Part shown: positions 1 to 64,000 of the stretch, piece after piece
Position numbering within the stretch: the stretch's first letter is position 1
Layout of the letters: every line of letters starts with the position of its first letter
Origin: Burkholderiaceae bacterium
GTDB taxonomy: Bacteria; Pseudomonadota; Gammaproteobacteria; Burkholderiales; Burkholderiaceae
Length of the DNA stretch: 64,000 nt
Assembly: GCA_947448415.1 (NCBI GenBank)
Contig: CANFMT010000013.1
Location: forward strand, 1-64,000
Direction: 5' to 3'
Program-made: the position numbers and the translations under genes
Notes under the pieces: generated by a model
What the model saw: the letters and a program-made list of their open reading frames with translations, nothing else
Databases searched by the model: none
Told to the model about the DNA's origin: nothing

Positions 1-1368
1 GCTACCTTGATTGAAGATATTTCATCGGTCAAACAACTGCTCAGCGCCGCCGAAGCTAAGAATGAAACTGGCTTATCTGCCAAAGAAGCAGTTATTCAAG
101 AATTGCGTACTGCTTATGAGAATGCCCAAAAGACCAATGAAGAGTTAGAGCGTAGGTTGGTTTTGGAGATTGAAAATAGCTTGCAGCAGAAAGTCACATA
201 CCAATTTCAAGAAGCTCAATTGCAAGAATTACACGCCCTTAAGGAAGAGCTAATGCTCAAGGGTAGAGAGCTTTCATTTGTGATTGATTCGCAAAATACC
301 CTTGAATCTAATGGATTATTAAAAGCCACAGTAAGGGCGTTGGAGGATAAGGAGCGTGTAATAAATGAATTATCCTCTGCACTAAATGCCTATCGTGAAG
401 CATACGAGCGGTTAAGTATCTTTAAAAATAGAATTAATAAGTTAATTCAGTTAGAAAGCGTTAAAAATAGTTTGCGTAATTTTTGTAGGCCAAAAATTGG
501 TAATTTGTATCAACATGAACCAAGGGAAATTAATCTTAGCAGTTCTTATTATAGGAAAAGGAAGTTAACAAGTACCCCAAAATTATCAATTGTCACGCCA
601 TCGTTCAATCAAGGACATTTTATTGGTCGAACCATAGAAAGTATTTTGGATCAAAATTATGAGAATTTGGAATACATTATTCAAGATGGTGGTTCAGGCG
701 ATAGTACCGTTAGTGTTATACAAGGATATGATGATTTGCACGACATCACTTGGGAGTCCGTAAAAGATAATGGCCAGTCACATGCCTTAAATCTCGGATT
801 TAATAAGTGTTCTGGCGATGTTATGGCCTGGGTTAATTCTGATGATGTTCTTTTGCCAGGGGCGATAGAGACTGTAATTTCATACCTCAATAAACACCCA
901 GAAGTAGATGTGGTTTATGGCAATAGATTACTTATTGACGAATCTGATTTGATGATAGGGCGATGGATATTACCCGGTCATGATGATGAAGTATTAAGTT
1001 TTGCAGATTATGTACCTCAAGAAACTATGTTTTTCAGGCGGAGTATATGGGAGGCTAGCGGAGGGAAGATCGATGAGAATTTTAGGTTTGCAATGGACTG
1101 GGATCTAATTTTAAGATTTAGAGAGGCGGGTGCAAAATTTGCCCATATACCTCGATATATTGGAAGTTTTAGAATTCATGAAAGTCAAAAAACATCAGCA
1201 CAAATCAATGAAGTGGGAATGGGGGAGATGAATTTATTAAGAGAGAGGTGTCTTGGGCATGTTCCCGATCACACTGAAATTAACAAAAAAATTACACCAT
1301 TTTTAATTAAACATAAGATTAAGCACGCAAATTTAACATTTAAAGAATTTATAAGGAGAAGGTTGTGA
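1..1368 (+). CDS. Glycosyltransferase family 2 with N-terminal coiled-coil region (5' end truncated by window)
   Basis: Reading frame is open from base 1 (gct acc ttg ...); GT-A motifs SIVTPSFNQGHFIGRTIESIL, IIQDGGSGD, WVNSDDVLLPGA; E/Q/L-rich N-terminal part. Confidence 0.85.
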   Translation, partial: ATLIEDISSVKQLLSAAEAKNETGLSAKEAVIQELRTAYENAQKTNEELERRLVLEIENSLQQKVTYQFQEAQLQELHALKEELMLKGRELSFVIDSQNTLESNGLLKATVRALEDKERVINELSSALNAYREAYERLSIFKNRINKLIQLESVKNSLRNFCRPKIGNLYQHEPREINLSSSYYRKRKLTSTPKLSIVTPSFNQGHFIGRTIESILDQNYENLEYIIQDGGSGDSTVSVIQGYDDLHDITWESVKDNGQSHALNLGFNKCSGDVMAWVNSDDVLLPGAIETVISYLNKHPEVDVVYGNRLLIDESDLMIGRWILPGHDDEVLSFADYVPQETMFFRRSIWEASGGKIDENFRFAMDWDLILRFREAGAKFAHIPRYIGSFRIHESQKTSAQINEVGMGEMNLLRERCLGHVPDHTEINKKITPFLIKHKIKHANLTFKEFIRRRL

Positions 1369-1730
1369 GAAAGATTTTTATAGCATTAATTTTAGGTTCA
1401 TTGCTCTTAGTCGCTGCTTGTGCTCCAAAAGAAGTTGGGAGAAGTTATTATCCAAGCGGAAAATTAAAATCTGAAGCTGTAATAGTCAATGGATTATTGC
1501 AGGGCCCATCAACCATGTTTTATGAGAATGGGAAAAAGATGGGGGAGGCAAATTATGAAGGCGGTGTTCTCAATGGTAAATCCATCTCTTATTATGAAAA
1601 TGGAAAAATGAAGGGGGAGGCTGCATATAAATTTGGTGTATTAGATGGTGAAACAAAAAGCTGGAATGAAAATGGTGAATTAACGGGTACTGCCAAATTT
1701 GAAAATGGTTTAGATATTTCGAATAGGTGA
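1365..1730 (+). CDS. MORN/YwqK-type repeat lipoprotein
   Basis: Lipobox-like LLLVAAC; repeated YYENGKxKGEAxYxxGVLxG units; overlaps upstream stop. Confidence 0.7.
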   Translation: MRKIFIALILGSLLLVAACAPKEVGRSYYPSGKLKSEAVIVNGLLQGPSTMFYENGKKMGEANYEGGVLNGKSISYYENGKMKGEAAYKFGVLDGETKSWNENGELTGTAKFENGLDISNR

Positions 1731-1734
1731 TTTT

Positions 1735-4461
1735 TTGAATTCTTTATTTTTAATTTTAATAATATATGCGTGTCTGTTTTTAATAGGATTTTCATTTCTA
1801 AAATTAATAAAAAATTCAATATTATCTAAATATGAAATAATTCTGATTTCTCCCGCTTTTGGGCTCTCAATTTCTATTATATTAATTTTTATTTTAAGTA
1901 GACTTGGTCTTTCGGCTCAAAAAATAGCGAATTTTATTAACATTCCATTTCTAATTATGTTAATAATTTTACTATATTTTGAAACTAAGGTAATTATTAA
2001 AAATTATAGAAATATATTTTTATGCATAATTTTTATTTTAAGCATTATATCTTTGTTTGCTTGGCCAATTTATTATTATGATTTAAATTGGCTTAGTTAT
2101 TCAAATGATGATATGGGTAATTATTCATTAGCAGCCCAAAGATTATATGAAAAGGGCTATTACTCTCCAGTAGATATAAATTCCACACTATACGGAAAAT
2201 CTTATTCAGATATTTATTGGTATTTTCACGTATTCACAGGGGTAAGGCCAGGAAGTGACCTCTTTCTAGCGATTATATGGGCGCTAACAGGAATTAATGC
2301 TAATTTAATATTCATGCCAGCAGTTATAGCTTTAAACTTAGTTTTAATATCAGCAATGTCCTCTCTGGTACTAAGTTCAGGAGGCACTAAAAAAGCAGCA
2401 TCAATAGCTATTTTGCTTTTAGCTTTATCGCCTTTGAATACATTTGCAATGTTACAGCAACTCATTGGGCAAATTGGCGGCTTAATATTAATGATTTCTT
2501 CTATATTTTTTTTGAGAAATATAGATGGAAAAATTGAATTTATTCTACGAAATTCGCTCCCTATAGCAATATGCATTACAGCCTTGCTAATTTGGTATCC
2601 GGAGTTAACGCCATTTCTTTTTCTTGGATTTATTATTTATATAGTAGGAAATTACTTAAGTAAGAAAATAATCTGGATACCGTACCTAAAGCTTATTGCT
2701 GTAGCTGTAATATTTACACTAATACTTACTAATACTTATTTTATTGATTTTTTAAATTTTTTATTAATACAATCGAAAACTGGATTTACTAAGGATCTGT
2801 CGAGTTCTGTCAGCTTTCCGTATTTTATGTTACCAAGTGGTATTGCGGCATTTTGGGGGTTTTTATCATTTAGCCCTAATTATTTTGAGCCAATTTTATC
2901 TTTTACAATTTTTCTAGGAATATTTTATACAATATATTTCTTGGCTTTTGTAATTCCAACGCAAATAAAAAAGTTTAATTTTTTATCTTGTATTTTAATT
3001 ACCATGGCTATTATGGCGATATTATTATTTATCGAAAAAAGAGATTTTGCTTTATTTAAAGTTGTAATGTATATGCAGCCATTTTTTATTGGGATATTAG
3101 CAATTCATTGGGGTAAAAAAAATTGTAATAAATTTATATCAATACCATTATTGATTATTTTAATTACTGGAATGTTTATCAATCAACAACATTATATAAA
3201 AAAGAGTGTAAATGATTTTGGAATTGGCGTCCCAATGGGGTATCTATCAAACACTAGATTAGGTTACTATGAAATTTTAAAGCAGATGAGCTCAGCAAAG
3301 GAATACATATTAGACACTACAAATATAGTAAATGCTAAGTATCAGGCGCTAGCGTCCAAAGGAATTAGTATTTATTTTTCTTCAAGGCCAATGTTTTTTA
3401 ATATAAGCCCATCTGTTGATGATATTCAACAATATGATAATGAGCAGATATATAAAAATAAATTTAAAATCTTGAAGAATAAACTTATTTCTAATAAAGA
3501 TTTAAATTACATCACATTTATTAATCCTGCTGATCCATTTAATGCTGACAAACAAAAATTTCCTTTTAAATATGAGATAAACAGCTCAGAAAAAAATATT
3601 CTTTCATTTATACACTCCGATCTAGGAAATCACTACTACCTTGGTGATCCGAGATATATTGCTTATTACCCACCCGAACATGATCCAATGTTCATTGGAA
3701 AAAAATTTAATGCCTTAGGTCGATATATATTGTTCGAGGTAAAAAATAAATCAGAGAAGCCAAGAATTGTTTTTGATATAACCAGTACACTCAATAAGCA
3801 GGACAAAAGTAGCTTACCTAATCCCTTAGTCAATGAAAGTGAAGTTCCAATTATAGGTCGAGGATCCGCAAGAGTTAGTAGTGATAATTTTGAACTAAAA
3901 AAAATCGGTGATAATTATTTTTTAATGGTTGATATGAATAGGGAGCCGAAAAAATTTGCCATTAATAGATCTGGATTAATGAATTTATATAACAAAAATA
4001 TTAGCTTGGACTCAAGAAGGATTACTACTTTTGTAAGAGATATTTCATTGATAACAAAGATGGAATATGAGAAATTTAAAGTTAGAGAAATTAGAACTTT
4101 CCCAAAAGATCTACAAAATAAGTACCTAGAATACTCTGGAATATATGAAGATGGCTGGATCTCAGAAAATTCATTTTTTATTTTAGCCGCAGATAACAAA
4201 AGTGAATCTCTCAAATTATCAGGATTTATTCCGCTAATTAATGATAAAAAATTTAACCTAAATATTGACATAATAATCGATGGGAAGAAAATACATAGTA
4301 GTATTCTGGATATTGGAGAGTTTGATATTAGAATACCGAATATATCAACTGGAAAAAAGCAAAAAATTGTTATTAATTTCAGTAGCTCACAAATCCTTCC
4401 AGGTCTAGATGGAAGAATTATTTCAGCAAAAATTAAACATATAGGCTTTAATAATGATTAA
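1735..4461 (+). CDS. Large multi-pass membrane protein (possible polysaccharide glycosyltransferase/O-unit processing)
   Basis: 908-aa ORF, TTG start, many hydrophobic segments then soluble C-terminal region; very AT-rich; overlaps next GT gene. Confidence 0.65.
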   Translation: MNSLFLILIIYACLFLIGFSFLKLIKNSILSKYEIILISPAFGLSISIILIFILSRLGLSAQKIANFINIPFLIMLIILLYFETKVIIKNYRNIFLCIIFILSIISLFAWPIYYYDLNWLSYSNDDMGNYSLAAQRLYEKGYYSPVDINSTLYGKSYSDIYWYFHVFTGVRPGSDLFLAIIWALTGINANLIFMPAVIALNLVLISAMSSLVLSSGGTKKAASIAILLLALSPLNTFAMLQQLIGQIGGLILMISSIFFLRNIDGKIEFILRNSLPIAICITALLIWYPELTPFLFLGFIIYIVGNYLSKKIIWIPYLKLIAVAVIFTLILTNTYFIDFLNFLLIQSKTGFTKDLSSSVSFPYFMLPSGIAAFWGFLSFSPNYFEPILSFTIFLGIFYTIYFLAFVIPTQIKKFNFLSCILITMAIMAILLFIEKRDFALFKVVMYMQPFFIGILAIHWGKKNCNKFISIPLLIILITGMFINQQHYIKKSVNDFGIGVPMGYLSNTRLGYYEILKQMSSAKEYILDTTNIVNAKYQALASKGISIYFSSRPMFFNISPSVDDIQQYDNEQIYKNKFKILKNKLISNKDLNYITFINPADPFNADKQKFPFKYEINSSEKNILSFIHSDLGNHYYLGDPRYIAYYPPEHDPMFIGKKFNALGRYILFEVKNKSEKPRIVFDITSTLNKQDKSSLPNPLVNESEVPIIGRGSARVSSDNFELKKIGDNYFLMVDMNREPKKFAINRSGLMNLYNKNISLDSRRITTFVRDISLITKMEYEKFKVREIRTFPKDLQNKYLEYSGIYEDGWISENSFFILAADNKSESLKLSGFIPLINDKKFNLNIDIIIDGKKIHSSILDIGEFDIRIPNISTGKKQKIVINFSSSQILPGLDGRIISAKIKHIGFNND

Positions 4462-5407
4462 AAAAACAGATTTGTCAATTATTGTTCCAGTCTATAACGA
4501 AGAGCTTAATATAGGTCCATTTCTCGAGAGGCTTGAATTGGCCCTATCTTCAATAAATGTAAATTATGAAATAATTTTTGCATTGGATCCCTCACGCGAT
4601 AGAAGTGAGGAAATTATTTTGGAAGAAATAAAGCGTAATACTAATATAAGGTTACTCGCGTTTTCGCGAAGGTTTGGCCAGCCTGCTGCTACTATAGCCG
4701 GAATTTTAAACTGCATTGGAGATGCATGCGTAGTTATTGATGTTGACCTCCAAGATCCTCCAGAATTAATCATACCTATGTATGAACTTATGCAAACTGG
4801 ATACGACGTTGTGTATGCTAAGAGAAGAACTCGCAATGGAGAGACATTAATCAAAAAGTTAATTGCCCATGTCGGATATTTTTTAATTAACAAATTCAGT
4901 GATGTAAAAATTCCTCGTAACACTGGAGATTTTAGAATTATGTCTCGTCGTGTTTTGGAGCAACTTCGTGCACTTAACGAGTCTCATGGATTTCTGAGGG
5001 GTTTAGTAGCATATATTGGATTCAAACAAACTTTTATTGAATATGATCGTGACGCAAGATTTTCAGGTAGGGGTAACTATAATCGCTTGGTAGGTTCTTT
5101 GAAAATCGGTCTTAACGGCTTAATTAGTTTTAGTTCAAAACCGCTTTTTGTCATGTCTATTACAGGCTTCCTTCTCGCGGGGGCAAGTTTTCTTCTTGGT
5201 GGGTGGTATTTCCTCCAAAAAATCTTAGGATTTAATCTTACACCTGGGCTCTCGACTACTGTTTTGCTCATCTCTTTTTTCTCTGGAGTTCAGCTTTTAG
5301 GGCTTGGGTTGATAGGTGAATATGTTGGGCGAATTTACGATGAAGTAAAACGCAGGCCTATGTATATTATTGATAAAAAAATTAATTTTAATGATGATTT
5401 TAAGTAA
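4454..5407 (+). CDS. Glycosyltransferase family 2 (DPM1/ArnC-like, with C-terminal TM helices)
   Basis: LSIIVPVYNEELNIGPFLERL, VVIDVDLQDPPELI, SRRFGQPAATIAG. Confidence 0.88.
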   Translation: MIKKTDLSIIVPVYNEELNIGPFLERLELALSSINVNYEIIFALDPSRDRSEEIILEEIKRNTNIRLLAFSRRFGQPAATIAGILNCIGDACVVIDVDLQDPPELIIPMYELMQTGYDVVYAKRRTRNGETLIKKLIAHVGYFLINKFSDVKIPRNTGDFRIMSRRVLEQLRALNESHGFLRGLVAYIGFKQTFIEYDRDARFSGRGNYNRLVGSLKIGLNGLISFSSKPLFVMSITGFLLAGASFLLGGWYFLQKILGFNLTPGLSTTVLLISFFSGVQLLGLGLIGEYVGRIYDEVKRRPMYIIDKKINFNDDFK

Positions 5408-5484
5408 AAAATCTTTGTATTTAATATTTCACGATTTATGCTATAAAACTATAAATCGCTTTATATTCTGTTATTAAAAATAAA

Positions 5485-6222
5485 ATGAAAAAAAATAAAC
5501 CAAATGAAAGCGGCCAAACAAAAAAATCAGCTGAAAAAAATGCCGATTTTTTTCTTAACAATTATGAAGAATATAGAGATAATGTAAATTCATTAGACTC
5601 CTATGCTGCAATGTCCTTGGCATTAAGTGAAGAGCTGGGTTCGGTGAATTATTTATTGGATATAGGTAATGGGGGTGTATTTGACTACAAAACCTCTTCT
5701 ATTAATAAAATTGTGGGTTTAGATTTATTTTTAGACAAGCTTCCTGGGGGTGCCCAAATTCCTAAAAATGTTGAAATGATTCAAGGAAGTGCTTTGAATA
5801 TTCCTGCTAACCTTAATGGATTTGATACTGTAGTTATGGTGATGTTGATTCATCATTTGGTTGGTACTTCAGTATTTGACTGCATAGAAAATATTAAGAG
5901 AGCGATATCTGAGGCATATAGAGTTTTAAGCCCTGGTGGTAAGCTTGTGATTATGGAGTCGTGTGTTCCAGAATGGTTTTATAAATTTGAAAAGGTTGTA
6001 TATAAGCCCGCATCATTCCTAATAGAAAAATTAATTAATCATCCACCCACCCTTCAGTACCCATCGGCATTTTTAGTAAGCTTGATAGATGAGGCGGGTT
6101 TCGAAAACATTTCCAGTAATAATATTCCGCTTGGTAAATATATTTTGCAATTTGGTATTAAGTGCCCAACTTGGGTTACTCCTGTTCAGCCAGTGTTATT
6201 TTCCGCAATAAAACCTCGATAA
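5485..6222 (+). CDS. Class I SAM-dependent methyltransferase
   Basis: YLLDIGNGGVFD, AYRVLSPGGKLVIMES motifs. Confidence 0.75.
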   Translation: MKKNKPNESGQTKKSAEKNADFFLNNYEEYRDNVNSLDSYAAMSLALSEELGSVNYLLDIGNGGVFDYKTSSINKIVGLDLFLDKLPGGAQIPKNVEMIQGSALNIPANLNGFDTVVMVMLIHHLVGTSVFDCIENIKRAISEAYRVLSPGGKLVIMESCVPEWFYKFEKVVYKPASFLIEKLINHPPTLQYPSAFLVSLIDEAGFENISSNNIPLGKYILQFGIKCPTWVTPVQPVLFSAIKPR

Positions 6223-6260
6223 TTTTCAAGTAATTACAATGTCTTTTATTCAGCATATAT

Positions 6261-6323
6261 TTGACAACATAACAAATTAAATTTTCTATATTTCCTTGAC
6301 ATGTTTTTAGGCATTCTTAATAC
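6261..6323 (+). promoter_or_regulatory. Putative sigma70 promoter region of the heptose-type operon
   Basis: Two TTGACA hexamers (6261 and 6296); the second is followed after 16 nt by TAATAC (6318-6323), upstream of the ATG at 6376. Confidence 0.4.
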
Positions 6324-6375
6324 CATCTTCCACATTAATATTTGTTGATTTTTTATTTTTTTAGGTTTTCAAACC

Positions 6376-7341
6376 ATGAATTCATTTCGAAGTTATTTGG
6401 TTACTGGCTGCGCCGGCTTTATAGGTAGCACTTTAGTGGACCGGCTTTTGTTGGGTGGGCATGAAGTTATCGGCATTGATAATTTTTCAACCGGACAGCG
6501 TCGCTTCTTGGAGTGGGCTCTTAAGAGTCCCAATTTTAAATTAATAGAAACTGATCTTCTAGATCTAGATTCCTTGAAAATGGCTTTTGCTGGTGGAGAG
6601 ATGGTGTTTCATTTGGCTGCTAATGCAGATGTTCGCTTTGGTACGGATCACCCTCGGAGAGATTTAGAGCAAAACACGATTGCAACATATAACGTTCTTG
6701 AGGCAATGCGCGCCAATGGGATCAAAAAGATTGCATTCTCTTCAACGGGCTCTGTGTATGGCGAGGCAGTCGTAATACCAACCCCTGAGGATGGTCCATT
6801 TCCGATTCAAACCTCCCTCTATGGCGCATCTAAAGCTGCTTGTGAGGGCCTCATTTCTGCTTATTGCGAGGGGTTTGGTTTTCAGTCTTGGATTTTCCGT
6901 TTTGTCTCCATTCTTGGCGAGCGTTATACCCATGGGCATATCTTTGATTTTTATCAAAAACTGATGAAAGACCCAACTCAATTAGAGGTATTGGGAAATG
7001 GTAAGCAGCGTAAGTCTTACTTATATGTCCAAGACTGCATTGATGCAATATTGGTAGCGACTCAAAAGGCGCAAGATAAGGTAAATATTTTCAATTTAGG
7101 TGTGGATGGCTATTGTGAAGTGAACAATTCCATTGGGTGGATTTCTAAAGAGCTTGGTGTGGCTCCAGAGCTTAAATATACGGGCGGTGAGCGTGGATGG
7201 ATTGGTGATAACCCTTTTATTTTCTTAGATACGCAAAAAATAAATTCCCTGGGATGGAAGCCAAAGGTTTCTATCGAAGAGGGTGTCATTAAGACAGTGG
7301 AATATTTACGAGCAAATGAATGGGTATTTGAGGCACGCTGA
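6376..7341 (+). CDS. NAD-dependent epimerase/dehydratase (UDP-glucose 4-epimerase-like)
   Basis: VTGCAGFIGSTLVDRLL Rossmann motif; SSTGSVYGE and YGASKAACE (YxxxK). Confidence 0.88.
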   Translation: MNSFRSYLVTGCAGFIGSTLVDRLLLGGHEVIGIDNFSTGQRRFLEWALKSPNFKLIETDLLDLDSLKMAFAGGEMVFHLAANADVRFGTDHPRRDLEQNTIATYNVLEAMRANGIKKIAFSSTGSVYGEAVVIPTPEDGPFPIQTSLYGASKAACEGLISAYCEGFGFQSWIFRFVSILGERYTHGHIFDFYQKLMKDPTQLEVLGNGKQRKSYLYVQDCIDAILVATQKAQDKVNIFNLGVDGYCEVNNSIGWISKELGVAPELKYTGGERGWIGDNPFIFLDTQKINSLGWKPKVSIEEGVIKTVEYLRANEWVFEAR

Positions 7342-8195
7342 TGACTTCACGATTGGGTCTAATCACTGGCGCTTCAAGAGGTCTGGGCGCGCACCTCGCA
7401 AGTAGATTTTGGCACGCTGGGTGGAGTTTGGTGTTGGTGGCACGCGATGAGTGTGCTCTTATTAGTGCTTGTGACGCATTCGAAGATAGACCTTCACAGA
7501 CCCTTGAATTGGTTTCATGTGACCTTGCATCCAACGATCAAATTAAAAAACTGTCAATTTCCCTTAAAGAAAAATATCAGTTCTTAGATCTTCTGATTAA
7601 TAATGCCGCAATTCAGGGTCCGATTGGGCTTCTGGAGAAGAATGATTTTGATGATTGGATTGGGGCCTTACAAATTAATTTATTGGCGCCGATTTTGCTC
7701 TGCAAGGAGCTTATTCCACTGCTAAACCATGGGTCAAATGCATCGATCATTAATCTATCTGGCGGCGGTGCTACTGGGCCTAGGCCAAACTTTAGCTCTT
7801 ACGCATCATCAAAAGCAGCTTTAGTGCGATTTAGCGAGACCCTTGCTGATGAGTTAAAGCCTCAAAATATTAGAGTCAATTGCATAGCTCCGGGGGCTAT
7901 GAAAACCGATATGCTTGAAGAGGTCTTGGTATCTTTTGGGAATGCAGGTGAACGCGAGCTAGAAATAGCAAAAAAAGTATTTTCTGAGGGTGGCGCATCC
8001 ATGGATAGGGTTGCTGATCTTGCCCTCTTTTTATCTGATGGTGCAAGCAAAGGCATTACAGGAAAGTTGATCAGTGCTGTATGGGATAACTGGGAGGAGT
8101 GGCCTAATCATATTGAATCACTGGATAAGAGTGATGCCTATACTTTGAGGCGAATAGTGGGCCGCGACCGTGGTTTTAATTGGGGCGATAAATGA
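7341..8195 (+). CDS. SDR family oxidoreductase
   Basis: GLITGASRGLGAHLA, NNAA, YASSKAAL; start overlaps upstream stop (TGATG). Confidence 0.87.
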   Translation: MTSRLGLITGASRGLGAHLASRFWHAGWSLVLVARDECALISACDAFEDRPSQTLELVSCDLASNDQIKKLSISLKEKYQFLDLLINNAAIQGPIGLLEKNDFDDWIGALQINLLAPILLCKELIPLLNHGSNASIINLSGGGATGPRPNFSSYASSKAALVRFSETLADELKPQNIRVNCIAPGAMKTDMLEEVLVSFGNAGERELEIAKKVFSEGGASMDRVADLALFLSDGASKGITGKLISAVWDNWEEWPNHIESLDKSDAYTLRRIVGRDRGFNWGDK

Positions 8196-9202
8196 GTGGT
8201 ATTAGGGATATATTTGGCATAGGTATTATTGGCTGCGGATTAATTGGTAAAAAAAGAGCTAGCTCTTTGGGAGCTCAAGGAAAATTGCTTGCCTGCGCTG
8301 ACATTGATTTAAGTAGGGCTCAAAGTTTGGCTTTGCCGCATGATGCTGTCGCCCTTGATAATTGGCGGGATCTATTGATTCGAACCGATATCGATATTGT
8401 TATTGTTTCAACACTACATGATTCTCTTGCCGAAATTACATTGGCCGCCATTAATGCTGGCAAGCATGTTTTGGTAGAAAAGCCTGCTGCAAGATCAGCT
8501 GAAGAATTGGTTCCAGTAATTGCTGCAGCTAAAAAATCCGATATCAAAGTTCATGTGGGATTTAATCACCGCTATCACCGCAGTTTGCAGAAGGCCAAGG
8601 AAATCGTGAGCTCAGGCATATTGGGTGAATTGATGTTTGTTCGCGCTCGTTATGGTCATGGTGCTAGGATTGGTTACGACAAAGAGTGGCGCGCTGATCC
8701 TAAGCTTTCTGGGGGTGGTGAGCTTATAGATCAGGGGCCTCATCTGATTGATCTCTCACGTTGGTTTCTAGGAGACTTTTCTGAGGTGCAAGGGTTTGCC
8801 CATACCTACTATTGGGATATGCCAGTTGATGACAATGGCTTTATGCTGCTAAAAACCCCAAAGAAACAAACGGCATTTTTGCATGCGTCTTGCACGGAAT
8901 GGAAAAATCTCTTTTCTATGGAAATTTATGGCAAAGATGGTAAGTTAGATTTATCTGGGCTAGGCGGTAGCTATGGTTTAGAAAAGTTAACTTATTACAA
9001 GATGCTTCCTCAGATGGGCCCACCAGAAACAACATCCTGGGAGTACCCAATGGCTGATGATTCATGGGCAGTAGAAATGGCAGAGTTCTATCAAGATATT
9101 CTTTTGGATCGCGAGCCAGCTGCAGGTCTCAATGATGCCTATCAAGCATTAAAAATTATTGATCAAATTTATAAGGATTCTGGTTATGATCATTGCGCGT
9201 AG
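8192..9202 (+). CDS. Gfo/Idh/MocA family oxidoreductase
   Basis: GIIGCGLIGKKRA, GKHVLVEKPAA, GELIDQGPHLIDL; ATGA overlap with upstream gene. Confidence 0.88.
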   Translation: MSGIRDIFGIGIIGCGLIGKKRASSLGAQGKLLACADIDLSRAQSLALPHDAVALDNWRDLLIRTDIDIVIVSTLHDSLAEITLAAINAGKHVLVEKPAARSAEELVPVIAAAKKSDIKVHVGFNHRYHRSLQKAKEIVSSGILGELMFVRARYGHGARIGYDKEWRADPKLSGGGELIDQGPHLIDLSRWFLGDFSEVQGFAHTYYWDMPVDDNGFMLLKTPKKQTAFLHASCTEWKNLFSMEIYGKDGKLDLSGLGGSYGLEKLTYYKMLPQMGPPETTSWEYPMADDSWAVEMAEFYQDILLDREPAAGLNDAYQALKIIDQIYKDSGYDHCA

Positions 9203-10169
9203 CCCACTTCGAATTACTCTTGGTGGCGGTGGAACGGACTTAGCTTCTTACTATGAAGATCATGAAGGCTTTTTAATTGCAGCCGCTATTGATAAGTATG
9301 TGTACGTCACTGTAATGCGTCCTTTTACCGAGGGGATATACCTGAAGTATTCACAACTAGAGCATGTGGATAAGGTTGAGCAAGTACAGCATCCCATTAT
9401 TCGAGAAGCATTAGGGTTGATGGATTTTCGTACCCCTCAAGTTGAGATCACTACTTTAGCTGATATCCCTGCGGGAACAGGTTTGGGGTCTTCAGGAAGC
9501 TTTACTACGGCATTGCTCAAAGCGCTTTACACCCATCGCAAGCGTCATATTCACCAAGAAGAATTGGCTGAGCTAGCTTGTCATATAGAAATAGATCGAT
9601 TGGGTGAGCCAATTGGCAAGCAAGATCAATATATTGCTGCAGTGGGTGGTTTAACCTGCTTTACTTTTCATAAAGATGGAAAAGTAACTGCAGTGCCTTT
9701 AAAGATCAGCATGCAAACTATGTTTGATTTAGAGGATAACTTACTACTCTTTTTTACTGGATTCTCTAGAAGCGCTAGCGGAATTTTGAAAGATCAAAAA
9801 GTAAAGTCGCAGCAAAATGATGCTGACATGATCGCTAATTTGCATTATGTGAAAGATCTTGGGCTTCGCAGTAAGTTAGCACTTGAAGAGGGTAATACAG
9901 CTTTGTTTGGTGAACTCATGCATGAACACTGGGAGCATAAGAAACGTCGTTCTGGTGGGATGAGTAATCCGCAAATTGACGAGTGGTATGAGTTGGCAAT
10001 GAATAATGGCGCCATTGGCGGTAAGTTGGTAGGTGCTGGCGGCGGTGGCTTTTTAATGTTTATGGCAAAAGACCGCAACCAATTACGCAAAGTGATGACT
10101 GGTGCCGGCCTTGAAGAAGTGCGCTTTAAGTTTGATTTTGAGGGCGCTAAAGTAATGATGTCCTCTTAA
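9186..10169 (+). CDS. hddA: GHMP kinase, D-glycero-alpha-D-manno-heptose-7-phosphate kinase-like
   Basis: IIARSPLRITLGGGGTDLASYY and GTGLGSSGSFTTALLKAL; ORF track starts at 9159 but ATG at 9186 matches the family N-terminus. Confidence 0.75.
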   Translation: MIIARSPLRITLGGGGTDLASYYEDHEGFLIAAAIDKYVYVTVMRPFTEGIYLKYSQLEHVDKVEQVQHPIIREALGLMDFRTPQVEITTLADIPAGTGLGSSGSFTTALLKALYTHRKRHIHQEELAELACHIEIDRLGEPIGKQDQYIAAVGGLTCFTFHKDGKVTAVPLKISMQTMFDLEDNLLLFFTGFSRSASGILKDQKVKSQQNDADMIANLHYVKDLGLRSKLALEEGNTALFGELMHEHWEHKKRRSGGMSNPQIDEWYELAMNNGAIGGKLVGAGGGGFLMFMAKDRNQLRKVMTGAGLEEVRFKFDFEGAKVMMSS

Positions 10170-10882
10170 TGCTGCCAGTTGCAATTCTGGCTGGCGGCTT
10201 AGCTACTCGCTTACGGCCTATCACTCAAACAATCCCTAAGACCTTAATTGAGGTAGCGGGTAAGCCTTTTGTTGCGCATCAACTGAAATATCTTCGACAA
10301 CAGGGTGTTACTTCCGTGACTCTTTGCATTGGATACCTGGGTGAGATGATTCAGGAATTTGTGGGCGATGGATCTCATTGGGGTCTCAAAGTGAGTTATT
10401 CCCCGGATGGACCAGTTTTGCTTGGAACTGGAGGGGCGCTAAAGCAGGCTCTCCCCACGCTTGGAGATAGATTCTTTGTTTTGTATGGAGATTCCTATTT
10501 GCCCATAAATTATGCAAATGTTCAAAAGGCCTTTATTGACAGCAATCAATTGGGCCTTATGACAGTATTAAAAAATAAAAATCAGTGGGATCGAAGTAAT
10601 GTCACGTTTGAGCTCGGAAAATTGATTGAATACAACAAAGAAGTCATTAATCCGGGTATGCATTACATAGATTATGGGCTGGGGGCATTGCAGGCAACCG
10701 TCCTAAGCCACTATCCCGAAGGTGAACCCTTTGATCTTTCTAAAGTTTATAATGAGCTTTCTAGGCAGCAGCAGCTTTCTGGGTATGAAGTTTTTGATCG
10801 TTTTTATGAAATTGGCTCTATTCAGGGAATTGCTGATACCCAAACCTATTTATTGCAACAAACAGCTAAGGACAGTTTATGA
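10169..10882 (+). CDS. hddC: Sugar-phosphate nucleotidyltransferase (HddC-like)
   Basis: VAILAGGLATRLRPITQTIPKTLIEVAGKPF; TAATG junction with the kinase. Confidence 0.72.
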   Translation: MLPVAILAGGLATRLRPITQTIPKTLIEVAGKPFVAHQLKYLRQQGVTSVTLCIGYLGEMIQEFVGDGSHWGLKVSYSPDGPVLLGTGGALKQALPTLGDRFFVLYGDSYLPINYANVQKAFIDSNQLGLMTVLKNKNQWDRSNVTFELGKLIEYNKEVINPGMHYIDYGLGALQATVLSHYPEGEPFDLSKVYNELSRQQQLSGYEVFDRFYEIGSIQGIADTQTYLLQQTAKDSL

Positions 10883-11478
10883 GTTACGCACAACAACACC
10901 TAAATGAATCAATTGAAATCATCCAAAACATAGATGTTGCTGCAATTGAAAAAATGGCAGATTTACTGTCACAAGTCAAATCTGATGGTGGACGAATTTT
11001 CTTCTTGGGTGTTGGTGGAAGCGCCGGTAATTGCTCCCATGCTGTTAATGATTTTCGTAAAATTGTTGGGATTGAATCTTACGCCCCTACCGATAATGTC
11101 TCAGAGTTAACTGCGCGAACCAATGATGAAGGTTGGGCCTCAATTTTTGTTGAGTGGCTCAAAGTAAGTAAGCTGACAGCAAAAGATATGCTTTTTATCT
11201 TTTCAGTTGGCGGTGGAAATTTAGAAAAAAATATTAGTCCGAACTTAGTTGAGGCTTTAAAGTTTGCAAAAACTATAGGAGCCAAAGTTGTTGGTGTCGT
11301 CGGACGTGACGGCGGCTATACGGCTCAAGTTGCTGATGCCTGCGTCATTGTGCCAACAGTCAATTCAGATAATATTACCCCACACTCTGAGGCTTTCCAG
11401 GGTGTGGTTTGGCATCTTTTAGTTTCGCACCCGAAATTAAAGGCGAACCAAACCAAATGGGAGTCAACCGTTAAGTAG
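10879..11478 (+). CDS. SIS-domain sugar-phosphate isomerase (GmhA-like, divergent)
   Basis: FFLGVGGSAGNCSHAVNDF, FIFSVGGGNLEKN; ATGA overlap with upstream gene. Confidence 0.75.
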   Translation: MSYAQQHLNESIEIIQNIDVAAIEKMADLLSQVKSDGGRIFFLGVGGSAGNCSHAVNDFRKIVGIESYAPTDNVSELTARTNDEGWASIFVEWLKVSKLTAKDMLFIFSVGGGNLEKNISPNLVEALKFAKTIGAKVVGVVGRDGGYTAQVADACVIVPTVNSDNITPHSEAFQGVVWHLLVSHPKLKANQTKWESTVK

Positions 11479-12023
11479 TGCGGTTAGATACCTTTATGAG
11501 GCGAGCGGTTTTTTTGGATCGGGATGGCGTTATCAATCGGGCAATTGTCCGTGATGGGATGCCTTTCCCACCTGCCAACCTAGATGAACTAGAGATCTTG
11601 CCGGGAGTGCCTGAAGCCCTTCAAAAACTTCATGATGGCAATTATTTATTGATAGTGGTGACCAATCAGCCTGATGTGGCTCGCGGTACAGCCAAAAAAG
11701 AGCATGTTGAACAAATGAATGCTCATTTGTTCAACATGCTGTCTTTGGATGATATTAAAACTTGTTATCACGATAGTGGAGATGGGTGTCTGTGCCGCAA
11801 GCCTTTACCAGGCGCCTTAATTGAGGCAGCTAAAGAGCATCATATTGATTTGTCGAAGAGTTTTATGGTGGGTGATCGCTGGCGAGACATAGAGGCTGGC
11901 CAAAGTGCGGGTTGTAAGACATTTTTTATTAATTATCGCTATGCCGAGAAGCAGCCCGAGACGCCTGATTTTATTGTCTCATCACTGCTAGAGGCGCAAC
12001 AAATTATTACTGGAGAGTTTTAA
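11478..12023 (+). CDS. gmhB: HAD-IIIA hydrolase, D-glycero-D-manno-heptose-1,7-bisphosphate phosphatase-like
   Basis: AVFLDRDGVINR, VTNQPDVARG, CYHDSGDGCLCRKP zinc-type motif, MVGDRWRDIEAG. Confidence 0.82.
   Translation: MRLDTFMRRAVFLDRDGVINRAIVRDGMPFPPANLDELEILPGVPEALQKLHDGNYLLIVVTNQPDVARGTAKKEHVEQMNAHLFNMLSLDDIKTCYHDSGDGCLCRKPLPGALIEAAKEHHIDLSKSFMVGDRWRDIEAGQSAGCKTFFINYRYAEKQPETPDFIVSSLLEAQQIITGEF
11701..11740. repeat. Perfect inverted repeat, 18-bp arms, 4-nt loop, inside the gmhB-like CDS
   Basis: AGCATGTTGAACAAATGA-ATGC-TCATTTGTTCAACATGCT; second arm is the exact reverse complement of the first. Confidence 0.97.
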
Positions 12024-12740
12024 ATGAAAAAAGTAGAAGATTTAAAAGTGAAGATTTTTGCCGACGGCGCAGATAAGGATGGCATGTTGGAAATGCATGC
12101 AAAACCTTTCGTAAAGGGCTTGACTACCAATCCAACGCTCATGAAAAAAGCGGGCATTACCGATTACCGTGCTTTTTGTAAAGATATTCTGACATCTATT
12201 AAAGATAAGCCATTGTCCTTTGAAGTTTTCTCTGATGATTTCGCTGAAATGGAACGACAGGCTATGGAGATTGCTAGCTGGGGTGAGAATGTTTATGTCA
12301 AGATTCCCGTCACGAATACCAAACAAGAAACTTGCTATTCCTTGGTTAAAAAATTGGCCGAACAAAAAGTCAAGCTTAATGTGACTGCACTGATGACGCT
12401 TGACCAAGTGCGTGATGTGGTTGCCTCTTTGAATCCCAATATACCTAGCTATGTTTCAGTATTTGCGGGTCGTGTAGCGGATACCGGGGTAGATCCTGTG
12501 CCCGTCATGGCTAAGGCTGTTGAGATGTTGAAAGCAGCCCCTGCAGCAGAGCTAATTTGGGCAAGCCCACGAGAATTACTCAATATTTTCCAGGCTGACG
12601 AAATTGGATGTCAGGTAATTACTGTTACAAACGATATTCTGAAAAAGTTATCTTTGGTGGGTTATGACTTAGATGAGTACTCCCTAGATACGGTGAAGAT
12701 GTTTTATAGGGATGCTGTAGAGGCGGGATTTAAGCTTTAA
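12024..12740 (+). CDS. Transaldolase / fructose-6-phosphate aldolase family protein
   Basis: KIFADGADKDG...GLTTNPTLMKK, VYVKIPVTN (Schiff-base Lys context), LNVTALMT, SVFAGRVADTG. Confidence 0.87.
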   Translation: MKKVEDLKVKIFADGADKDGMLEMHAKPFVKGLTTNPTLMKKAGITDYRAFCKDILTSIKDKPLSFEVFSDDFAEMERQAMEIASWGENVYVKIPVTNTKQETCYSLVKKLAEQKVKLNVTALMTLDQVRDVVASLNPNIPSYVSVFAGRVADTGVDPVPVMAKAVEMLKAAPAAELIWASPRELLNIFQADEIGCQVITVTNDILKKLSLVGYDLDEYSLDTVKMFYRDAVEAGFKL

Positions 12741-12782
12741 TTTTTTGCCGCGGTTATAAGACATAATCTTAAATAAACTTTA

Positions 12783-13541
12783 GTGGCTAATCCTATCATC
12801 ACAGTTGTTGTGCCCTCTTTAAATCAGGGACGCTATCTAAATGAAGCATTGGAGTCTATTTTTCAGCAGGATGTTTCTGCTGAGGTTTTTGTAATGGATG
12901 GCGGCTCAACCGATCAATCACTTGAAGTCATTAAAAAATGGGAATCAAGGTTGGCCGGCTGGAGGAGTTGTAGAGATGCTGGGCAAGCTGCTGCCATTAA
13001 TGAGGGCATAGCTCTTGGGGTTGCGCCATATGTATGCTGGCTAAATAGTGACGATCGTTTTTTGCCTGGTGGATTGCTAAAACTTTACCAAGAGCTTGAA
13101 AGGTTTCCTTTAGCTCCTGCAGCGTACGGTAACGCTTGGAATCAAACTTCGTTTGATTCCAAATTAACCCCGGTCTGGGTTGAATCATTCAGCGTATCAA
13201 AATTGGCAAGACGATGCATTATTTCTCAGCCCGCAACTTTAATGAGAAGGACGGCCTGGAATAAGGTGGGCGGTCTCGATGAGCGGCTTCACATGGCCAT
13301 GGATTACGATTTATGGTGGCGACTTTTTAAAGAGATTGCTCCCTTATCTTTTGTGGATGATTACATCGCCGTTAATATTATTCACTTGGATACAAAGACA
13401 AATATGCATCGTCGCCTCCATTATCAAGAGGCAATGAGTGTTGTTAGGAGGCATTATGGATTTCTTCCGCTAAAGTGGTGGATGTATATGCTTTATTCGG
13501 TATTCTACAAGTCTTTAGTGAATAAATTAAAGCGTTTATAA
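12783..13541 (+). CDS. Glycosyltransferase family 2
   Basis: ITVVVPSLNQGRYLNEALESIFQQ, VMDGGSTDQS, WLNSDDRFLPGG; GTG start. Confidence 0.88.
   Translation: MANPIITVVVPSLNQGRYLNEALESIFQQDVSAEVFVMDGGSTDQSLEVIKKWESRLAGWRSCRDAGQAAAINEGIALGVAPYVCWLNSDDRFLPGGLLKLYQELERFPLAPAAYGNAWNQTSFDSKLTPVWVESFSVSKLARRCIISQPATLMRRTAWNKVGGLDERLHMAMDYDLWWRLFKEIAPLSFVDDYIAVNIIHLDTKTNMHRRLHYQEAMSVVRRHYGFLPLKWWMYMLYSVFYKSLVNKLKRL
13136..13162. repeat. Perfect inverted repeat, 12-bp arms, 3-nt loop, inside glycosyltransferase CDS
   Basis: TTGGAATCAAAC-TTC-GTTTGATTCCAA. Confidence 0.95.
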
Positions 13542-13567
13542 AAATGAAAGTTCTCCATTTTTATAAA
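13535..13567. repeat. Perfect inverted repeat, 12-bp arms, 9-nt loop, spanning stop (13539-13541) and next ATG (13544)
   Basis: TTTATAAAAATG-AAAGTTCTC-CATTTTTATAAA. Confidence 0.93.
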
Positions 13568-14665
13568 ACTTATTACCCCCTCTCATATGGCGGGGTGGAA
13601 CAGGTTATATATCAACTGGCATCCGGTTCAGCTTTATGTGGAGTGGAGCCAACGGTTCTTACACTAAGTCCCCATAAAGTTAGTAGAGTTACACAAGTTA
13701 ATGGCCACAGCGTACATCGGTGCCGTAGTATTTTTCAAATCGCATCTACAGACTTTTCTTTAAGTGCATTTTATCGATTTAATGAGTTGGCTAGAAATGC
13801 AGACATTATTCACTATCATTTCCCGTGGCCTTTCATGGATCTAGTTCATTTAACAGCCAAAGTAAAAAAGCCATCCGTAGTGACATATCACTCGGATATC
13901 GTAAAGCAAAAAAATCTGTTAAAGCTCTATAGACCGATTAAAAATAAGTTCTTGGAAAGTGTCGACGCAATTGTTGCAACCTCGCCTAATTATCGAGTCA
14001 CAAGCGATCTCTTGCAACGCCATCAAAAAAAGGTTGAGGTCATTCCCATCGGGCTCGATAGGGGGCTCTATCCCCCAAAAAATGCTGATAGACGTCAGTA
14101 TTGGGAAAATGTATTAGGTAAAAAATTTTTCTTATTCATGGGTGTTCTTCGCTACTACAAGGGTTTAAATATCTTGTTAGATAGCTTGGCCTTAGGAGAT
14201 TTACCTACAGTCATTATTGGCGCTGGCCCTATCGAATATGAATTAAAGGTTAAGGCCGAATCCCTGGGTTTGAAAAATATCACTTTTTTAGGCCAGGTGT
14301 CTGAAGAAGATAAGGTTGCAATTCTAGACTTATCCTACGCAGTAGTGTTTCCATCTCATTTACGCTCAGAAGCATTTGGAATTTCATTATTGGAGGGCGC
14401 TATGTTTGGAAAGCCTATGATTTCCAGTGAAATTGGGACAGGAACCTCCTTTATTAATAGCGATCAGCAGACTGGCATTGTTGTTCCACCATCATCCCCT
14501 AAAGATTTAAATATAGCGATGACTTATTTGTGGGACAACCCAAAGGTTGCAGCAAGGATGGGGCTTAAAGCGATCGAGCGCTATGAGGCATTATTTACTG
14601 CAGACAAAATGTGTCAAGCTTATGCAGCTCTTTATCAGCGCTTAATAGATGAAAAATCGAAGTAA
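13544..14665 (+). CDS. Glycosyltransferase family 4/1
   Basis: HFYKTYYPLSYGGVEQVIYQLA N-terminus; PSHLRSEAFGISLLEGAMFGKPMISSEIGTGTSF C-terminal donor-site motif. Confidence 0.9.
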   Translation: MKVLHFYKTYYPLSYGGVEQVIYQLASGSALCGVEPTVLTLSPHKVSRVTQVNGHSVHRCRSIFQIASTDFSLSAFYRFNELARNADIIHYHFPWPFMDLVHLTAKVKKPSVVTYHSDIVKQKNLLKLYRPIKNKFLESVDAIVATSPNYRVTSDLLQRHQKKVEVIPIGLDRGLYPPKNADRRQYWENVLGKKFFLFMGVLRYYKGLNILLDSLALGDLPTVIIGAGPIEYELKVKAESLGLKNITFLGQVSEEDKVAILDLSYAVVFPSHLRSEAFGISLLEGAMFGKPMISSEIGTGTSFINSDQQTGIVVPPSSPKDLNIAMTYLWDNPKVAARMGLKAIERYEALFTADKMCQAYAALYQRLIDEKSK

Positions 14666-14728
14666 TTAATGCATCTTAGCGATTATTGTTTATGAGTCGA
14701 ATAACCCTTAATCCACTCTAGTGCTGAC

Positions 14729-15679
14729 TTAAGGATTATTTCTATTTTTCACAATATCATTTTGTATTGTATTTAAGAGATCTGAAATTCCTTCTATCAA
14801 ATTAGTTCTATTTTGCAGATCAATTTTTTTCCTGAGTGCAGACCTAAATTGAACGGCTCTCTGATATTGAGAGCCCTTAATGTCGGCTTGAGTAACAATT
14901 CTTAAGTTGCGTTTACAGATCCTCTTCAAAATTGCAATGATCTCCGCCACTGATGTTGAAACTCCAGAGGCAATTATTTTAATTGCTATGCCTTGAGTCT
15001 TCTCTGAGTGTTTAGCTGCATCAATCATTTGAATGGCAGCATCTTTAGGGGTAATATAGTCACGCATAGTCTCAAGTGGTACATAAATATGTATTACTTG
15101 ATTTGTTAGAAGATTGCGGATCATCTCTGCTATTAGGCCTTGCTGTTTACCATCCTTGGATTTAAGTCCATAGAGTGTTGTTATCCGACACGTAACTACG
15201 ATTGCGCCCTGACCATTTTGATTTAGCTTGTTTAGTACAGCTTCTTGTAGCAGCTTAGTTTCGCCATAGACGTTTATAGGGGCTGTTTGCATGGATTCTG
15301 TGATTACGCCTTCTTGTATACCGGCATAAATAGCACCCGCTGAGCTTGCAAAAATAAATTTTCCAGCGTGAAGAATAAGTTTATCGTCGTTTAGTAGGCT
15401 TGATATTAAGGTTTCAAGAAGCTCAGTTTCCGCTTTTAAATCTTCCCTGTTGCTATGCATTGTTCCGGTGCCTGCAGCCCAATAGATGATCCACCCATCT
15501 TTTCCCGCCTCTTTTGAGAGCTGACTTACTGCTTGCTTGAGTTGCTCACAAGCCTCACTTGGATTATTCCAATTTAATTTAGCAGGTAGTTCAAATAACT
15601 TATCTTCAGCTTGCTTAAGTTCATTTACTAAGGCTTGACCAAGCATGCCACCGCTACCAATAACCCAGACTAATGACAT
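14729..15679 (-). CDS. NAD(P)-dependent epimerase/dehydratase-like protein
   Basis: VWVIGSGGMLGQALVNEL; ASSAGAIYAG; VYGETKLLQE. Confidence 0.72.
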   Translation of the reverse strand: MSLVWVIGSGGMLGQALVNELKQAEDKLFELPAKLNWNNPSEACEQLKQAVSQLSKEAGKDGWIIYWAAGTGTMHSNREDLKAETELLETLISSLLNDDKLILHAGKFIFASSAGAIYAGIQEGVITESMQTAPINVYGETKLLQEAVLNKLNQNGQGAIVVTCRITTLYGLKSKDGKQQGLIAEMIRNLLTNQVIHIYVPLETMRDYITPKDAAIQMIDAAKHSEKTQGIAIKIIASGVSTSVAEIIAILKRICKRNLRIVTQADIKGSQYQRAVQFRSALRKKIDLQNRTNLIEGISDLLNTIQNDIVKNRNNP

Positions 15680-15681
15680 TG

Positions 15682-16665
15682 CTATTTGGTTGGCCTAGTT
15701 GGTTTTGATGTCGCTACATATAGCGGTTTGCCCATCACAATGCCGGTAGTTAATGCTAGGTATTCAGCAACAACTCCTAGCGATATCATTATCATTCCCG
15801 AAAAGAAGGTAATGACAATGAGTAGTGAAGTCCAGCCTTGAATAGGAGTTGTCTCAATAAATTTAGAATAAAGTGCATAGCCTAGTAGGAAGAGTGCAAG
15901 TACAAAAGATATACCACCCATAATGGTGATAAGCCTTAGGGGCCTAGTTCCGGAAGTGAGGACCATTCTCCAAAAATGATTTACTAGCATGCTTAATGAG
16001 TAGCTTGATGGTCGCGATTCACCCCTGAGTAAAACGGGCGCATAGCCAATTCGGTTGGCCACCCAAAATAAGGCCACATCAAGATAAACCCCATTGCCAC
16101 AATAGGCAGCAATAATTCTGGCAATTTCACCATCAATTAAACGAAAGCTATTAAATGTCCCGGCCTTGTATTGACCCCCTAAAAATTGGAGTGCGATTCT
16201 TTTCGCTAGCCTGCTGCAAAGGTTTCTAAACGCACCGTGTGGCGGCTGGTTCATCGGTTGGGCATACACAATTCGGTAGTGATTATCTAAGGCAATATCG
16301 AGCATAGATCGGATATCGGCAGGATTTTGTTGCCCATCCTCATCCATAGTGACTACCCAATTACCAGCTGCACTAGCCATTCCCGCTAGCGTTGCAGCAT
16401 GTTGACCATAGTTTCGAGAAAGCCAAATTGGTTTTACGAAAGGATATTGTGCGGCTAACACTTCCAGTATTAAATCAGAGCGATCGGGGCCGCAATCATG
16501 AGCTAGCAGAACCTCTTTAATAGCATATGAAACTCCTTTGGGGGTTACGCAATTATCGGTAAAAGCAGAAATCTCCTGCATTAAGCTTGGTAAGCTCTTC
16601 TCCCCTTTATAGACAGGTATCACGACCGATATTGTGATGGCGGAAGGTTGCTTTAACGAAGTCAT
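15682..16665 (-). CDS. Glycosyltransferase family 2 (ArnC/DPM1-like)
   Basis: ISVVIPVYKGEKSLPSLM, SRNYGQHAATLAGM, VVTMDEDGQQNPADI, C-terminal TM helices. Confidence 0.88.
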   Translation of the reverse strand: MTSLKQPSAITISVVIPVYKGEKSLPSLMQEISAFTDNCVTPKGVSYAIKEVLLAHDCGPDRSDLILEVLAAQYPFVKPIWLSRNYGQHAATLAGMASAAGNWVVTMDEDGQQNPADIRSMLDIALDNHYRIVYAQPMNQPPHGAFRNLCSRLAKRIALQFLGGQYKAGTFNSFRLIDGEIARIIAAYCGNGVYLDVALFWVANRIGYAPVLLRGESRPSSYSLSMLVNHFWRMVLTSGTRPLRLITIMGGISFVLALFLLGYALYSKFIETTPIQGWTSLLIVITFFSGMIMISLGVVAEYLALTTGIVMGKPLYVATSKPTRPTK

Positions 16666-17930
16666 TCGGTTGCCTTAAGGACGATCGGAGGGCTGGGCAT
16701 TTTCGTAGGGTAGTAGTAACCCAAGTCAATTGCACGTTGAAGTGTGGGAATTGCATATTCTAGGGTGGGGTGCTGCAGGACACCACTCTCTAGATCATCA
16801 TACCTGGCAGCAATATTTTCTTGCCCGTGTGAAAACCAATAAGAAAAAATTACTAGCGATAGAAATAATCCCACTTGCGCAGTGCGCAATCGGATCTTTA
16901 TAGACGAAGCGCTAAATAAGCAAGTCAGATACAGAATTGAAGTAAAGATCACCGAATAAGTGGTATAACGACTACCTTGCCCGGTACGAATGCCAATAGC
17001 GCCCCTAGTAATGGCATTAGTCATGGCGGTAACCAGGAGATATACCGTTAGCCAAAATAAGAAAGGATATTTGACGTATAAAAATTTCCACTTGAAAACA
17101 AGAAAGACTGTAAAAATAATTCCAAGCCCAATAGAGAATTTATAGGTATTACCAATGCTGCCAAGAAAGCCCATAGCGTAGGTTATTAAATATAGCGGGG
17201 CCTTTAAGGCTAACAGTACATTAGGATGTCCTACTGGCTGCACATAGCCTAGAAGTGGAAAGTAAACAACTAAAACTGTACTAACTACAGCGATGCTAAT
17301 GAATAAACTACACCATTCTTTTTTAACAAAGTAGTAGAGAAAAATAACTGGCGCAAGACAGATGCCGCCACCGGCAGAAAAGATAGCGCAGGTGAAAAAT
17401 AGAAGGGCTAGATTTCTATTTCCCGATACCAGGTAGTAAGTTGATAGAATGCAAAAGAATACTTGAAAGTAGTGCTGCACTCCAGCCATCGCCATGGTCA
17501 TAAGTTCATAGTGAGAAAGACACATCATTCCAATGACAAGAGGGGAAAACTCCACAAAACTAATTTGATTGTTTTTGGCGTATTTCCAGAAAAGAATGAC
17601 TATCAAAAACCAACCAATATTACCTATCCAAATCATCCAAACAAAATCAAATTTACCTGTAAGTGAAACCATGGATAAACTAATTAAGTTATCTAAAAAG
17701 ATTCGATGCTCATTGTTTTGGTTAAATAGGTGTAAAAACTTTTGCCAAGTGGTGAGGTCGGGTAATAGATTTAAAAATCCAAAAATGGCATCAAAGTCGT
17801 CTCTGTAAGGCATACCACTTGAATAGCGATGGATGATGTAGAAATGAATAGCCGTGGCCAGGAGGGCGAGACCCGAGGCGCACCAAAAATAAAGGGGGCG
17901 CTGATGACGATCTGTATGGCTAGCATTCAT
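16662..17930 (-). CDS. Hypothetical multi-pass membrane protein
   Basis: 422-aa hydrophobic ORF overlapping the downstream GT gene by 4 nt. Confidence 0.7.
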   Translation of the reverse strand: MNASHTDRHQRPLYFWCASGLALLATAIHFYIIHRYSSGMPYRDDFDAIFGFLNLLPDLTTWQKFLHLFNQNNEHRIFLDNLISLSMVSLTGKFDFVWMIWIGNIGWFLIVILFWKYAKNNQISFVEFSPLVIGMMCLSHYELMTMAMAGVQHYFQVFFCILSTYYLVSGNRNLALLFFTCAIFSAGGGICLAPVIFLYYFVKKEWCSLFISIAVVSTVLVVYFPLLGYVQPVGHPNVLLALKAPLYLITYAMGFLGSIGNTYKFSIGLGIIFTVFLVFKWKFLYVKYPFLFWLTVYLLVTAMTNAITRGAIGIRTGQGSRYTTYSVIFTSILYLTCLFSASSIKIRLRTAQVGLFLSLVIFSYWFSHGQENIAARYDDLESGVLQHPTLEYAIPTLQRAIDLGYYYPTKMPSPPIVLKATE

Positions 17931-18065
17931 ATATCTATTATATTGTCGCTATCGCTCCCTAAGGAATTCTAAACTGCTTGATTTAGGCCTAATTCACAGC
18001 CCAGCTTGAGCAGTCAAGGTACGATTTAGGTTGTTTTTTATGGGCTAGAAATTTGAATGAATTAG

Positions 18066-18647
18066 TTAAATTCGCTTCAGTATCACCTCGATAGACTCGT
18101 CAATGGAAAGTGTTGAGGTATCAATGATTAGCTCTGGATTAATTGGTGCCTCATATTGACTACCCATGCCTGACAGATTTTTCAGTTGACCCGTATTTGC
18201 CTTTTGATAAAGACCTTTAGTGTCTCTTTCGGCGCAAACCTGCAAAGGGGTGCTGAGATAAATTTCTAGAAAGTGTTTACCACCAAGTTGCCTTGCTAAA
18301 TCACGCTCTTTTTGAAAGGGCGAAATAAAAGCGCAGATGACTATCAGTCCAGCATCCATCATTAATTTTGCCGTATGAGCAATGCGTCGAATATTTTCTG
18401 TGCGGTCTTCATCACTAAAACCTAAGTCAGCATTCAGGCCCTGGCGAACAATATCCCCATCCAGTAAAAAAGTGTGCTTTCCTTGCTTGTGGAGCTCGAT
18501 TTCAAGGGCATTAGCCAATGTAGACTTTCCTGACCCAGATAGACCGGTAAACCAAATGATCTTGCCTATTTGTCCCAGTAGGGTTTCTCGCTCAGATCGG
18601 CCGATGGTTAAGTTGGGGGATACCAGGTGCTTGCTCATACAGCTCAT
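18066..18647 (-). CDS. cysC: Adenylylsulfate kinase (CysC)
   Basis: IIWFTGLSGSGKSTLANAL P-loop, FLLDGDIVRQGLNADLGFSDEDRTENIRR, FISPFQKERD. Confidence 0.9.
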   Translation of the reverse strand: MSCMSKHLVSPNLTIGRSERETLLGQIGKIIWFTGLSGSGKSTLANALEIELHKQGKHTFLLDGDIVRQGLNADLGFSDEDRTENIRRIAHTAKLMMDAGLIVICAFISPFQKERDLARQLGGKHFLEIYLSTPLQVCAERDTKGLYQKANTGQLKNLSGMGSQYEAPINPELIIDTSTLSIDESIEVILKRI

Positions 18648-18687
18648 TATGAAGGATTTTTAGTGGTATTTCTAATAAAATGAACTC

Positions 18688-19518
18688 ATGAAAATCAATA
18701 TTAAATCCCTAGTCGGTAAGCTACCTCTTAGAGTGCTTTTTGTTTTATCTTTGGTGCCATGTATTGGTCTAACCTCCTTTTCAGCTCATGCTCAGACTAT
18801 CCAGTTTGAGTATGACCTCAAAATCACTGCAGATCCTGTTAAAAGGGCTGACTATCTCAAGCAATCGGGTGAATCACCAAGTCCTTATGAGCAAGTATTT
18901 AATCTAGTTAAGGGCTCCATGTCAGTAGCCACTATTGTTGATAAGGTCGATCTTCGTAAAGATCAGTATCATATTAATTCAACTGGCACCTTAGGTTCAG
19001 TTTTGGCTACTGTGTTAGCCGACCAAAAATTACTGCGTGACTCGGTAGGTGCTGTGACTAAGGATGGAATGCTTACCAATACCTATCAAGAGAAGCGTGG
19101 CAATACTGAGTTATTAATCGCAAAAGTTGAAAAGAGTCTGGTGAACTTTTATAAAGTTTCATCACGATCTCCGCCCACTGGAAACGCCCCATTTACTGGA
19201 CGTTTGTATGACATGCTTACAGTGGGCTATCAGTTCATCGGTCGAGAGTTGCCTACCAAGTCAGTTGCACTTCCTGTAACAGATGGCCGCTCGTTAAAGA
19301 CTTACACCTTGGTGCGGGGAGAGGCATGGGACTTCCCCTTTGATGGCGGTAAAGTGCGTGCAATACGTTATTACAAGACTACCTCCAAGGACGATACCGC
19401 TACCTTTGAGGTCTGGTTCTCAGAAAAAGAGCATATTCCATTGCGCTCAGTGATTGGTTTAAATGCTCAATATGGCGCTACGATACAAGTGGACTTGAGA
19501 AAAATACCAGCTATGTAA
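18688..19518 (+). CDS. Secreted DUF3108-type protein
   Basis: Signal peptide to AHA; family resemblance by recall (GRLYDMLTVGYQFIG, FEVWFSEKEHIPLRS). Confidence 0.6.
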   Translation: MKINIKSLVGKLPLRVLFVLSLVPCIGLTSFSAHAQTIQFEYDLKITADPVKRADYLKQSGESPSPYEQVFNLVKGSMSVATIVDKVDLRKDQYHINSTGTLGSVLATVLADQKLLRDSVGAVTKDGMLTNTYQEKRGNTELLIAKVEKSLVNFYKVSSRSPPTGNAPFTGRLYDMLTVGYQFIGRELPTKSVALPVTDGRSLKTYTLVRGEAWDFPFDGGKVRAIRYYKTTSKDDTATFEVWFSEKEHIPLRSVIGLNAQYGATIQVDLRKIPAM

Positions 19519-19559
19519 GTGATATCAATCTGTTTAATTTCATAATCAACTAATAGACT

Positions 19560-19799
19560 ATGCGTCGCTCATCCCTCACTGTCGTTATTGCAATAGTTCT
19601 TATTGGATTTGTCTTATTCAAGGGGGCGGCAAGTTTATTGTGTGAGCCCAAGAAGCCAAATTCCGTAGCTAATGTCATCTCTGATGTGGCCTCTAGTTTT
19701 GGTCCTGCGCCTGCGCCAAGTCCTGCCAAGGTTGACCCCTTGTCTTGGGATCTCGTCATTCATCGCATGATGAGCTTTTTTTCTAAAGCGTGTCCTTAG
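19560..19799 (+). CDS. Small hypothetical protein with N-terminal TM/signal segment
   Basis: 79-aa ORF MRRSSLTVVIAIVLIGFVLFKG, fills the intergenic gap. Confidence 0.4.
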   Translation: MRRSSLTVVIAIVLIGFVLFKGAASLLCEPKKPNSVANVISDVASSFGPAPAPSPAKVDPLSWDLVIHRMMSFFSKACP

Positions 19800-19806
19800 T
19801 AAGTTT

Positions 19807-20835
19807 TTAGGGCACCAAGCTTAAGAAAAGGTATTCAAAGAAGATCATGAGGTGAACCATACCTTGCAATGAGGTAGCTCTACCAATTACAAGTGTTAGT
19901 GCACCAATAAAGAATGACAGATACATCAACGTCATATTGAGATCGCTAATTCCGAGACTTAAGGGAAGATTAAAAAAGATTGCAATGCCTGCTACAGTCG
20001 GAATAGTTAGGCCAATACTTGCTAAAGCAGATCCCAGTGCTAAGTTCAAACTACTTTGCAGGCGTTTAGCTCTTGCCGCCCTGACAGCGGCAAAGCTTTC
20101 AGGTAAAAGAACTAATAGCGCAATCGCAATACCCACAATCGTTTTAGGTGCGCCAGCGGCTTTAACGCCAGCTTCAATCGCAGGGCTCAAGAGTTCAGCC
20201 AGAGCTACTACAGTGATTAAAGAGAGCGCTAACAGAACAAAGCTCACAGCAGTCTTCAGATTGCTTGGTTTGAGTGCGTGAGTATTAGCATCTATCTTTT
20301 GATCATCTTTTTTGGGTAGATAGTAATCACGATGACTGACTGTTTGAAAGAATAAGAAGGCGGCGTAGAGTGCAAAAGAGGCGATACCAGCAAAAGCCAA
20401 CTGCCCCTTCGTAAAATCAGGACCAGGGCTACTAACAGTGACTATGGGCATTACCAAAATAAAAGTAGCTAAAGCAGTGAGCACTCCAAGAGAGGAAGTG
20501 GCGCCATCATTTCTAAAGCTCATTTCATATTGGTTTAGACCGCCAATAAAGATACACATACCAATGACCCCATTGACCACAATCATGACAGTGGCAAATA
20601 CCGCATCGCGTGCAATAAATTCTGAGCCATCATGACCAGTTAGCATCATCGAAACAATTAATGCCACTTCAATAATGGTGACGCTAATAGATAGCACTAA
20701 AGTGCCATAGGGCTCACCCGTTTTATGGGCGATGACTTCTGCATGATGGACAGCTGATAAAACGCCACCAATTAGGGGGATGCTCATTAAGGCAATAAAC
20801 CAAGTTTGGCTCAGTAGGGCGGAAAAGGTAGTCAT
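19807..20835 (-). CDS. Calcium/proton antiporter family (ChaA-like)
   Basis: Multi-TM protein; PLIGGVLSAVHHAEVIAHKTGEPYGTLVLSISVTIIEVALIVSMML; internal repeat with PESFAAVRAA. Confidence 0.8.
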   Translation of the reverse strand: MTTFSALLSQTWFIALMSIPLIGGVLSAVHHAEVIAHKTGEPYGTLVLSISVTIIEVALIVSMMLTGHDGSEFIARDAVFATVMIVVNGVIGMCIFIGGLNQYEMSFRNDGATSSLGVLTALATFILVMPIVTVSSPGPDFTKGQLAFAGIASFALYAAFLFFQTVSHRDYYLPKKDDQKIDANTHALKPSNLKTAVSFVLLALSLITVVALAELLSPAIEAGVKAAGAPKTIVGIAIALLVLLPESFAAVRAARAKRLQSSLNLALGSALASIGLTIPTVAGIAIFFNLPLSLGISDLNMTLMYLSFFIGALTLVIGRATSLQGMVHLMIFFEYLFLSLVP

Positions 20836-20954
20836 TTAAATAGTTAGTATTAAATAGTCGCTAGCTATGGGGTTTATTGACGGGACACTATCAGCAGGGT
20901 TTTTACACTGTATCTATACTTAGTGTATCCACTTTTAAAGTCAGATTTCCCTAT

Positions 20955-21317
20955 ATGAAAGCAATTATCCTCTTTGGCCATGGCGCTCGTGATGCTAGAT
21001 GGCGTGAACCCTTTGACCGCCTTGCTAGCTTGTGGCGTGAGCAGCATAGCGCGACCCCTGTGGAATTGGCTTTCTTGGAAATGATGCAACCTAGTCTTGA
21101 GGACGCAGTAGCTTCTCTGGTTTCTAAAGGAGCCTCTCAAATTACTATAGTGCCGGTATTTTTTGGCCAGGGTGGCCATTTGCGAAATGACTTTCCAGTA
21201 TTGCTGGCAGATTGCCAGAAAAAGTTCCCGGCCGTTACTTTAAGCGCTACGCTTGCTGTCGGTGAAGACTTGGGGGTCTTGCAAGCTATCGTCGATTTTG
21301 GCGCTCGCGCTCTCTAA
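20955..21317 (+). CDS. cbiX: Sirohydrochlorin chelatase-type protein (CbiX)
   Basis: MKAIILFGHGARDARWREPFDRL, IVPVFFGQGGHLRND; ATG at 20955 preferred over ORF-track start 20877. Confidence 0.85.
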   Translation: MKAIILFGHGARDARWREPFDRLASLWREQHSATPVELAFLEMMQPSLEDAVASLVSKGASQITIVPVFFGQGGHLRNDFPVLLADCQKKFPAVTLSATLAVGEDLGVLQAIVDFGARAL

Positions 21318-22076
21318 CTCTTTATCTCTTAAAGCTTCGCCAACCATAATTAATGCAGGCGAGCTACTATCAAACCATTGATCTGCATTACCTTGAGCTA
21401 GTTCGCCAAGGGTGCTTGACCATAAACGTTCACGCGCTGTGCTAACTGCTTCCAAAATTTGTACTGGCGTACTGACAGTTTGATTAGGGCTTTGCTCGAT
21501 CAATTGCCGCGCAATTTTGGCGGTATCTTTACGGCCCATGTAATACACCAAAGTATCTGCAGTTGGATTGCAAATAGGCTGAGCCATTTGATTATCGCTA
21601 GCTTGGCTACCTTCAGTAGCTTGTGCCAAGGTGATAAAGGCTACGCTTCTACTGATTCCGCGCAATGTGAGCGATTGTTGCAGGCTTGCTGCTCCAGCAA
21701 GTGCCGCAGTAATGCCTGGTACGACTTCAACTTCTATACCAGCATCTTTCAAAGATTGGATTTCTTCATCGGCTCTGCCAAAGAGCATCGGGTCGCCGCC
21801 CTTTAAACGTACAATTACTTGATACTGTTTGGCAGCATCGACTAAACGCTTGTTAATAAATTGCTGTGCAGAAGAAAGCTTGCCACAACGTTTACCTACA
21901 GCAATCTTAAGGGCTTGCGGGCACAGATTAAGCATCTCGGGTTCTACCAAAGCATCATGAAACACAATGTCTGCTTGCCCCAGTAGTTTGGCACCACGCA
22001 CGGTAATGAGATCGGCAGCGCCAGGGCCGGCGCCTACCAAATACACTTTACCGAGGGTGGAAGATGAGTTAGTCAT
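21240..22076 (-). CDS. cobA: Uroporphyrinogen-III C-methyltransferase
   Basis: VYLVGAGPGAADLITVRGAKLLGQADIVFHDALV, RLKGGDPMLFGRADEE, VVPGITAALA. Confidence 0.93.
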   Translation of the reverse strand: MTNSSSTLGKVYLVGAGPGAADLITVRGAKLLGQADIVFHDALVEPEMLNLCPQALKIAVGKRCGKLSSAQQFINKRLVDAAKQYQVIVRLKGGDPMLFGRADEEIQSLKDAGIEVEVVPGITAALAGAASLQQSLTLRGISRSVAFITLAQATEGSQASDNQMAQPICNPTADTLVYYMGRKDTAKIARQLIEQSPNQTVSTPVQILEAVSTARERLWSSTLGELAQGNADQWFDSSSPALIMVGEALRDKELESASAKIDDSLQDPQVFTDSKRSA

Positions 22077-22123
22077 AATTGCTTAATTTATGAAGTTCTG
22101 CTTTTAGCTTTGCTAGCTATTTT

Positions 22124-22744
22124 TTAGCTGTCTTGTAGCAAAGTTCTTTTGCCGCGCCAACTGTTTTGAGTGCTTACTGAGAACAGATCAAACTGCTTAA
22201 GTCCCACATCTACATCTTGATCTTGGCGTAGCGCAAAGCTATCAAAGCCAACACGAGCACCTTGCAATAGTTGATCAATTAATACATCACCAATCATGCG
22301 AATTTCTTTATCCCAGCCCAAGCGATCACGCAGAAGTGCAGCAGTACTAAAGCTTCTGCCATCTCTAAAGAGTGGGAAGTAGGCTGCTACAAGCGGCCAA
22401 TATTGTTTACCAGCTTCAATGAGATCAGCATGCTTCAAAATATCATCATCGGTAGCAAACCAGACGCCGATCTGACCATTTTTGGCTTTAGCAATGACAT
22501 CTGCTTCGTGATGGTGCGAATTTATATTACTGCGCCACCAAGAAAATGGTACCAATATCTTAGTAATTGCTGATGGACCATGTTCTAAATCAGGTAGACC
22601 ACCTTCATCTTCGCTGTTATTTTGATTGCCGCTCCACACTAGCCATTCATTAGGAGCAAGGCTAGGCTTGCCGCCTTTAGGAAAGTGCAGTACTTGGGCA
22701 TGAGCCTTTATAAGACTTGTCTGGTTAGGATGTGTATTGCTCAT
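22124..22744 (-). CDS. DUF934 family protein linked to sulfite reductase
   Basis: Position immediately downstream of cysI with 4-nt overlap; FPLFRDGRSFSTAALLRDRLGW. Confidence 0.8.
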   Translation of the reverse strand: MSNTHPNQTSLIKAHAQVLHFPKGGKPSLAPNEWLVWSGNQNNSEDEGGLPDLEHGPSAITKILVPFSWWRSNINSHHHEADVIAKAKNGQIGVWFATDDDILKHADLIEAGKQYWPLVAAYFPLFRDGRSFSTAALLRDRLGWDKEIRMIGDVLIDQLLQGARVGFDSFALRQDQDVDVGLKQFDLFSVSTQNSWRGKRTLLQDS

Positions 22745-24474
22745 AGTGCACCCTCGCCAGCAGTCTTTCCATGTGATTCTGTATTTTTTGCTTTTTCTTT
22801 TTTATCTTTATAGGCAGCCTCTTTAAAAGGCGCAACTCCAAGGCGGCGATAAGCCTGAATAAACGATTCATCTTCGCTACGGTGTTCTACGTAGGTATTG
22901 ATGACATTGGTAATGACATCAGGGATTTCATCTGCGTAGAAGGAAGGTCCAATTACTTTGCCAATAGCAGCATCATTGCCTTGCTCACCGCCTAAAGTAA
23001 TTTGATACCACTCTTCACCGTCTTTATCTACACCAAGCACACCAATGTTGCCAACGTGATGATGGCCGCAAGAGTTAATACAACCAGAAATATTCAAACT
23101 GATATCACCTAGATCAAACAAGTAATCCAAGTCATCAAAGCGCTCTTGAATCGCTTTAGCGATCGGCAATGATTTTGCATTGGCCAATGAGCAGAAGTCG
23201 CCACCTGGGCAAGCAATGATATCGGTAAGTAAGCCCACGTTTGGCAGGGCCACTTTTTGTTTTTTAGCTTCTTGCCAGAGTTCATAAAGCTTAGCTTGCT
23301 CAACATCAGCTAATACCAAGTTTTGTTCGTGAGTAGCGCGTAGCTCACCAAAACTATATTGATCAGAAAGATCGGCAATCGCGTTCATCTGAGCGGTAGT
23401 CGCATCACCAGGGGCAACTGAGCCATGTGGCTTTAAAGAGAGAATTACACTGGCATAACCAGGGACTTGATGAGGTTTTATATTGCGCTCTAACCAACGA
23501 GCGAAAGATGCTTTTTCTGCTTCACTGGCACCGGTAATCAATTGCTCAGTAGTCAGTGACGGTAAGTTTTTGTATGCAGGCTTAGTAAAGTGTTTGGCAA
23601 CGCGTTCCCATTCTGCTTTAGTGAAATTGTCATCACCATTCTGAATGTGCAGCCATTCACCTTCAACTTGGCGAGCAAATTCTTCTGGACCTAAAGCTTT
23701 CACCAAAATCTTGATACGTGCCTTGTAGAGATTGTCTCTTCTGCCAAAGCGGTTATAAACTCTTAAGAGTGCGGTCAGATAGCTCGGTAATAGCTGCCAC
23801 GGCAAGCCTTGCTTAATGAGTGAGCCTAAGATTGGGGTGCGACCCATACCGCCACCAGCATAGATATCGGCAGTCAATTCACCATTGTTGATATTAGGAT
23901 TTTTCCTGAGTTCAATACCAACGTCATGGCAGAGCAATACCGTGCGATCTTCTTTGGCGCCATTGACTGCAAACTTAAACTTACGGGGTAAGTGCGCAAA
24001 CTCTGGATGAAGCGTTGACCATTGGCGGAGTAATTCACAGATGGGGCGAGTATCAACATACTCGTCACCAGCAACACCAGCAAAAGCATCACTCGTGATG
24101 TTGCGAATGCAGTTGCCTGAAGTCTGAATAGCATGCATTTCTACTTTGGCTAAGTCAGCCAAAATGTCTGGAGTGTCTTCTAGGGTGACCCAGTTGAACT
24201 GAATGTTTTGACGTGTTGTGAAATGCCCATAACCACGATCATATTTTTCAGAAATGTGAGCAAGCATTCTGAGTTGCTTGGAATTAAACAAGCCATACGG
24301 AATCGCAATGCGTAGCATGTAAGCATGGCGTTGGTGATACAAACCATTTTGCAAGCGCAAGGGGCGAAATTCTTCTTCAGCCAGAGTGCCATTAAGACGC
24401 CTAGCTACTTGATCGCGAAATTGGGCAACCCGTTGATCTACAAGGGTTTGGTCAATGTGGTCATATTTATACAT
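22741..24474 (-). CDS. cysI: Nitrite/sulfite reductase, hemoprotein (CysI-type)
   Basis: GHFTTRQNIQFNW, TSGNCIRNITSD, CPGGDFCSLA, NISGCINSCGHHHVGNIG (siroheme/4Fe-4S cysteines). Confidence 0.9.
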   Translation of the reverse strand: MYKYDHIDQTLVDQRVAQFRDQVARRLNGTLAEEEFRPLRLQNGLYHQRHAYMLRIAIPYGLFNSKQLRMLAHISEKYDRGYGHFTTRQNIQFNWVTLEDTPDILADLAKVEMHAIQTSGNCIRNITSDAFAGVAGDEYVDTRPICELLRQWSTLHPEFAHLPRKFKFAVNGAKEDRTVLLCHDVGIELRKNPNINNGELTADIYAGGGMGRTPILGSLIKQGLPWQLLPSYLTALLRVYNRFGRRDNLYKARIKILVKALGPEEFARQVEGEWLHIQNGDDNFTKAEWERVAKHFTKPAYKNLPSLTTEQLITGASEAEKASFARWLERNIKPHQVPGYASVILSLKPHGSVAPGDATTAQMNAIADLSDQYSFGELRATHEQNLVLADVEQAKLYELWQEAKKQKVALPNVGLLTDIIACPGGDFCSLANAKSLPIAKAIQERFDDLDYLFDLGDISLNISGCINSCGHHHVGNIGVLGVDKDGEEWYQITLGGEQGNDAAIGKVIGPSFYADEIPDVITNVINTYVEHRSEDESFIQAYRRLGVAPFKEAAYKDKKEKAKNTESHGKTAGEGAL

Positions 24475-24659
24475 AGCCCATGATTGTCTTAGATTTTCAA
24501 TATTCCTTCAAATACTCAAAAATCGCTTCTATATATCTAAATTGATATAAAGAACCCAGAAAACCCACTATTTCTGAAAAGTCTGCTTCAATAGACCACG
24601 AAAGGGCGGCTGATTTACTAAATTTAATAAAGCCCTATTTATTACAAAGTGGAGACATT

Positions 24660-25943
24660 ATGAAAAAACTACAGACTACAGGGCTGCTCGTTGGGCTTTT
24701 GGGCCTTTTGTTCAGTACAGCCCTTTTTGCTGCTGACAGTGCAAAAACATCGCCATTGCCAGTAAGCAATGGCCAAGGCTTTTCTCAAGAAGGCCTAAAA
24801 AGAATCGATGCCTTCTTTGCAAGCGAAATTGCCAACAATAGAATGCCTGGTGCAGTCTTAGCAGTTGCCAAAAATGGCAAGCTCAGCATCTATAAGCCAT
24901 ATGGATATTTAGATAAGGCTACTAATAAGCCCATGACGACTGATGCCATTTTTAATCTGGCCTCGATGACCAAAGTCATGGCTTCAGTAGGCGCCTTAAC
25001 TTTTTACGAAGAAGGCAAACTGCCACTCAATGCACCCATCTCTAATTGGCTGCCCGAATTTAAGAATATGAAAGTAGGGCAGGTAGATGCAGATGGTAAG
25101 TTGACTACTGTACCTGCTAAAAATCCAATTACTGTCCAAGATCTCTTGCGTCATACCAGCGGCTTAACTTATGGTGCTCGCGGAAATACGCCAATACATA
25201 AGCTTTACCCAGCAGGCTCAGCACCAGCAGCATTGCAATATAACTCTCAAGAATTTGTTGAAAAATTAGCCAGCACTCCATTGCTCTATGAGCCAGGCAC
25301 GGTGTGGGATTATGGTTTTGGCATTGATGTCGCCGGCATCATTCAAGAAAAGATTGCAGGTAAACCGCTCGGTAGCATCTTGCAAGAAAGAGTATGGAGT
25401 AAGTCAGGCATGCCTAATACTAGTTTTGATGTGGCAGAAAAAGATCGTGCACGTTTAGCGCAACCATTGCCAGTCGATCCAATCAGTGGCAAACCACAAT
25501 CTATTTCTATACTCGATAAAAAAGTGAAATTTGATTGCGGAGGCTCTTGCGCATTTTCTACAGCAGGAGACTATGTTCGTTTTGGTCAGATGTTGCTTAA
25601 TGGCGGAAGTATTGATGGCAAGCGTGTATTAGGCCCACAAACCGTGGCATTTATGGCTTCAAATCATCTGAATAAAGATATTAAAAATAATGTTGGTCTA
25701 ACGGAGCCAGGTCGTGTTGGTTATGGCTTTGGTCTAGGGGTAGCCGTTCGCATGGAGCGCGGATTATCAGCGATCAATGGCAACGTTGGCGACTACACCT
25801 GGAATGGCGCAAACGGTACCATCTTCTGGGTTGATCCTAAAGAGCAAATGGTTGTTGTGATGATGGGTGTTGCACCAGGAGATATCCGCAAGATTCATCG
25901 TGAACAATTGAATTCTGTAATTTATGGCGCCTTAGAGAAATGA
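24660..25943 (+). CDS. Serine hydrolase, beta-lactamase/class C-like, secreted
   Basis: Signal peptide; NLASMTKVMAS (SxxK), LLRHTSGLTYG, WNGANGTIFWVDP. Confidence 0.88.
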   Translation: MKKLQTTGLLVGLLGLLFSTALFAADSAKTSPLPVSNGQGFSQEGLKRIDAFFASEIANNRMPGAVLAVAKNGKLSIYKPYGYLDKATNKPMTTDAIFNLASMTKVMASVGALTFYEEGKLPLNAPISNWLPEFKNMKVGQVDADGKLTTVPAKNPITVQDLLRHTSGLTYGARGNTPIHKLYPAGSAPAALQYNSQEFVEKLASTPLLYEPGTVWDYGFGIDVAGIIQEKIAGKPLGSILQERVWSKSGMPNTSFDVAEKDRARLAQPLPVDPISGKPQSISILDKKVKFDCGGSCAFSTAGDYVRFGQMLLNGGSIDGKRVLGPQTVAFMASNHLNKDIKNNVGLTEPGRVGYGFGLGVAVRMERGLSAINGNVGDYTWNGANGTIFWVDPKEQMVVVMMGVAPGDIRKIHREQLNSVIYGALEK

Positions 25944-25968
25944 GCTAACGTGTCTTTATAGTGCTGAA

Positions 25969-25995
25969 AGCCCCGATTAATCGGGACTTTTTTAT
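25969..25995 (+). terminator. Rho-independent terminator
   Basis: CCCGATTAATCGGG palindrome followed by ACTTTTTTATTTT. Confidence 0.75.
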
Positions 25996-26073
25996 TTTGT
26001 CGAGTGGTTGCTGCCCAGGAAAAGTGATAAAAGTTCTATTTGACAGAATCTGTTACACGGAATATTATGTCGC

Positions 26074-26352
26074 ATGATTCGATCATTTCATTGCAGGCAA
26101 ACCGAAGATTTATTTCATAGCAAGCCTTCGAGAGTATTCCGAAGTATCGAAAGGGTGGCCAGGCGTAAGTTATTGCAATTACATGCAGTAGTTAGTTTGA
26201 GTGATCTAAAGATTCCTCCTGGCAATATGTTGGAGCTATTAAAAGGCGATCGAAAAGGGCAGCATAGTATTCGCATAAATGGCCAATGGCGTATTTGTTT
26301 TCTTTGGAAAGAGGATGGAGCTTACAACGTAGAAATTGTGGATTACCACTGA
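26074..26352 (+). CDS. higB: RelE/HigB-family toxin
   Basis: MIRSFHCRQTEDLF...RVARRKLLQLHAV..L..LKIPPGNMLELLKGDRKGQHSIRINGQWRICFLW. Confidence 0.87.
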   Translation: MIRSFHCRQTEDLFHSKPSRVFRSIERVARRKLLQLHAVVSLSDLKIPPGNMLELLKGDRKGQHSIRINGQWRICFLWKEDGAYNVEIVDYH

Positions 26353-26356
26353 GGAT

Positions 26357-26665
26357 ATGATGAGAACAAAATTACTTGATGAGATACATCCAGGTGAAAT
26401 ACTGCTTGAAGACTTTATGAAGCCGATGGGAATCACTGCTCGTAAACTTGCTGCTGATATTGATGTATCGCCAAGTCGGATTAGCGAAATCGTTCATGGA
26501 GCTCGCCCCATTACGGCAGATACCGCCTTGCGTTTAGGATTATTCTTTGCAATGGAGCCACTATTTTGGCTAAATTTACAGTCTGAATTCGACATGCGAA
26601 TTGCTAAGCGAAAACTTCAGAAAGAAATTGAGCCTAGAATACGCGTCTTTCAGATGGCCGCTTAA
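26357..26665 (+). CDS. higA: HigA-family antitoxin (HTH Xre)
   Basis: IHPGEILLEDFMKPMGITARKLAADIDVSPSRISEIVHGARPITADTALRLGLFF; start ATG 26357 or 26360 just after higB stop. Confidence 0.9.
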   Translation: MMRTKLLDEIHPGEILLEDFMKPMGITARKLAADIDVSPSRISEIVHGARPITADTALRLGLFFAMEPLFWLNLQSEFDMRIAKRKLQKEIEPRIRVFQMAA

Positions 26666-26683
26666 TAGATTCATTGTTGAAAT

Positions 26684-26711
26684 AAAAAGCCCTGACTAAT
26701 CAGGGCTTTTT
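26684..26711. terminator. Bidirectional rho-independent terminator
   Basis: AAAAAGCCCTGA-CTAA-TCAGGGCTTTTT between convergent genes. Confidence 0.8.
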
Positions 26712-26731
26712 AGTATCTACGTTCTCTTGCC

Positions 26732-27103
26732 TTACAGCCTAAAGGATTGATAGTGCCTATATAGATTGGCGATTGATGCGAATCCAAGAATGACAATGAG
26801 CACTGCAAATAGGTAATCGGTTGTCAGGTAGGTGAAGACGCCATATTGCAGAAGTATTACTGCGGCAATAAAAGCACCAATCGATCCAAATGCGACCAGT
26901 TTGAAATTGGGAATAAAAGCACCCAAGGTGATTGCTATAAAAACAATGTAGAGATCTGAGACAAGTTGATCGGCAGTTACAAAAACGGTCTTGGTAAATT
27001 CTGTGTTGATAAACTTTCCGAGCGTCGCAATGACCAATATGCCAGCCAAGATAGCAAAATTCAGCTTTGCATTAATCAGAATAGTTTTAAGTTGATCGTT
27101 CAT
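26732..27103 (-). CDS. Hypothetical small membrane protein (4 TM)
   Basis: 123-aa hydrophobic ORF; adjacent to 27112-27348 on the same strand. Confidence 0.55.
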   Translation of the reverse strand: MNDQLKTILINAKLNFAILAGILVIATLGKFINTEFTKTVFVTADQLVSDLYIVFIAITLGAFIPNFKLVAFGSIGAFIAAVILLQYGVFTYLTTDYLFAVLIVILGFASIANLYRHYQSFRL

Positions 27104-27111
27104 ATTAAAAT

Positions 27112-27348
27112 TTAGGTCAACGGGGCGCCGTTACCGTTAAAGACCAAGCTCATCCCCAGCCACAAGAGCACAAAGGCAACGAGTACAGTAAAGCCAATTT
27201 TCTTGAGGAAGTATTCAAGGCTATCCATATAGGCTTCGTCATTGCGACCAAACCATTGGTCAAAGCGTTTCCAGACCAAGCGTCCGACTACCAATGGCAA
27301 AAGCATGGCAACGATGCCCAAAATGACTGTGAGAGTGGTATCCATCAA
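27112..27348 (-). CDS. Hypothetical small membrane protein
   Basis: 78-aa ORF with two hydrophobic segments, 8 nt from the downstream ORF. Confidence 0.55.
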   Translation of the reverse strand: MMDTTLTVILGIVAMLLPLVVGRLVWKRFDQWFGRNDEAYMDSLEYFLKKIGFTVLVAFVLLWLGMSLVFNGNGAPLT

Positions 27349-27528
27349 GGATGCCTTTCTGCGTAAGGGTGTTTTAAAGGCTAAAGAATACCCGTTTTCT
27401 GTTTACGCACAGATTGATCGTCATTGACTACCTGTACTGACCTGTATTTAGGGAATATCAGAGTTTATTGATACAGTAGAGACCTTAATCAGTATTTTTA
27501 GCGATTACCACTTCGAAAGTAGAAAAAC

Positions 27529-28113
27529 ATGGCCGAATTAAATGCAGCGCAATTAACCGAAATCCGCAGCAAAGTATTGGGCGCGGCAGGCAAGGTTCCT
27601 GGAGCACTCATCGGACTTGGTGTCTTGTTTATTGTTTTAGGAATGATTGGTGTAGCTGGTCAAGTACTGTTCTCATTTATCTCCGTAAACATTTTAGGTA
27701 TTTTTCTGTTTGCCGGTGGTTTGCTCCAAGGCGTGCATGCTTTTAAATCGACCGGTTGGAAAAGTGTTAGCGTGCAATTGATCTTCGCAGTTCTGTATAT
27801 TGCCGCCGCTATCTATGTTTGGGCATTCCCAATTCCAGCACTTGAGGCTATTACTCTCTGGCTTGCTGTAATTTTCTTTATTACCGGTTTCTTGCGTTTG
27901 GTTTCTGCATTTCAGCATCGCCAATTTGCTGAATGGTTTTGGCTTGCCTTGTCTGCAGCGATCTCCATCTTGATGGGTGTACTCATCATGAATAACTTCC
28001 CAGCTTCTAGCTTATGGTTGCCTGGCTTGTTGATTGCAATCGAATTGCTCTTGCAAGGCTGGTCTTTATTGTTCTTGGGCTTTGCAGCGCGCTCATTAAC
28101 TAAAGCTAAGTAA
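27529..28113 (+). CDS. HdeD/DUF308-like membrane protein
   Basis: Six-TM pattern, IGLGVLFIVLGMIGVAG..., WFWLALSAAISILMGVLIM. Confidence 0.65.
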   Translation: MAELNAAQLTEIRSKVLGAAGKVPGALIGLGVLFIVLGMIGVAGQVLFSFISVNILGIFLFAGGLLQGVHAFKSTGWKSVSVQLIFAVLYIAAAIYVWAFPIPALEAITLWLAVIFFITGFLRLVSAFQHRQFAEWFWLALSAAISILMGVLIMNNFPASSLWLPGLLIAIELLLQGWSLLFLGFAARSLTKAK

Positions 28114-28179
28114 TAGCTTCGTAATATCTAAGCAATAACAGTCACTGAACACAAAGAGCACATATAAAGAGTAGCAGCC

Positions 28180-28359
28180 ATGGCAATGAAGAAAACAGAC
28201 CTGTATAAGAATCTTGCCCTGACTACTGCTCAGCGTATGAAGAATGCAGCTAAGTCTCCCAAGCCTGGAGCTGCCGAAGCAGTAGCAAAGTCTAAAAAAG
28301 AACTAGCAAAGTCAAATCCCTTGCTAGCTTCTTTGATGGGTAAAGATAAGTCTAAGTGA
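28180..28359 (+). CDS. Small Lys-rich protein (59 aa), not in supplied ORF track
   Basis: ATG at 28180, TGA at 28357-28359: MAMKKTDLYKNLALTTAQRMKNAAKSPKPGAAEAVAKSKKELAKSNPLLASLMGKDKSK. Confidence 0.5.
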   Translation: MAMKKTDLYKNLALTTAQRMKNAAKSPKPGAAEAVAKSKKELAKSNPLLASLMGKDKSK

Positions 28360-28381
28360 TCAGCGCGCAATTTACGTAATT

Positions 28382-29446
28382 GTGTTGAAACAAGCATCCT
28401 CCCTGTTGCTGATTGATTTTCTGAAGGTCTTTGCCGCTCTTCTGATCATTCTTCACCACCTCTCCAGTTATGGGCAGATTGCCGAGGATGCGTATTTAGT
28501 TTTGCCGCAGATCATGACCTGGCTATTTGAATATGGCCGTTATGCGGTCCAGATCTTTTTGGTAATGGCAGGTTATTTGGCGGCTCAGTCCTTAAGTCGT
28601 TACGCCGATAAAAAATTTAGCGCGAATGCTTTGCTCAAAATCATTTTGAATCGCTATCTACGGCTCTTTGCTCCTTACGCTGCCGCTTTAATCTTTACGA
28701 TTGTCTGCGCGTACATCGCACGATTTTGGGTGAATGATGAATTCGTCGGTGAATCTGAGACGCTATCTCAGTTTTTAGCGCACCTCTTTTTTATTCAGGG
28801 CATCCTTGGCCTAGATTCGATTTCTGCAGGCGCTTGGTATATCGCCATTGATTGGCAACTGTATGCCGTACTAGCGATTTTGTTGATTAGCTTCTCTAGT
28901 TATCAGGCGGTGATTTGGTTCATTAGCATCGTTGCAGTTGCTTCTTTATTGTTCTTTAATCGCTCTGGAGAATACGAGGCTTACTTTATTTACTTTATTG
29001 GTGCTTATGGCTTGGGTGTTTTAGCCTATTTATCTAAGAGTTTCCAAAGTCAGGGCGTTAATCGCTTTGCAAAGATTAGTCTTGTACTGATTGGTCTGGT
29101 GATTGTTATTTCCTCTTTCCAGCAAATTTGGCTGCGCAACTACTTAGCTTGGTGTGTAGCCATCATCTTAGTGTTCTGGGGTAATGCTCCATATCCAGCA
29201 GGCACTCAAGACAATCCATTGTTTAAGGCAATCTCTTGGGGTAGCAAGCGATCATATTGCGCTTTCCTCATTCACTTTGCATTTATCTTATTAGCCAATA
29301 CGCTCTATATCGCGCTCAGCCTGAATGAGTATGAGAGTGGGCTCTTAGCAATGACATTTATGCTGGGTGTACTTGTGTGTAGCGTATCTGCTGCAAATTA
29401 TCTCTATCGATGGATAGAAGTGCCGTCGGTGAAACTCAAAATCTAG
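28382..29446 (+). CDS. Acyltransferase family membrane protein (acyltransferase 3-like)
   Basis: LLIDFLKVFAALLIILHHLSSYG, RYAVQIFLVMAGYLAAQSL, FLIHFAFILLANTL; GTG start. Confidence 0.82.
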   Translation: MLKQASSLLLIDFLKVFAALLIILHHLSSYGQIAEDAYLVLPQIMTWLFEYGRYAVQIFLVMAGYLAAQSLSRYADKKFSANALLKIILNRYLRLFAPYAAALIFTIVCAYIARFWVNDEFVGESETLSQFLAHLFFIQGILGLDSISAGAWYIAIDWQLYAVLAILLISFSSYQAVIWFISIVAVASLLFFNRSGEYEAYFIYFIGAYGLGVLAYLSKSFQSQGVNRFAKISLVLIGLVIVISSFQQIWLRNYLAWCVAIILVFWGNAPYPAGTQDNPLFKAISWGSKRSYCAFLIHFAFILLANTLYIALSLNEYESGLLAMTFMLGVLVCSVSAANYLYRWIEVPSVKLKI

Positions 29447-29452
29447 AAAAGA

Positions 29453-29980
29453 CTAGAGTCCCATATCTTTTAAAACGCGGAAGATTTCTCGAAAAGCCTT
29501 AGGCGGCTTGTTTTGTTCCTTTTCTTTGCGCGCATTTCGAATCAAGGTGCGCATGTTCTGAATGTCCATATCAGGATATTGCTCAATCATTTTGGTAAAG
29601 GTCTCATCATTGGCAATGAGGCGATCGCGGTAGCTTTCTAAAAAATGTAGCTTTGCAGTCTCCGCCTTGCTCACACCTTGTATGGCATCCAAACGTTTCT
29701 GAATAGCATCGAGCTCTTCTTCGTCTAAAAAGCGCATCAACTTGCCAAGGTATTGCTTATGACGACGAATTGCTTCAAAACTCTTAATCTTGTTAGTTTC
29801 TGCAATAGCCGCTTTGATAGCTTCATCCAAAGGGATGGTTTTGAGAGCATCGCCACTTAGAGCGGCCAGGACTTCCGCCAATTTCTGGCGCTCCGTCATT
29901 TGGCGCTTTAACTCTGATTTGCTCGGACCTTCATCGGCTTCAACCAATTTAGGCGTGCGATTTTTCTCATTAATATGCAT
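29453..29980 (-). CDS. yjgA: Ribosome biogenesis factor YjgA/DarP (DUF615)
   Basis: PSKSELKRQMTERQKL, LDEAIKAA..., RRHKQYLGKLMR, ALxxYPDMD-like LIRNARKEKEQNKPPKAFREIFRVLK. Confidence 0.88.
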   Translation of the reverse strand: MHINEKNRTPKLVEADEGPSKSELKRQMTERQKLAEVLAALSGDALKTIPLDEAIKAAIAETNKIKSFEAIRRHKQYLGKLMRFLDEEELDAIQKRLDAIQGVSKAETAKLHFLESYRDRLIANDETFTKMIEQYPDMDIQNMRTLIRNARKEKEQNKPPKAFREIFRVLKDMGL

Positions 29981-30106
29981 GTTGCTATTTTAGACGGGTA
30001 TTTGTCCCTACCTAGATAGATGCTCAATTTTGTGGTTTGGTAAATAATAGAGTGGTGAATCGGCGTAAATGCCAAAGCAAAAGCAGCTCAATTTGATATT
30101 TAGACC

Positions 30107-31732
30107 ATGACTCAAGCAAATACCTACGACTACATCATTATTGGGGCAGGCAGCGCTGGCTGTATGTTGGCTAAGCGCTTGACTGAGAATCCCGCTAAGA
30201 AAGTCTTGTTGATTGAGGCTGGCAAAAACGATAACTATATTTGGATTCATATTCCGGTCGGCTATCTTTACTGTATTGATAACCCAAGAGCAGATTGGCG
30301 ATTTAAGACTGTTGCTGAAAAAGGTCTTAACGGTCGTTCATTGCTCTATCCCCGTGGCCGTGTGCTTGGTGGTTGCTCATCGATTAATGGCATGATTTAC
30401 ATGCGCGGTCAGAGTATCGACTATGACTCATGGGTCCAAGCAACAGGGGACGATTCTTGGTCTTGGCAAAATGCTTTGCGCCGTTATAAATCTTTTGAGG
30501 ATTACCACAGTGATGCTAATGAGTGGCATAGCACAGGCGGAGAGTGGACGGTATCCAAACAGCGCCTGCGTTGGCCGATCATGGATAAGTTCAAAGAGGC
30601 TGCAGTGCAAGCGGGAGTTCCGGCATCGGATGACTTTAATCGCGGCGATAACTTTGGAGTGGGTTACTTTGATGTGAGCCAGCGCGCAGGTTGGCGTTTA
30701 AATACTTCCAAGGCATTTTTAAAGGATGCTACTAAGCGGAGTAATTTAACTGTACTCACTGAAGCAGTAGTTCGCAAACTCAAAATTGATCCTATCACTA
30801 AAAATTGTTACGGGGTTGAATATTTAAAAGACGGTATTGCATATGATGCTTTGTGTGATATTGAGTGTGATGGTGAAGTATTGTTATGTGCTGGCGCCAT
30901 TGGTAGTGTCCAAATTTTAGAGCGTTCAGGCATCGGTGCAGCAGCACATTTAAATGCGCTTGGTATCCCAGTGATTGCTGATTTACCTGGCGTTGGAGAA
31001 AACTTACAAGACCATCTACAACTACGCATGGTCTATAAGGTAAGCGGTATTAAGACCTTGAACACTAAAGCTAACTCTTGGTTTGGCAAGATGATGATTG
31101 TTTTGGAGTACATCTTGAAGCGTTCAGGCCCTATGTCGATGGCGCCTTCTCAGTTAGGTGCTTTTGCTTATAGCTCGCCTGAACAAAAGAGTGCGAACGT
31201 GGAGTATCACGTGCAACCTTTATCGCTAGAAAAGTTTGGCGAAGATTTACATTCTTTTAATGCATTCACGGCAAGTGTTTGTAATTTGCGACCTACTTCG
31301 CGCGGTAGTGTGCACATTACTTCAACCGATCCCGAAGCGCCGCCAGCAATACATCCCAATTACTTATCAACTGATGAGGATCGTAAGGTGGCTGCAGAGT
31401 CATTGCGAGTAACACGCAAAATTGTTGGGCAATCAGCACTTGCGCCATATGCGCCAGAAGAATACAAGCCTGGTGCGCAGTATCAATCTGATGAAGAGTT
31501 AATCAAGGCGGCAGGCGATATCGGCACAACCATTTTTCATCCGGTCGGCACATGTAAGATGGGGCGCGCAGACGACCCAATGGCAGTCTTAGATTCTCAA
31601 TTACGTGTGAGAGGCATTCATCATCTGCGAGTAGTGGATGCATCGGCAATGCCCACAATTACTTCTGGCAACACGGCAGCACCAACCATGATGATTGCTC
31701 AGCGCGCTGCAGAGTTGCTTACTAGTGAGTAA
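30107..31732 (+). CDS. GMC family oxidoreductase (choline dehydrogenase-like)
   Basis: YIIIGAGSAGCMLAKRL, RGRVLGGCSSINGMIYMRGQ, DASAMPTITSGNTAAPTMMIAQRAAELL. Confidence 0.93.
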   Translation: MTQANTYDYIIIGAGSAGCMLAKRLTENPAKKVLLIEAGKNDNYIWIHIPVGYLYCIDNPRADWRFKTVAEKGLNGRSLLYPRGRVLGGCSSINGMIYMRGQSIDYDSWVQATGDDSWSWQNALRRYKSFEDYHSDANEWHSTGGEWTVSKQRLRWPIMDKFKEAAVQAGVPASDDFNRGDNFGVGYFDVSQRAGWRLNTSKAFLKDATKRSNLTVLTEAVVRKLKIDPITKNCYGVEYLKDGIAYDALCDIECDGEVLLCAGAIGSVQILERSGIGAAAHLNALGIPVIADLPGVGENLQDHLQLRMVYKVSGIKTLNTKANSWFGKMMIVLEYILKRSGPMSMAPSQLGAFAYSSPEQKSANVEYHVQPLSLEKFGEDLHSFNAFTASVCNLRPTSRGSVHITSTDPEAPPAIHPNYLSTDEDRKVAAESLRVTRKIVGQSALAPYAPEEYKPGAQYQSDEELIKAAGDIGTTIFHPVGTCKMGRADDPMAVLDSQLRVRGIHHLRVVDASAMPTITSGNTAAPTMMIAQRAAELLTSE

Positions 31733-32639
31733 GGTTTCTCGACAGCAGCAAATGCCGGTCAGTCATTTATTGCTGGCCTTGGCGATTGTGGCTGTGTGGG
31801 GCACTAACTTTGTCGTCATTAAGATTTCCTTAGAGGCTTTTCCGCCATTTGTATTTGCTGCCTTACGGTATATCTTTGCTTTGTTACCGGTAGTATTTTT
31901 TCTACCAAGACCAAAAGTGCCTTGGAGCAATCTGTGCATTTATGGTTTAGCAACGGGGGTGGGGCAGTTTGGGGTGATGTATTACGCCATTGACGGCCAA
32001 ATCTCTCCTGGCTTAGCTTCACTAGTTGTCCAGACACAGGTATTTTTTACCATTGGCTTTGCCATGCTCTTCGCTCGCGAAAGTCTGCGCTTATATCAAG
32101 CGGTTGCCGTGGGTATAGCAATGATCGGCTTGGTAATTATTGCGCTGCACACTGATGCCTCCACAACTTTCTTGGGCTTAGCATTGGTAGTTTTTTCTGG
32201 TTTCTCATGGGGTATTGCTAATACGGTAAGCCGTAGGGCCGGCAGCATTAATATGCTGGCTTACGTAGTATGGGCGAGCGCCTTTTCTATTCCGCCACTG
32301 TTGCTAATGGCGCTCATATTTGAAGGTGGCTGGTCGCAAATCAGCGCATCTATGATTTCAGCTTCTGCTGGGGCCTGGGCAGGGGTACTTTGGCAGTCTT
32401 GGGCAAATACGCTTTTTGGCTATGCAGCCTGGGGTTGGCTACTCTCAAAGCATCCTGCTGCAGTAGTAGCCCCAGCCCCGCTCTTGGTACCCATTTTTGG
32501 TATGGGGGCATCAGCATATTTCTTAAGCGAGCCACTGCCCCTATGGAAGATTATGGCTGCGGGGTTAGTAATTACTGGCTTGATGGTGAATTTATTTTGG
32601 CCAAGCATCGCTTATAAGCTTAAACAGCGTTTTTCATAA
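31725..32639 (+). CDS. EamA family (DMT) transporter
   Basis: AIVAVWGTNFVVIKISLEAFPPFVFAALRY; start uncertain (GTG 31725 or ATG 31752). Confidence 0.88.
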   Translation: MSKVSRQQQMPVSHLLLALAIVAVWGTNFVVIKISLEAFPPFVFAALRYIFALLPVVFFLPRPKVPWSNLCIYGLATGVGQFGVMYYAIDGQISPGLASLVVQTQVFFTIGFAMLFARESLRLYQAVAVGIAMIGLVIIALHTDASTTFLGLALVVFSGFSWGIANTVSRRAGSINMLAYVVWASAFSIPPLLLMALIFEGGWSQISASMISASAGAWAGVLWQSWANTLFGYAAWGWLLSKHPAAVVAPAPLLVPIFGMGASAYFLSEPLPLWKIMAAGLVITGLMVNLFWPSIAYKLKQRFS

Positions 32640-32784
32640 GAAATTGCGTCCCGGCGAGGCTAATGTAAAACCCTAATAGAACGTCCTTTTTTTGCTCTTG
32701 CAATGACTGTAAGATAGACGTTCGTTATCTGTTGTACTTATAAAAAGTATTTATTAATTAGCATTTTTTAGTCATGGAGACTTT

Positions 32785-33969
32785 ATGAACATTCGTCGTC
32801 ACATTTTTGCGGTAGCTGCTACTGCAATGCTCGCAACTGGCGCTTACGCTGCTGATATCAAACTTGGTGTTTCTGGTCCATTTACTGGTGGTTCATCTTC
32901 AATGGGCGTGAGTATGCGTGATGGCGTACGTCTTGCTACTAAAGAAATTAATGCTGCTGGCGGCATCAATGGCAACAAGATTGTTTTGGTTGAGCGCGAT
33001 GATGAAGCGAAAAACGAACGTGGCGTACAAATTGCGCAAGAGTTGATCAATAACGAAAAAGTAGTTGCTACTTTGGGTTATATCAACACTGGCGTAGCAC
33101 TGGCATCCCAACGCTTCTACCAAGATGCAAAGATCCCGGTAATGAACAACGTTGCTACTGGTTCTGTATTGACTAAGCAATTCCCTAATGCACCAGAAAA
33201 CTATGTTTTCCGTAATGCTGCAGCTGACAATATTCAAGCACCAATGATCGCTAAAGAAGCGGTTGAAAAGCGTGGCTTGAAAAAGGTAGCGATTCTTGCT
33301 GACTCTACTAACTATGGTCAATTAGGCCGTGAAGACTTGGAAGCAGCCCTGAAGAAATATGGCGTAACTCCTGTTGCTGTTGAGAAATTCAATATCGGCG
33401 ACGTTGATATGACTTCACAATTGCTCAAAGCAAAAAATGCTGGTGCTGATGTGATTTTGACTTATGCAATTGGACCTGAGTTGGCACAAATTGCTAACGG
33501 TATGGCGAAGTTGGGTTGGAAAAAGCCAATGATTGGTTCTTGGACATTGTCTATGGCTAGCTTTATTGATACTGCTGGTAAGAATGGTAACGGCGCAACA
33601 ATGCCACAGACTTACATTCAGTCACCATCTACAACAGCTAAGCGTAAGTCTTTCCAAGAGGCTTACTTAAAAGAGTTCAAGCCTAAGAACAACAACATTG
33701 CGTCTCCAGTTTCTGCTGCTCAAGGTTACGACTCTGTTTACCTCTTGGCTGCGGCGATCAAGCAAGCTAACAGTACAGAAGGACCAAAGATTGTTGCAGC
33801 ATTGCAAGATCTGAAGGCTCCAGTTGATGGTGTTGTAATGACTTACAACAAGCCATTTACTGCCTCCGATCATGAGGCTATCAAAGCTAAAGACGTTGTT
33901 ATGGGCGTGGTTGAGAACGGCCGTGTTGAATTCTTGAATGCTGAGGACGCAACTACTAAGAAGAAGTAA
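32785..33969 (+). CDS. Branched-chain amino acid-type ABC transporter substrate-binding protein
   Basis: Signal peptide; IKLGVSGPFTGGSSSMGVSMRDGVRLATKEINAAGGINGNKI. Confidence 0.93.
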   Translation: MNIRRHIFAVAATAMLATGAYAADIKLGVSGPFTGGSSSMGVSMRDGVRLATKEINAAGGINGNKIVLVERDDEAKNERGVQIAQELINNEKVVATLGYINTGVALASQRFYQDAKIPVMNNVATGSVLTKQFPNAPENYVFRNAAADNIQAPMIAKEAVEKRGLKKVAILADSTNYGQLGREDLEAALKKYGVTPVAVEKFNIGDVDMTSQLLKAKNAGADVILTYAIGPELAQIANGMAKLGWKKPMIGSWTLSMASFIDTAGKNGNGATMPQTYIQSPSTTAKRKSFQEAYLKEFKPKNNNIASPVSAAQGYDSVYLLAAAIKQANSTEGPKIVAALQDLKAPVDGVVMTYNKPFTASDHEAIKAKDVVMGVVENGRVEFLNAEDATTKKK

Positions 33970-34013
33970 TCTAAGTTCATAGCAGGCAATTTATTTTGCG
34001 CTGCAACATAGAT

Positions 34014-34048
34014 AAGCAAAGCGCCGCCCGAAAAGCGGCGTTTTGCTT
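34014..34048 (+). terminator. Strong intra-operon hairpin between livJ-like and livH-like genes
   Basis: AAGCAAAGCGCCGC...GCGGCGTTTTGCTT, long GC-rich stem flanked by A/T tracts. Confidence 0.65.
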
Positions 34049-34101
34049 ACAATGTCGGATTCGTCAATAAAACAGTTTTAAGTATCTTTTAGGCCAACAA
34101 A

Positions 34102-34980
34102 ATGGACATGCTTGCACAAATCCTCTCGAGCGGTATCGCGGTGGGGATGATCTATGCGGTAATCGCTTTCGGTTTCCAGCTCACTTTTGCCACATCAGGC
34201 ACTTTGAACTTCGGTCAAGGTGAAGCACTGATGTTGGGCGCCTTGGTCGGTCTCACTTGTGTGGACACCTTTGGTATGAACTATTGGGCGATGATTCCAA
34301 TTGTCTGTATTTTTGGAATGATTCAAGGTAGCTTTGTCGAGCTGATTGGCGTGCGTCCTGCAATCAAAATCAAGTCTGAGTTTGGTTGGATCATGTCCAC
34401 CATTGCGCTTGGCATTATTTTCAAGAATGTTGCAGAAAATATCTGGGGTCGTGATGCTCTTCCTTTCCCATCACCATTACCAATGGAGCCAATGAGTTTT
34501 TTGGGTGCGAATATTTTGCCAATGGAAATCTTGGTGGTAGTTGGTGCGCTGGTCATGATGTTGTTGGTGGAATTTTTCAACCGTAAAACAATCTACGGTA
34601 AGGCAGTGGTTGCAACAGCAAACGATCGTGATGCGGCTGGCCTCATGGGCATTAATACCAGCATGGTGATTACATTCTCTTATGCTTTGTCTTCCTTAAC
34701 TGCAGCATTTGCTGGAGTGTTAATTGCACCACTGACGCTGACAGGCGCAACCATGGGTGGCGCATTAGGTTTAAAGGCATTCGCTGTAGCGATTATTGGC
34801 GGCTTGTCTAGCGGCATGGGAATTATTGTGGGCGGCTTAATTTTGGGAATTGTTGAAACGGCAACTGGTTTCTATTTCTCAACTGGCTATAAAGATGTTC
34901 CAGGTTTGATCTTGCTTTTGCTCGTGCTTGCATACAAGCCATCTGGGCTCTTTGGTAAATCTGCAATTAAGAAAGTTTAA
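34102..34980 (+). CDS. livH: Branched-chain amino acid ABC transporter permease (LivH)
   Basis: SSGIAVGMIYAVIAFGFQLTFATSGTLNFGQGEALMLGA; position in liv cluster. Confidence 0.92.
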   Translation: MDMLAQILSSGIAVGMIYAVIAFGFQLTFATSGTLNFGQGEALMLGALVGLTCVDTFGMNYWAMIPIVCIFGMIQGSFVELIGVRPAIKIKSEFGWIMSTIALGIIFKNVAENIWGRDALPFPSPLPMEPMSFLGANILPMEILVVVGALVMMLLVEFFNRKTIYGKAVVATANDRDAAGLMGINTSMVITFSYALSSLTAAFAGVLIAPLTLTGATMGGALGLKAFAVAIIGGLSSGMGIIVGGLILGIVETATGFYFSTGYKDVPGLILLLLVLAYKPSGLFGKSAIKKV

Positions 34981-36908
34981 TGATGAAGAAGTCTCTACTA
35001 CCTCTATTAATTGCAATTGCGGCACTTTTTGCATTGCCGTTGTTTGTTCATAATCCTTATTACATTCACTTAGTCGAAACCATTCTGATCTACACCATTT
35101 TGTTATTTGGTTTGGATATCGTGGTGGGTTATGTTGGTCAGGTGTCTTTGGGTCATGCTGCACTCTTTGGTATTGGCTCTTACACTGCTGGTGTCTTGTA
35201 CTTCCACCTTGGTTGGACTATCTGGGGAACCCTCCCAGCATCCATCGTAGTAACTGCGATCTTCGGCGGTATCTTGGCTCTGCCAGCATTGAAGGTAATC
35301 GGACCTTATTTGGCGATGGTGACCTTGGCTTTCGGAACCATTGCACAGATTCTGATTAACGAGATGACTTGGTTGACTGAGGGCCCACTCGGTATCAAGA
35401 TTCCGAAGCCTGAATTGATGGGTGTGCCCATGACTAAGGCTGAGTACTTCTGGATGGTTGGCATCATTTTGATCCTCTCCATGATCGTAGTAGATCGCTT
35501 TGTTAAATCACAAATTGGCCGTGCATTTGAGGCGTTACGTGATAGTCCGATTGCCTGTGACTGTATGGGTGTCTCCGTTTATCGCTTTAAAGTGATTGCG
35601 TTTGTGATCAGTGCTGGTTTTGCTGGTTTGGCTGGTTGCTTGTACGCATACTCTGAGCAATACATCTCACCAAATACCTACAACAATGAACTCGCTGTGT
35701 TGTTCTTGTTAGGCATCATCATGGGTGGACGTAAGTCACGCCTTGGTGCGGTTATTGGTGCAGCGATCATCGTATTGTTACCAAAACTCTTAGATGACAT
35801 CAACTTGTTCCGCATTGTTGCTTCAATTATTGCGATTGTTGTAGTAATCGGTGCGGCAATGGCTTTGTCTAAGAAAGTTACTACTGTCCGTCGCGTAGCA
35901 GTACCGATCGCCGGCGTAGTTGGCTTGGCAGCATTCTCATTTTGGCTCAACACAATCTCTGACTGGCGCTTGAGTATTTTTGGTTTCATGATTTTGTTGG
36001 TGGTGTACTACTTGCAGAACGGTATTGTTGGTTTTGCAAAGAGCTTTTACCAATCTATTGCTGGCAAAGCTAAAACAACTCGTGGTGGTGATGCTGAAGT
36101 GGTGGATGACTCAGTTAGCTTTATTAGTACCGTTTCCAACACCAATACTGGCGCTGAACTCTTGAAGGTTGACTCTGTATTGATGCAGTTCGGTGGCTTG
36201 AAGGCGCTGAACAATGTAGATCTGAGCATCAAGCGCGGCACGATTCATGGTTTGATCGGGCCAAATGGTTCTGGTAAGAGCACCATGATGAACGTGTTGA
36301 CTGGTATTTATGTACCTACCGCTGGTAACGTTTTATATGCTGGTGAAAGCGTAGTTGGTAAGACTTCATCCGATATCGCTTTGTCAGGTATTGCGCGTAC
36401 TTTCCAAAACGTTCAGCTCTTCGGTGAAATGACGGCAATCCAAAATATTTTGGTTGGCTTGCATCACACCTTCAAGTCGAACATGGCGGAGATTGCATTA
36501 AATCTACCACGTTACAAGAAAGAAGAAGCCGAAGCCCATGCTCGGGCAATGGCTCTCTTAAAGTTTGTTGGCTTGGATGATTTGGCTAATGAAGAAGCAC
36601 GCAATTTGCCATACGGTAAGCAACGTTTGCTCGAGATTGCTCGTGCATTAGCTTTGGACCCAGAGTTGCTCTTATTAGATGAGCCGGCTGCAGGTTTAAC
36701 GGCTCCAGATATCAAAGAACTCTTGCGCATTATTCGTAAGATTCGCGATAGCGGTATTACCTTCATCCTGATTGAGCATCACATGGATGTGGTTATGTCA
36801 GTTTGCGATACCGTTTCTGTATTGGACTTCGGTCAAAAGATTGCAGAAGGTAAACCAGCTGAAGTTCAGGCAGACGAGAAGGTGATTCATGCCTACTTGG
36901 GTACTTAA
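34980..36908 (+). CDS. LivM permease fused to LivG ATPase
   Basis: N-terminal LDIVVGYVGQVSLGHAALFGIGSY permease; C-terminal Walker A GLIGPNGSGKST, LPYGKQRLLEIARALALDPELLLLDEPAAGL. Confidence 0.93.
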   Translation: MMKKSLLPLLIAIAALFALPLFVHNPYYIHLVETILIYTILLFGLDIVVGYVGQVSLGHAALFGIGSYTAGVLYFHLGWTIWGTLPASIVVTAIFGGILALPALKVIGPYLAMVTLAFGTIAQILINEMTWLTEGPLGIKIPKPELMGVPMTKAEYFWMVGIILILSMIVVDRFVKSQIGRAFEALRDSPIACDCMGVSVYRFKVIAFVISAGFAGLAGCLYAYSEQYISPNTYNNELAVLFLLGIIMGGRKSRLGAVIGAAIIVLLPKLLDDINLFRIVASIIAIVVVIGAAMALSKKVTTVRRVAVPIAGVVGLAAFSFWLNTISDWRLSIFGFMILLVVYYLQNGIVGFAKSFYQSIAGKAKTTRGGDAEVVDDSVSFISTVSNTNTGAELLKVDSVLMQFGGLKALNNVDLSIKRGTIHGLIGPNGSGKSTMMNVLTGIYVPTAGNVLYAGESVVGKTSSDIALSGIARTFQNVQLFGEMTAIQNILVGLHHTFKSNMAEIALNLPRYKKEEAEAHARAMALLKFVGLDDLANEEARNLPYGKQRLLEIARALALDPELLLLDEPAAGLTAPDIKELLRIIRKIRDSGITFILIEHHMDVVMSVCDTVSVLDFGQKIAEGKPAEVQADEKVIHAYLGT

Positions 36909-36939
36909 TCACTAGAACTAAATTGAATCGGTAAATACC

Positions 36940-37668
36940 ATGTTATCTATTAAGAATCTTGAAGCAGGCTACGGCAAAGTCAAAGTCCTCCACGGCATCA
37001 ATATTGATGTTCCTAAAGGTCAAGTAATCACTTTGATTGGCTCTAACGGCGCCGGCAAAACAACGACCATGCGTGCTATCACTGGCATGATCAAACCAAC
37101 GGCTGGCGAAGTGACTTTGGGCGGCGAAAAAATTGATGGTTATGACTCTCATAAAATCGCTCGCTTGGGTTTGGCTCACAGTCCTGAAGGCCGTCGCGTA
37201 TTTACGACCATGTCAGTGACTGATAATTTATTGTTAGGTGCTTTTCCACGCTTTACTGGTAGCCGTCCTAAAGGCGATATTAAGAGCGATCTCGAGAAGT
37301 CTTTAGAAATGTTCCCGCGTCTTAAAGAGCGTCGCAATCAGTTGGCAGGTACTTTATCTGGTGGTGAGCAGCAAATGTTGGCAATGGCTCGCGCTGTAAT
37401 GTTAAACCCAGAGATCATTCTCTTGGATGAGCCATCTATGGGTCTTGCGCCAATTTTGGTTGAGGAAGTATTTAAGATCATCTCCAACCTTAAGTCACAA
37501 GGCGTGACCATGTTGTTAGTTGAGCAATTCGCTGCTGCAGCGTTAAACGTAGCTGACTACGGTTATGTACTGGAGAACGGCAAGATTGCAACTCATGGTC
37601 CAGCAAGCAAACTCAAGGATGATCCGGCTGTGAAAGCAGCGTACTTGGGTGGAGCAGGTGGCCACTAA
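36940..37668 (+). CDS. livF: Branched-chain amino acid ABC transporter ATPase (LivF)
   Basis: LIGSNGAGKTTTMRAI, LSGGEQQMLAMARAVMLNPEIILLDEPSMGLAP. Confidence 0.94.
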   Translation: MLSIKNLEAGYGKVKVLHGINIDVPKGQVITLIGSNGAGKTTTMRAITGMIKPTAGEVTLGGEKIDGYDSHKIARLGLAHSPEGRRVFTTMSVTDNLLLGAFPRFTGSRPKGDIKSDLEKSLEMFPRLKERRNQLAGTLSGGEQQMLAMARAVMLNPEIILLDEPSMGLAPILVEEVFKIISNLKSQGVTMLLVEQFAAAALNVADYGYVLENGKIATHGPASKLKDDPAVKAAYLGGAGGH

Positions 37669-37693
37669 GCAGCATACTAGTTGTAAGCATGAA

Positions 37694-37719
37694 AAAAGCC
37701 CTTAGCAATAAGGGCTTTT
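37694..37719. terminator. Rho-independent terminator between convergent genes
   Basis: AAAAGCCCTTA-GCAA-TAAGGGCTTTT. Confidence 0.8.
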
Positions 37720-37741
37720 CTTATTAGTGGGCACAGATAAT

Positions 37742-38305
37742 TTAGCTAGACACAAGTTTGATTGCCTCGCGTATCAGCAGTGCGCGATATCCCATATAGA
37801 TTGCGACTAGGGTAAATCCAAATAAGAAGAGTTTTGGTATTAATGCGCCCTCTAACACCAGTTGGCTATTGAGTAGGCCTACGGCAACCGCCAAAAAGAA
37901 TATAGCCCCTATGACAGATACAAGCCAATTTTCATGACCGCTCATTTCTTGGGTTCGGTTTTTATAGGCTAGCACGTGAAAAGTATCGCCCTTGGCGTAG
38001 CCAGATACAGCCAGATGATCCCCATCAGCAATTTTCATAGGCGATGAAAATTTTGCCTCTATGCTTTGGTTTCCTAAATTAAATTTAGAAACAAAAAAAC
38101 GCTGATAGTACTGGGAGGAGTGGTCATGAGTTGGCTTTTCTGGATTGACGTATTCTAGTAATTCATGATTGAGGTTGCTGACCGTTCCAGAAATTGCACT
38201 AATAGAACTAGATAAGAAAGAGCCAGGCTTGTTTGCTGACATTAAAAGAGCTCCTAATAATACGAAGAAAAATAGATAGATGATCGAGGTAACTGGTCTT
38301 TTCAT
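37742..38305 (-). CDS. Hypothetical membrane-anchored protein
   Basis: 187-aa ORF, N- and C-terminal hydrophobic segments; 4-nt overlap with TauE-like gene. Confidence 0.6.
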   Translation of the reverse strand: MKRPVTSIIYLFFFVLLGALLMSANKPGSFLSSSISAISGTVSNLNHELLEYVNPEKPTHDHSSQYYQRFFVSKFNLGNQSIEAKFSSPMKIADGDHLAVSGYAKGDTFHVLAYKNRTQEMSGHENWLVSVIGAIFFLAVAVGLLNSQLVLEGALIPKLFLFGFTLVAIYMGYRALLIREAIKLVSS

Positions 38306-39126
38306 AGGCTATTGATGCCTTTGATAATTAAGCTGATAGCAACACCAAATGCCAAGATAGAGAAAACTTTCTGCAATCTTGGGCCGCTTAATTTTTTACC
38401 AAATGATCTTCCCACTAGCAGGCCAAGTAATGCGCCAAGTGCAAAAGGGGCGGCAATCGCCAAATTAAAATCGCCAGATAGCGCTGCAAAGAAAGTGCCC
38501 CCTCCTGCAATAATGGCCAAGACTCCTAAAGAGGTGGCTACGATAGAGTGAACCGGTAAGTCTGTATAACGCTTCAATGCAGGAACGATGATAAATCCTC
38601 CGCCAACACCCAAAAGTCCAGAGAGAAAGCCAGCCAAGCCTCCAGTAAACATTAGAGCTTTAGCGCAGGGGACATTCCAGGCAAGCTTGCCTACAGATTT
38701 ATCTAGCAAGCATGGTGGGGGAGTTTTATTCTCAAAATCCGATATTCCATGAATTTCTTTATGCGCCTGTCTATATAGCCGAATCGACACATAAAAGAGG
38801 GTGATACTAAAGAGTATTAATAATGGTGCATTAGGAATGCGCTGGGATATCCAGATACCGATGGGAGATAGTATTAACCCAAAGATAGCCATAAACATGG
38901 CAGCCTTGTAACGAAGGATCTGATTTTTTAGTCCTAACAAGGCACCAGCGCCTGCCGAAAGAGCAATTGCTGAGAGAGAAATGGGCGCCGCCTGGGCAAT
39001 ATTGAGATGTAGAACAAAAACCAATAGTGGGACGGAAAGAATCCCGCCTCCTGCACCAGTTAGGCCCATCAGTATCCCTACCAAAATACCTAAGGAGGGA
39101 CTGATCAATATTGAGTAATCCATCAA
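38302..39126 (-). CDS. TauE/SafE family sulfite exporter-like permease
   Basis: LVGILMGLTGAGGGILSVPLLVFVL and repeated GFLSGLLGVGGGFIIVPAL. Confidence 0.9.
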   Translation of the reverse strand: MMDYSILISPSLGILVGILMGLTGAGGGILSVPLLVFVLHLNIAQAAPISLSAIALSAGAGALLGLKNQILRYKAAMFMAIFGLILSPIGIWISQRIPNAPLLILFSITLFYVSIRLYRQAHKEIHGISDFENKTPPPCLLDKSVGKLAWNVPCAKALMFTGGLAGFLSGLLGVGGGFIIVPALKRYTDLPVHSIVATSLGVLAIIAGGGTFFAALSGDFNLAIAAPFALGALLGLLVGRSFGKKLSGPRLQKVFSILAFGVAISLIIKGINSL

Positions 39127-39205
39127 TTTATTTTATATGAAGAATAGCTTATCTAGAGCTTTGGCGTATGCTTAACTTATATATTGCGCAATCGAAAGCC
39201 CTCAA

Positions 39206-39724
39206 ATGAATATGACCCACTATATGCAGTTGCTAGCTGATAATCAGCCTTGGAATCTGCTGATCTTTATGGCTATACCGGTGGTCTTGGCTGAGACCTT
39301 GGCAATTACTGAGCTCTATATTTTGTTTACTAGAAGGTTTCATGGGTTCATGTGGGGGCTCAATCGCTTTGCAGGTACTGCTGTTGGTGTGTATTTCATT
39401 GGCATTATTGCCTATCTCATGACTAGCGCAGTGATTCCGATTACTAAAGCCGGTGAATGGCGAACTGTTATTGATATAGTCGCGGTTGGCTCTTACTTGA
39501 TTGGTGGCTTACCTCTTATTTGGATAGCTTTACAAGAGTTTGGCTTAGTGAATAAAAATTTAAACCAAGAAAATAAACTCAAGATCCATGCAATTTGCGT
39601 TGCGCTCTTTTTAGTCATTGGGCATATTGCTATGATTAGCGGCATGCTTGATCCAGGCTTACTTGGATACCAAGGGGCTGCGCACTCCATGGAAACGCCT
39701 ATACCTACTTCACATGCACATTAA
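39206..39724 (+). CDS. Small 4-TM membrane protein with His-containing C-terminus (possibly DUF6803-type)
   Basis: 172-aa hydrophobic ORF ending ...METPIPTSHAH; family label from memory. Confidence 0.6.
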   Translation: MNMTHYMQLLADNQPWNLLIFMAIPVVLAETLAITELYILFTRRFHGFMWGLNRFAGTAVGVYFIGIIAYLMTSAVIPITKAGEWRTVIDIVAVGSYLIGGLPLIWIALQEFGLVNKNLNQENKLKIHAICVALFLVIGHIAMISGMLDPGLLGYQGAAHSMETPIPTSHAH

Positions 39725-39751
39725 CAATAGTGAGAGTGCAAAGTTCTATTT

Positions 39752-40186
39752 TTACTTATAGCATTTAGCTACAGCTGGCGTCTTTAACTTTGCAAAGGCA
39801 TGTATTAAAAAAATACTAAAAAATAGTAGGCCCACTATCCAGTGAACAGTGATGACATCCTCCCGAATTTGCTCAGGCCCGTAATATAGTAAGGCGCCAG
39901 ATATAAGAAGTACAGACATGAAGGTGAGTTGAGTAAAGCCGCTGATCCATTTGCGCGCAGATTTGTAACCCGCCTTGATATGAAAGGGTAAAACCGAACC
40001 TAGCGCCAACGTGGCAAGCATTGCTGCTACGCCATGAGCAACCAAAATATTGTGCGTACCAAGGATCAATCGTTGGATGTGAAACTCATGTCCAAGTAGG
40101 TAAGCAAAGCCAGTGAGAGAGCACGTAAGCATCCCCCAAATAACAAACGACTTTTGCCACCCAGGCATCTTTCCTAATCGTCTCAT
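39752..40186 (-). CDS. Membrane cytochrome b-like protein
   Basis: Four hydrophobic segments with intramembrane His (THNILVAHG, LPFHIKAG, VHWIVGLLFFSIFLIHAF); 4-nt overlap with apbE. Confidence 0.55.
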   Translation of the reverse strand: MRRLGKMPGWQKSFVIWGMLTCSLTGFAYLLGHEFHIQRLILGTHNILVAHGVAAMLATLALGSVLPFHIKAGYKSARKWISGFTQLTFMSVLLISGALLYYGPEQIREDVITVHWIVGLLFFSIFLIHAFAKLKTPAVAKCYK

Positions 40187-41001
40187 GCTGCAATCCTGAT
40201 TGCTTTAGCGCCAAATCGCTTAAAGCAAGGATGATGGTCGTTGTTGCTCAAGGCTAGCACTTTCGTGAGCGCATCTGCATAAACGCATTCCTTGGCTAGG
40301 ATTGAATAAGAGCCATTAACTTCTGAGTGCACTTCGGACTCCTTATTCGCCAAAGGATTAATGAGGTAACTAGATTGTTTATCGCGCTTGGCAAAGTAAA
40401 GACTGCTGGTTGCAATCGCACCATTTTGCAAAGATCCAATTTCAAGAATTTGCTCTGGAGATTCAGGATTGCGAATTTGAATCGGTCTAGAGGTATTTCC
40501 AAAAACCCTTAAATCTCCGCCAGCGTTTACTACTCCTGAGTTAATCCCTTCAGATATTAAAATTTTTACCGCCATATCTACTGCAAAGCCCTTGGCGATA
40601 CCACCAAGGTCTAAACATACTGGGCGAGATGACTTGACCAGATCAGGTGCCAAGAATTGAATATCTTCAATGCCCCCTAGGTCATGATTAGAAAAATTGA
40701 TATGTCGCGGTAATAAACCTGCTGCGACTAAGCGGTGACCAATGCCGCAATTAAATAGACCGTCTGACTCACTATGAATTTCTTTGGCAACCTTGATCAC
40801 TTGCGCAGTCCATGCATGAATTTTAACAGCCTGTTTATGGGCGTATTGATTAATTTGACTAAGTTCACTTTTACAGTCATGAAAGCCCATTAAGTCATGA
40901 ACTTCCTGAATGGCTGAAAATGCACTTTCTATCGCCGCTTGCTTATCCTCATCGATGGCAATTTCAACGAAAGTTCCAAGGATTGGTTTGCAACGAATCA
41001 T
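40183..41001 (-). CDS. apbE: FAD:protein FMN transferase
   Basis: MGFHDCKSELSQIN, VCLDLGGIAKGFAVDMAVKIL, NSGVVNAGGDLRVFG. Confidence 0.92.
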   Translation of the reverse strand: MIRCKPILGTFVEIAIDEDKQAAIESAFSAIQEVHDLMGFHDCKSELSQINQYAHKQAVKIHAWTAQVIKVAKEIHSESDGLFNCGIGHRLVAAGLLPRHINFSNHDLGGIEDIQFLAPDLVKSSRPVCLDLGGIAKGFAVDMAVKILISEGINSGVVNAGGDLRVFGNTSRPIQIRNPESPEQILEIGSLQNGAIATSSLYFAKRDKQSSYLINPLANKESEVHSEVNGSYSILAKECVYADALTKVLALSNNDHHPCFKRFGAKAIRIAA

Positions 41002-41003
41002 GC

Positions 41004-41561
41004 TTATTTGCTAACCATAGGTTTGGGGCTCGAATTCTTAAGTGCTAAGTCATAAAGAGCGGTAACTCGTTTCACCCCATCCGTTATATGTTTACAAGAG
41101 AGGGTAGCCCCTCCAATATTTTGGATATCTTGATTTAATTTAATGGGGTCGTTAACGTTTTTACTCACAAATTGTTTGCGCCACTGGGGTTCCGCAACCT
41201 CATAGCCATAAGATTCAACATACTCTAGGATTTCAATACCCAAAATGCTGCCACTTGGGCTAAGAGCTACAGCATAGGTAATCATTTCATGCTTGCCAAC
41301 GACTTCATCGACAACTAACCAGCTTCCATCGGCAGACTTCCAAATGCGTTCACCTTGAAAGGGGTGTCGAATACTTGAAGCTATTCGCAATCTATCTTGT
41401 AAGTCTTCCGTAATGATGATGGGATTCTTGACAAGGACCTTATTGGGCAAGAGAATTTTCTGTGCTTGTTCTATTGATACATAAATCTTTGCTTGAGCAA
41501 TGATTGGAGCTCCGATCATTGCTATACCAAGTATTAAGTAGGGATTAGGTTTCCAGTTCAT
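41004..41561 (-). CDS. FMN-binding domain protein, secreted
   Basis: Signal peptide; NIGGATLSCKHITDGVKRV matches the ApbE flavinylation motif region. Confidence 0.82.
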   Translation of the reverse strand: MNWKPNPYLILGIAMIGAPIIAQAKIYVSIEQAQKILLPNKVLVKNPIIITEDLQDRLRIASSIRHPFQGERIWKSADGSWLVVDEVVGKHEMITYAVALSPSGSILGIEILEYVESYGYEVAEPQWRKQFVSKNVNDPIKLNQDIQNIGGATLSCKHITDGVKRVTALYDLALKNSSPKPMVSK

Positions 41562-41573
41562 ATCTGCTCTAGA

Positions 41574-42488
41574 TCAATTCAATGCAAAACCAACTTTGAC
41601 AATAAATTCATTTACTGAGTGGCTATCCCACACACGGGCATTCGAGCATTCTGCTTCGCCTCCACCCATGCAAGTGCCACCAGCAAGTTGATAACGCCAT
41701 GCTCCGGTGACCCACCAGTCTTTGGCGGCATAGTGGAGATTAGGGCCTACAAAAGTAGCGCGTTGTACTTGGTTTCTGAGATTAAGTTCTGAGTAATCGT
41801 TATGAAACCGAGCCTCTACACCAGCAGACCATTTAGGAGCAAAGCGATAGCTGGCGCCAACCAAGAAGTCGAGCATTGATTCTGGAACATTGCCATTTTC
41901 AATAAATTTCAGTCGCTCATTTGCTACTACTACGTTGCCTGCCAACACCAAACGATCATCAATGAAGTTTGATTGAAGCAGTAATCTTGCTTCAATCTCA
42001 TCTTTATTACGGCCCCAGGTAGGCTCTAAATAAAGTCCTATGCCAACAGGAGAGGTAACGGGATTCGTTACCCGATAGATCGCCTCAAGAGAGCCTCCCT
42101 CGATGCCACTTTTTCTATACGGAGTGGATGGGTCATGTGAAGACGGGACACCATATCCGCCTGTACATGTGGGTGAATCACCACATGCTTCTGGGTTGGT
42201 GTAGTTTTGATCGGCATTGGTGTAGTAAGAGTTGATATAGCCAGCTACTTGTAAATCATTGGTCAGGCCATATTCAAGCTCTGTTCTGGCTGTCCATGCG
42301 TCGTAAGTTCCAGCAGCTTGTTGTTTATTCAGTTGTAAACGCTGCTCAAACTCTAGTTTTCCTTTGGGCTGTAAATCTAAGGTGTAAATCCAACCAAAGA
42401 CACCTTCGCCAGCAAATGAAAATGAGCAATGGATAGCAGATGCAATGAAAAGGCTAAAAGCAATAAGTCTTTTTATGGAGAGTTTCAT
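41574..42488 (-). CDS. Outer-membrane beta-barrel-like protein (DUF6662-like)
   Basis: Signal peptide; alternating amphipathic strands; C-terminal FIVKVGFALN. Confidence 0.6.
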   Translation of the reverse strand: MKLSIKRLIAFSLFIASAIHCSFSFAGEGVFGWIYTLDLQPKGKLEFEQRLQLNKQQAAGTYDAWTARTELEYGLTNDLQVAGYINSYYTNADQNYTNPEACGDSPTCTGGYGVPSSHDPSTPYRKSGIEGGSLEAIYRVTNPVTSPVGIGLYLEPTWGRNKDEIEARLLLQSNFIDDRLVLAGNVVVANERLKFIENGNVPESMLDFLVGASYRFAPKWSAGVEARFHNDYSELNLRNQVQRATFVGPNLHYAAKDWWVTGAWRYQLAGGTCMGGGEAECSNARVWDSHSVNEFIVKVGFALN

Positions 42489-42520
42489 ATTTTTAAGGGG
42501 GTGGTTAGTAATGTTTGTAA

Positions 42521-42539
42521 ATGAGAATGGTTCTCAATA
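42521..42539. promoter_or_regulatory. Fur-box-like palindrome 1
   Basis: aTGAGAATGGTTCTCAata: TGAGAA-TGG-TTCTCA, 33 nt upstream of the CDS starting at 42488(-). Confidence 0.75.
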
Positions 42540-42550
42540 TAGCATATCAA

Positions 42551-42569
42551 ATAAGAATGATTCTCATTT
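42551..42569. promoter_or_regulatory. Fur-box-like palindrome 2
   Basis: ATAAGAATGATTCTCATTT, tandem with box 1. Confidence 0.78.
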
Positions 42570-42643
42570 GATGAAATTACCATTGCCGTGTAAATGGCAA
42601 ATTTCGTAGGGGCAATAAGCTTTGCTTGTAAGATTTCCCCACA

Positions 42644-42886
42644 ATGAATGCAGAAGCGCTTGAGAAACTCGTTTTGATGAAGATGCCCTTTGGGAAATAC
42701 GCAGGACGTGCGCTTGCAGACTTGCCAGGAAATTATTTGGCGTGGTTTGCTAGAGAGGGATTTCCTAAAAGCGAATTGGGTCAGCTACTGGAGTTGATGC
42801 ACACGCTTGACCATAATGGATTGCGTGGACTATTAGCACCTATACAAAGGGCGCATGGCTTGCAAGCTAAGTCAAAATTACTTTGA
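42644..42886 (+). CDS. DUF3820 family protein
   Basis: KMPFGKYAGRALADLPGNYLAWFAREGFPKSELGQLLELMHTLDHNGL. Confidence 0.85.
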   Translation: MNAEALEKLVLMKMPFGKYAGRALADLPGNYLAWFAREGFPKSELGQLLELMHTLDHNGLRGLLAPIQRAHGLQAKSKLL

Positions 42887-43903
42887 GTGCACTATAGCGG
42901 TAACTCGGTTTCGTTCGTAGCTTACATTTGTAGAGTCAGGTGGGCTGCTTTGTATTAGGTTTGCTGCTATGCCACCTTGCATTTCTATTTGACTGGCTAC
43001 TTTTTTGGCTAAATCGGAATTGCGATCATATTGAATCTGAATGCTCGCAATCCTTCCTGCTTTGGCTTGAGTAATAAGTCCATTCACTTTATTGGTTTCG
43101 TAATCGTCAAAAAATACGGGATACCATCCGCCTAGGAGCTTCTTAGGAGCCTTTACCGGTAAAGGTTCCGTGTTTTTTAGGCTAGCGTCATCGGCTTTGC
43201 CATTAATTGGCAAATGAAAATCGATCCCTGTTCTTTGGACTAGCTCTTGGTAGCTAATCGGTGGAGACATATTGGCTTCATTAGTATTTTCAACCCAATA
43301 AGCCCAGGCAGTTTTTCTATTGGGGTCATAAACCAATTTATATAAGTGGCTTGGCACGGTAACGTGGCCTTTTCCAATGCTGCCGCTATTTCCAGTTGAG
43401 CCAGTAAATACATAGATGTCGCCTAACACTCTTTTTATATAGGCCCTAGTTGGTTCCTCAACGTTTTTGGCCCAGATTCCCTGATTGTTTTGTCTGGCTT
43501 GGGGCATCATGTTGGCCAATGAAAATGATTGGGCCATTGACCTCTCATCACTCATATCTCCCGCTGGGGCGTTGTGCCCTCGGTCAAAGCCACTGCCACG
43601 ATAGTCAGAAAGGAGGGCTCTTTCTGAAAAAGGCAACCTGGCCTCTTCATAGAACTGGTTGCTCCTGCGGGGGTGGGCAGCGGACAGCTGCTCTTTGTTT
43701 AACTTCTCAACCGTGAAGATGGGTTTTTTATCCAGCGGACTGTAATAGATGGCAAAGCTATCAAAGCAAAGATCGCGACCAACTTGGTGTGTTGTCGGAA
43801 TTTTTTGATCCGGAAACAAATCCCTGCACTCATCGAACGCTGCAAGAGCGCTCAGGGAGTTCAAAAGGCATGCCAGGGCAAAAAGATTGCGAATGAATTT
43901 CAT
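42878..43903 (-). CDS. Secreted DNA/RNA non-specific endonuclease (NUC1 family)
   Basis: Signal peptide; YRGSGFDRGHNAPAGDMSDERSMAQSFSLANMMPQARQNNQGIW (DRGH active-site motif). Confidence 0.9.
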   Translation of the reverse strand: MKFIRNLFALACLLNSLSALAAFDECRDLFPDQKIPTTHQVGRDLCFDSFAIYYSPLDKKPIFTVEKLNKEQLSAAHPRRSNQFYEEARLPFSERALLSDYRGSGFDRGHNAPAGDMSDERSMAQSFSLANMMPQARQNNQGIWAKNVEEPTRAYIKRVLGDIYVFTGSTGNSGSIGKGHVTVPSHLYKLVYDPNRKTAWAYWVENTNEANMSPPISYQELVQRTGIDFHLPINGKADDASLKNTEPLPVKAPKKLLGGWYPVFFDDYETNKVNGLITQAKAGRIASIQIQYDRNSDLAKKVASQIEMQGGIAANLIQSSPPDSTNVSYERNRVTAIVHSK

Positions 43904-44417
43904 GGGTTCTTAGTGTAGGGCTTGCCTGTTGTGTCGATCCATTTTTTGTTTCAGTTTGCTTCTCAGTTAGCCTTAGGGCAAGTAAGAATCAAGCTTCACA
44001 AAAATTCTTTTAGGCTTAAAAGCGCATTTATTTTGTAAAAATTCCCTCTGAATAACACTGAGTAGATGCAACTTCACATTACTACCGGTAGAAAACTGGA
44101 GGAATAAAAGCACTAGATATATGGTTTTTGGGTGCCTAATTTTGTTGCAAATCGTAAAAAAGTCTGATTTCAGGTAATTTTTTACAGTATGAAATTAGCG
44201 CTCCCTAACATTTGTAAGTCATTGATTAAATGAGGATAAATAGATTATCTGGGTGTCATATTCGGGATCTCCCGTATTTCTAGATCAAGAAGTTATTGAA
44301 ATGACTTTCTTTATTCTTGACTTGATATAAGAACCTTTTTAGGATGACCCATGTTTTTTAGATATTGCGGTGCAGCATAAATCTGAGTTTCGATTTTTGG
44401 GGTCTCGCAAAAAATGA

Positions 44418-45410
44418 ATGAGTAAATGTTTATCTAACAATTTAAGCGACATGCAGAATGCGCAGCCTAAGTTACTGGCTGCTAAAGAGCTGCTGGCGCA
44501 CGCCATGGCTCCTGTCTACCGAGTCATTAATGGCTTACTCGTTGTTACTGTATTTATGGTTGTGGGACTCTGGCTTTCAGGTAACGGTACAAATGCCGGT
44601 GCATTTGATTTAGCGCGCATCCTGGTTCCGGACGAGGCTCGTCATGTGGTCTGGAGTAATGGCTTTGAGACGCTCAATCAATATAAAGATGCAGCAGATG
44701 TTTCTGCTGCCCACGTAGCTGACACAGAAATTGCTGCTGTGATTTATAGCAAGGGTAAGAGCACTGGGCACACTGGATTAGTGAGTGCAAAGCAACAAAC
44801 AGTGGCTTTGTTGATGCCTTCTGTAGCGCAGCTTCAGGTCAAGTCTATTTCTCATTTGTCAGATCGCATTCCTTCATCGAAGCTTGATCCCCAAGCTTTG
44901 GATAGCAATTTGATGGGTTCTATTCAGAACCAACGTGCCGTGGCTGACTTTTTTGAGAAGAAATACAGCCTAGATCGCGCGAAGATTGAAGAATATGTTT
45001 CAAACACCATTTTGATTGCTAAAGAGGTCAATATTGACCCAGTACTTTTATTGGCAGTAATTTCAGTGGAGTCTAACTTTAATCCCAACACTAAGAGCCA
45101 TGCTGGAGCTGAGGGTCTCATGCAGGTGATGACCTCAGTTCATAAGGATAAGTATGCACTTTTTGGTGGCACATCTGAAGCAGCTAAGCCTGAAGTGAAT
45201 ATTCGTGTTGGTGCCTACATTCTGAAATACCTCATTGCTACCGCAGGATCACTGCGTAACGGCCTGAAATATTACGTTGGCGCAGCAAATGCTGATGATG
45301 ATGGCGGTTATGTTGAGAAGGTCATGGCTGAAAGAAATCGCTTGATAGGCTTATGCCAGAACCGCTCGTCCAACCGTTTGACATTAAACGGTAAAGATTT
45401 GCGTTCTTAA
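44418..45410 (+). CDS. Lytic transglycosylase (SLT domain), membrane-anchored
   Basis: N-terminal TM; VLLLAVISVESNFNPNTKSHAGAEGLMQVM. Confidence 0.88.
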   Translation: MSKCLSNNLSDMQNAQPKLLAAKELLAHAMAPVYRVINGLLVVTVFMVVGLWLSGNGTNAGAFDLARILVPDEARHVVWSNGFETLNQYKDAADVSAAHVADTEIAAVIYSKGKSTGHTGLVSAKQQTVALLMPSVAQLQVKSISHLSDRIPSSKLDPQALDSNLMGSIQNQRAVADFFEKKYSLDRAKIEEYVSNTILIAKEVNIDPVLLLAVISVESNFNPNTKSHAGAEGLMQVMTSVHKDKYALFGGTSEAAKPEVNIRVGAYILKYLIATAGSLRNGLKYYVGAANADDDGGYVEKVMAERNRLIGLCQNRSSNRLTLNGKDLRS

Positions 45411-45435
45411 TTTGCTCAATCATTGCTAGATACAC

Positions 45436-45461
45436 AAAGGCCACCCTAGGGTGGCCTTTTT
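45436..45461. terminator. Rho-independent terminator between convergent genes
   Basis: AAAGGCCACCC-TA-GGGTGGCCTTTTT. Confidence 0.85.
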
Positions 45462-45485
45462 ATTTAAGCGAAGTACAAGTGAGTT

Positions 45486-45833
45486 TTAGTTCACGCCGTG
45501 CAATTCCACATCAAATACGAGAGTTGCATTTGGTGGGATCACGCCGCCAGCACCACGAGCGCCATAACCCATTTCAGAAGGAATGATCAGTGTGCGTTTA
45601 CCGCCAATTTTCATCCCAGCCACGCCTTCATCCCAGCCTTTGATGACATGCCCAGCGCCCAGTGGGAAGCTAAATAATTGGCCGCGGTCTAATGAGCTAT
45701 CAAATTTCTGCCCTTTATGGTCGGCGGCCTTCTCATCGAAGAGCCAGCCTGTGTAGTGCACGTCAACATGATTGCCGGCAGTTGCTTCTTTGCCGTCACC
45801 AACAACGGTATCGATTTTTTTGAGTTCACTCAT
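45486..45833 (-). CDS. FKBP-type peptidyl-prolyl cis-trans isomerase
   Basis: [89 protein letters not shown]. Confidence 0.95.
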
Positions 45834-45920
45834 GATGGTTTCCTATTTCACGCAAATTGACTGGCTAGTATATTCTGAGCTCTATTAATCCACAGGGTGA
45901 GCTTCTTTTTCCGAGCAAGT

Positions 45921-46937
45921 ATGACAAATTATTGGCCGAACTGCGCATATAAAACCTTAGAAATCAGTCCTGACCACCAGTTGTTGGTCACCGATGACTT
46001 TTTGCGTACCTACTTGCAAAGGCCGGAACTCAAATTGGTTGCTGAATCCTGCGCGAATGAGCGCTCCTTGCACCAGCGCCTGACTGAGAGTCCCCGTGCA
46101 GAAATCGCTGATAGTGAAATCGCGGCCATGGTAGACCAGGATATTCAGGAAAATTATCGTATTTGGCTGCGCTTTAGGGCGCGTATGCTTTCTGCAAGCT
46201 CCTTAGAGAGTTTTTATATGAGCCTATTTAAGGGTGCTGGCGTAGATGTGCCGCCACTCTTTGTTGCGCATCTTGCTCAGATCTTTGTTAGACATATTCT
46301 TGGTGATGAGCCTCATCCAATGGAGGTTCGTATGAGCGAACTCTTTTTCCGCCCTCAGATTATTAGCGTTATCGAAGATGGCATTGTGATGGGCGCAGAT
46401 AATGAGGTGGTGGCGCGAAATGGAGAGGCTGGTGAAACGGGCAATATTATGGATTTGCTTAAAGGGAAGTCAATGGCAATGCGCTCGGCAGACCTAGACG
46501 TCCTTTATGAAGAAAATGCTGCTGAATACTGGCCTCGTAATGAAGGGTTTGATTTTGCAGTACAGCTCAATTTTGGGCATGAACCCATTAATCACTTTTG
46601 CCGTGTATTGGAGAAGTGGGTAAAGCATTTTCTGGGAGTTCAGGTGCGCCTCACTCCTATGCAGCAAATTGCTGATCCTAAGTGGTCATGGCACGTTGGT
46701 TTAGACGCCGCGGCAACCGAGGTTCTTAATAAGCTTTACAACAAAGATCCGCTTGATGCTGAGGAGTTGGCAAGAATTATTTGCCTCTTTCGCTTAGATT
46801 TTCTAGATCAGGCTGCGGTAGCTAGAGCCCAAGAGGGTAAGCCAGTTTATATGGCGATCGCTATGAATGATCAGAAGCTCTTGAAGTTGAAACCACAAAA
46901 CGTCTTATTTAATTTGCCGCTCGCAAAAGTTTCTTAA
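45921..46937 (+). CDS. Hypothetical protein (DUF6352-like)
   Basis: Long ORF; family by recall; ATG at 45921 preferred to the GTG at 45897. Confidence 0.65.
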   Translation: MTNYWPNCAYKTLEISPDHQLLVTDDFLRTYLQRPELKLVAESCANERSLHQRLTESPRAEIADSEIAAMVDQDIQENYRIWLRFRARMLSASSLESFYMSLFKGAGVDVPPLFVAHLAQIFVRHILGDEPHPMEVRMSELFFRPQIISVIEDGIVMGADNEVVARNGEAGETGNIMDLLKGKSMAMRSADLDVLYEENAAEYWPRNEGFDFAVQLNFGHEPINHFCRVLEKWVKHFLGVQVRLTPMQQIADPKWSWHVGLDAAATEVLNKLYNKDPLDAEELARIICLFRLDFLDQAAVARAQEGKPVYMAIAMNDQKLLKLKPQNVLFNLPLAKVS

Positions 46938-46955
46938 GCATTTCCTAAACTACTG

Positions 46956-48149
46956 TTATTGGAAGCGCTGCTTTCTATTTTTGCTAGCAAGCCAAACTAA
47001 GGCTATGGCAGTCACTATCACTGGGGTCAATGACCCAAAATTCAGGATAGTCCATCCTTGAGAAGTGACCAGCGCGCCAGAGCCAAACGAAGTGAAGGCC
47101 ATGGTGCCAAAGACAAAAAAGTTAATAGCTGCTTGCGCTTTATCACGCTCATTGGGTTTGTAAGCAGTCATTGCTAAGGAGGTGGCGCCAGTAAATAAAA
47201 AATTCCAACCAACGCCAAGCAAAAAGAGTGCGATAAAGAATTGATGGAGGTCAGTTCCCGATAGGGCAATGGCGATACAAATAAAGTTCAGAATCACTCC
47301 GGTCCCCATTACCCTTAAGGTGCCAAAGCGCTGAATCAATGAGCCCGTAAAAAATCCAGGCGCAAACATGCCAATCACATGCCATTCGAGGACTAGTGCC
47401 GTATCTGAAAATGGCAGGCCGCAGATTTGCATGGCTAAAGGGGTTGCCGCCATCAGAAGGTTCATTACTCCGTATCCCAATGCTGCCCCAATGATGGCCA
47501 CCATAAATACAGGCTGACGCAGGATGACGCTTAAGGGGCGCCCATCGGAGAGTAAGTGTGGGGTTTTGAATTCTTCGGGGAAGTGGATGCATTGCATTAC
47601 CAAAATCCCAATACAGCCCGCAATAGAGAGGGTGATGTAAGCCCCCAGAAATGCAGTATCAAATAAATCTCGAGTCCAAGAGGCTAAGTTAGGCCCAATC
47701 ACTGCCCCCAGAATGCCGCCAGCCAATACCCATGAGACCGCTTTATCTCTCTGACTTTGTACTGTGAGCTCTGCTGCTGCAAAGCGATATAACTGACCAT
47801 TGGCGCTGTAGTAACCAGCAATAAAGGTGCCGATTACTAACAGCCAGAAGTTTTTGCTAAACGCTGCATAGGCGCAGAGAAGGGCTGAGAGTATCGCCAC
47901 CAATAATCCTAATTGGAAGGATATCTTTCGCCCAAAGTGGTTTTGGGACTTAGCAACAATAGAGGTTGAAAAAGCGCCCCCAACAACATAGCCCATTACG
48001 GGAAGGGTGGCCATCCAGCTATGAGGCGCCAGACTAAGCCCCACCAAACCATTGATTGCAATGAAGGTGACGTTATTCGTCAGGAATAGGCCTTGGCAAA
48101 CGATCAGTAACACCAGGTTTTTATTGAGTAGGGGGTGTCTGCTGGTCAT
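46956..48149 (-). CDS. MFS transporter
   Basis: 12-TM-like ORF; SIVAKSQNHFGRKISFQLGLL loop motif. Confidence 0.87.
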   Translation of the reverse strand: MTSRHPLLNKNLVLLIVCQGLFLTNNVTFIAINGLVGLSLAPHSWMATLPVMGYVVGGAFSTSIVAKSQNHFGRKISFQLGLLVAILSALLCAYAAFSKNFWLLVIGTFIAGYYSANGQLYRFAAAELTVQSQRDKAVSWVLAGGILGAVIGPNLASWTRDLFDTAFLGAYITLSIAGCIGILVMQCIHFPEEFKTPHLLSDGRPLSVILRQPVFMVAIIGAALGYGVMNLLMAATPLAMQICGLPFSDTALVLEWHVIGMFAPGFFTGSLIQRFGTLRVMGTGVILNFICIAIALSGTDLHQFFIALFLLGVGWNFLFTGATSLAMTAYKPNERDKAQAAINFFVFGTMAFTSFGSGALVTSQGWTILNFGSLTPVIVTAIALVWLASKNRKQRFQ

Positions 48150-48271
48150 GGTTTGCAGTTTACGGTGAATTTACTGTTTCGGGTGTCTTGGTGGAATCCC
48201 TTAAATTGCGAGTTTATATGCCATTTTGAGGTGCAAAGCGGCATTTTTACCAGGCCCGATGATTTAAAATA

Positions 48272-48357
48272 GAGGACTCGCCTCATAGACAAAGTACCCG
48301 CTAAAAGCGGCTGACTAAATGAGGAGCATGAGAGTGGCAGGGTAATAACCTGACTCT
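48272..48357 (+). ncRNA. Structured 5' leader upstream of icd (candidate icd-II-type RNA motif)
   Basis: CCTCAT(48281-86)/ATGAGG(48319-24) enclosing CCGCT-AAA-AGCGG (48298-48310), then AGAGT/ACTCT + CAGG/CCTG hairpin (48331-48357); alternative GAGG(48272-75)/CCTC(48281-84) pairing. Confidence 0.6.
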
Positions 48358-48386
48358 ATAAACTTATCAATATTGAGGAAACGTTA

Positions 48387-50621
48387 ATGGCTTCAGAGAA
48401 ATCAAAGATTATCTACACGCTGACAGATGAAGCGCCGCTTTTGGCGACTTGTGCATTTCTGCCGATTATTCGTACTTTTACTGCACCTGCTGGCGTAGAG
48501 ATTGTGACGAGCGACATTTCTGTTGCTGCTCGTATCTTGGCTGAGTTTTCTGATTGTCTGACTCCTGAGCAACAAGTTCCAGATAATTTGGGCGCTCTCG
48601 GTAAGATGACTTTATTGCCTGATACCAACATTATTAAGTTGCCAAACATTAGTGCGTCTGTTCCCCAATTATTGGCAGCCATCAAAGAATTGCAATTAAA
48701 GGGTTATAAGATCCCTAATTTCCCGGATGACCCAAAGACTGACGAAGAGAAGGCAATTCGTACTCGTTACTCCAAGTGCTTGGGTAGCTCAGTAAATCCA
48801 GTATTGCGTGAAGGTAACTCTGACCGTCGCGCTCCTCCTGCAGTAAAACGCTATGCTCGTAAAAATCCACACTCCATGGGTGAGTGGAGCCAAGCTTCCC
48901 GTACCCACGTATCCCATATGCATGGTGGTGACTTCTACTCTAGCGAGAAGTCAATGACGATGACTAAGGCGTGTGATGTCAAGATGGACCTAGTAACGAA
49001 GAGCGGCAAGACCATTGTCCTCAAACCAAAAGTCTCTTTACTGGCTGGCGAAATTATCGACAGCATGAACATGAGCAAAAAAGCACTTTGCGAGTTCTAT
49101 GAAAAAGAAATCGAAGATGCTTACAAGACAGGCATGATGTTGTCCTTGCACGTAAAGGCAACCATGATGAAGGTTTCTCACCCAATCGTGTTTGGTCACG
49201 CAGTGAAGATCTTCTACAAAGACGCTTTTGAAAAGCATGCCAAGTTATTTGAAGAATTGGGTGTAAATGCCAACAACGGTATGAGCAGCCTCTATGACAA
49301 GATCAAAACTTTGCCAGAATCTAAGCGCGAAGAAATCATTCAAGATTTACATGCTTGTCACGAGCATCGCCCAGCTTTGGCGATGGTTGACTCTGCCAAA
49401 GGCATTACCAACTTGCACTCTCCAAGTGATGTGATTGTGGATGCTTCTATGCCTGCCATGATTCGTGTTGGCGGCAAGATGTGGGGCGCGGATGGTCGTT
49501 TACACGACACCAAAGCCGTTATCCCAGAAAGTACATTTGCCCGCATCTATCAAGAAATGATCAATTTCTGTAAGACACATGGTAACTTTGATCCAACAAC
49601 GATGGGTACCGTACCTAACGTTGGTTTGATGGCTCAACAAGCTGAAGAGTACGGCTCACACGACAAGACTTTTGAAATCCCTGAGGCTGGTGTAGCGCGC
49701 GTTGTTGCAGATGACGGCACAGTGTTGCTTGAGCAAAATGTGGAAGAGGGCGATATCTGGCGTATGTGCCAAGTTAAAGATGCGCCGATTCGCGACTGGG
49801 TCAAGTTGGCTGTAAATCGTGCTCGTCTTTCCAATACTCCAGCAGTATTCTGGCTTGATGAATATCGCCCACATGAAGCTGAGTTGATCAAGAAGGTAAA
49901 AACCTATTTGAAAGATTACGATCTCGAAGGTGTGGATGTCCAAATCATGTCTCAGACACGTGCAATGCGTTACACGCTTGAGCGCGTTATTCGCGGTAAA
50001 GACACTATCTCTGTAACCGGCAACATCTTACGTGATTACCTCACTGACTTGTTCCCAATTATGGAATTAGGTACCAGCGCCAAGATGTTGTCTATTGTGC
50101 CTTTGATGGCTGGCGGCGGCCTCTTTGAAACTGGTGCTGGTGGTTCAGCTCCTAAGCATGTTCAACAGTTAGTTGAAGAAAACCATTTGCGCTGGGATTC
50201 ATTAGGTGAGTTCTTGGCTTTAGCAGTATCTCTAGAGGATATTGGTGATAAGACTGGTAATCCTAAAGTGAAGATCCTGGCTCGCACATTGGATGAGGCT
50301 ACTGGAAAGTTGCTGGATAACAATAAGTCACCTTCTCCACGCACTGGTGAGCTTGATAACCGCGGAAGTCAGTTCTACTTGGCCATGTATTGGGCTGAGG
50401 CATTAGCTGCCCAGACCGAAGACAAAGAGTTGCAAGCTTACTTTGCACCTTTGGCTAAATCTTTGCTGGAAAATGAAGTCAAGATTGCTGACGAATTAAA
50501 AGCGGTTCAAGGTAAACCTGCAGATATCGGCGGTTACTACGTTGCTGATCCAGAAAAGTGCAAAGCAGTAATGCGTCCAAGCACAACTTTCAACGCAGCT
50601 TTGAAAGCTGCAAGAGCTTAA
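48387..50621 (+). CDS. icd: NADP-dependent isocitrate dehydrogenase, monomeric type
   Basis: 744 aa; [56 protein letters not shown]. Confidence 0.95.
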
Positions 50622-50667
50622 TAGGTAGAAGTGATAAGTTCAAATCTTCTAGATTAGGCTTAAGATT

Positions 50668-50695
50668 AAAAGGCAAACCTTCGGGTTTGCCTTTT
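50668..50695 (+). terminator. Rho-independent terminator with UUCG loop
   Basis: AAAAGGCAAACC-TTCG-GGTTTGCCTTTT. Confidence 0.88.
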
Positions 50696-50706
50696 AATTT
50701 CTAAAG

Positions 50707-51126
50707 TTGTTTTCGATCATACCAAAACCTAAAGATCTTGTTGAATTGAGTTATCTGAGCGAAGCTGTCTCAGAGATGTCTTTTTTAGGTTTAATGCGGC
50801 TATTAGAGTCAGCTCGTGCTTTTAATCAAAAGAATGGCATTACTGGCATCCTCCTATATGACAACCAACAGTTTGGCCAAATTATTGAGGGTGAGCGTGC
50901 CAGCATTATGAAGGTCTGGAAACGAATTCAGGAAGACAAACGTCATCATCGTATTGAGTTGCTAGAAATTCGTGAGATTACAGAGCGTGCATTTCCGGAC
51001 TGGCTATTGCGTTTTTATGGTGGGGAGACGTTAACCAAAGAGTATCCAGCTTTAGCCGAAATGGTTGGGGGAATGGATAAGCATAGTCATGCACTGATGA
51101 ATAAAATGCGTGAGACCGAAAGATAA
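50707..51126 (+). CDS. BLUF-domain blue-light sensor
   Basis: LVELSYLSEA, ARAFNQKNGITGILLYDNQQFGQIIEGE, FPDW: flavin-contacting Tyr, Asn, Gln and Trp contexts present. Confidence 0.87.
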   Translation: MFSIIPKPKDLVELSYLSEAVSEMSFLGLMRLLESARAFNQKNGITGILLYDNQQFGQIIEGERASIMKVWKRIQEDKRHHRIELLEIREITERAFPDWLLRFYGGETLTKEYPALAEMVGGMDKHSHALMNKMRETER

Positions 51127-51190
51127 TCATTTTCAGCAATAAAAAGCGAACGGTAGCAAAATAGCCTCATAAGATTAAGTGAGGTGAGAT

Positions 51191-52153
51191 ATGAGCTTTA
51201 TTGATAAGACTATTCTTCCGGGCGATATTACGCCCCGTTCTATTTTTGAAAATCGCCGTTCTTTAATCAGGGCTGCCGCTGCCGGTAGCTTTGGGGCGGC
51301 ACTAGCTCCATGGTTTTCAAGAGAGGCGCTGGCAGCTGATCCTGAAAAACTAAGTGCTACCCTGAATACGACTTACTCAAGTAAGGACGAGTTAACTCCC
51401 TATAAGCTTGCTACGACTTACAACAACTTCTATGAGTTTGGAACCGATAAAGCCGACCCTGCAGAAAAGGCTCACACTTTACAAACACGGCCATGGACTA
51501 TTTCTATTGAGGGCTTGGTAAAAAAACCAGTCACGTTAGATATTGATGCATTGCTAAAGTTGGCTCCTATTGAAGAGCGTATCTATCGGATGCGTTGTGT
51601 TGAGGGCTGGTCGATGGTTATTCCATGGGATGGTTACTCGCTATCAAAGCTAATTAATAAAGTCGAGCCTCTAGGTTCTGCAAAGTATGTAGAATTTATT
51701 TCCTTGGCAGATCGCAAGCAAATGCCAGGAGTTAAGAGCAATATTATTGATTGGCCATACAAAGAGGGTTTACGTATGGATGAGGCAATGAACCCTTTAA
51801 CCTTATTAACTCTTGGCATGTATGGCGAAGTGTTACCAAAACAAAATGGGGCTCCAGTTCGCATTGTGGTGCCCTGGAAGTATGGTTTTAAGAGCGCCAA
51901 ATCAATTGTCAAAATTCGGTTTACAGAAGAAATGCCTAAGACTAGTTGGAATCAATTTGATGCACGTGAGTATGGTTTTTACTCTAATGTAAATCCTCAG
52001 GTCGATCATCCGCGCTGGAGTCAGGCATCCGAACGTCGCATTGGAGATGGAAGAGGGGCATTTGCACCGAAGATAAAAACCCAGATGTTTAATGGATACG
52101 CTGATCAAGTGGCTAGCTTGTATGCTGGTATGGACCTCAAAAAATACTATTAA
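51191..52153 (+). CDS. msrP: Protein-methionine-sulfoxide reductase catalytic subunit MsrP
   Basis: Twin-Arg leader [36 protein letters not shown] (Mo-cofactor Cys), [24 protein letters not shown]. Confidence 0.94.
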
Positions 52154-52166
52154 GTATGATTGAGCA

Positions 52167-52730
52167 ATGACAAAAATATATTCCACCTGTTTTGCAGGGC
52201 TACTTTGTTTATTCTCTTTAGCTGCTTTTGGGCAATCTGATGATCAGGTTAAAACGATTCCATCCTTGGATGTGCCTCGTTACCTAGGAACTTGGTATGA
52301 GATTGCCAAATTTCCGAATTGGTTTCAGAAAAAGTGTGTGAGTAATACAAAGGCCGTGTATTCAGTCAGACCTGACGGTAATTTAAAGGTCCTCAATAGT
52401 TGCAAAACTGCAGAAGGGACTTTATCTGAGGCAGAAGGTACTGCGCGTCAGATTGGACCTAAAGACTCCCCTAAGTTAGAGGTACGTTTTGCACCGGCCT
52501 GGCTATCTTTTCTACCGATGGTCTGGGGTGATTACTGGGTGATAGATTTGGATCCTCAATATCAGGTAGCGGCTGTAAGTGATCCAAGGCGCGAGTATCT
52601 GTGGATCTTGTCTAGAACCCCGCAGCTAGATAAAAAGGTATATGACGAATTGCTGCAGCGTTTGCAGGCGCAGCAGTTTGATGTGCGTAAATTAGAAGCT
52701 ACTACGCAAGTCAGTACACAAAAGAATTAA
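52167..52730 (+). CDS. Lipocalin family protein (Blc-like)
   Basis: SLDVPRYLGTWYEIAKFPNWFQKKC, YWVIDLDPQYQVAAVSDPRREYLWILSRTP. Confidence 0.93.
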   Translation: MTKIYSTCFAGLLCLFSLAAFGQSDDQVKTIPSLDVPRYLGTWYEIAKFPNWFQKKCVSNTKAVYSVRPDGNLKVLNSCKTAEGTLSEAEGTARQIGPKDSPKLEVRFAPAWLSFLPMVWGDYWVIDLDPQYQVAAVSDPRREYLWILSRTPQLDKKVYDELLQRLQAQQFDVRKLEATTQVSTQKN

Positions 52731-52735
52731 AAATC

Positions 52736-53659
52736 GTGACGACTGATTTATTGCCGCCAGGGATTGAAGTCTTCGAAAGAGGTTGGCTTTCAGCAAACAA
52801 TATCTTGCACTTTGGAGATAGAGATGTCTCTTTGGTGGACAGTGGATTTCATGTCCATCAAAATCTCACCTTATCTTTAGTCAAGCATGCCTTAGAAAAA
52901 CATCGACTGCCTCCTTTGAATAAGATTGTTAACACCCATCTTCATTCAGATCATTGTGGTGGTAATGCGGCTTTAGCAAAGGAATTTGATTGCGAGATTT
53001 ACATCCCTGCAGCAGAAGAGTTAGCAGTCAAAAATTGGGATATGAATTTATTGAGCTTTGAAAATCTTGGGCAAGAGTGCCCACGATTTACACATGATTA
53101 CCTATTAATACCAGGTGAGGAAATATTACTGGGTAGGTATACCTGGCAAATAATGGCTGCCCCTGGTCATGACCCGCATTCGGTGATGCTCTATCAAGCA
53201 GAGTACCGCATTTTGATTTCAGCAGATGCCTTATGGGAACAAGGTTTTGGGGTGATATTCCCAGAGCTTTGGGGTGAGCCTGGCTTTGAAGAGGTGGCGC
53301 AAACTTTGGATTTGATTGAAGCACTACCTATCAATCTCGTTATTCCAGGCCATGGCAAACCTTTTGCTGATATCCATAAATCACTGGCAACTGCGCGCTC
53401 ACGCCTGGATTATCTGGCCTCAGATCTTGATCGAAACACTCGCCACGGCGCAAAAGTTTTATTGAAGTATCGACTTTTAGAATGGCGCAAGCAAGATATT
53501 CAATTAGTTAACGAGTGGATTGCTAAAACTCCTGCCCTTATTAGTGCTGCCAATATTTTGAATATAAGCATTGATGATCTTATTGAGTGGCTGCCAAAAT
53601 CGCTTGCTAAGTCTGGGGCTGCAAGAATTGATGGTGAATACTTAGTGGACGTAGCTTGA
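52736..53659 (+). CDS. MBL-fold metallo-hydrolase
   Basis: NTHLHSDHCGGNAAL (HxHxDH), AAPGHDPHSVMLY, VIPGHGKP; GTG start. Confidence 0.92.
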   Translation: MTTDLLPPGIEVFERGWLSANNILHFGDRDVSLVDSGFHVHQNLTLSLVKHALEKHRLPPLNKIVNTHLHSDHCGGNAALAKEFDCEIYIPAAEELAVKNWDMNLLSFENLGQECPRFTHDYLLIPGEEILLGRYTWQIMAAPGHDPHSVMLYQAEYRILISADALWEQGFGVIFPELWGEPGFEEVAQTLDLIEALPINLVIPGHGKPFADIHKSLATARSRLDYLASDLDRNTRHGAKVLLKYRLLEWRKQDIQLVNEWIAKTPALISAANILNISIDDLIEWLPKSLAKSGAARIDGEYLVDVA

Positions 53660-53756
53660 TAAATAAGTAATTGAGCGCAGATCCCGTATAGGCTTTAATA
53701 TTAAAAATTCAGTACACATCACCAATCACTATTCATACAAGATTTAACGAGGATAT

Positions 53757-54527
53757 ATGGAACATACTGTTTTAGTTACTGGAGCTACCGCTGGATTTGG
53801 CGAGGCTACCGCTCGACGTTTCTTGGCTCATGGCCACAAAGTTATAGCGGTTGGCAGAAGGGCTGAACGCTTGGAGGCCTTAAAAAACTCTTTGCCGGCT
53901 GAGCAACAGAAAAAACTGCTGACGATGGTGGTAGATGTTTGCGATAGCGCTAAGGTCGATGTTCTGGCTGCCACTCTACCGGCAGATTTTTCTAGTGTGA
54001 CTATTCTTGTCAATAATGCAGGCCTTGCACTCGGTTTAGAACCTGCACACCAAGCGGTCTTGAGTGATTGGGATCGCATGATTGATACCAATATCAAAGG
54101 CTTGGTACACATGAGTCGTGCATTTCTTCCGGGGATGGTTGAGCGAAAATGTGGTCATATCATCAGCCTTGGTTCAGTAGCGGCAAATTATCCTTACCCT
54201 GGCGGTAATGTGTATGGCGGAACAAAGGCATTTGTAAAGCAATTTAGTTTAAATTTACGTGCAGATCTCATCGGAACACCTGTGCGCGTAACTTGTATTG
54301 AGCCTGGCATGTGTGCAGGTACAGAGTTCTCGAATGTGCGTTTTAAGGGCGATGATGACAAGGCAGAAAAGGTCTATACCGGCGTTAAGGCACTGAGCGC
54401 TGATGATGTAGCTGAGACCATTTATTGGTCGGCAACTTTACCTAGCCACATGAATATCAACGTGCTTGAGGTAATGCCGGTTCAGCAAGCCTCCAATGCC
54501 TTTAACGTCCATCGTGGCGAGTTCTAA
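53757..54527 (+). CDS. SDR family oxidoreductase (YdfG-like)
   Basis: VLVTGATAGFGEATARRFLAHGHKVIAVGRR, VNNAGLALGLEPAH, YGGTKAFVKQFS. Confidence 0.92.
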   Translation: MEHTVLVTGATAGFGEATARRFLAHGHKVIAVGRRAERLEALKNSLPAEQQKKLLTMVVDVCDSAKVDVLAATLPADFSSVTILVNNAGLALGLEPAHQAVLSDWDRMIDTNIKGLVHMSRAFLPGMVERKCGHIISLGSVAANYPYPGGNVYGGTKAFVKQFSLNLRADLIGTPVRVTCIEPGMCAGTEFSNVRFKGDDDKAEKVYTGVKALSADDVAETIYWSATLPSHMNINVLEVMPVQQASNAFNVHRGEF

Positions 54528-54584
54528 GTAGGATTGCGGTAAAGTAATGCTTGGAAGCATATAAAAACTAGTAAAGGAGACGAT

Positions 54585-55388
54585 ATGTCAGATCAAAATA
54601 ATCCATCTAGCAGACGCAATGCCATGAAAATGGGTGTCGGGCTAGCAACGCTTGCGACAGCTGGTGTTTCAGGGCAATCACAAGCGGCTGAAATTAAAAC
54701 ACCTTTTACTGTTAATAATGTTTATATCCCTATCGCGGGTAGCGCCCAAGAATTTCCGGTGCGCAGGATTTACTGCATTGGTAGAAACTATGCTGCGCAT
54801 GCAAGAGAGATGGGATCGGACCCAACTCGTGAGCCACCATTCTTTTTTCAAAAACCTACTGATGCTATTCAGTTTGTTGCCCCCAATAAAATAGTTGATC
54901 ATCCTTACCCCACTCTAACTAAAAACTATCACTATGAAGTAGAGTTGGTGGCAGCTCTTAACAAAGGTGGGAAAAATATTCCGGTTGAGAAAGCCTTGGA
55001 GCACGTGTTTGGTTATGCTTTAGGTCTTGATATGACACGTAGAGATTTACAGCGCTTCATGGGTGATCAAAAGAAACCATGGGAAATTGGTAAGTCGTTT
55101 GACTACTCAGCACCTATAGGCCCTATCTATACAGTAGACAAAGTAGGGCACTTTAAAAATGGCGCCATTGCACTTTCTGTAAATGGCGTTACTAAGCAGA
55201 GTGCTGATCTTAGTATGATGATTTGGTCAGTAGCAGAGCAAATTGCGAAGCTTTCTGAGGCTAATGAACTCTTTCCTGGCGATATTATTTATTCTGGTAC
55301 GCCTGAGAATGTTGGACCAGTAGTGAAGGGTGATATTGTTCGCTGCACAATTGCCGGCTTACCTGATTTGGTAGTGAAAATCGTCTAA
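54585..55388 (+). CDS. Fumarylacetoacetate hydrolase-family protein with Tat-like leader
   Basis: SSRRNAMKMGVGLATLATAGVSGQSQAAE leader; IYCIGRNYAAHAREMGSDPTREPPFFFQKP, GDIIYSGTPENVGPV. Confidence 0.9.
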   Translation: MSDQNNPSSRRNAMKMGVGLATLATAGVSGQSQAAEIKTPFTVNNVYIPIAGSAQEFPVRRIYCIGRNYAAHAREMGSDPTREPPFFFQKPTDAIQFVAPNKIVDHPYPTLTKNYHYEVELVAALNKGGKNIPVEKALEHVFGYALGLDMTRRDLQRFMGDQKKPWEIGKSFDYSAPIGPIYTVDKVGHFKNGAIALSVNGVTKQSADLSMMIWSVAEQIAKLSEANELFPGDIIYSGTPENVGPVVKGDIVRCTIAGLPDLVVKIV

Positions 55389-56150
55389 ATGGCTGTAAGA
55401 AATTTAGTAAGACTATTTTATATAGCGGTTCTAAGTTGTTCTTTTGGCGTAAGGGCCGCTGAATATCGTTTTTATTCAGCGGCTGGTGCCAAAGTTCCCC
55501 TGATTGAGTTATCTCAGATCTTCAATCAAAGCCTACCTGATAGCAAAATTGTTAATAATTTTGATACAGCTGGCGCTGCTGAACAAAAATTCTTGGCAGA
55601 TCCACAGAGTACTTGCTTGGTAACAACTCAAGTCAGAATTAATAGTGCCATTAAGTCTGGGGCTCTGAAAGGACAGCAACAAATTCCGCTAGCAGATACT
55701 CTGGCGGGCCTTGCTTCCTCGGTTTCTCCAAAACCTTTAATTGGAAATTCTCAGGAGCTACGCGCTACTTTATTGAATGCAAAATCTATTGCATTTTCAG
55801 ACCCCGCAAGAGGGGCTACCGTAGGCAAACATTTTGAAGAGATGATTAAGAAATTAGGCATTGAACAAGAAATCATGTCTAAGGCGACTCTTGCCAGTGA
55901 TGGCGTAGAAACTATGAAGCTGGTTCTTGCTAAAAAAGTCGAGTTAGGTGTGACGCAGATGAGCGAGGTAGTTCAGGCAGATCGCAGTGCGCTGGTTGGC
56001 CCATTTCCCTCAGAGTTTGAGTTGGCTACACGATATTCTTTATGGTGCAAGGATCCCTCTTCTTCAGAAATATCCTCCTATATCGCTTTGCTGAAATCCC
56101 GATTCGGATCCCAGGTATTTACTTACAACGGATTGCGTCCAGTTCAGTAA
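55389..56150 (+). CDS. Periplasmic substrate-binding protein (ModA-like type 2 PBP)
   Basis: Signal peptide; YRFYSAAGAKVPLIELSQIF, SIAFSDPARGATVGKHFEEMIKKLGI. Confidence 0.75.
   Translation: MAVRNLVRLFYIAVLSCSFGVRAAEYRFYSAAGAKVPLIELSQIFNQSLPDSKIVNNFDTAGAAEQKFLADPQSTCLVTTQVRINSAIKSGALKGQQQIPLADTLAGLASSVSPKPLIGNSQELRATLLNAKSIAFSDPARGATVGKHFEEMIKKLGIEQEIMSKATLASDGVETMKLVLAKKVELGVTQMSEVVQADRSALVGPFPSEFELATRYSLWCKDPSSSEISSYIALLKSRFGSQVFTYNGLRPVQ
55455..55483. repeat. Perfect inverted repeat, 11-bp arms, 7-nt loop, in the signal-peptide region of the ModA-like CDS
   Basis: GCCGCTGAATA-TCGTTTT-TATTCAGCGGC. Confidence 0.93.
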
Positions 56151-56182
56151 ATCGCATTGATCTCAATGCAGATGAGCCTGCC

Positions 56183-56725
56183 TTAGGATTGTCCCGGCTT
56201 CCACTTATAAAATTTTGGAAATACGCGCATGACAACGGGACCATCAAAATCCCAGGCTTTGCAGGTACCCAAAAAGACTGGGGGCTTTTCTCCACTCGGA
56301 TCAAAGAAAGATCCGGGTACAGATTGAAAAGCTGCAGTTGCCAAACTATTGAGAAGCTCACGTAAGTGAGTGCAGCCCTTGATGCCCCCCAGATGGGTGT
56401 CAATGGTTTTACGCCACCCCTTTCCGAGTCTAGCGCCAATAAGGCCTTTGATGGGGGGTACTGCGGTAGGGCATTCTGGATGGGGATGTCCATTCATCGC
56501 AGTCTCGATATTTTGAACAACGAGCTCTGCATCAATCGTGACTCGAACCCACATATCATGAAATGCCTCGCCTGGCTGCCAGGTTTTTGCGCTCGTTGTA
56601 AAAGGATTGGCTTTGAAATCTTTAAGATGTCCTTCGATGTCCCATAAGCCGTCCTCACGCGCGTAGCCTTGAAAGGTAATTTCGCGAGTATGAAGTAGGG
56701 AGCGTGGTTGCGGGGCTGAAAGCAT
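56183..56725 (-). CDS. DUF2889 family protein
   Basis: RSLLHTREITFQGYAREDGLWDIEGHLKD, KGCTHLRELL. Confidence 0.82.
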   Translation of the reverse strand: MLSAPQPRSLLHTREITFQGYAREDGLWDIEGHLKDFKANPFTTSAKTWQPGEAFHDMWVRVTIDAELVVQNIETAMNGHPHPECPTAVPPIKGLIGARLGKGWRKTIDTHLGGIKGCTHLRELLNSLATAAFQSVPGSFFDPSGEKPPVFLGTCKAWDFDGPVVMRVFPKFYKWKPGQS

Positions 56726-56826
56726 GTTGAGTTATTAAAGTTAGTGCGGTCCCCAATGATAATCAATTGGCGCTAGCTGGATCGCTCATCCCTCTTTTAG
56801 GTGTCGTGTAGTATGCTTTGCAACAT

Positions 56827-57552
56827 ATGGCAAAACCAATTTCTTTAGAAAAAATTCTCTTTAGCCAAGGCTTTGGTACTCGTCGCTATTGCAGTGATTT
56901 GGTCTATGCAGAGTTGGTCAAAGTGAATGGCGTATTGGCAGAAGATCCTGAGGAGCGCATTCCTACCGAAGGGCTTGTGTTGAATGTCGAGGGTCAAGAT
57001 TGGGAGCATCACGAAAAGGCTTATATTGCTTTTAATAAGCCCCCCAACTATGAGTGCTCCCATAAGACAACACATCATCCCAGCGTTTATAGTTTGTTGC
57101 CTACTCCGTTTGTAGAAAGAGGCTTGCAATGTGTAGGGCGTCTGGACTATGACACTACCGGTTTATTGCTCATTTCTGATGATGGCCAGTTCATTCATAA
57201 GATGACTACGCCCAAGAAAAACATTGGCAAGGTTTATGAAATCACCACACCAGATCCCATTACTCAAAGTCAAATAGATCATCTGCTAAATGGTGTGGTG
57301 TTAGATGATGATCCTAAGCCATGCTTTGCTACTGCTTGTAGGCAGATTTCGGAAAATGTGCTGGCGATGACTATAGTTGAAGGGCGTTATCATCAGGTAA
57401 AACGCATGATGACTGCGGTTGGCAATCATGTTGCAAAGCTTCATCGTACAGAAATTGGGTCCTATCTCATGCCAGGAGATTTAGTTGAAGGAAAATGGCG
57501 CTGGTTGTATCCAGAGGAATTAAAACTACTATCACAAAGTATATCTACTTAA
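56827..57552 (+). CDS. rsuA: 16S rRNA pseudouridine synthase (RsuA-type)
   Basis: LEKILFSQGFGTRRYC, GRLDYDTTGLLLISDDG, VEGRYHQVKRMMTAVGN; ATG at 56827. Confidence 0.92.
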   Translation: MAKPISLEKILFSQGFGTRRYCSDLVYAELVKVNGVLAEDPEERIPTEGLVLNVEGQDWEHHEKAYIAFNKPPNYECSHKTTHHPSVYSLLPTPFVERGLQCVGRLDYDTTGLLLISDDGQFIHKMTTPKKNIGKVYEITTPDPITQSQIDHLLNGVVLDDDPKPCFATACRQISENVLAMTIVEGRYHQVKRMMTAVGNHVAKLHRTEIGSYLMPGDLVEGKWRWLYPEELKLLSQSIST

Positions 57553-57846
57553 ATGAGCCCAGATTTATTGCCTGACAATTTTGACTTTCAGAACATTACA
57601 CCCTTATGGATTGTTCATTCTGATAGAAAGTCCATTGAACGCACATTTACATTCCAAGACTTTCAGCAAGCTTTTGAATTCATGACCCTTGTTGCGCAGT
57701 ATGCGCAAGAGATAGATCACCATCCTGATTGGTCTAATACGTGGAATAAGGTGGTAGTGAAACTCTCAACCCATTCAAGTGATGGGCTTACCGAGTTGGA
57801 TGTATTGATGGCCCAGAAAATGAATGAGTTAGTGCAAAGAGTTTAG
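57553..57846 (+). CDS. phhB: Pterin-4a-carbinolamine dehydratase
   Basis: RTFTFQDFQQAFEFMTLVAQYAQEIDHHPDWSNTWNKVVVKLSTHSSDGLTELD. Confidence 0.93.
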   Translation: MSPDLLPDNFDFQNITPLWIVHSDRKSIERTFTFQDFQQAFEFMTLVAQYAQEIDHHPDWSNTWNKVVVKLSTHSSDGLTELDVLMAQKMNELVQRV

Positions 57847-57854
57847 ACCGCTCC

Positions 57855-58070
57855 TTAGTGATCTTCACCCTCATGGTCTTCTTCATTCATACTCATTAAG
57901 ATCGTTGCCAAGAGTCCGTAAACCACCTCTGTAGAAATCATCCCGTCTTCATCTAAGTCGTCAATTAAGTCATTCAGGCGATCTTCTGTTGGCTCGTTGA
58001 GCAAGCTCATCGCACATTCGCACCCATAGTCAAAATCTTCATCGTTTTGGGGTTGATTTTCTTCAGTCAT
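57855..58070 (-). CDS. Small highly acidic hypothetical protein
   Basis: 71-aa D/E-rich ORF in an otherwise empty interval, own upstream region. Confidence 0.5.
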   Translation of the reverse strand: MTEENQPQNDEDFDYGCECAMSLLNEPTEDRLNDLIDDLDEDGMISTEVVYGLLATILMSMNEEDHEGEDH

Positions 58071-58265
58071 ATTTATCCTTAATTGAGCTCTCAGAATAGC
58101 AAAATACGCTCAAATTCGATAGGAATAAATGATGCTCCCCTCTCTGGAGGCCTCAAAAAAGGGTTTATCTATAGCTGATCCGTACAGGTTGGCTAAATTA
58201 ATGTGCAATTGCAAAAAATCAATAATGATTTATAGTGATTTACAAATAAAACCATAGGAGACAGT

Positions 58266-58763
58266 ATGCAACTCAATGTGAATGGTCAAATCCGCAATAT
58301 TGATGTGGAGCCAGATATGCCTTTGTTATGGGCAATTCGCGAGGTGGTTGGACTCACGGGTACTAAGTATGGATGTGGCGTTGCTCAATGCGGTGCCTGT
58401 ACTGTGTATCTCAATGGTGAGCCAGTGCGATCCTGCTCGTTGCCAGTATCTGCGGTAGGCTCTGCCAAGATCACTACTATTGAAGCACTTTCAAAGAATA
58501 ATTCCCATCCTGTTCAACAGGCTTGGATTGCACTTGATGTACCCCAGTGTGGATATTGCCAGTCCGGTCAAGTAATGGCTGCTGCAGCGTTGTTAAAGAA
58601 AAACCCAAAACCAACAGACGCAGATATTGATATTGCAATGGCCAATGTATGTCGTTGTGGAACTTATCAGAAGATTCGTGATGGAATTCATGTGGCTTCT
58701 GGTCAAAAGAAATTAGCAGATGTTTTGGCGATGTACGACGCTACTCCTGCGACTCGCGGTTAA
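58266..58763 (+). CDS. (2Fe-2S)-binding small subunit of molybdenum hydroxylase (isoquinoline 1-oxidoreductase IorA-like)
   Basis: [55 protein letters not shown]. Confidence 0.94.
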
Positions 58764-58773
58764 GGAGAAAAAC

Positions 58774-61002
58774 ATGACATTAAAAAATCAAAATCATTCC
58801 TTGGAAAATAATTCTCGTCGCGAATTCATTATTAAAGGCACGATGCTCGGCGGAGGCTTGGTATTGGGCATTGGCGCAATCCCTGACGCACTTGCGCAAG
58901 CTGGCGCCTACTATGATCCCAATACGCCAACTAAATATGGCGAGGCTGAAGTTAACGCCTGGGTGAGCATTAAGCCAGATGACACTGTATTGATACGTAT
59001 TGCTCGTTCAGAGATGGGGCAAGGTACTCGAACCGGTTTAGCTCAGTTAGTGACTGAAGAGCTAGAGTGCAATTGGAAGAAAGTAAAAACCCAATCTGCT
59101 ACCCCTGGTCAGAGTTTAGCGCGTAAGCGGGTATGGGGTGAGCACGGTACAGGTGGTAGTCGTGGTATTCGTACTTCTGAGGACTATGTCCGTCGTGGCG
59201 CAGCTGCTGCTCGCATCATGTTATTGCAGGCTGCTGCAGATCAATGGAAAGTGCCCGTTAGCGAGTTAACAGTTGATAAGGGTGTGATTACCCATGTGCC
59301 AACAGGACGTAAAACTACTTATGGAAAAGTTGCTGAGCTAGCATCTACGCTAAATCCGCCTGATCCTAAGTCAATCACTTTACGCAACCCAAGAGAGTGG
59401 AAAGTCGCAGGTCAACCTTATGCACGCTTAGATACTGCGAACAAGGTGAATGGCTCTAAAGTTTACGGAGTTGATTTGCAGTTTCCTGGCATGCTTTGCG
59501 CCTCAGTAAAGTCATGTCCAGTATTTGGGGGTAAGTTAGCAAGTTATGACGAAGCCAAGATCCAAAATATGCGCGGTGTTAAGGGGGTTGTTAAAGTAAA
59601 CGATAGCACTTTAGCTGTTGTAGCTGATACCTGGTGGCATGCTAATGCAGCGCTGAAGGCTTTACCAATTGCCTGGGATGAGGGTAAAGGCGCCGCTACC
59701 TCGCAAGCCGATATCAATAAGATGCTTAGAGATGGCCTTGATGAGCAAGGTGATTTTTGGCAACGTAAAGTGGGTGATGCGCCTCAGGTAATTAACACTT
59801 CTGCCAAAAAAGTAGAAGCGATTTATTTCACGCCTTTCAGAGCCCACGTCACAATGGAGCCTATGAACGCTACGGTAAAAATTACCGGTAATCGTGCAGA
59901 GGCTTGGGTGCCAACACAAAATGGCGAGGGATCACACGCTGCCTTATCAGAAGCTACTGGCATCCCATTAGAAAATTGTGAAGTTTATAAATTAGATTCT
60001 GGTTGTGGTTTAGGTCGTCGTGGCTCCACTCAGGACTTTGTGACTTATGCCGCAAAGGTTGCTCAGAAATATCCTGGTGTTCCGGTTAAAGTAATTTGGA
60101 GTCGTGAAGAAGATATGACTCACGATTACTACCACCCGATTGCGATGGCAAAAATGACAGCGGGCTTAGATACGGCTGGCAATGTGACTGGCATGCATAT
60201 TAAAGTTGCGGGCCAATCTATAAATGCCACGCTTGCGCCATCGGCTATTAAGGATGGCAAGGATGAACGTCAGCTTCAAGGCTTCTATGAGAAAGGGCCT
60301 GATGCTCAGTTAGGCTATACCTTCCCAACCTTACTCACTGAATATGTCATGAAAAATACTCTTGTCCCGGTAGGTCCATGGCGAGGTGTAAATACCAATC
60401 AGAATGGTATTTTCATGGAATGCTTTATGGATGAGTGTGCCAAAGCAGCAGGGCAAGATCCTGTTAAGTTTAGGCGCGCGGTAATGCAAAGTCATCCAAA
60501 GCATTTGGGTGTATTGGATGCTGTTGCGAAAAAGGCAGAATGGGATAAGCCGCTACCAGCAGGAACCTTTAGAGGTGTAGCCCAGTTTATGGGTTATGCC
60601 AGCTATTCCGCTTGTGTTGCTGAGGTCACGGTCCAAAATAATGTGGTCAAGGTAAATCGCTTGGTATTTGCTCTTAACTCAGGCCATGTTGTAAATCCAT
60701 ATTTGACTCGGGAGCAAATCGAGGGTTCAGTTGCGATGGCATTGGGCGCAATATTCTTGCCAGAAATCAGCGTAGAGAAGGGCCGTATCAAGGAGCAAAA
60801 CTTGGACACTTATCCACTCCTTAAGCTGGCTTCTACACCTCGAATTGAGACTGTGCTTGTGCCAACTTATGATTTCTGGGGCGGTGTTGGTGAGCCTACT
60901 ATTTGCGTTGTGGGGCCAGCGGTTGCTAATGCTGTATCTGCTGCAATCGGTAGACCTGTTCGCAACTTCCCATTGAGCAAAGAAGGCCTCAGTTTGGCTT
61001 AA
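58774..61002 (+). CDS. Molybdopterin-binding large subunit (IorB-like), Tat-type leader
   Basis: NNSRREFIIKGTMLGGG leader; xanthine-dehydrogenase-family motifs; ATG at 58774 preferred. Confidence 0.92.
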   Translation: MTLKNQNHSLENNSRREFIIKGTMLGGGLVLGIGAIPDALAQAGAYYDPNTPTKYGEAEVNAWVSIKPDDTVLIRIARSEMGQGTRTGLAQLVTEELECNWKKVKTQSATPGQSLARKRVWGEHGTGGSRGIRTSEDYVRRGAAAARIMLLQAAADQWKVPVSELTVDKGVITHVPTGRKTTYGKVAELASTLNPPDPKSITLRNPREWKVAGQPYARLDTANKVNGSKVYGVDLQFPGMLCASVKSCPVFGGKLASYDEAKIQNMRGVKGVVKVNDSTLAVVADTWWHANAALKALPIAWDEGKGAATSQADINKMLRDGLDEQGDFWQRKVGDAPQVINTSAKKVEAIYFTPFRAHVTMEPMNATVKITGNRAEAWVPTQNGEGSHAALSEATGIPLENCEVYKLDSGCGLGRRGSTQDFVTYAAKVAQKYPGVPVKVIWSREEDMTHDYYHPIAMAKMTAGLDTAGNVTGMHIKVAGQSINATLAPSAIKDGKDERQLQGFYEKGPDAQLGYTFPTLLTEYVMKNTLVPVGPWRGVNTNQNGIFMECFMDECAKAAGQDPVKFRRAVMQSHPKHLGVLDAVAKKAEWDKPLPAGTFRGVAQFMGYASYSACVAEVTVQNNVVKVNRLVFALNSGHVVNPYLTREQIEGSVAMALGAIFLPEISVEKGRIKEQNLDTYPLLKLASTPRIETVLVPTYDFWGGVGEPTICVVGPAVANAVSAAIGRPVRNFPLSKEGLSLA

Positions 61003-61021
61003 TATTTAAACTAGAGTAAAT

Positions 61022-61047
61022 AAAAAGGCCGCTAATGCGGCTTTTTT
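61022..61047 (+). terminator. Rho-independent terminator
   Basis: AAAAAGGCCGC-TAAT-GCGGCTTTTTT. Confidence 0.83.
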
Positions 61048-61084
61048 ATTGCTTTGAAATTGTTTTAATCATCTAATATGTTCT

Positions 61085-61687
61085 ATGAATTTCTTTAAGT
61101 GCGCCATTTTTATTTCTGCCTTGCTGCCATTGGCTCGTTTATTTTGGCTCGGTATGAATGATGGTCTCGGCGCTAACCCGATTGAGTTCATTACTCGCTC
61201 GACCGGAACATGGGCGCTGGTATTTTTATGTATTACCTTAGCCATGACACCACTGCGATTGCTTACTGGTACGCCCGCCTGGATTAAATTTCGTCGTATG
61301 CTGGGTTTATTTTGTTTCTTTTACGCGAGTATCCATTTTTCTATTTGGTTTTGGCTTGATCAGGGTTTAGATATTCAAGCGATGTGGGCAGATGTTGTGA
61401 AACGTCCATTTATCACCATGGGATTTTTATCGCTCCTCATGCTGACCCCCTTGGCAATCACATCCAATCAATGGGCCATAAGACAATTAGGGCGGCGCTG
61501 GACCATGCTGCACAAGCTCGTTTACCTAATATCGTTTACCGTGATAGTTCACTATTGGTGGCACAAAGCTGGTAAGAATGATGTATCTACTGTGATGGTA
61601 TATGGCGCCATTATTCTGGCGCTACTTCTTTCTCGTTTGCCAGTGATGAAGGCGGCACTACAAAAAACGCTTCATCTAAAGAATTAA
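61085..61687 (+). CDS. msrQ: Heme-binding membrane subunit MsrQ (YedZ)
   Basis: NPIEFITRSTGTWALVFLCITLAMTPLR, RRMLGLFCFFYASIHFSIWFWLDQG, LHKLVYLISFTVIVHYWW. Confidence 0.93.
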   Translation: MNFFKCAIFISALLPLARLFWLGMNDGLGANPIEFITRSTGTWALVFLCITLAMTPLRLLTGTPAWIKFRRMLGLFCFFYASIHFSIWFWLDQGLDIQAMWADVVKRPFITMGFLSLLMLTPLAITSNQWAIRQLGRRWTMLHKLVYLISFTVIVHYWWHKAGKNDVSTVMVYGAIILALLLSRLPVMKAALQKTLHLKN

Positions 61688-62586
61688 AACTCAGTGGTAT
61701 ATCGCACTATGAAGCGGCGATCTTCAATAAAGCCATTCTTAATTTCCATATCGCGACCATATTGCAAGCTGATTCTGCCAAAAGGGTAATAAGCTAAAGC
61801 GCTTAATAAGTATCTCTGTGTGTTCACCACGTTATTTTGGTAATTGTTTCCAATGGTTGTAGCGCCACCAGCTACGTAAAAATAGGATGCCCCAATGGTA
61901 TAGGTCTGATTGATTTTGTAGATGGGACCAAGTTGAGTCGTAGTCAATGGTTTTTGCGTAAGTGATGTATTGGTTGCAGATAAGCAGGCTGCTGCGCACT
62001 GGCTATTCCCACCAAACCACATGGTGTCAACTGCGATCATGCCGTCTAGGTCGCCAATGATAGGCTGTTGGTAACCCATTTGAATATCTGATTTATAGCG
62101 GTTCTCACCCACATTGAAAGGCTGTTGACTCTTATAGCTTCCAGTCGGTGCTGTTAGATAGCCGGCAATACCTAAATAGCGACGATTCTCGCGATCGTGA
62201 TAGGGCCAAATAGCTGTTGCAACAGTGAGATCGCCGATCCCTGTATCTGTCGGATACATTGCAAGTGAGCCTGCGGGTTTGATGCTGCCATAAGGAAGTT
62301 GCAAATAAGATACCGCTGGTAAATCCTGAATAGCATAAGAAGTTATCAAACGCAGAATGGCGCTTTGGGTACCTATATCTGGGTTTGCGTATTGCCTTGT
62401 TGATCTAGTTGAGCCCAACGCCGAACCATTTTTGTAGAAAGTGCTGTTATCAGTATTGACGTAGCTCACCATCACGTGATTTTTCCCTGGTAATGGCGCA
62501 ACGATATCATTGGGTTGCAAATCAATCGCCAATGCGGTTAATGGCAGTGATAGTAATGTATAGGCAAGTAATCTTAAAAACGTCAT
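61684..62586 (-). CDS. Outer-membrane transporter-like protein (MetA-pathway/phenol-type)
   Basis: Signal peptide MTFLRLLAYTLLSLPLTALA beginning at 62586; beta-barrel pattern; ORF-track N-terminal 68 aa probably not translated. Confidence 0.68.
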   Translation of the reverse strand: MTFLRLLAYTLLSLPLTALAIDLQPNDIVAPLPGKNHVMVSYVNTDNSTFYKNGSALGSTRSTRQYANPDIGTQSAILRLITSYAIQDLPAVSYLQLPYGSIKPAGSLAMYPTDTGIGDLTVATAIWPYHDRENRRYLGIAGYLTAPTGSYKSQQPFNVGENRYKSDIQMGYQQPIIGDLDGMIAVDTMWFGGNSQCAAACLSATNTSLTQKPLTTTQLGPIYKINQTYTIGASYFYVAGGATTIGNNYQNNVVNTQRYLLSALAYYPFGRISLQYGRDMEIKNGFIEDRRFIVRYTTEF

Positions 62587-62673
62587 GTGAATATTGTAAT
62601 TAATTGAAGCGCAAAAGGTAAATTTGCTCGTAGTTGTCATCATATGGGATCTGCACTCGCCTACAATAGGCAG

Positions 62674-62997
62674 ATGAGATCCACCTATTTGAGGCTTAGC
62701 TGTTTTTTGCTCCTGATTGGGGCTTACACACATGTGTGCGCCCAAGCGAGTCAAAGCATGCAGACTTACTCCCCCTATACGCCCGAGCAATTGCGAGAAC
62801 TAAATAGTCAGCCTATTTTCCCTGTAGAGGGGCCAATGGGGCCAGTCGGCCCAGGTGCTCAAGTGCTGAGTCCAAAGAATAAGTCCTCTATTGACTCTAA
62901 GTTTTTCCAGCAACCCGAAGGTGAGGAAGAGGCAGAATCTCTTGAAACAGAATCCGCTGAGCCTTATCAGCCAATGAGCCCAGTATTTACTTTCTAA
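62674..62997 (+). CDS. Small secreted hypothetical protein
   Basis: MRSTYLRLSCFLLLIGAYTHVCAQA signal peptide; Pro/Glu-rich mature part. Confidence 0.55.
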   Translation: MRSTYLRLSCFLLLIGAYTHVCAQASQSMQTYSPYTPEQLRELNSQPIFPVEGPMGPVGPGAQVLSPKNKSSIDSKFFQQPEGEEEAESLETESAEPYQPMSPVFTF

Positions 62998-63020
62998 TTT
63001 GTCTGGCGCGACAAATTGGC

Positions 63021-63641
63021 TTAAGCAAAACTCAGCTCAGGCATTGAATCTATTTGCAAGAGAGATCTAGCGGTATCGGGAGTTGCATTTAGCCATTGGT
63101 CAAATAGCTCAGGGCGAAGTGGTACTACGGTACGTTTTTCATCATCTGGTTTATGAAGTCGTCTCATGATCGAATGATCGCTTGCATCAATGGTTAACAT
63201 TGAAAATGACACAATCAGCTCACCAGTTTCTGGTTCTGTCCAAGTATCCCAGATAGAGGCAATCGCCATGGGCTCACCATTTGTTTGCTGAATGCCTGTC
63301 CGTACTGCTTTACCGGATTCATAAGAAGGTTCATAAAACATTTCGGCAAGGGTAAGTGCATAGTGACGTTTTGACCAAGCATGTTTATAAGAAGGTTTTT
63401 CGCCGACGGTTTCAGTTCTGGCGTTATACGTTTTTCTTCCGAAATCTTCATCTTTTGCCCACGATGGAATAAGTCCAAAACGAGCTAATCCGATAGCGGT
63501 ACGTCCGGTATTGTGGCTTTTGAGCACTATTGGTCCGGGGTAGGTGGGAAATACATCATGACTCGCAGACATCGGAAGATCAAGGTCAAAATGGCTTTTG
63601 ACCCAATCTATATTGGGTGTGGTGAGGTATTGAACACACAT
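63021..63641 (-). CDS. SOS response-associated peptidase family (YedK/HMCES-like, divergent)
   Basis: Cys2 (MCVQY), FGLIPSWAKD, YNARTETV, LTIDASDHSIMRRLHKP. Confidence 0.82.
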   Translation of the reverse strand: MCVQYLTTPNIDWVKSHFDLDLPMSASHDVFPTYPGPIVLKSHNTGRTAIGLARFGLIPSWAKDEDFGRKTYNARTETVGEKPSYKHAWSKRHYALTLAEMFYEPSYESGKAVRTGIQQTNGEPMAIASIWDTWTEPETGELIVSFSMLTIDASDHSIMRRLHKPDDEKRTVVPLRPELFDQWLNATPDTARSLLQIDSMPELSFA

Positions 63642-63722
63642 GCTTTTATTCTACTGCGGCTATCAGGATTACTGCACTCTGCTCCTGTTAATATTAGGCC
63701 TATCTTTTAGAGAGCCCCGTAC

Positions 63723-64000
63723 ATGAAACTATTTATTTCCCGACTCCAGTTCACAATGATCAGCATTTTTGCTGGCGCTGTTTTGACTGGAACATTGATA
63801 TCTCCGCTCCATGCTCAGCAAAGTGGTTTACCAATAAATGCAGCTGCATCGGTTAACGGCACCATCATTACTAATGATATGGTTGAGCAGGGCATTAAGA
63901 TGGCTCTTTCCCAAGGGCAAAAAGATTCTCCTGAATTACGCAAAGCAGTTATTCAAAAATTTATTGAAGTATTACTGCTCTCTCAACAAGCCGAAAAAGA
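63723..64000 (+). CDS. Peptidyl-prolyl isomerase, SurA/PpiC-like (3' truncated by window)
   Basis: Open from ATG 63723 to window end: MKLFISRLQFTMISIFAGAVLTGTLISPLHAQQSGLPINAAASVNGTIITNDMVEQGIKMALSQGQKDSPELRKAVIQKFIEVLLLSQQAEK. Confidence 0.72.
   Translation, partial: MKLFISRLQFTMISIFAGAVLTGTLISPLHAQQSGLPINAAASVNGTIITNDMVEQGIKMALSQGQKDSPELRKAVIQKFIEVLLLSQQAEK

Follow-up and report, generated by a model that had tools for sequence, protein, structure and literature searches.

Fur-regulated clusters of PepSY, DUF2271, DUF4198 and ApbE genes have been described in Shewanella and in Caulobacter (CC_3059-3063) and proposed to serve iron reduction and assimilation (PMC8238504, PMC3751524), and the Caulobacter ApbE operon is known to be Fur-regulated and induced (PMC3751524). 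A second relevant group is formed by DUF4405 proteins, reported in Proteobacteria and Firmicutes, which bind heme b and cluster with apbE (PMC11334425/PMC10979944). For the ApbE reaction itself, the catalytic set of the Vibrio cholerae enzyme is Ser241, His257 and Asp285, with His257 as the general base, and the canonical site of flavinylation is D-x-x-[S/T]-G-A-[S/T] (PMC12052999). On the side of iron, only ferrous uptake is known in Polynucleobacter asymbioticus, whose feoAB genes are induced under presumed iron limitation (PMC6629928). This raises the question of the route by which so abundant a freshwater genus gains access to the Fe(III) of oxic lakes.

Here we describe a minus-strand operon at 39752-42488 of the window (the whole 64 kb stretch of DNA that was analysed, from a freshwater Polynucleobacter), which combines an outer-membrane barrel, an exported flavoprotein, an ApbE-family protein and a membrane cytochrome behind a pair of Fur boxes. 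The kind of system is already known, and a description of this particular gene set was not found in the open-access literature; the same literature yielded no paper on DUF6662, the family of the barrel, and no Polynucleobacter paper mentioning ApbE. If the operon is the conserved, Fur-controlled reductase that we argue for below, it would directly answer the question of Fe(III) use in Polynucleobacter and would give DUF6662 its first role.

A four-gene operon behind paired Fur boxes

The operon consists of four tightly packed open reading frames, all on the minus strand: a DUF6662-family outer-membrane beta-barrel protein with a Sec-type N-terminus (304 aa, 41574-42488), an exported FMN_bind protein (185 aa, 41004-41561), an ApbE-family FAD:protein FMN transferase with no signal peptide (272 aa, 40183-41001) and a DUF4405-like cytochrome b with four transmembrane segments (144 aa, 39752-40186). 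Successive frames are separated by 12 bp, by 2 bp and then by a 4-base overlap, and their co-transcription is therefore very likely. The original prediction had read the locus as an outer-membrane-like protein, an FMN-binding protein, ApbE and a cytochrome b-like protein; all four frames are confirmed, with Pfam matches to DUF6662 (PF20367, 48.5 bits against a cut-off of 27, in the C-terminal part only), FMN_bind (PF04205, 38.9 bits against 22) and ApbE (PF02424, 130.5 bits against 25.6). The arrangement is deeply conserved, the quartet being found together in 110 fetched loci. A degraded version exists in a 1.55 Mb genome (G017, locus L021), where the barrel is truncated, the frames of ApbE and the cytochrome are split and the Fur boxes are missing; this genome keeps FeoB and has no TonB receptor. 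On the plus strand of the window, the gene for a conserved DUF6803 membrane protein (39206-39724) runs convergently towards the operon's end, and no functional link between the two was found.

Two tandem Fur-like palindromes had been predicted upstream of the operon, and both are present, at 42552-42566 (distal box, TAAGAATGATTCTCA) and 42522-42536 (proximal box, TGAGAATGGTTCTCA), 30 bp apart and some 34-78 bp ahead of the operon's first ATG, each agreeing with the 7-1-7 consensus at 14 of 15 positions. Their occurrence is beyond chance: with the 7-1-7 palindrome TGAKAATNATTMTCA (TGAGAAT form) as the Fur model and at most one mismatch, there are 2 matches in 64 kb where 0.05 are expected, and none of 100 shuffles reaches 2. 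Across the 2.09 Mb genome, GAATGRTTCTCA is found solely at the two box sites. A looser 14-mer scan gave a weak excess, and the strict E. coli consensus GATAATGATAATCATTATC, also tried, has no match in the window, the TGAGAAT form of the 7-1-7 palindrome being the right model.

The boxes are conserved along with the genes. The outer-membrane protein led to 79 related operons, mostly from Polynucleobacter, of which 78 are preceded by a box and 68 by a pair. Paired boxes stand 27, 28 or 30 bp apart (29 bp twice), and the distance between the start codon and the nearest box is 24-100 bp. Counting sites that agree at 13 or more of 15 positions, we find 144 in 15,484 upstream positions and 8 in 897,900 positions elsewhere in these loci, an enrichment of about 1000-fold among loci that are related and whose counts are not independent. 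The boxes persist in operons with differing flanking genes; in the copy from Azonexaceae (L201) no Fur box could be recognised. The genome encodes a single Fur family gene and carries a box of the same type about 43 bp before feoA-feoB (both genes confirmed by Pfam). With conserved boxes, one Fur gene and a box shared with feoAB, the predicted Fur control is well supported by sequence.

Other features of the Fur-box landscape deserve mention. A HiPIP gene carries a perfect Fur box in the scan of the same genome, and a further site of Fur-box type, TGAGAATCGTTCTCA, extends into the longest frame of an OprB-family porin at its 5' end (L036, G000:C9:47093-47107). Within the window, a gene for a small QSregVF_b/DUF3820 protein (42644-42886, plus strand) diverges from the box-bearing intergenic region, and several relatives have it in the same place. 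Two Polynucleobacter strains have second, divergent copies of the operon (L183, L184), with a ferritin-like gene lying opposite across the Fur-box region.

Anatomy of the encoded proteins

The barrel protein has four conserved cysteines (102, 108, 273 and 281), placed in two long loops. Its AlphaFold model contains about 13 strands, and a Foldseek search with this model matched FapF, a COG4313 channel and the NanC porin; because model confidence is only moderate (mean pLDDT 64.6), we take these matches to mean no more than a small, channel-like beta-barrel. Five loci (L103, L104, L111, L112 and L113) have another outer-membrane protein beside FMN_bind, about 410-440 aa long and in some cases resembling Porin_O_P, which accompanies or replaces the DUF6662 barrel; the barrel slot therefore seems exchangeable.

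The FMN_bind protein starts with a hydrophobic N-terminus of the Sec-export type and has a distant profile match to RnfG/NqrC. The predicted GGATLS motif is present as described, within D-I-Q-N-I-G-G-A-T-L-S-C-K-H; Thr153 is invariant, and GA[TS] is found in 127 of 129 homologues. The surrounding residues do not conform to the canonical flavinylation site, the window sequence D-I-Q-N-I-G-G-A-T having Gln at -6 and Gly at -3. This departure is a family trait: nearly all members share D-[I/V]-x-N-I-[S/G/A/T]-G-A-T, with Asp at -8 rather than -6, and position -3 is Gly in most Polynucleobacter.

The membrane protein falls below the DUF4405 threshold (PF14358, 18.9 bits against a cut-off of 26.7), and 9 of 21 relatives show a weak match to the same family (best E 2.6e-4). 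Its four transmembrane helices are confidently modelled (pLDDT 89.1), and His51, His69, His115 and His129 are invariant in the 21-member alignment, some members of which are just 20-30% identical. The histidines form two pairs, separated by 18 residues in helix 2 (45-76) and by 14 in the last helix (105-134), which we take to be the pattern expected of two stacked hemes b; the protein is thus presumed to carry two. Foldseek gave no significant match, the best being the di-heme subunit FdnI (E 0.31), with cytochrome b561 also weak, so the di-heme assignment rests on the histidine pattern.

ApbE is the anomalous member of the operon. Its frame is only 275 codons from stop to stop for an ORF of 272 aa, and a conventional signal peptide on the predicted protein is therefore excluded. 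Relatives are alike in this respect: 105 of 123 ApbE homologues have at most 20 open-frame residues ahead of the domain, and none of the 123 in the fetched loci has a hydrophobic stretch upstream of it. The catalytic set is also incomplete, with Ser199 and Asp243 kept and Tyr212 at the position of the general base, which is His in 48 of 108 homologues. Nor did the rest of the genome (G000) yield a further, exported ApbE, an absence that weighs less for this 85% complete assembly, although finished relatives show the same. Every sampled Polynucleobacter genome that bears the operon has as many ApbE genes as operon copies; the split ApbE match of G017 is the degraded operon, and G006, a genome without the operon, has an unrelated ApbE. 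Export of ApbE as a fusion with FMN_bind, through read-through or frameshifting, was set aside, the geometry of the gene junction varying among relatives.

The expectation that ApbE covalently attaches FMN to its neighbour consequently stands only in part: the family assignment holds, while direct carry-over from characterised enzymes fails. Judged from its sequence, the predicted protein is not a standard exported flavin transferase, and with no export signal, a replaced histidine and a target motif without Asp at -6, covalent flavinylation of the FMN_bind protein is uncertain. Either flavinylation comes first and export second, or the protein acquires its FMN by other than the usual means. 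The former is possible because a seven-residue tag can be flavinylated, replacement of the conserved Asp in the motif has a minor effect and a His257Gly variant of ApbE retains some activity (PMC12052999), so that an unfolded FMN_bind precursor might be modified in the cytoplasm. We tentatively put forward a reductase built on this order of events, possible rather than probable in our estimation, in which a cytoplasmic ApbE with an altered active site would load FMN, from cytoplasmic FAD, onto the unfolded precursor before Sec export; it would need no periplasmic FAD supply and would work with a minimal four-helix di-heme cytochrome and a dedicated outer-membrane channel. The operon thereby raises a pointed and testable question: with an ApbE that has no export signal, and no exported one found elsewhere in the genome, in which compartment does the enzyme do its work?

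Association with iron genes and alternative explanations

The co-occurrence analysis that the original prediction had proposed shows that FMN_bind tracks FeoB. The FMN_bind gene is present in about three quarters (112) of 150 sampled Polynucleobacter genomes; 84 genomes have both genes, 28 only FMN_bind, 5 only FeoB and 33 neither (Fisher p=1.5e-11). A Pagel-type test on a 100-genome rpoB tree favours the dependent over the independent model (LR 26.5, 4 df, p=2.5e-5), which, coming from one gene tree and a simple model, we read as good support, though not as final. Among more distant homologous loci, the quartet lies beside FeoB and two ferritins in L201; ferritin is a neighbour in L114, L116 and L118, a divergent ferritin-like gene in L183 and L184, and imelysin with a di-haem oxidoreductase in L108, while CCP/MauG genes adjoin the homologues in L111 and L112. 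In L113, genes for FTR1, a cupredoxin, a ferritin-like protein and a porin adjoin the FMN_bind protein alone rather than the quartet, FTR1 being read from another frame, as longest-ORF annotation gives spurious frames in these high-GC neighbours. Co-occurrence with FeoB and the iron-gene neighbours argue well, at the level of sequence, for the iron-acquisition role originally predicted.

We propose that the operon probably encodes a Fur-repressed electron path from the inner membrane to the periplasm that acts as a ferric (or ferric-chelate) reductase and supplies Fe(II) to FeoAB. At low iron, Fur would leave the boxes; the four-helix b cytochrome would draw electrons from quinol (the probable donor) or from another donor on the cytoplasmic side and send them across its two hemes to the FMN_bind protein in the periplasm, whose FMN the signal-less ApbE would have loaded in the cytoplasm ahead of Sec export of the precursor. 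The FMN_bind protein would then reduce Fe(III), or an Fe(III) chelate, for which the DUF6662 barrel would be the entry channel, and the resulting Fe(II) would enter through FeoB. The step from cytochrome b to periplasmic flavoprotein is plausible from the anatomy of the proteins and from the published DUF4405 and PepSY precedents. Counting against this reductase are the 28 of 112 FMN_bind-positive genomes without FeoB, the 5 FeoB-positive genomes without FMN_bind, two loci (L029, L030) that keep the first three genes and lack the cytochrome, the box-less copy L201, the departures of ApbE and of the target motif from the canonical pattern, and the fact that in the window the operon has no iron transporter as a direct neighbour.

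Other arrangements of the same parts have to be considered. The operon may, under Fur control, release iron reductively from a ferric chelate or siderophore that TonB-dependent receptors import into the periplasm, a role like that of FoxB and PepSY proteins, with the barrel serving something else. TonB receptors are frequent in PepSY-type flavinylation clusters (PMC8238504), there are 3 TonB Plug matches in the genome of the window and 3-6 in most relatives, and the genome with the broken operon (G017) also lacks a TonB receptor. The operon, however, supplies a small barrel of its own, it has no TonB receptor beside it in the window, none was seen in the Polynucleobacter loci examined, and the receptors, near-universal in the genus, do not track operon presence; we consider this route unlikely. 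Alternatively, the flavoprotein might spare iron rather than handle it, replacing a c-type cytochrome at low iron as periplasmic carrier for a respiratory or repair reaction. Replacement of iron by flavin, as of ferredoxin by flavodoxin, is an established logic that has been suggested for flavinylation (PMC8238504), the Fur box of the HiPIP gene indicates that Fur may also govern further redox proteins of the periplasm, and the CCP/MauG genes of L111 and L112 would suit such a function. Yet a path running through a presumed di-heme cytochrome would spare little iron, and the neighbouring genes, like the co-occurrence pattern, speak for transport and storage of iron, which makes a sparing carrier quite unlikely.

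A different doubt concerns the boxes, which could be genuine and serve mainly the divergent DUF3820/QSregVF_b gene at 42644, leaving the redox operon outside iron control. They do occupy a divergent intergenic region, about 78-122 bp from the start of the plus-strand gene, but where the upstream neighbours differ (L187, L190, L197, L200) they stay with the DUF6662 operon, 24-100 bp from its ATG, and we regard this assignment as highly improbable.

Relation to described systems

The Stenotrophomonas ferric-citrate/Feo system was considered as a direct precedent and rejected, its fciTABC operon having no flavin or cytochrome parts (PMC9047314). The FMN_bind clusters associated with P19 and FTR1 (PMC8238504) resemble the L113 homologue, which sits with FTR1, cupredoxin and ferritin-like genes, whereas the operon in the window has its own cytochrome and neither FTR1 nor P19. 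With RnfG and NqrC, the substrates of exported ApbE, the FMN_bind protein shares its family by profile and the acceptor Thr of GAT, but it is a small secreted protein rather than an Rnf or Nqr subunit, its Asp stands at -8 instead of -6 and its partner ApbE is not exported.

The two closest comparisons are with the DUF4405 and PepSY systems. Like the DUF4405-ApbE cytochromes, the operon has a b-type cytochrome with four conserved histidines and an apbE gene in the same cluster; described DUF4405 proteins, by contrast, have six transmembrane segments and are often linked to flavodoxin, whereas this one has four and a sub-threshold Pfam match, and the operon adds an FMN_bind partner, the DUF6662 barrel and Fur boxes. 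What it has in common with the PepSY/DUF2271 clusters is Fur or iron control, a membrane cytochrome, ApbE, an exported protein as putative target of flavinylation and a proposed use in iron reduction and assimilation. It falls outside that group, since neither PepSY nor DUF2271 gives a Pfam match in the operon: FMN_bind stands in place of DUF2271 and a four-helix DUF4405-like cytochrome in place of PepSY, DUF4198 is missing, ApbE has no signal peptide, and the DUF6662 barrel is added.
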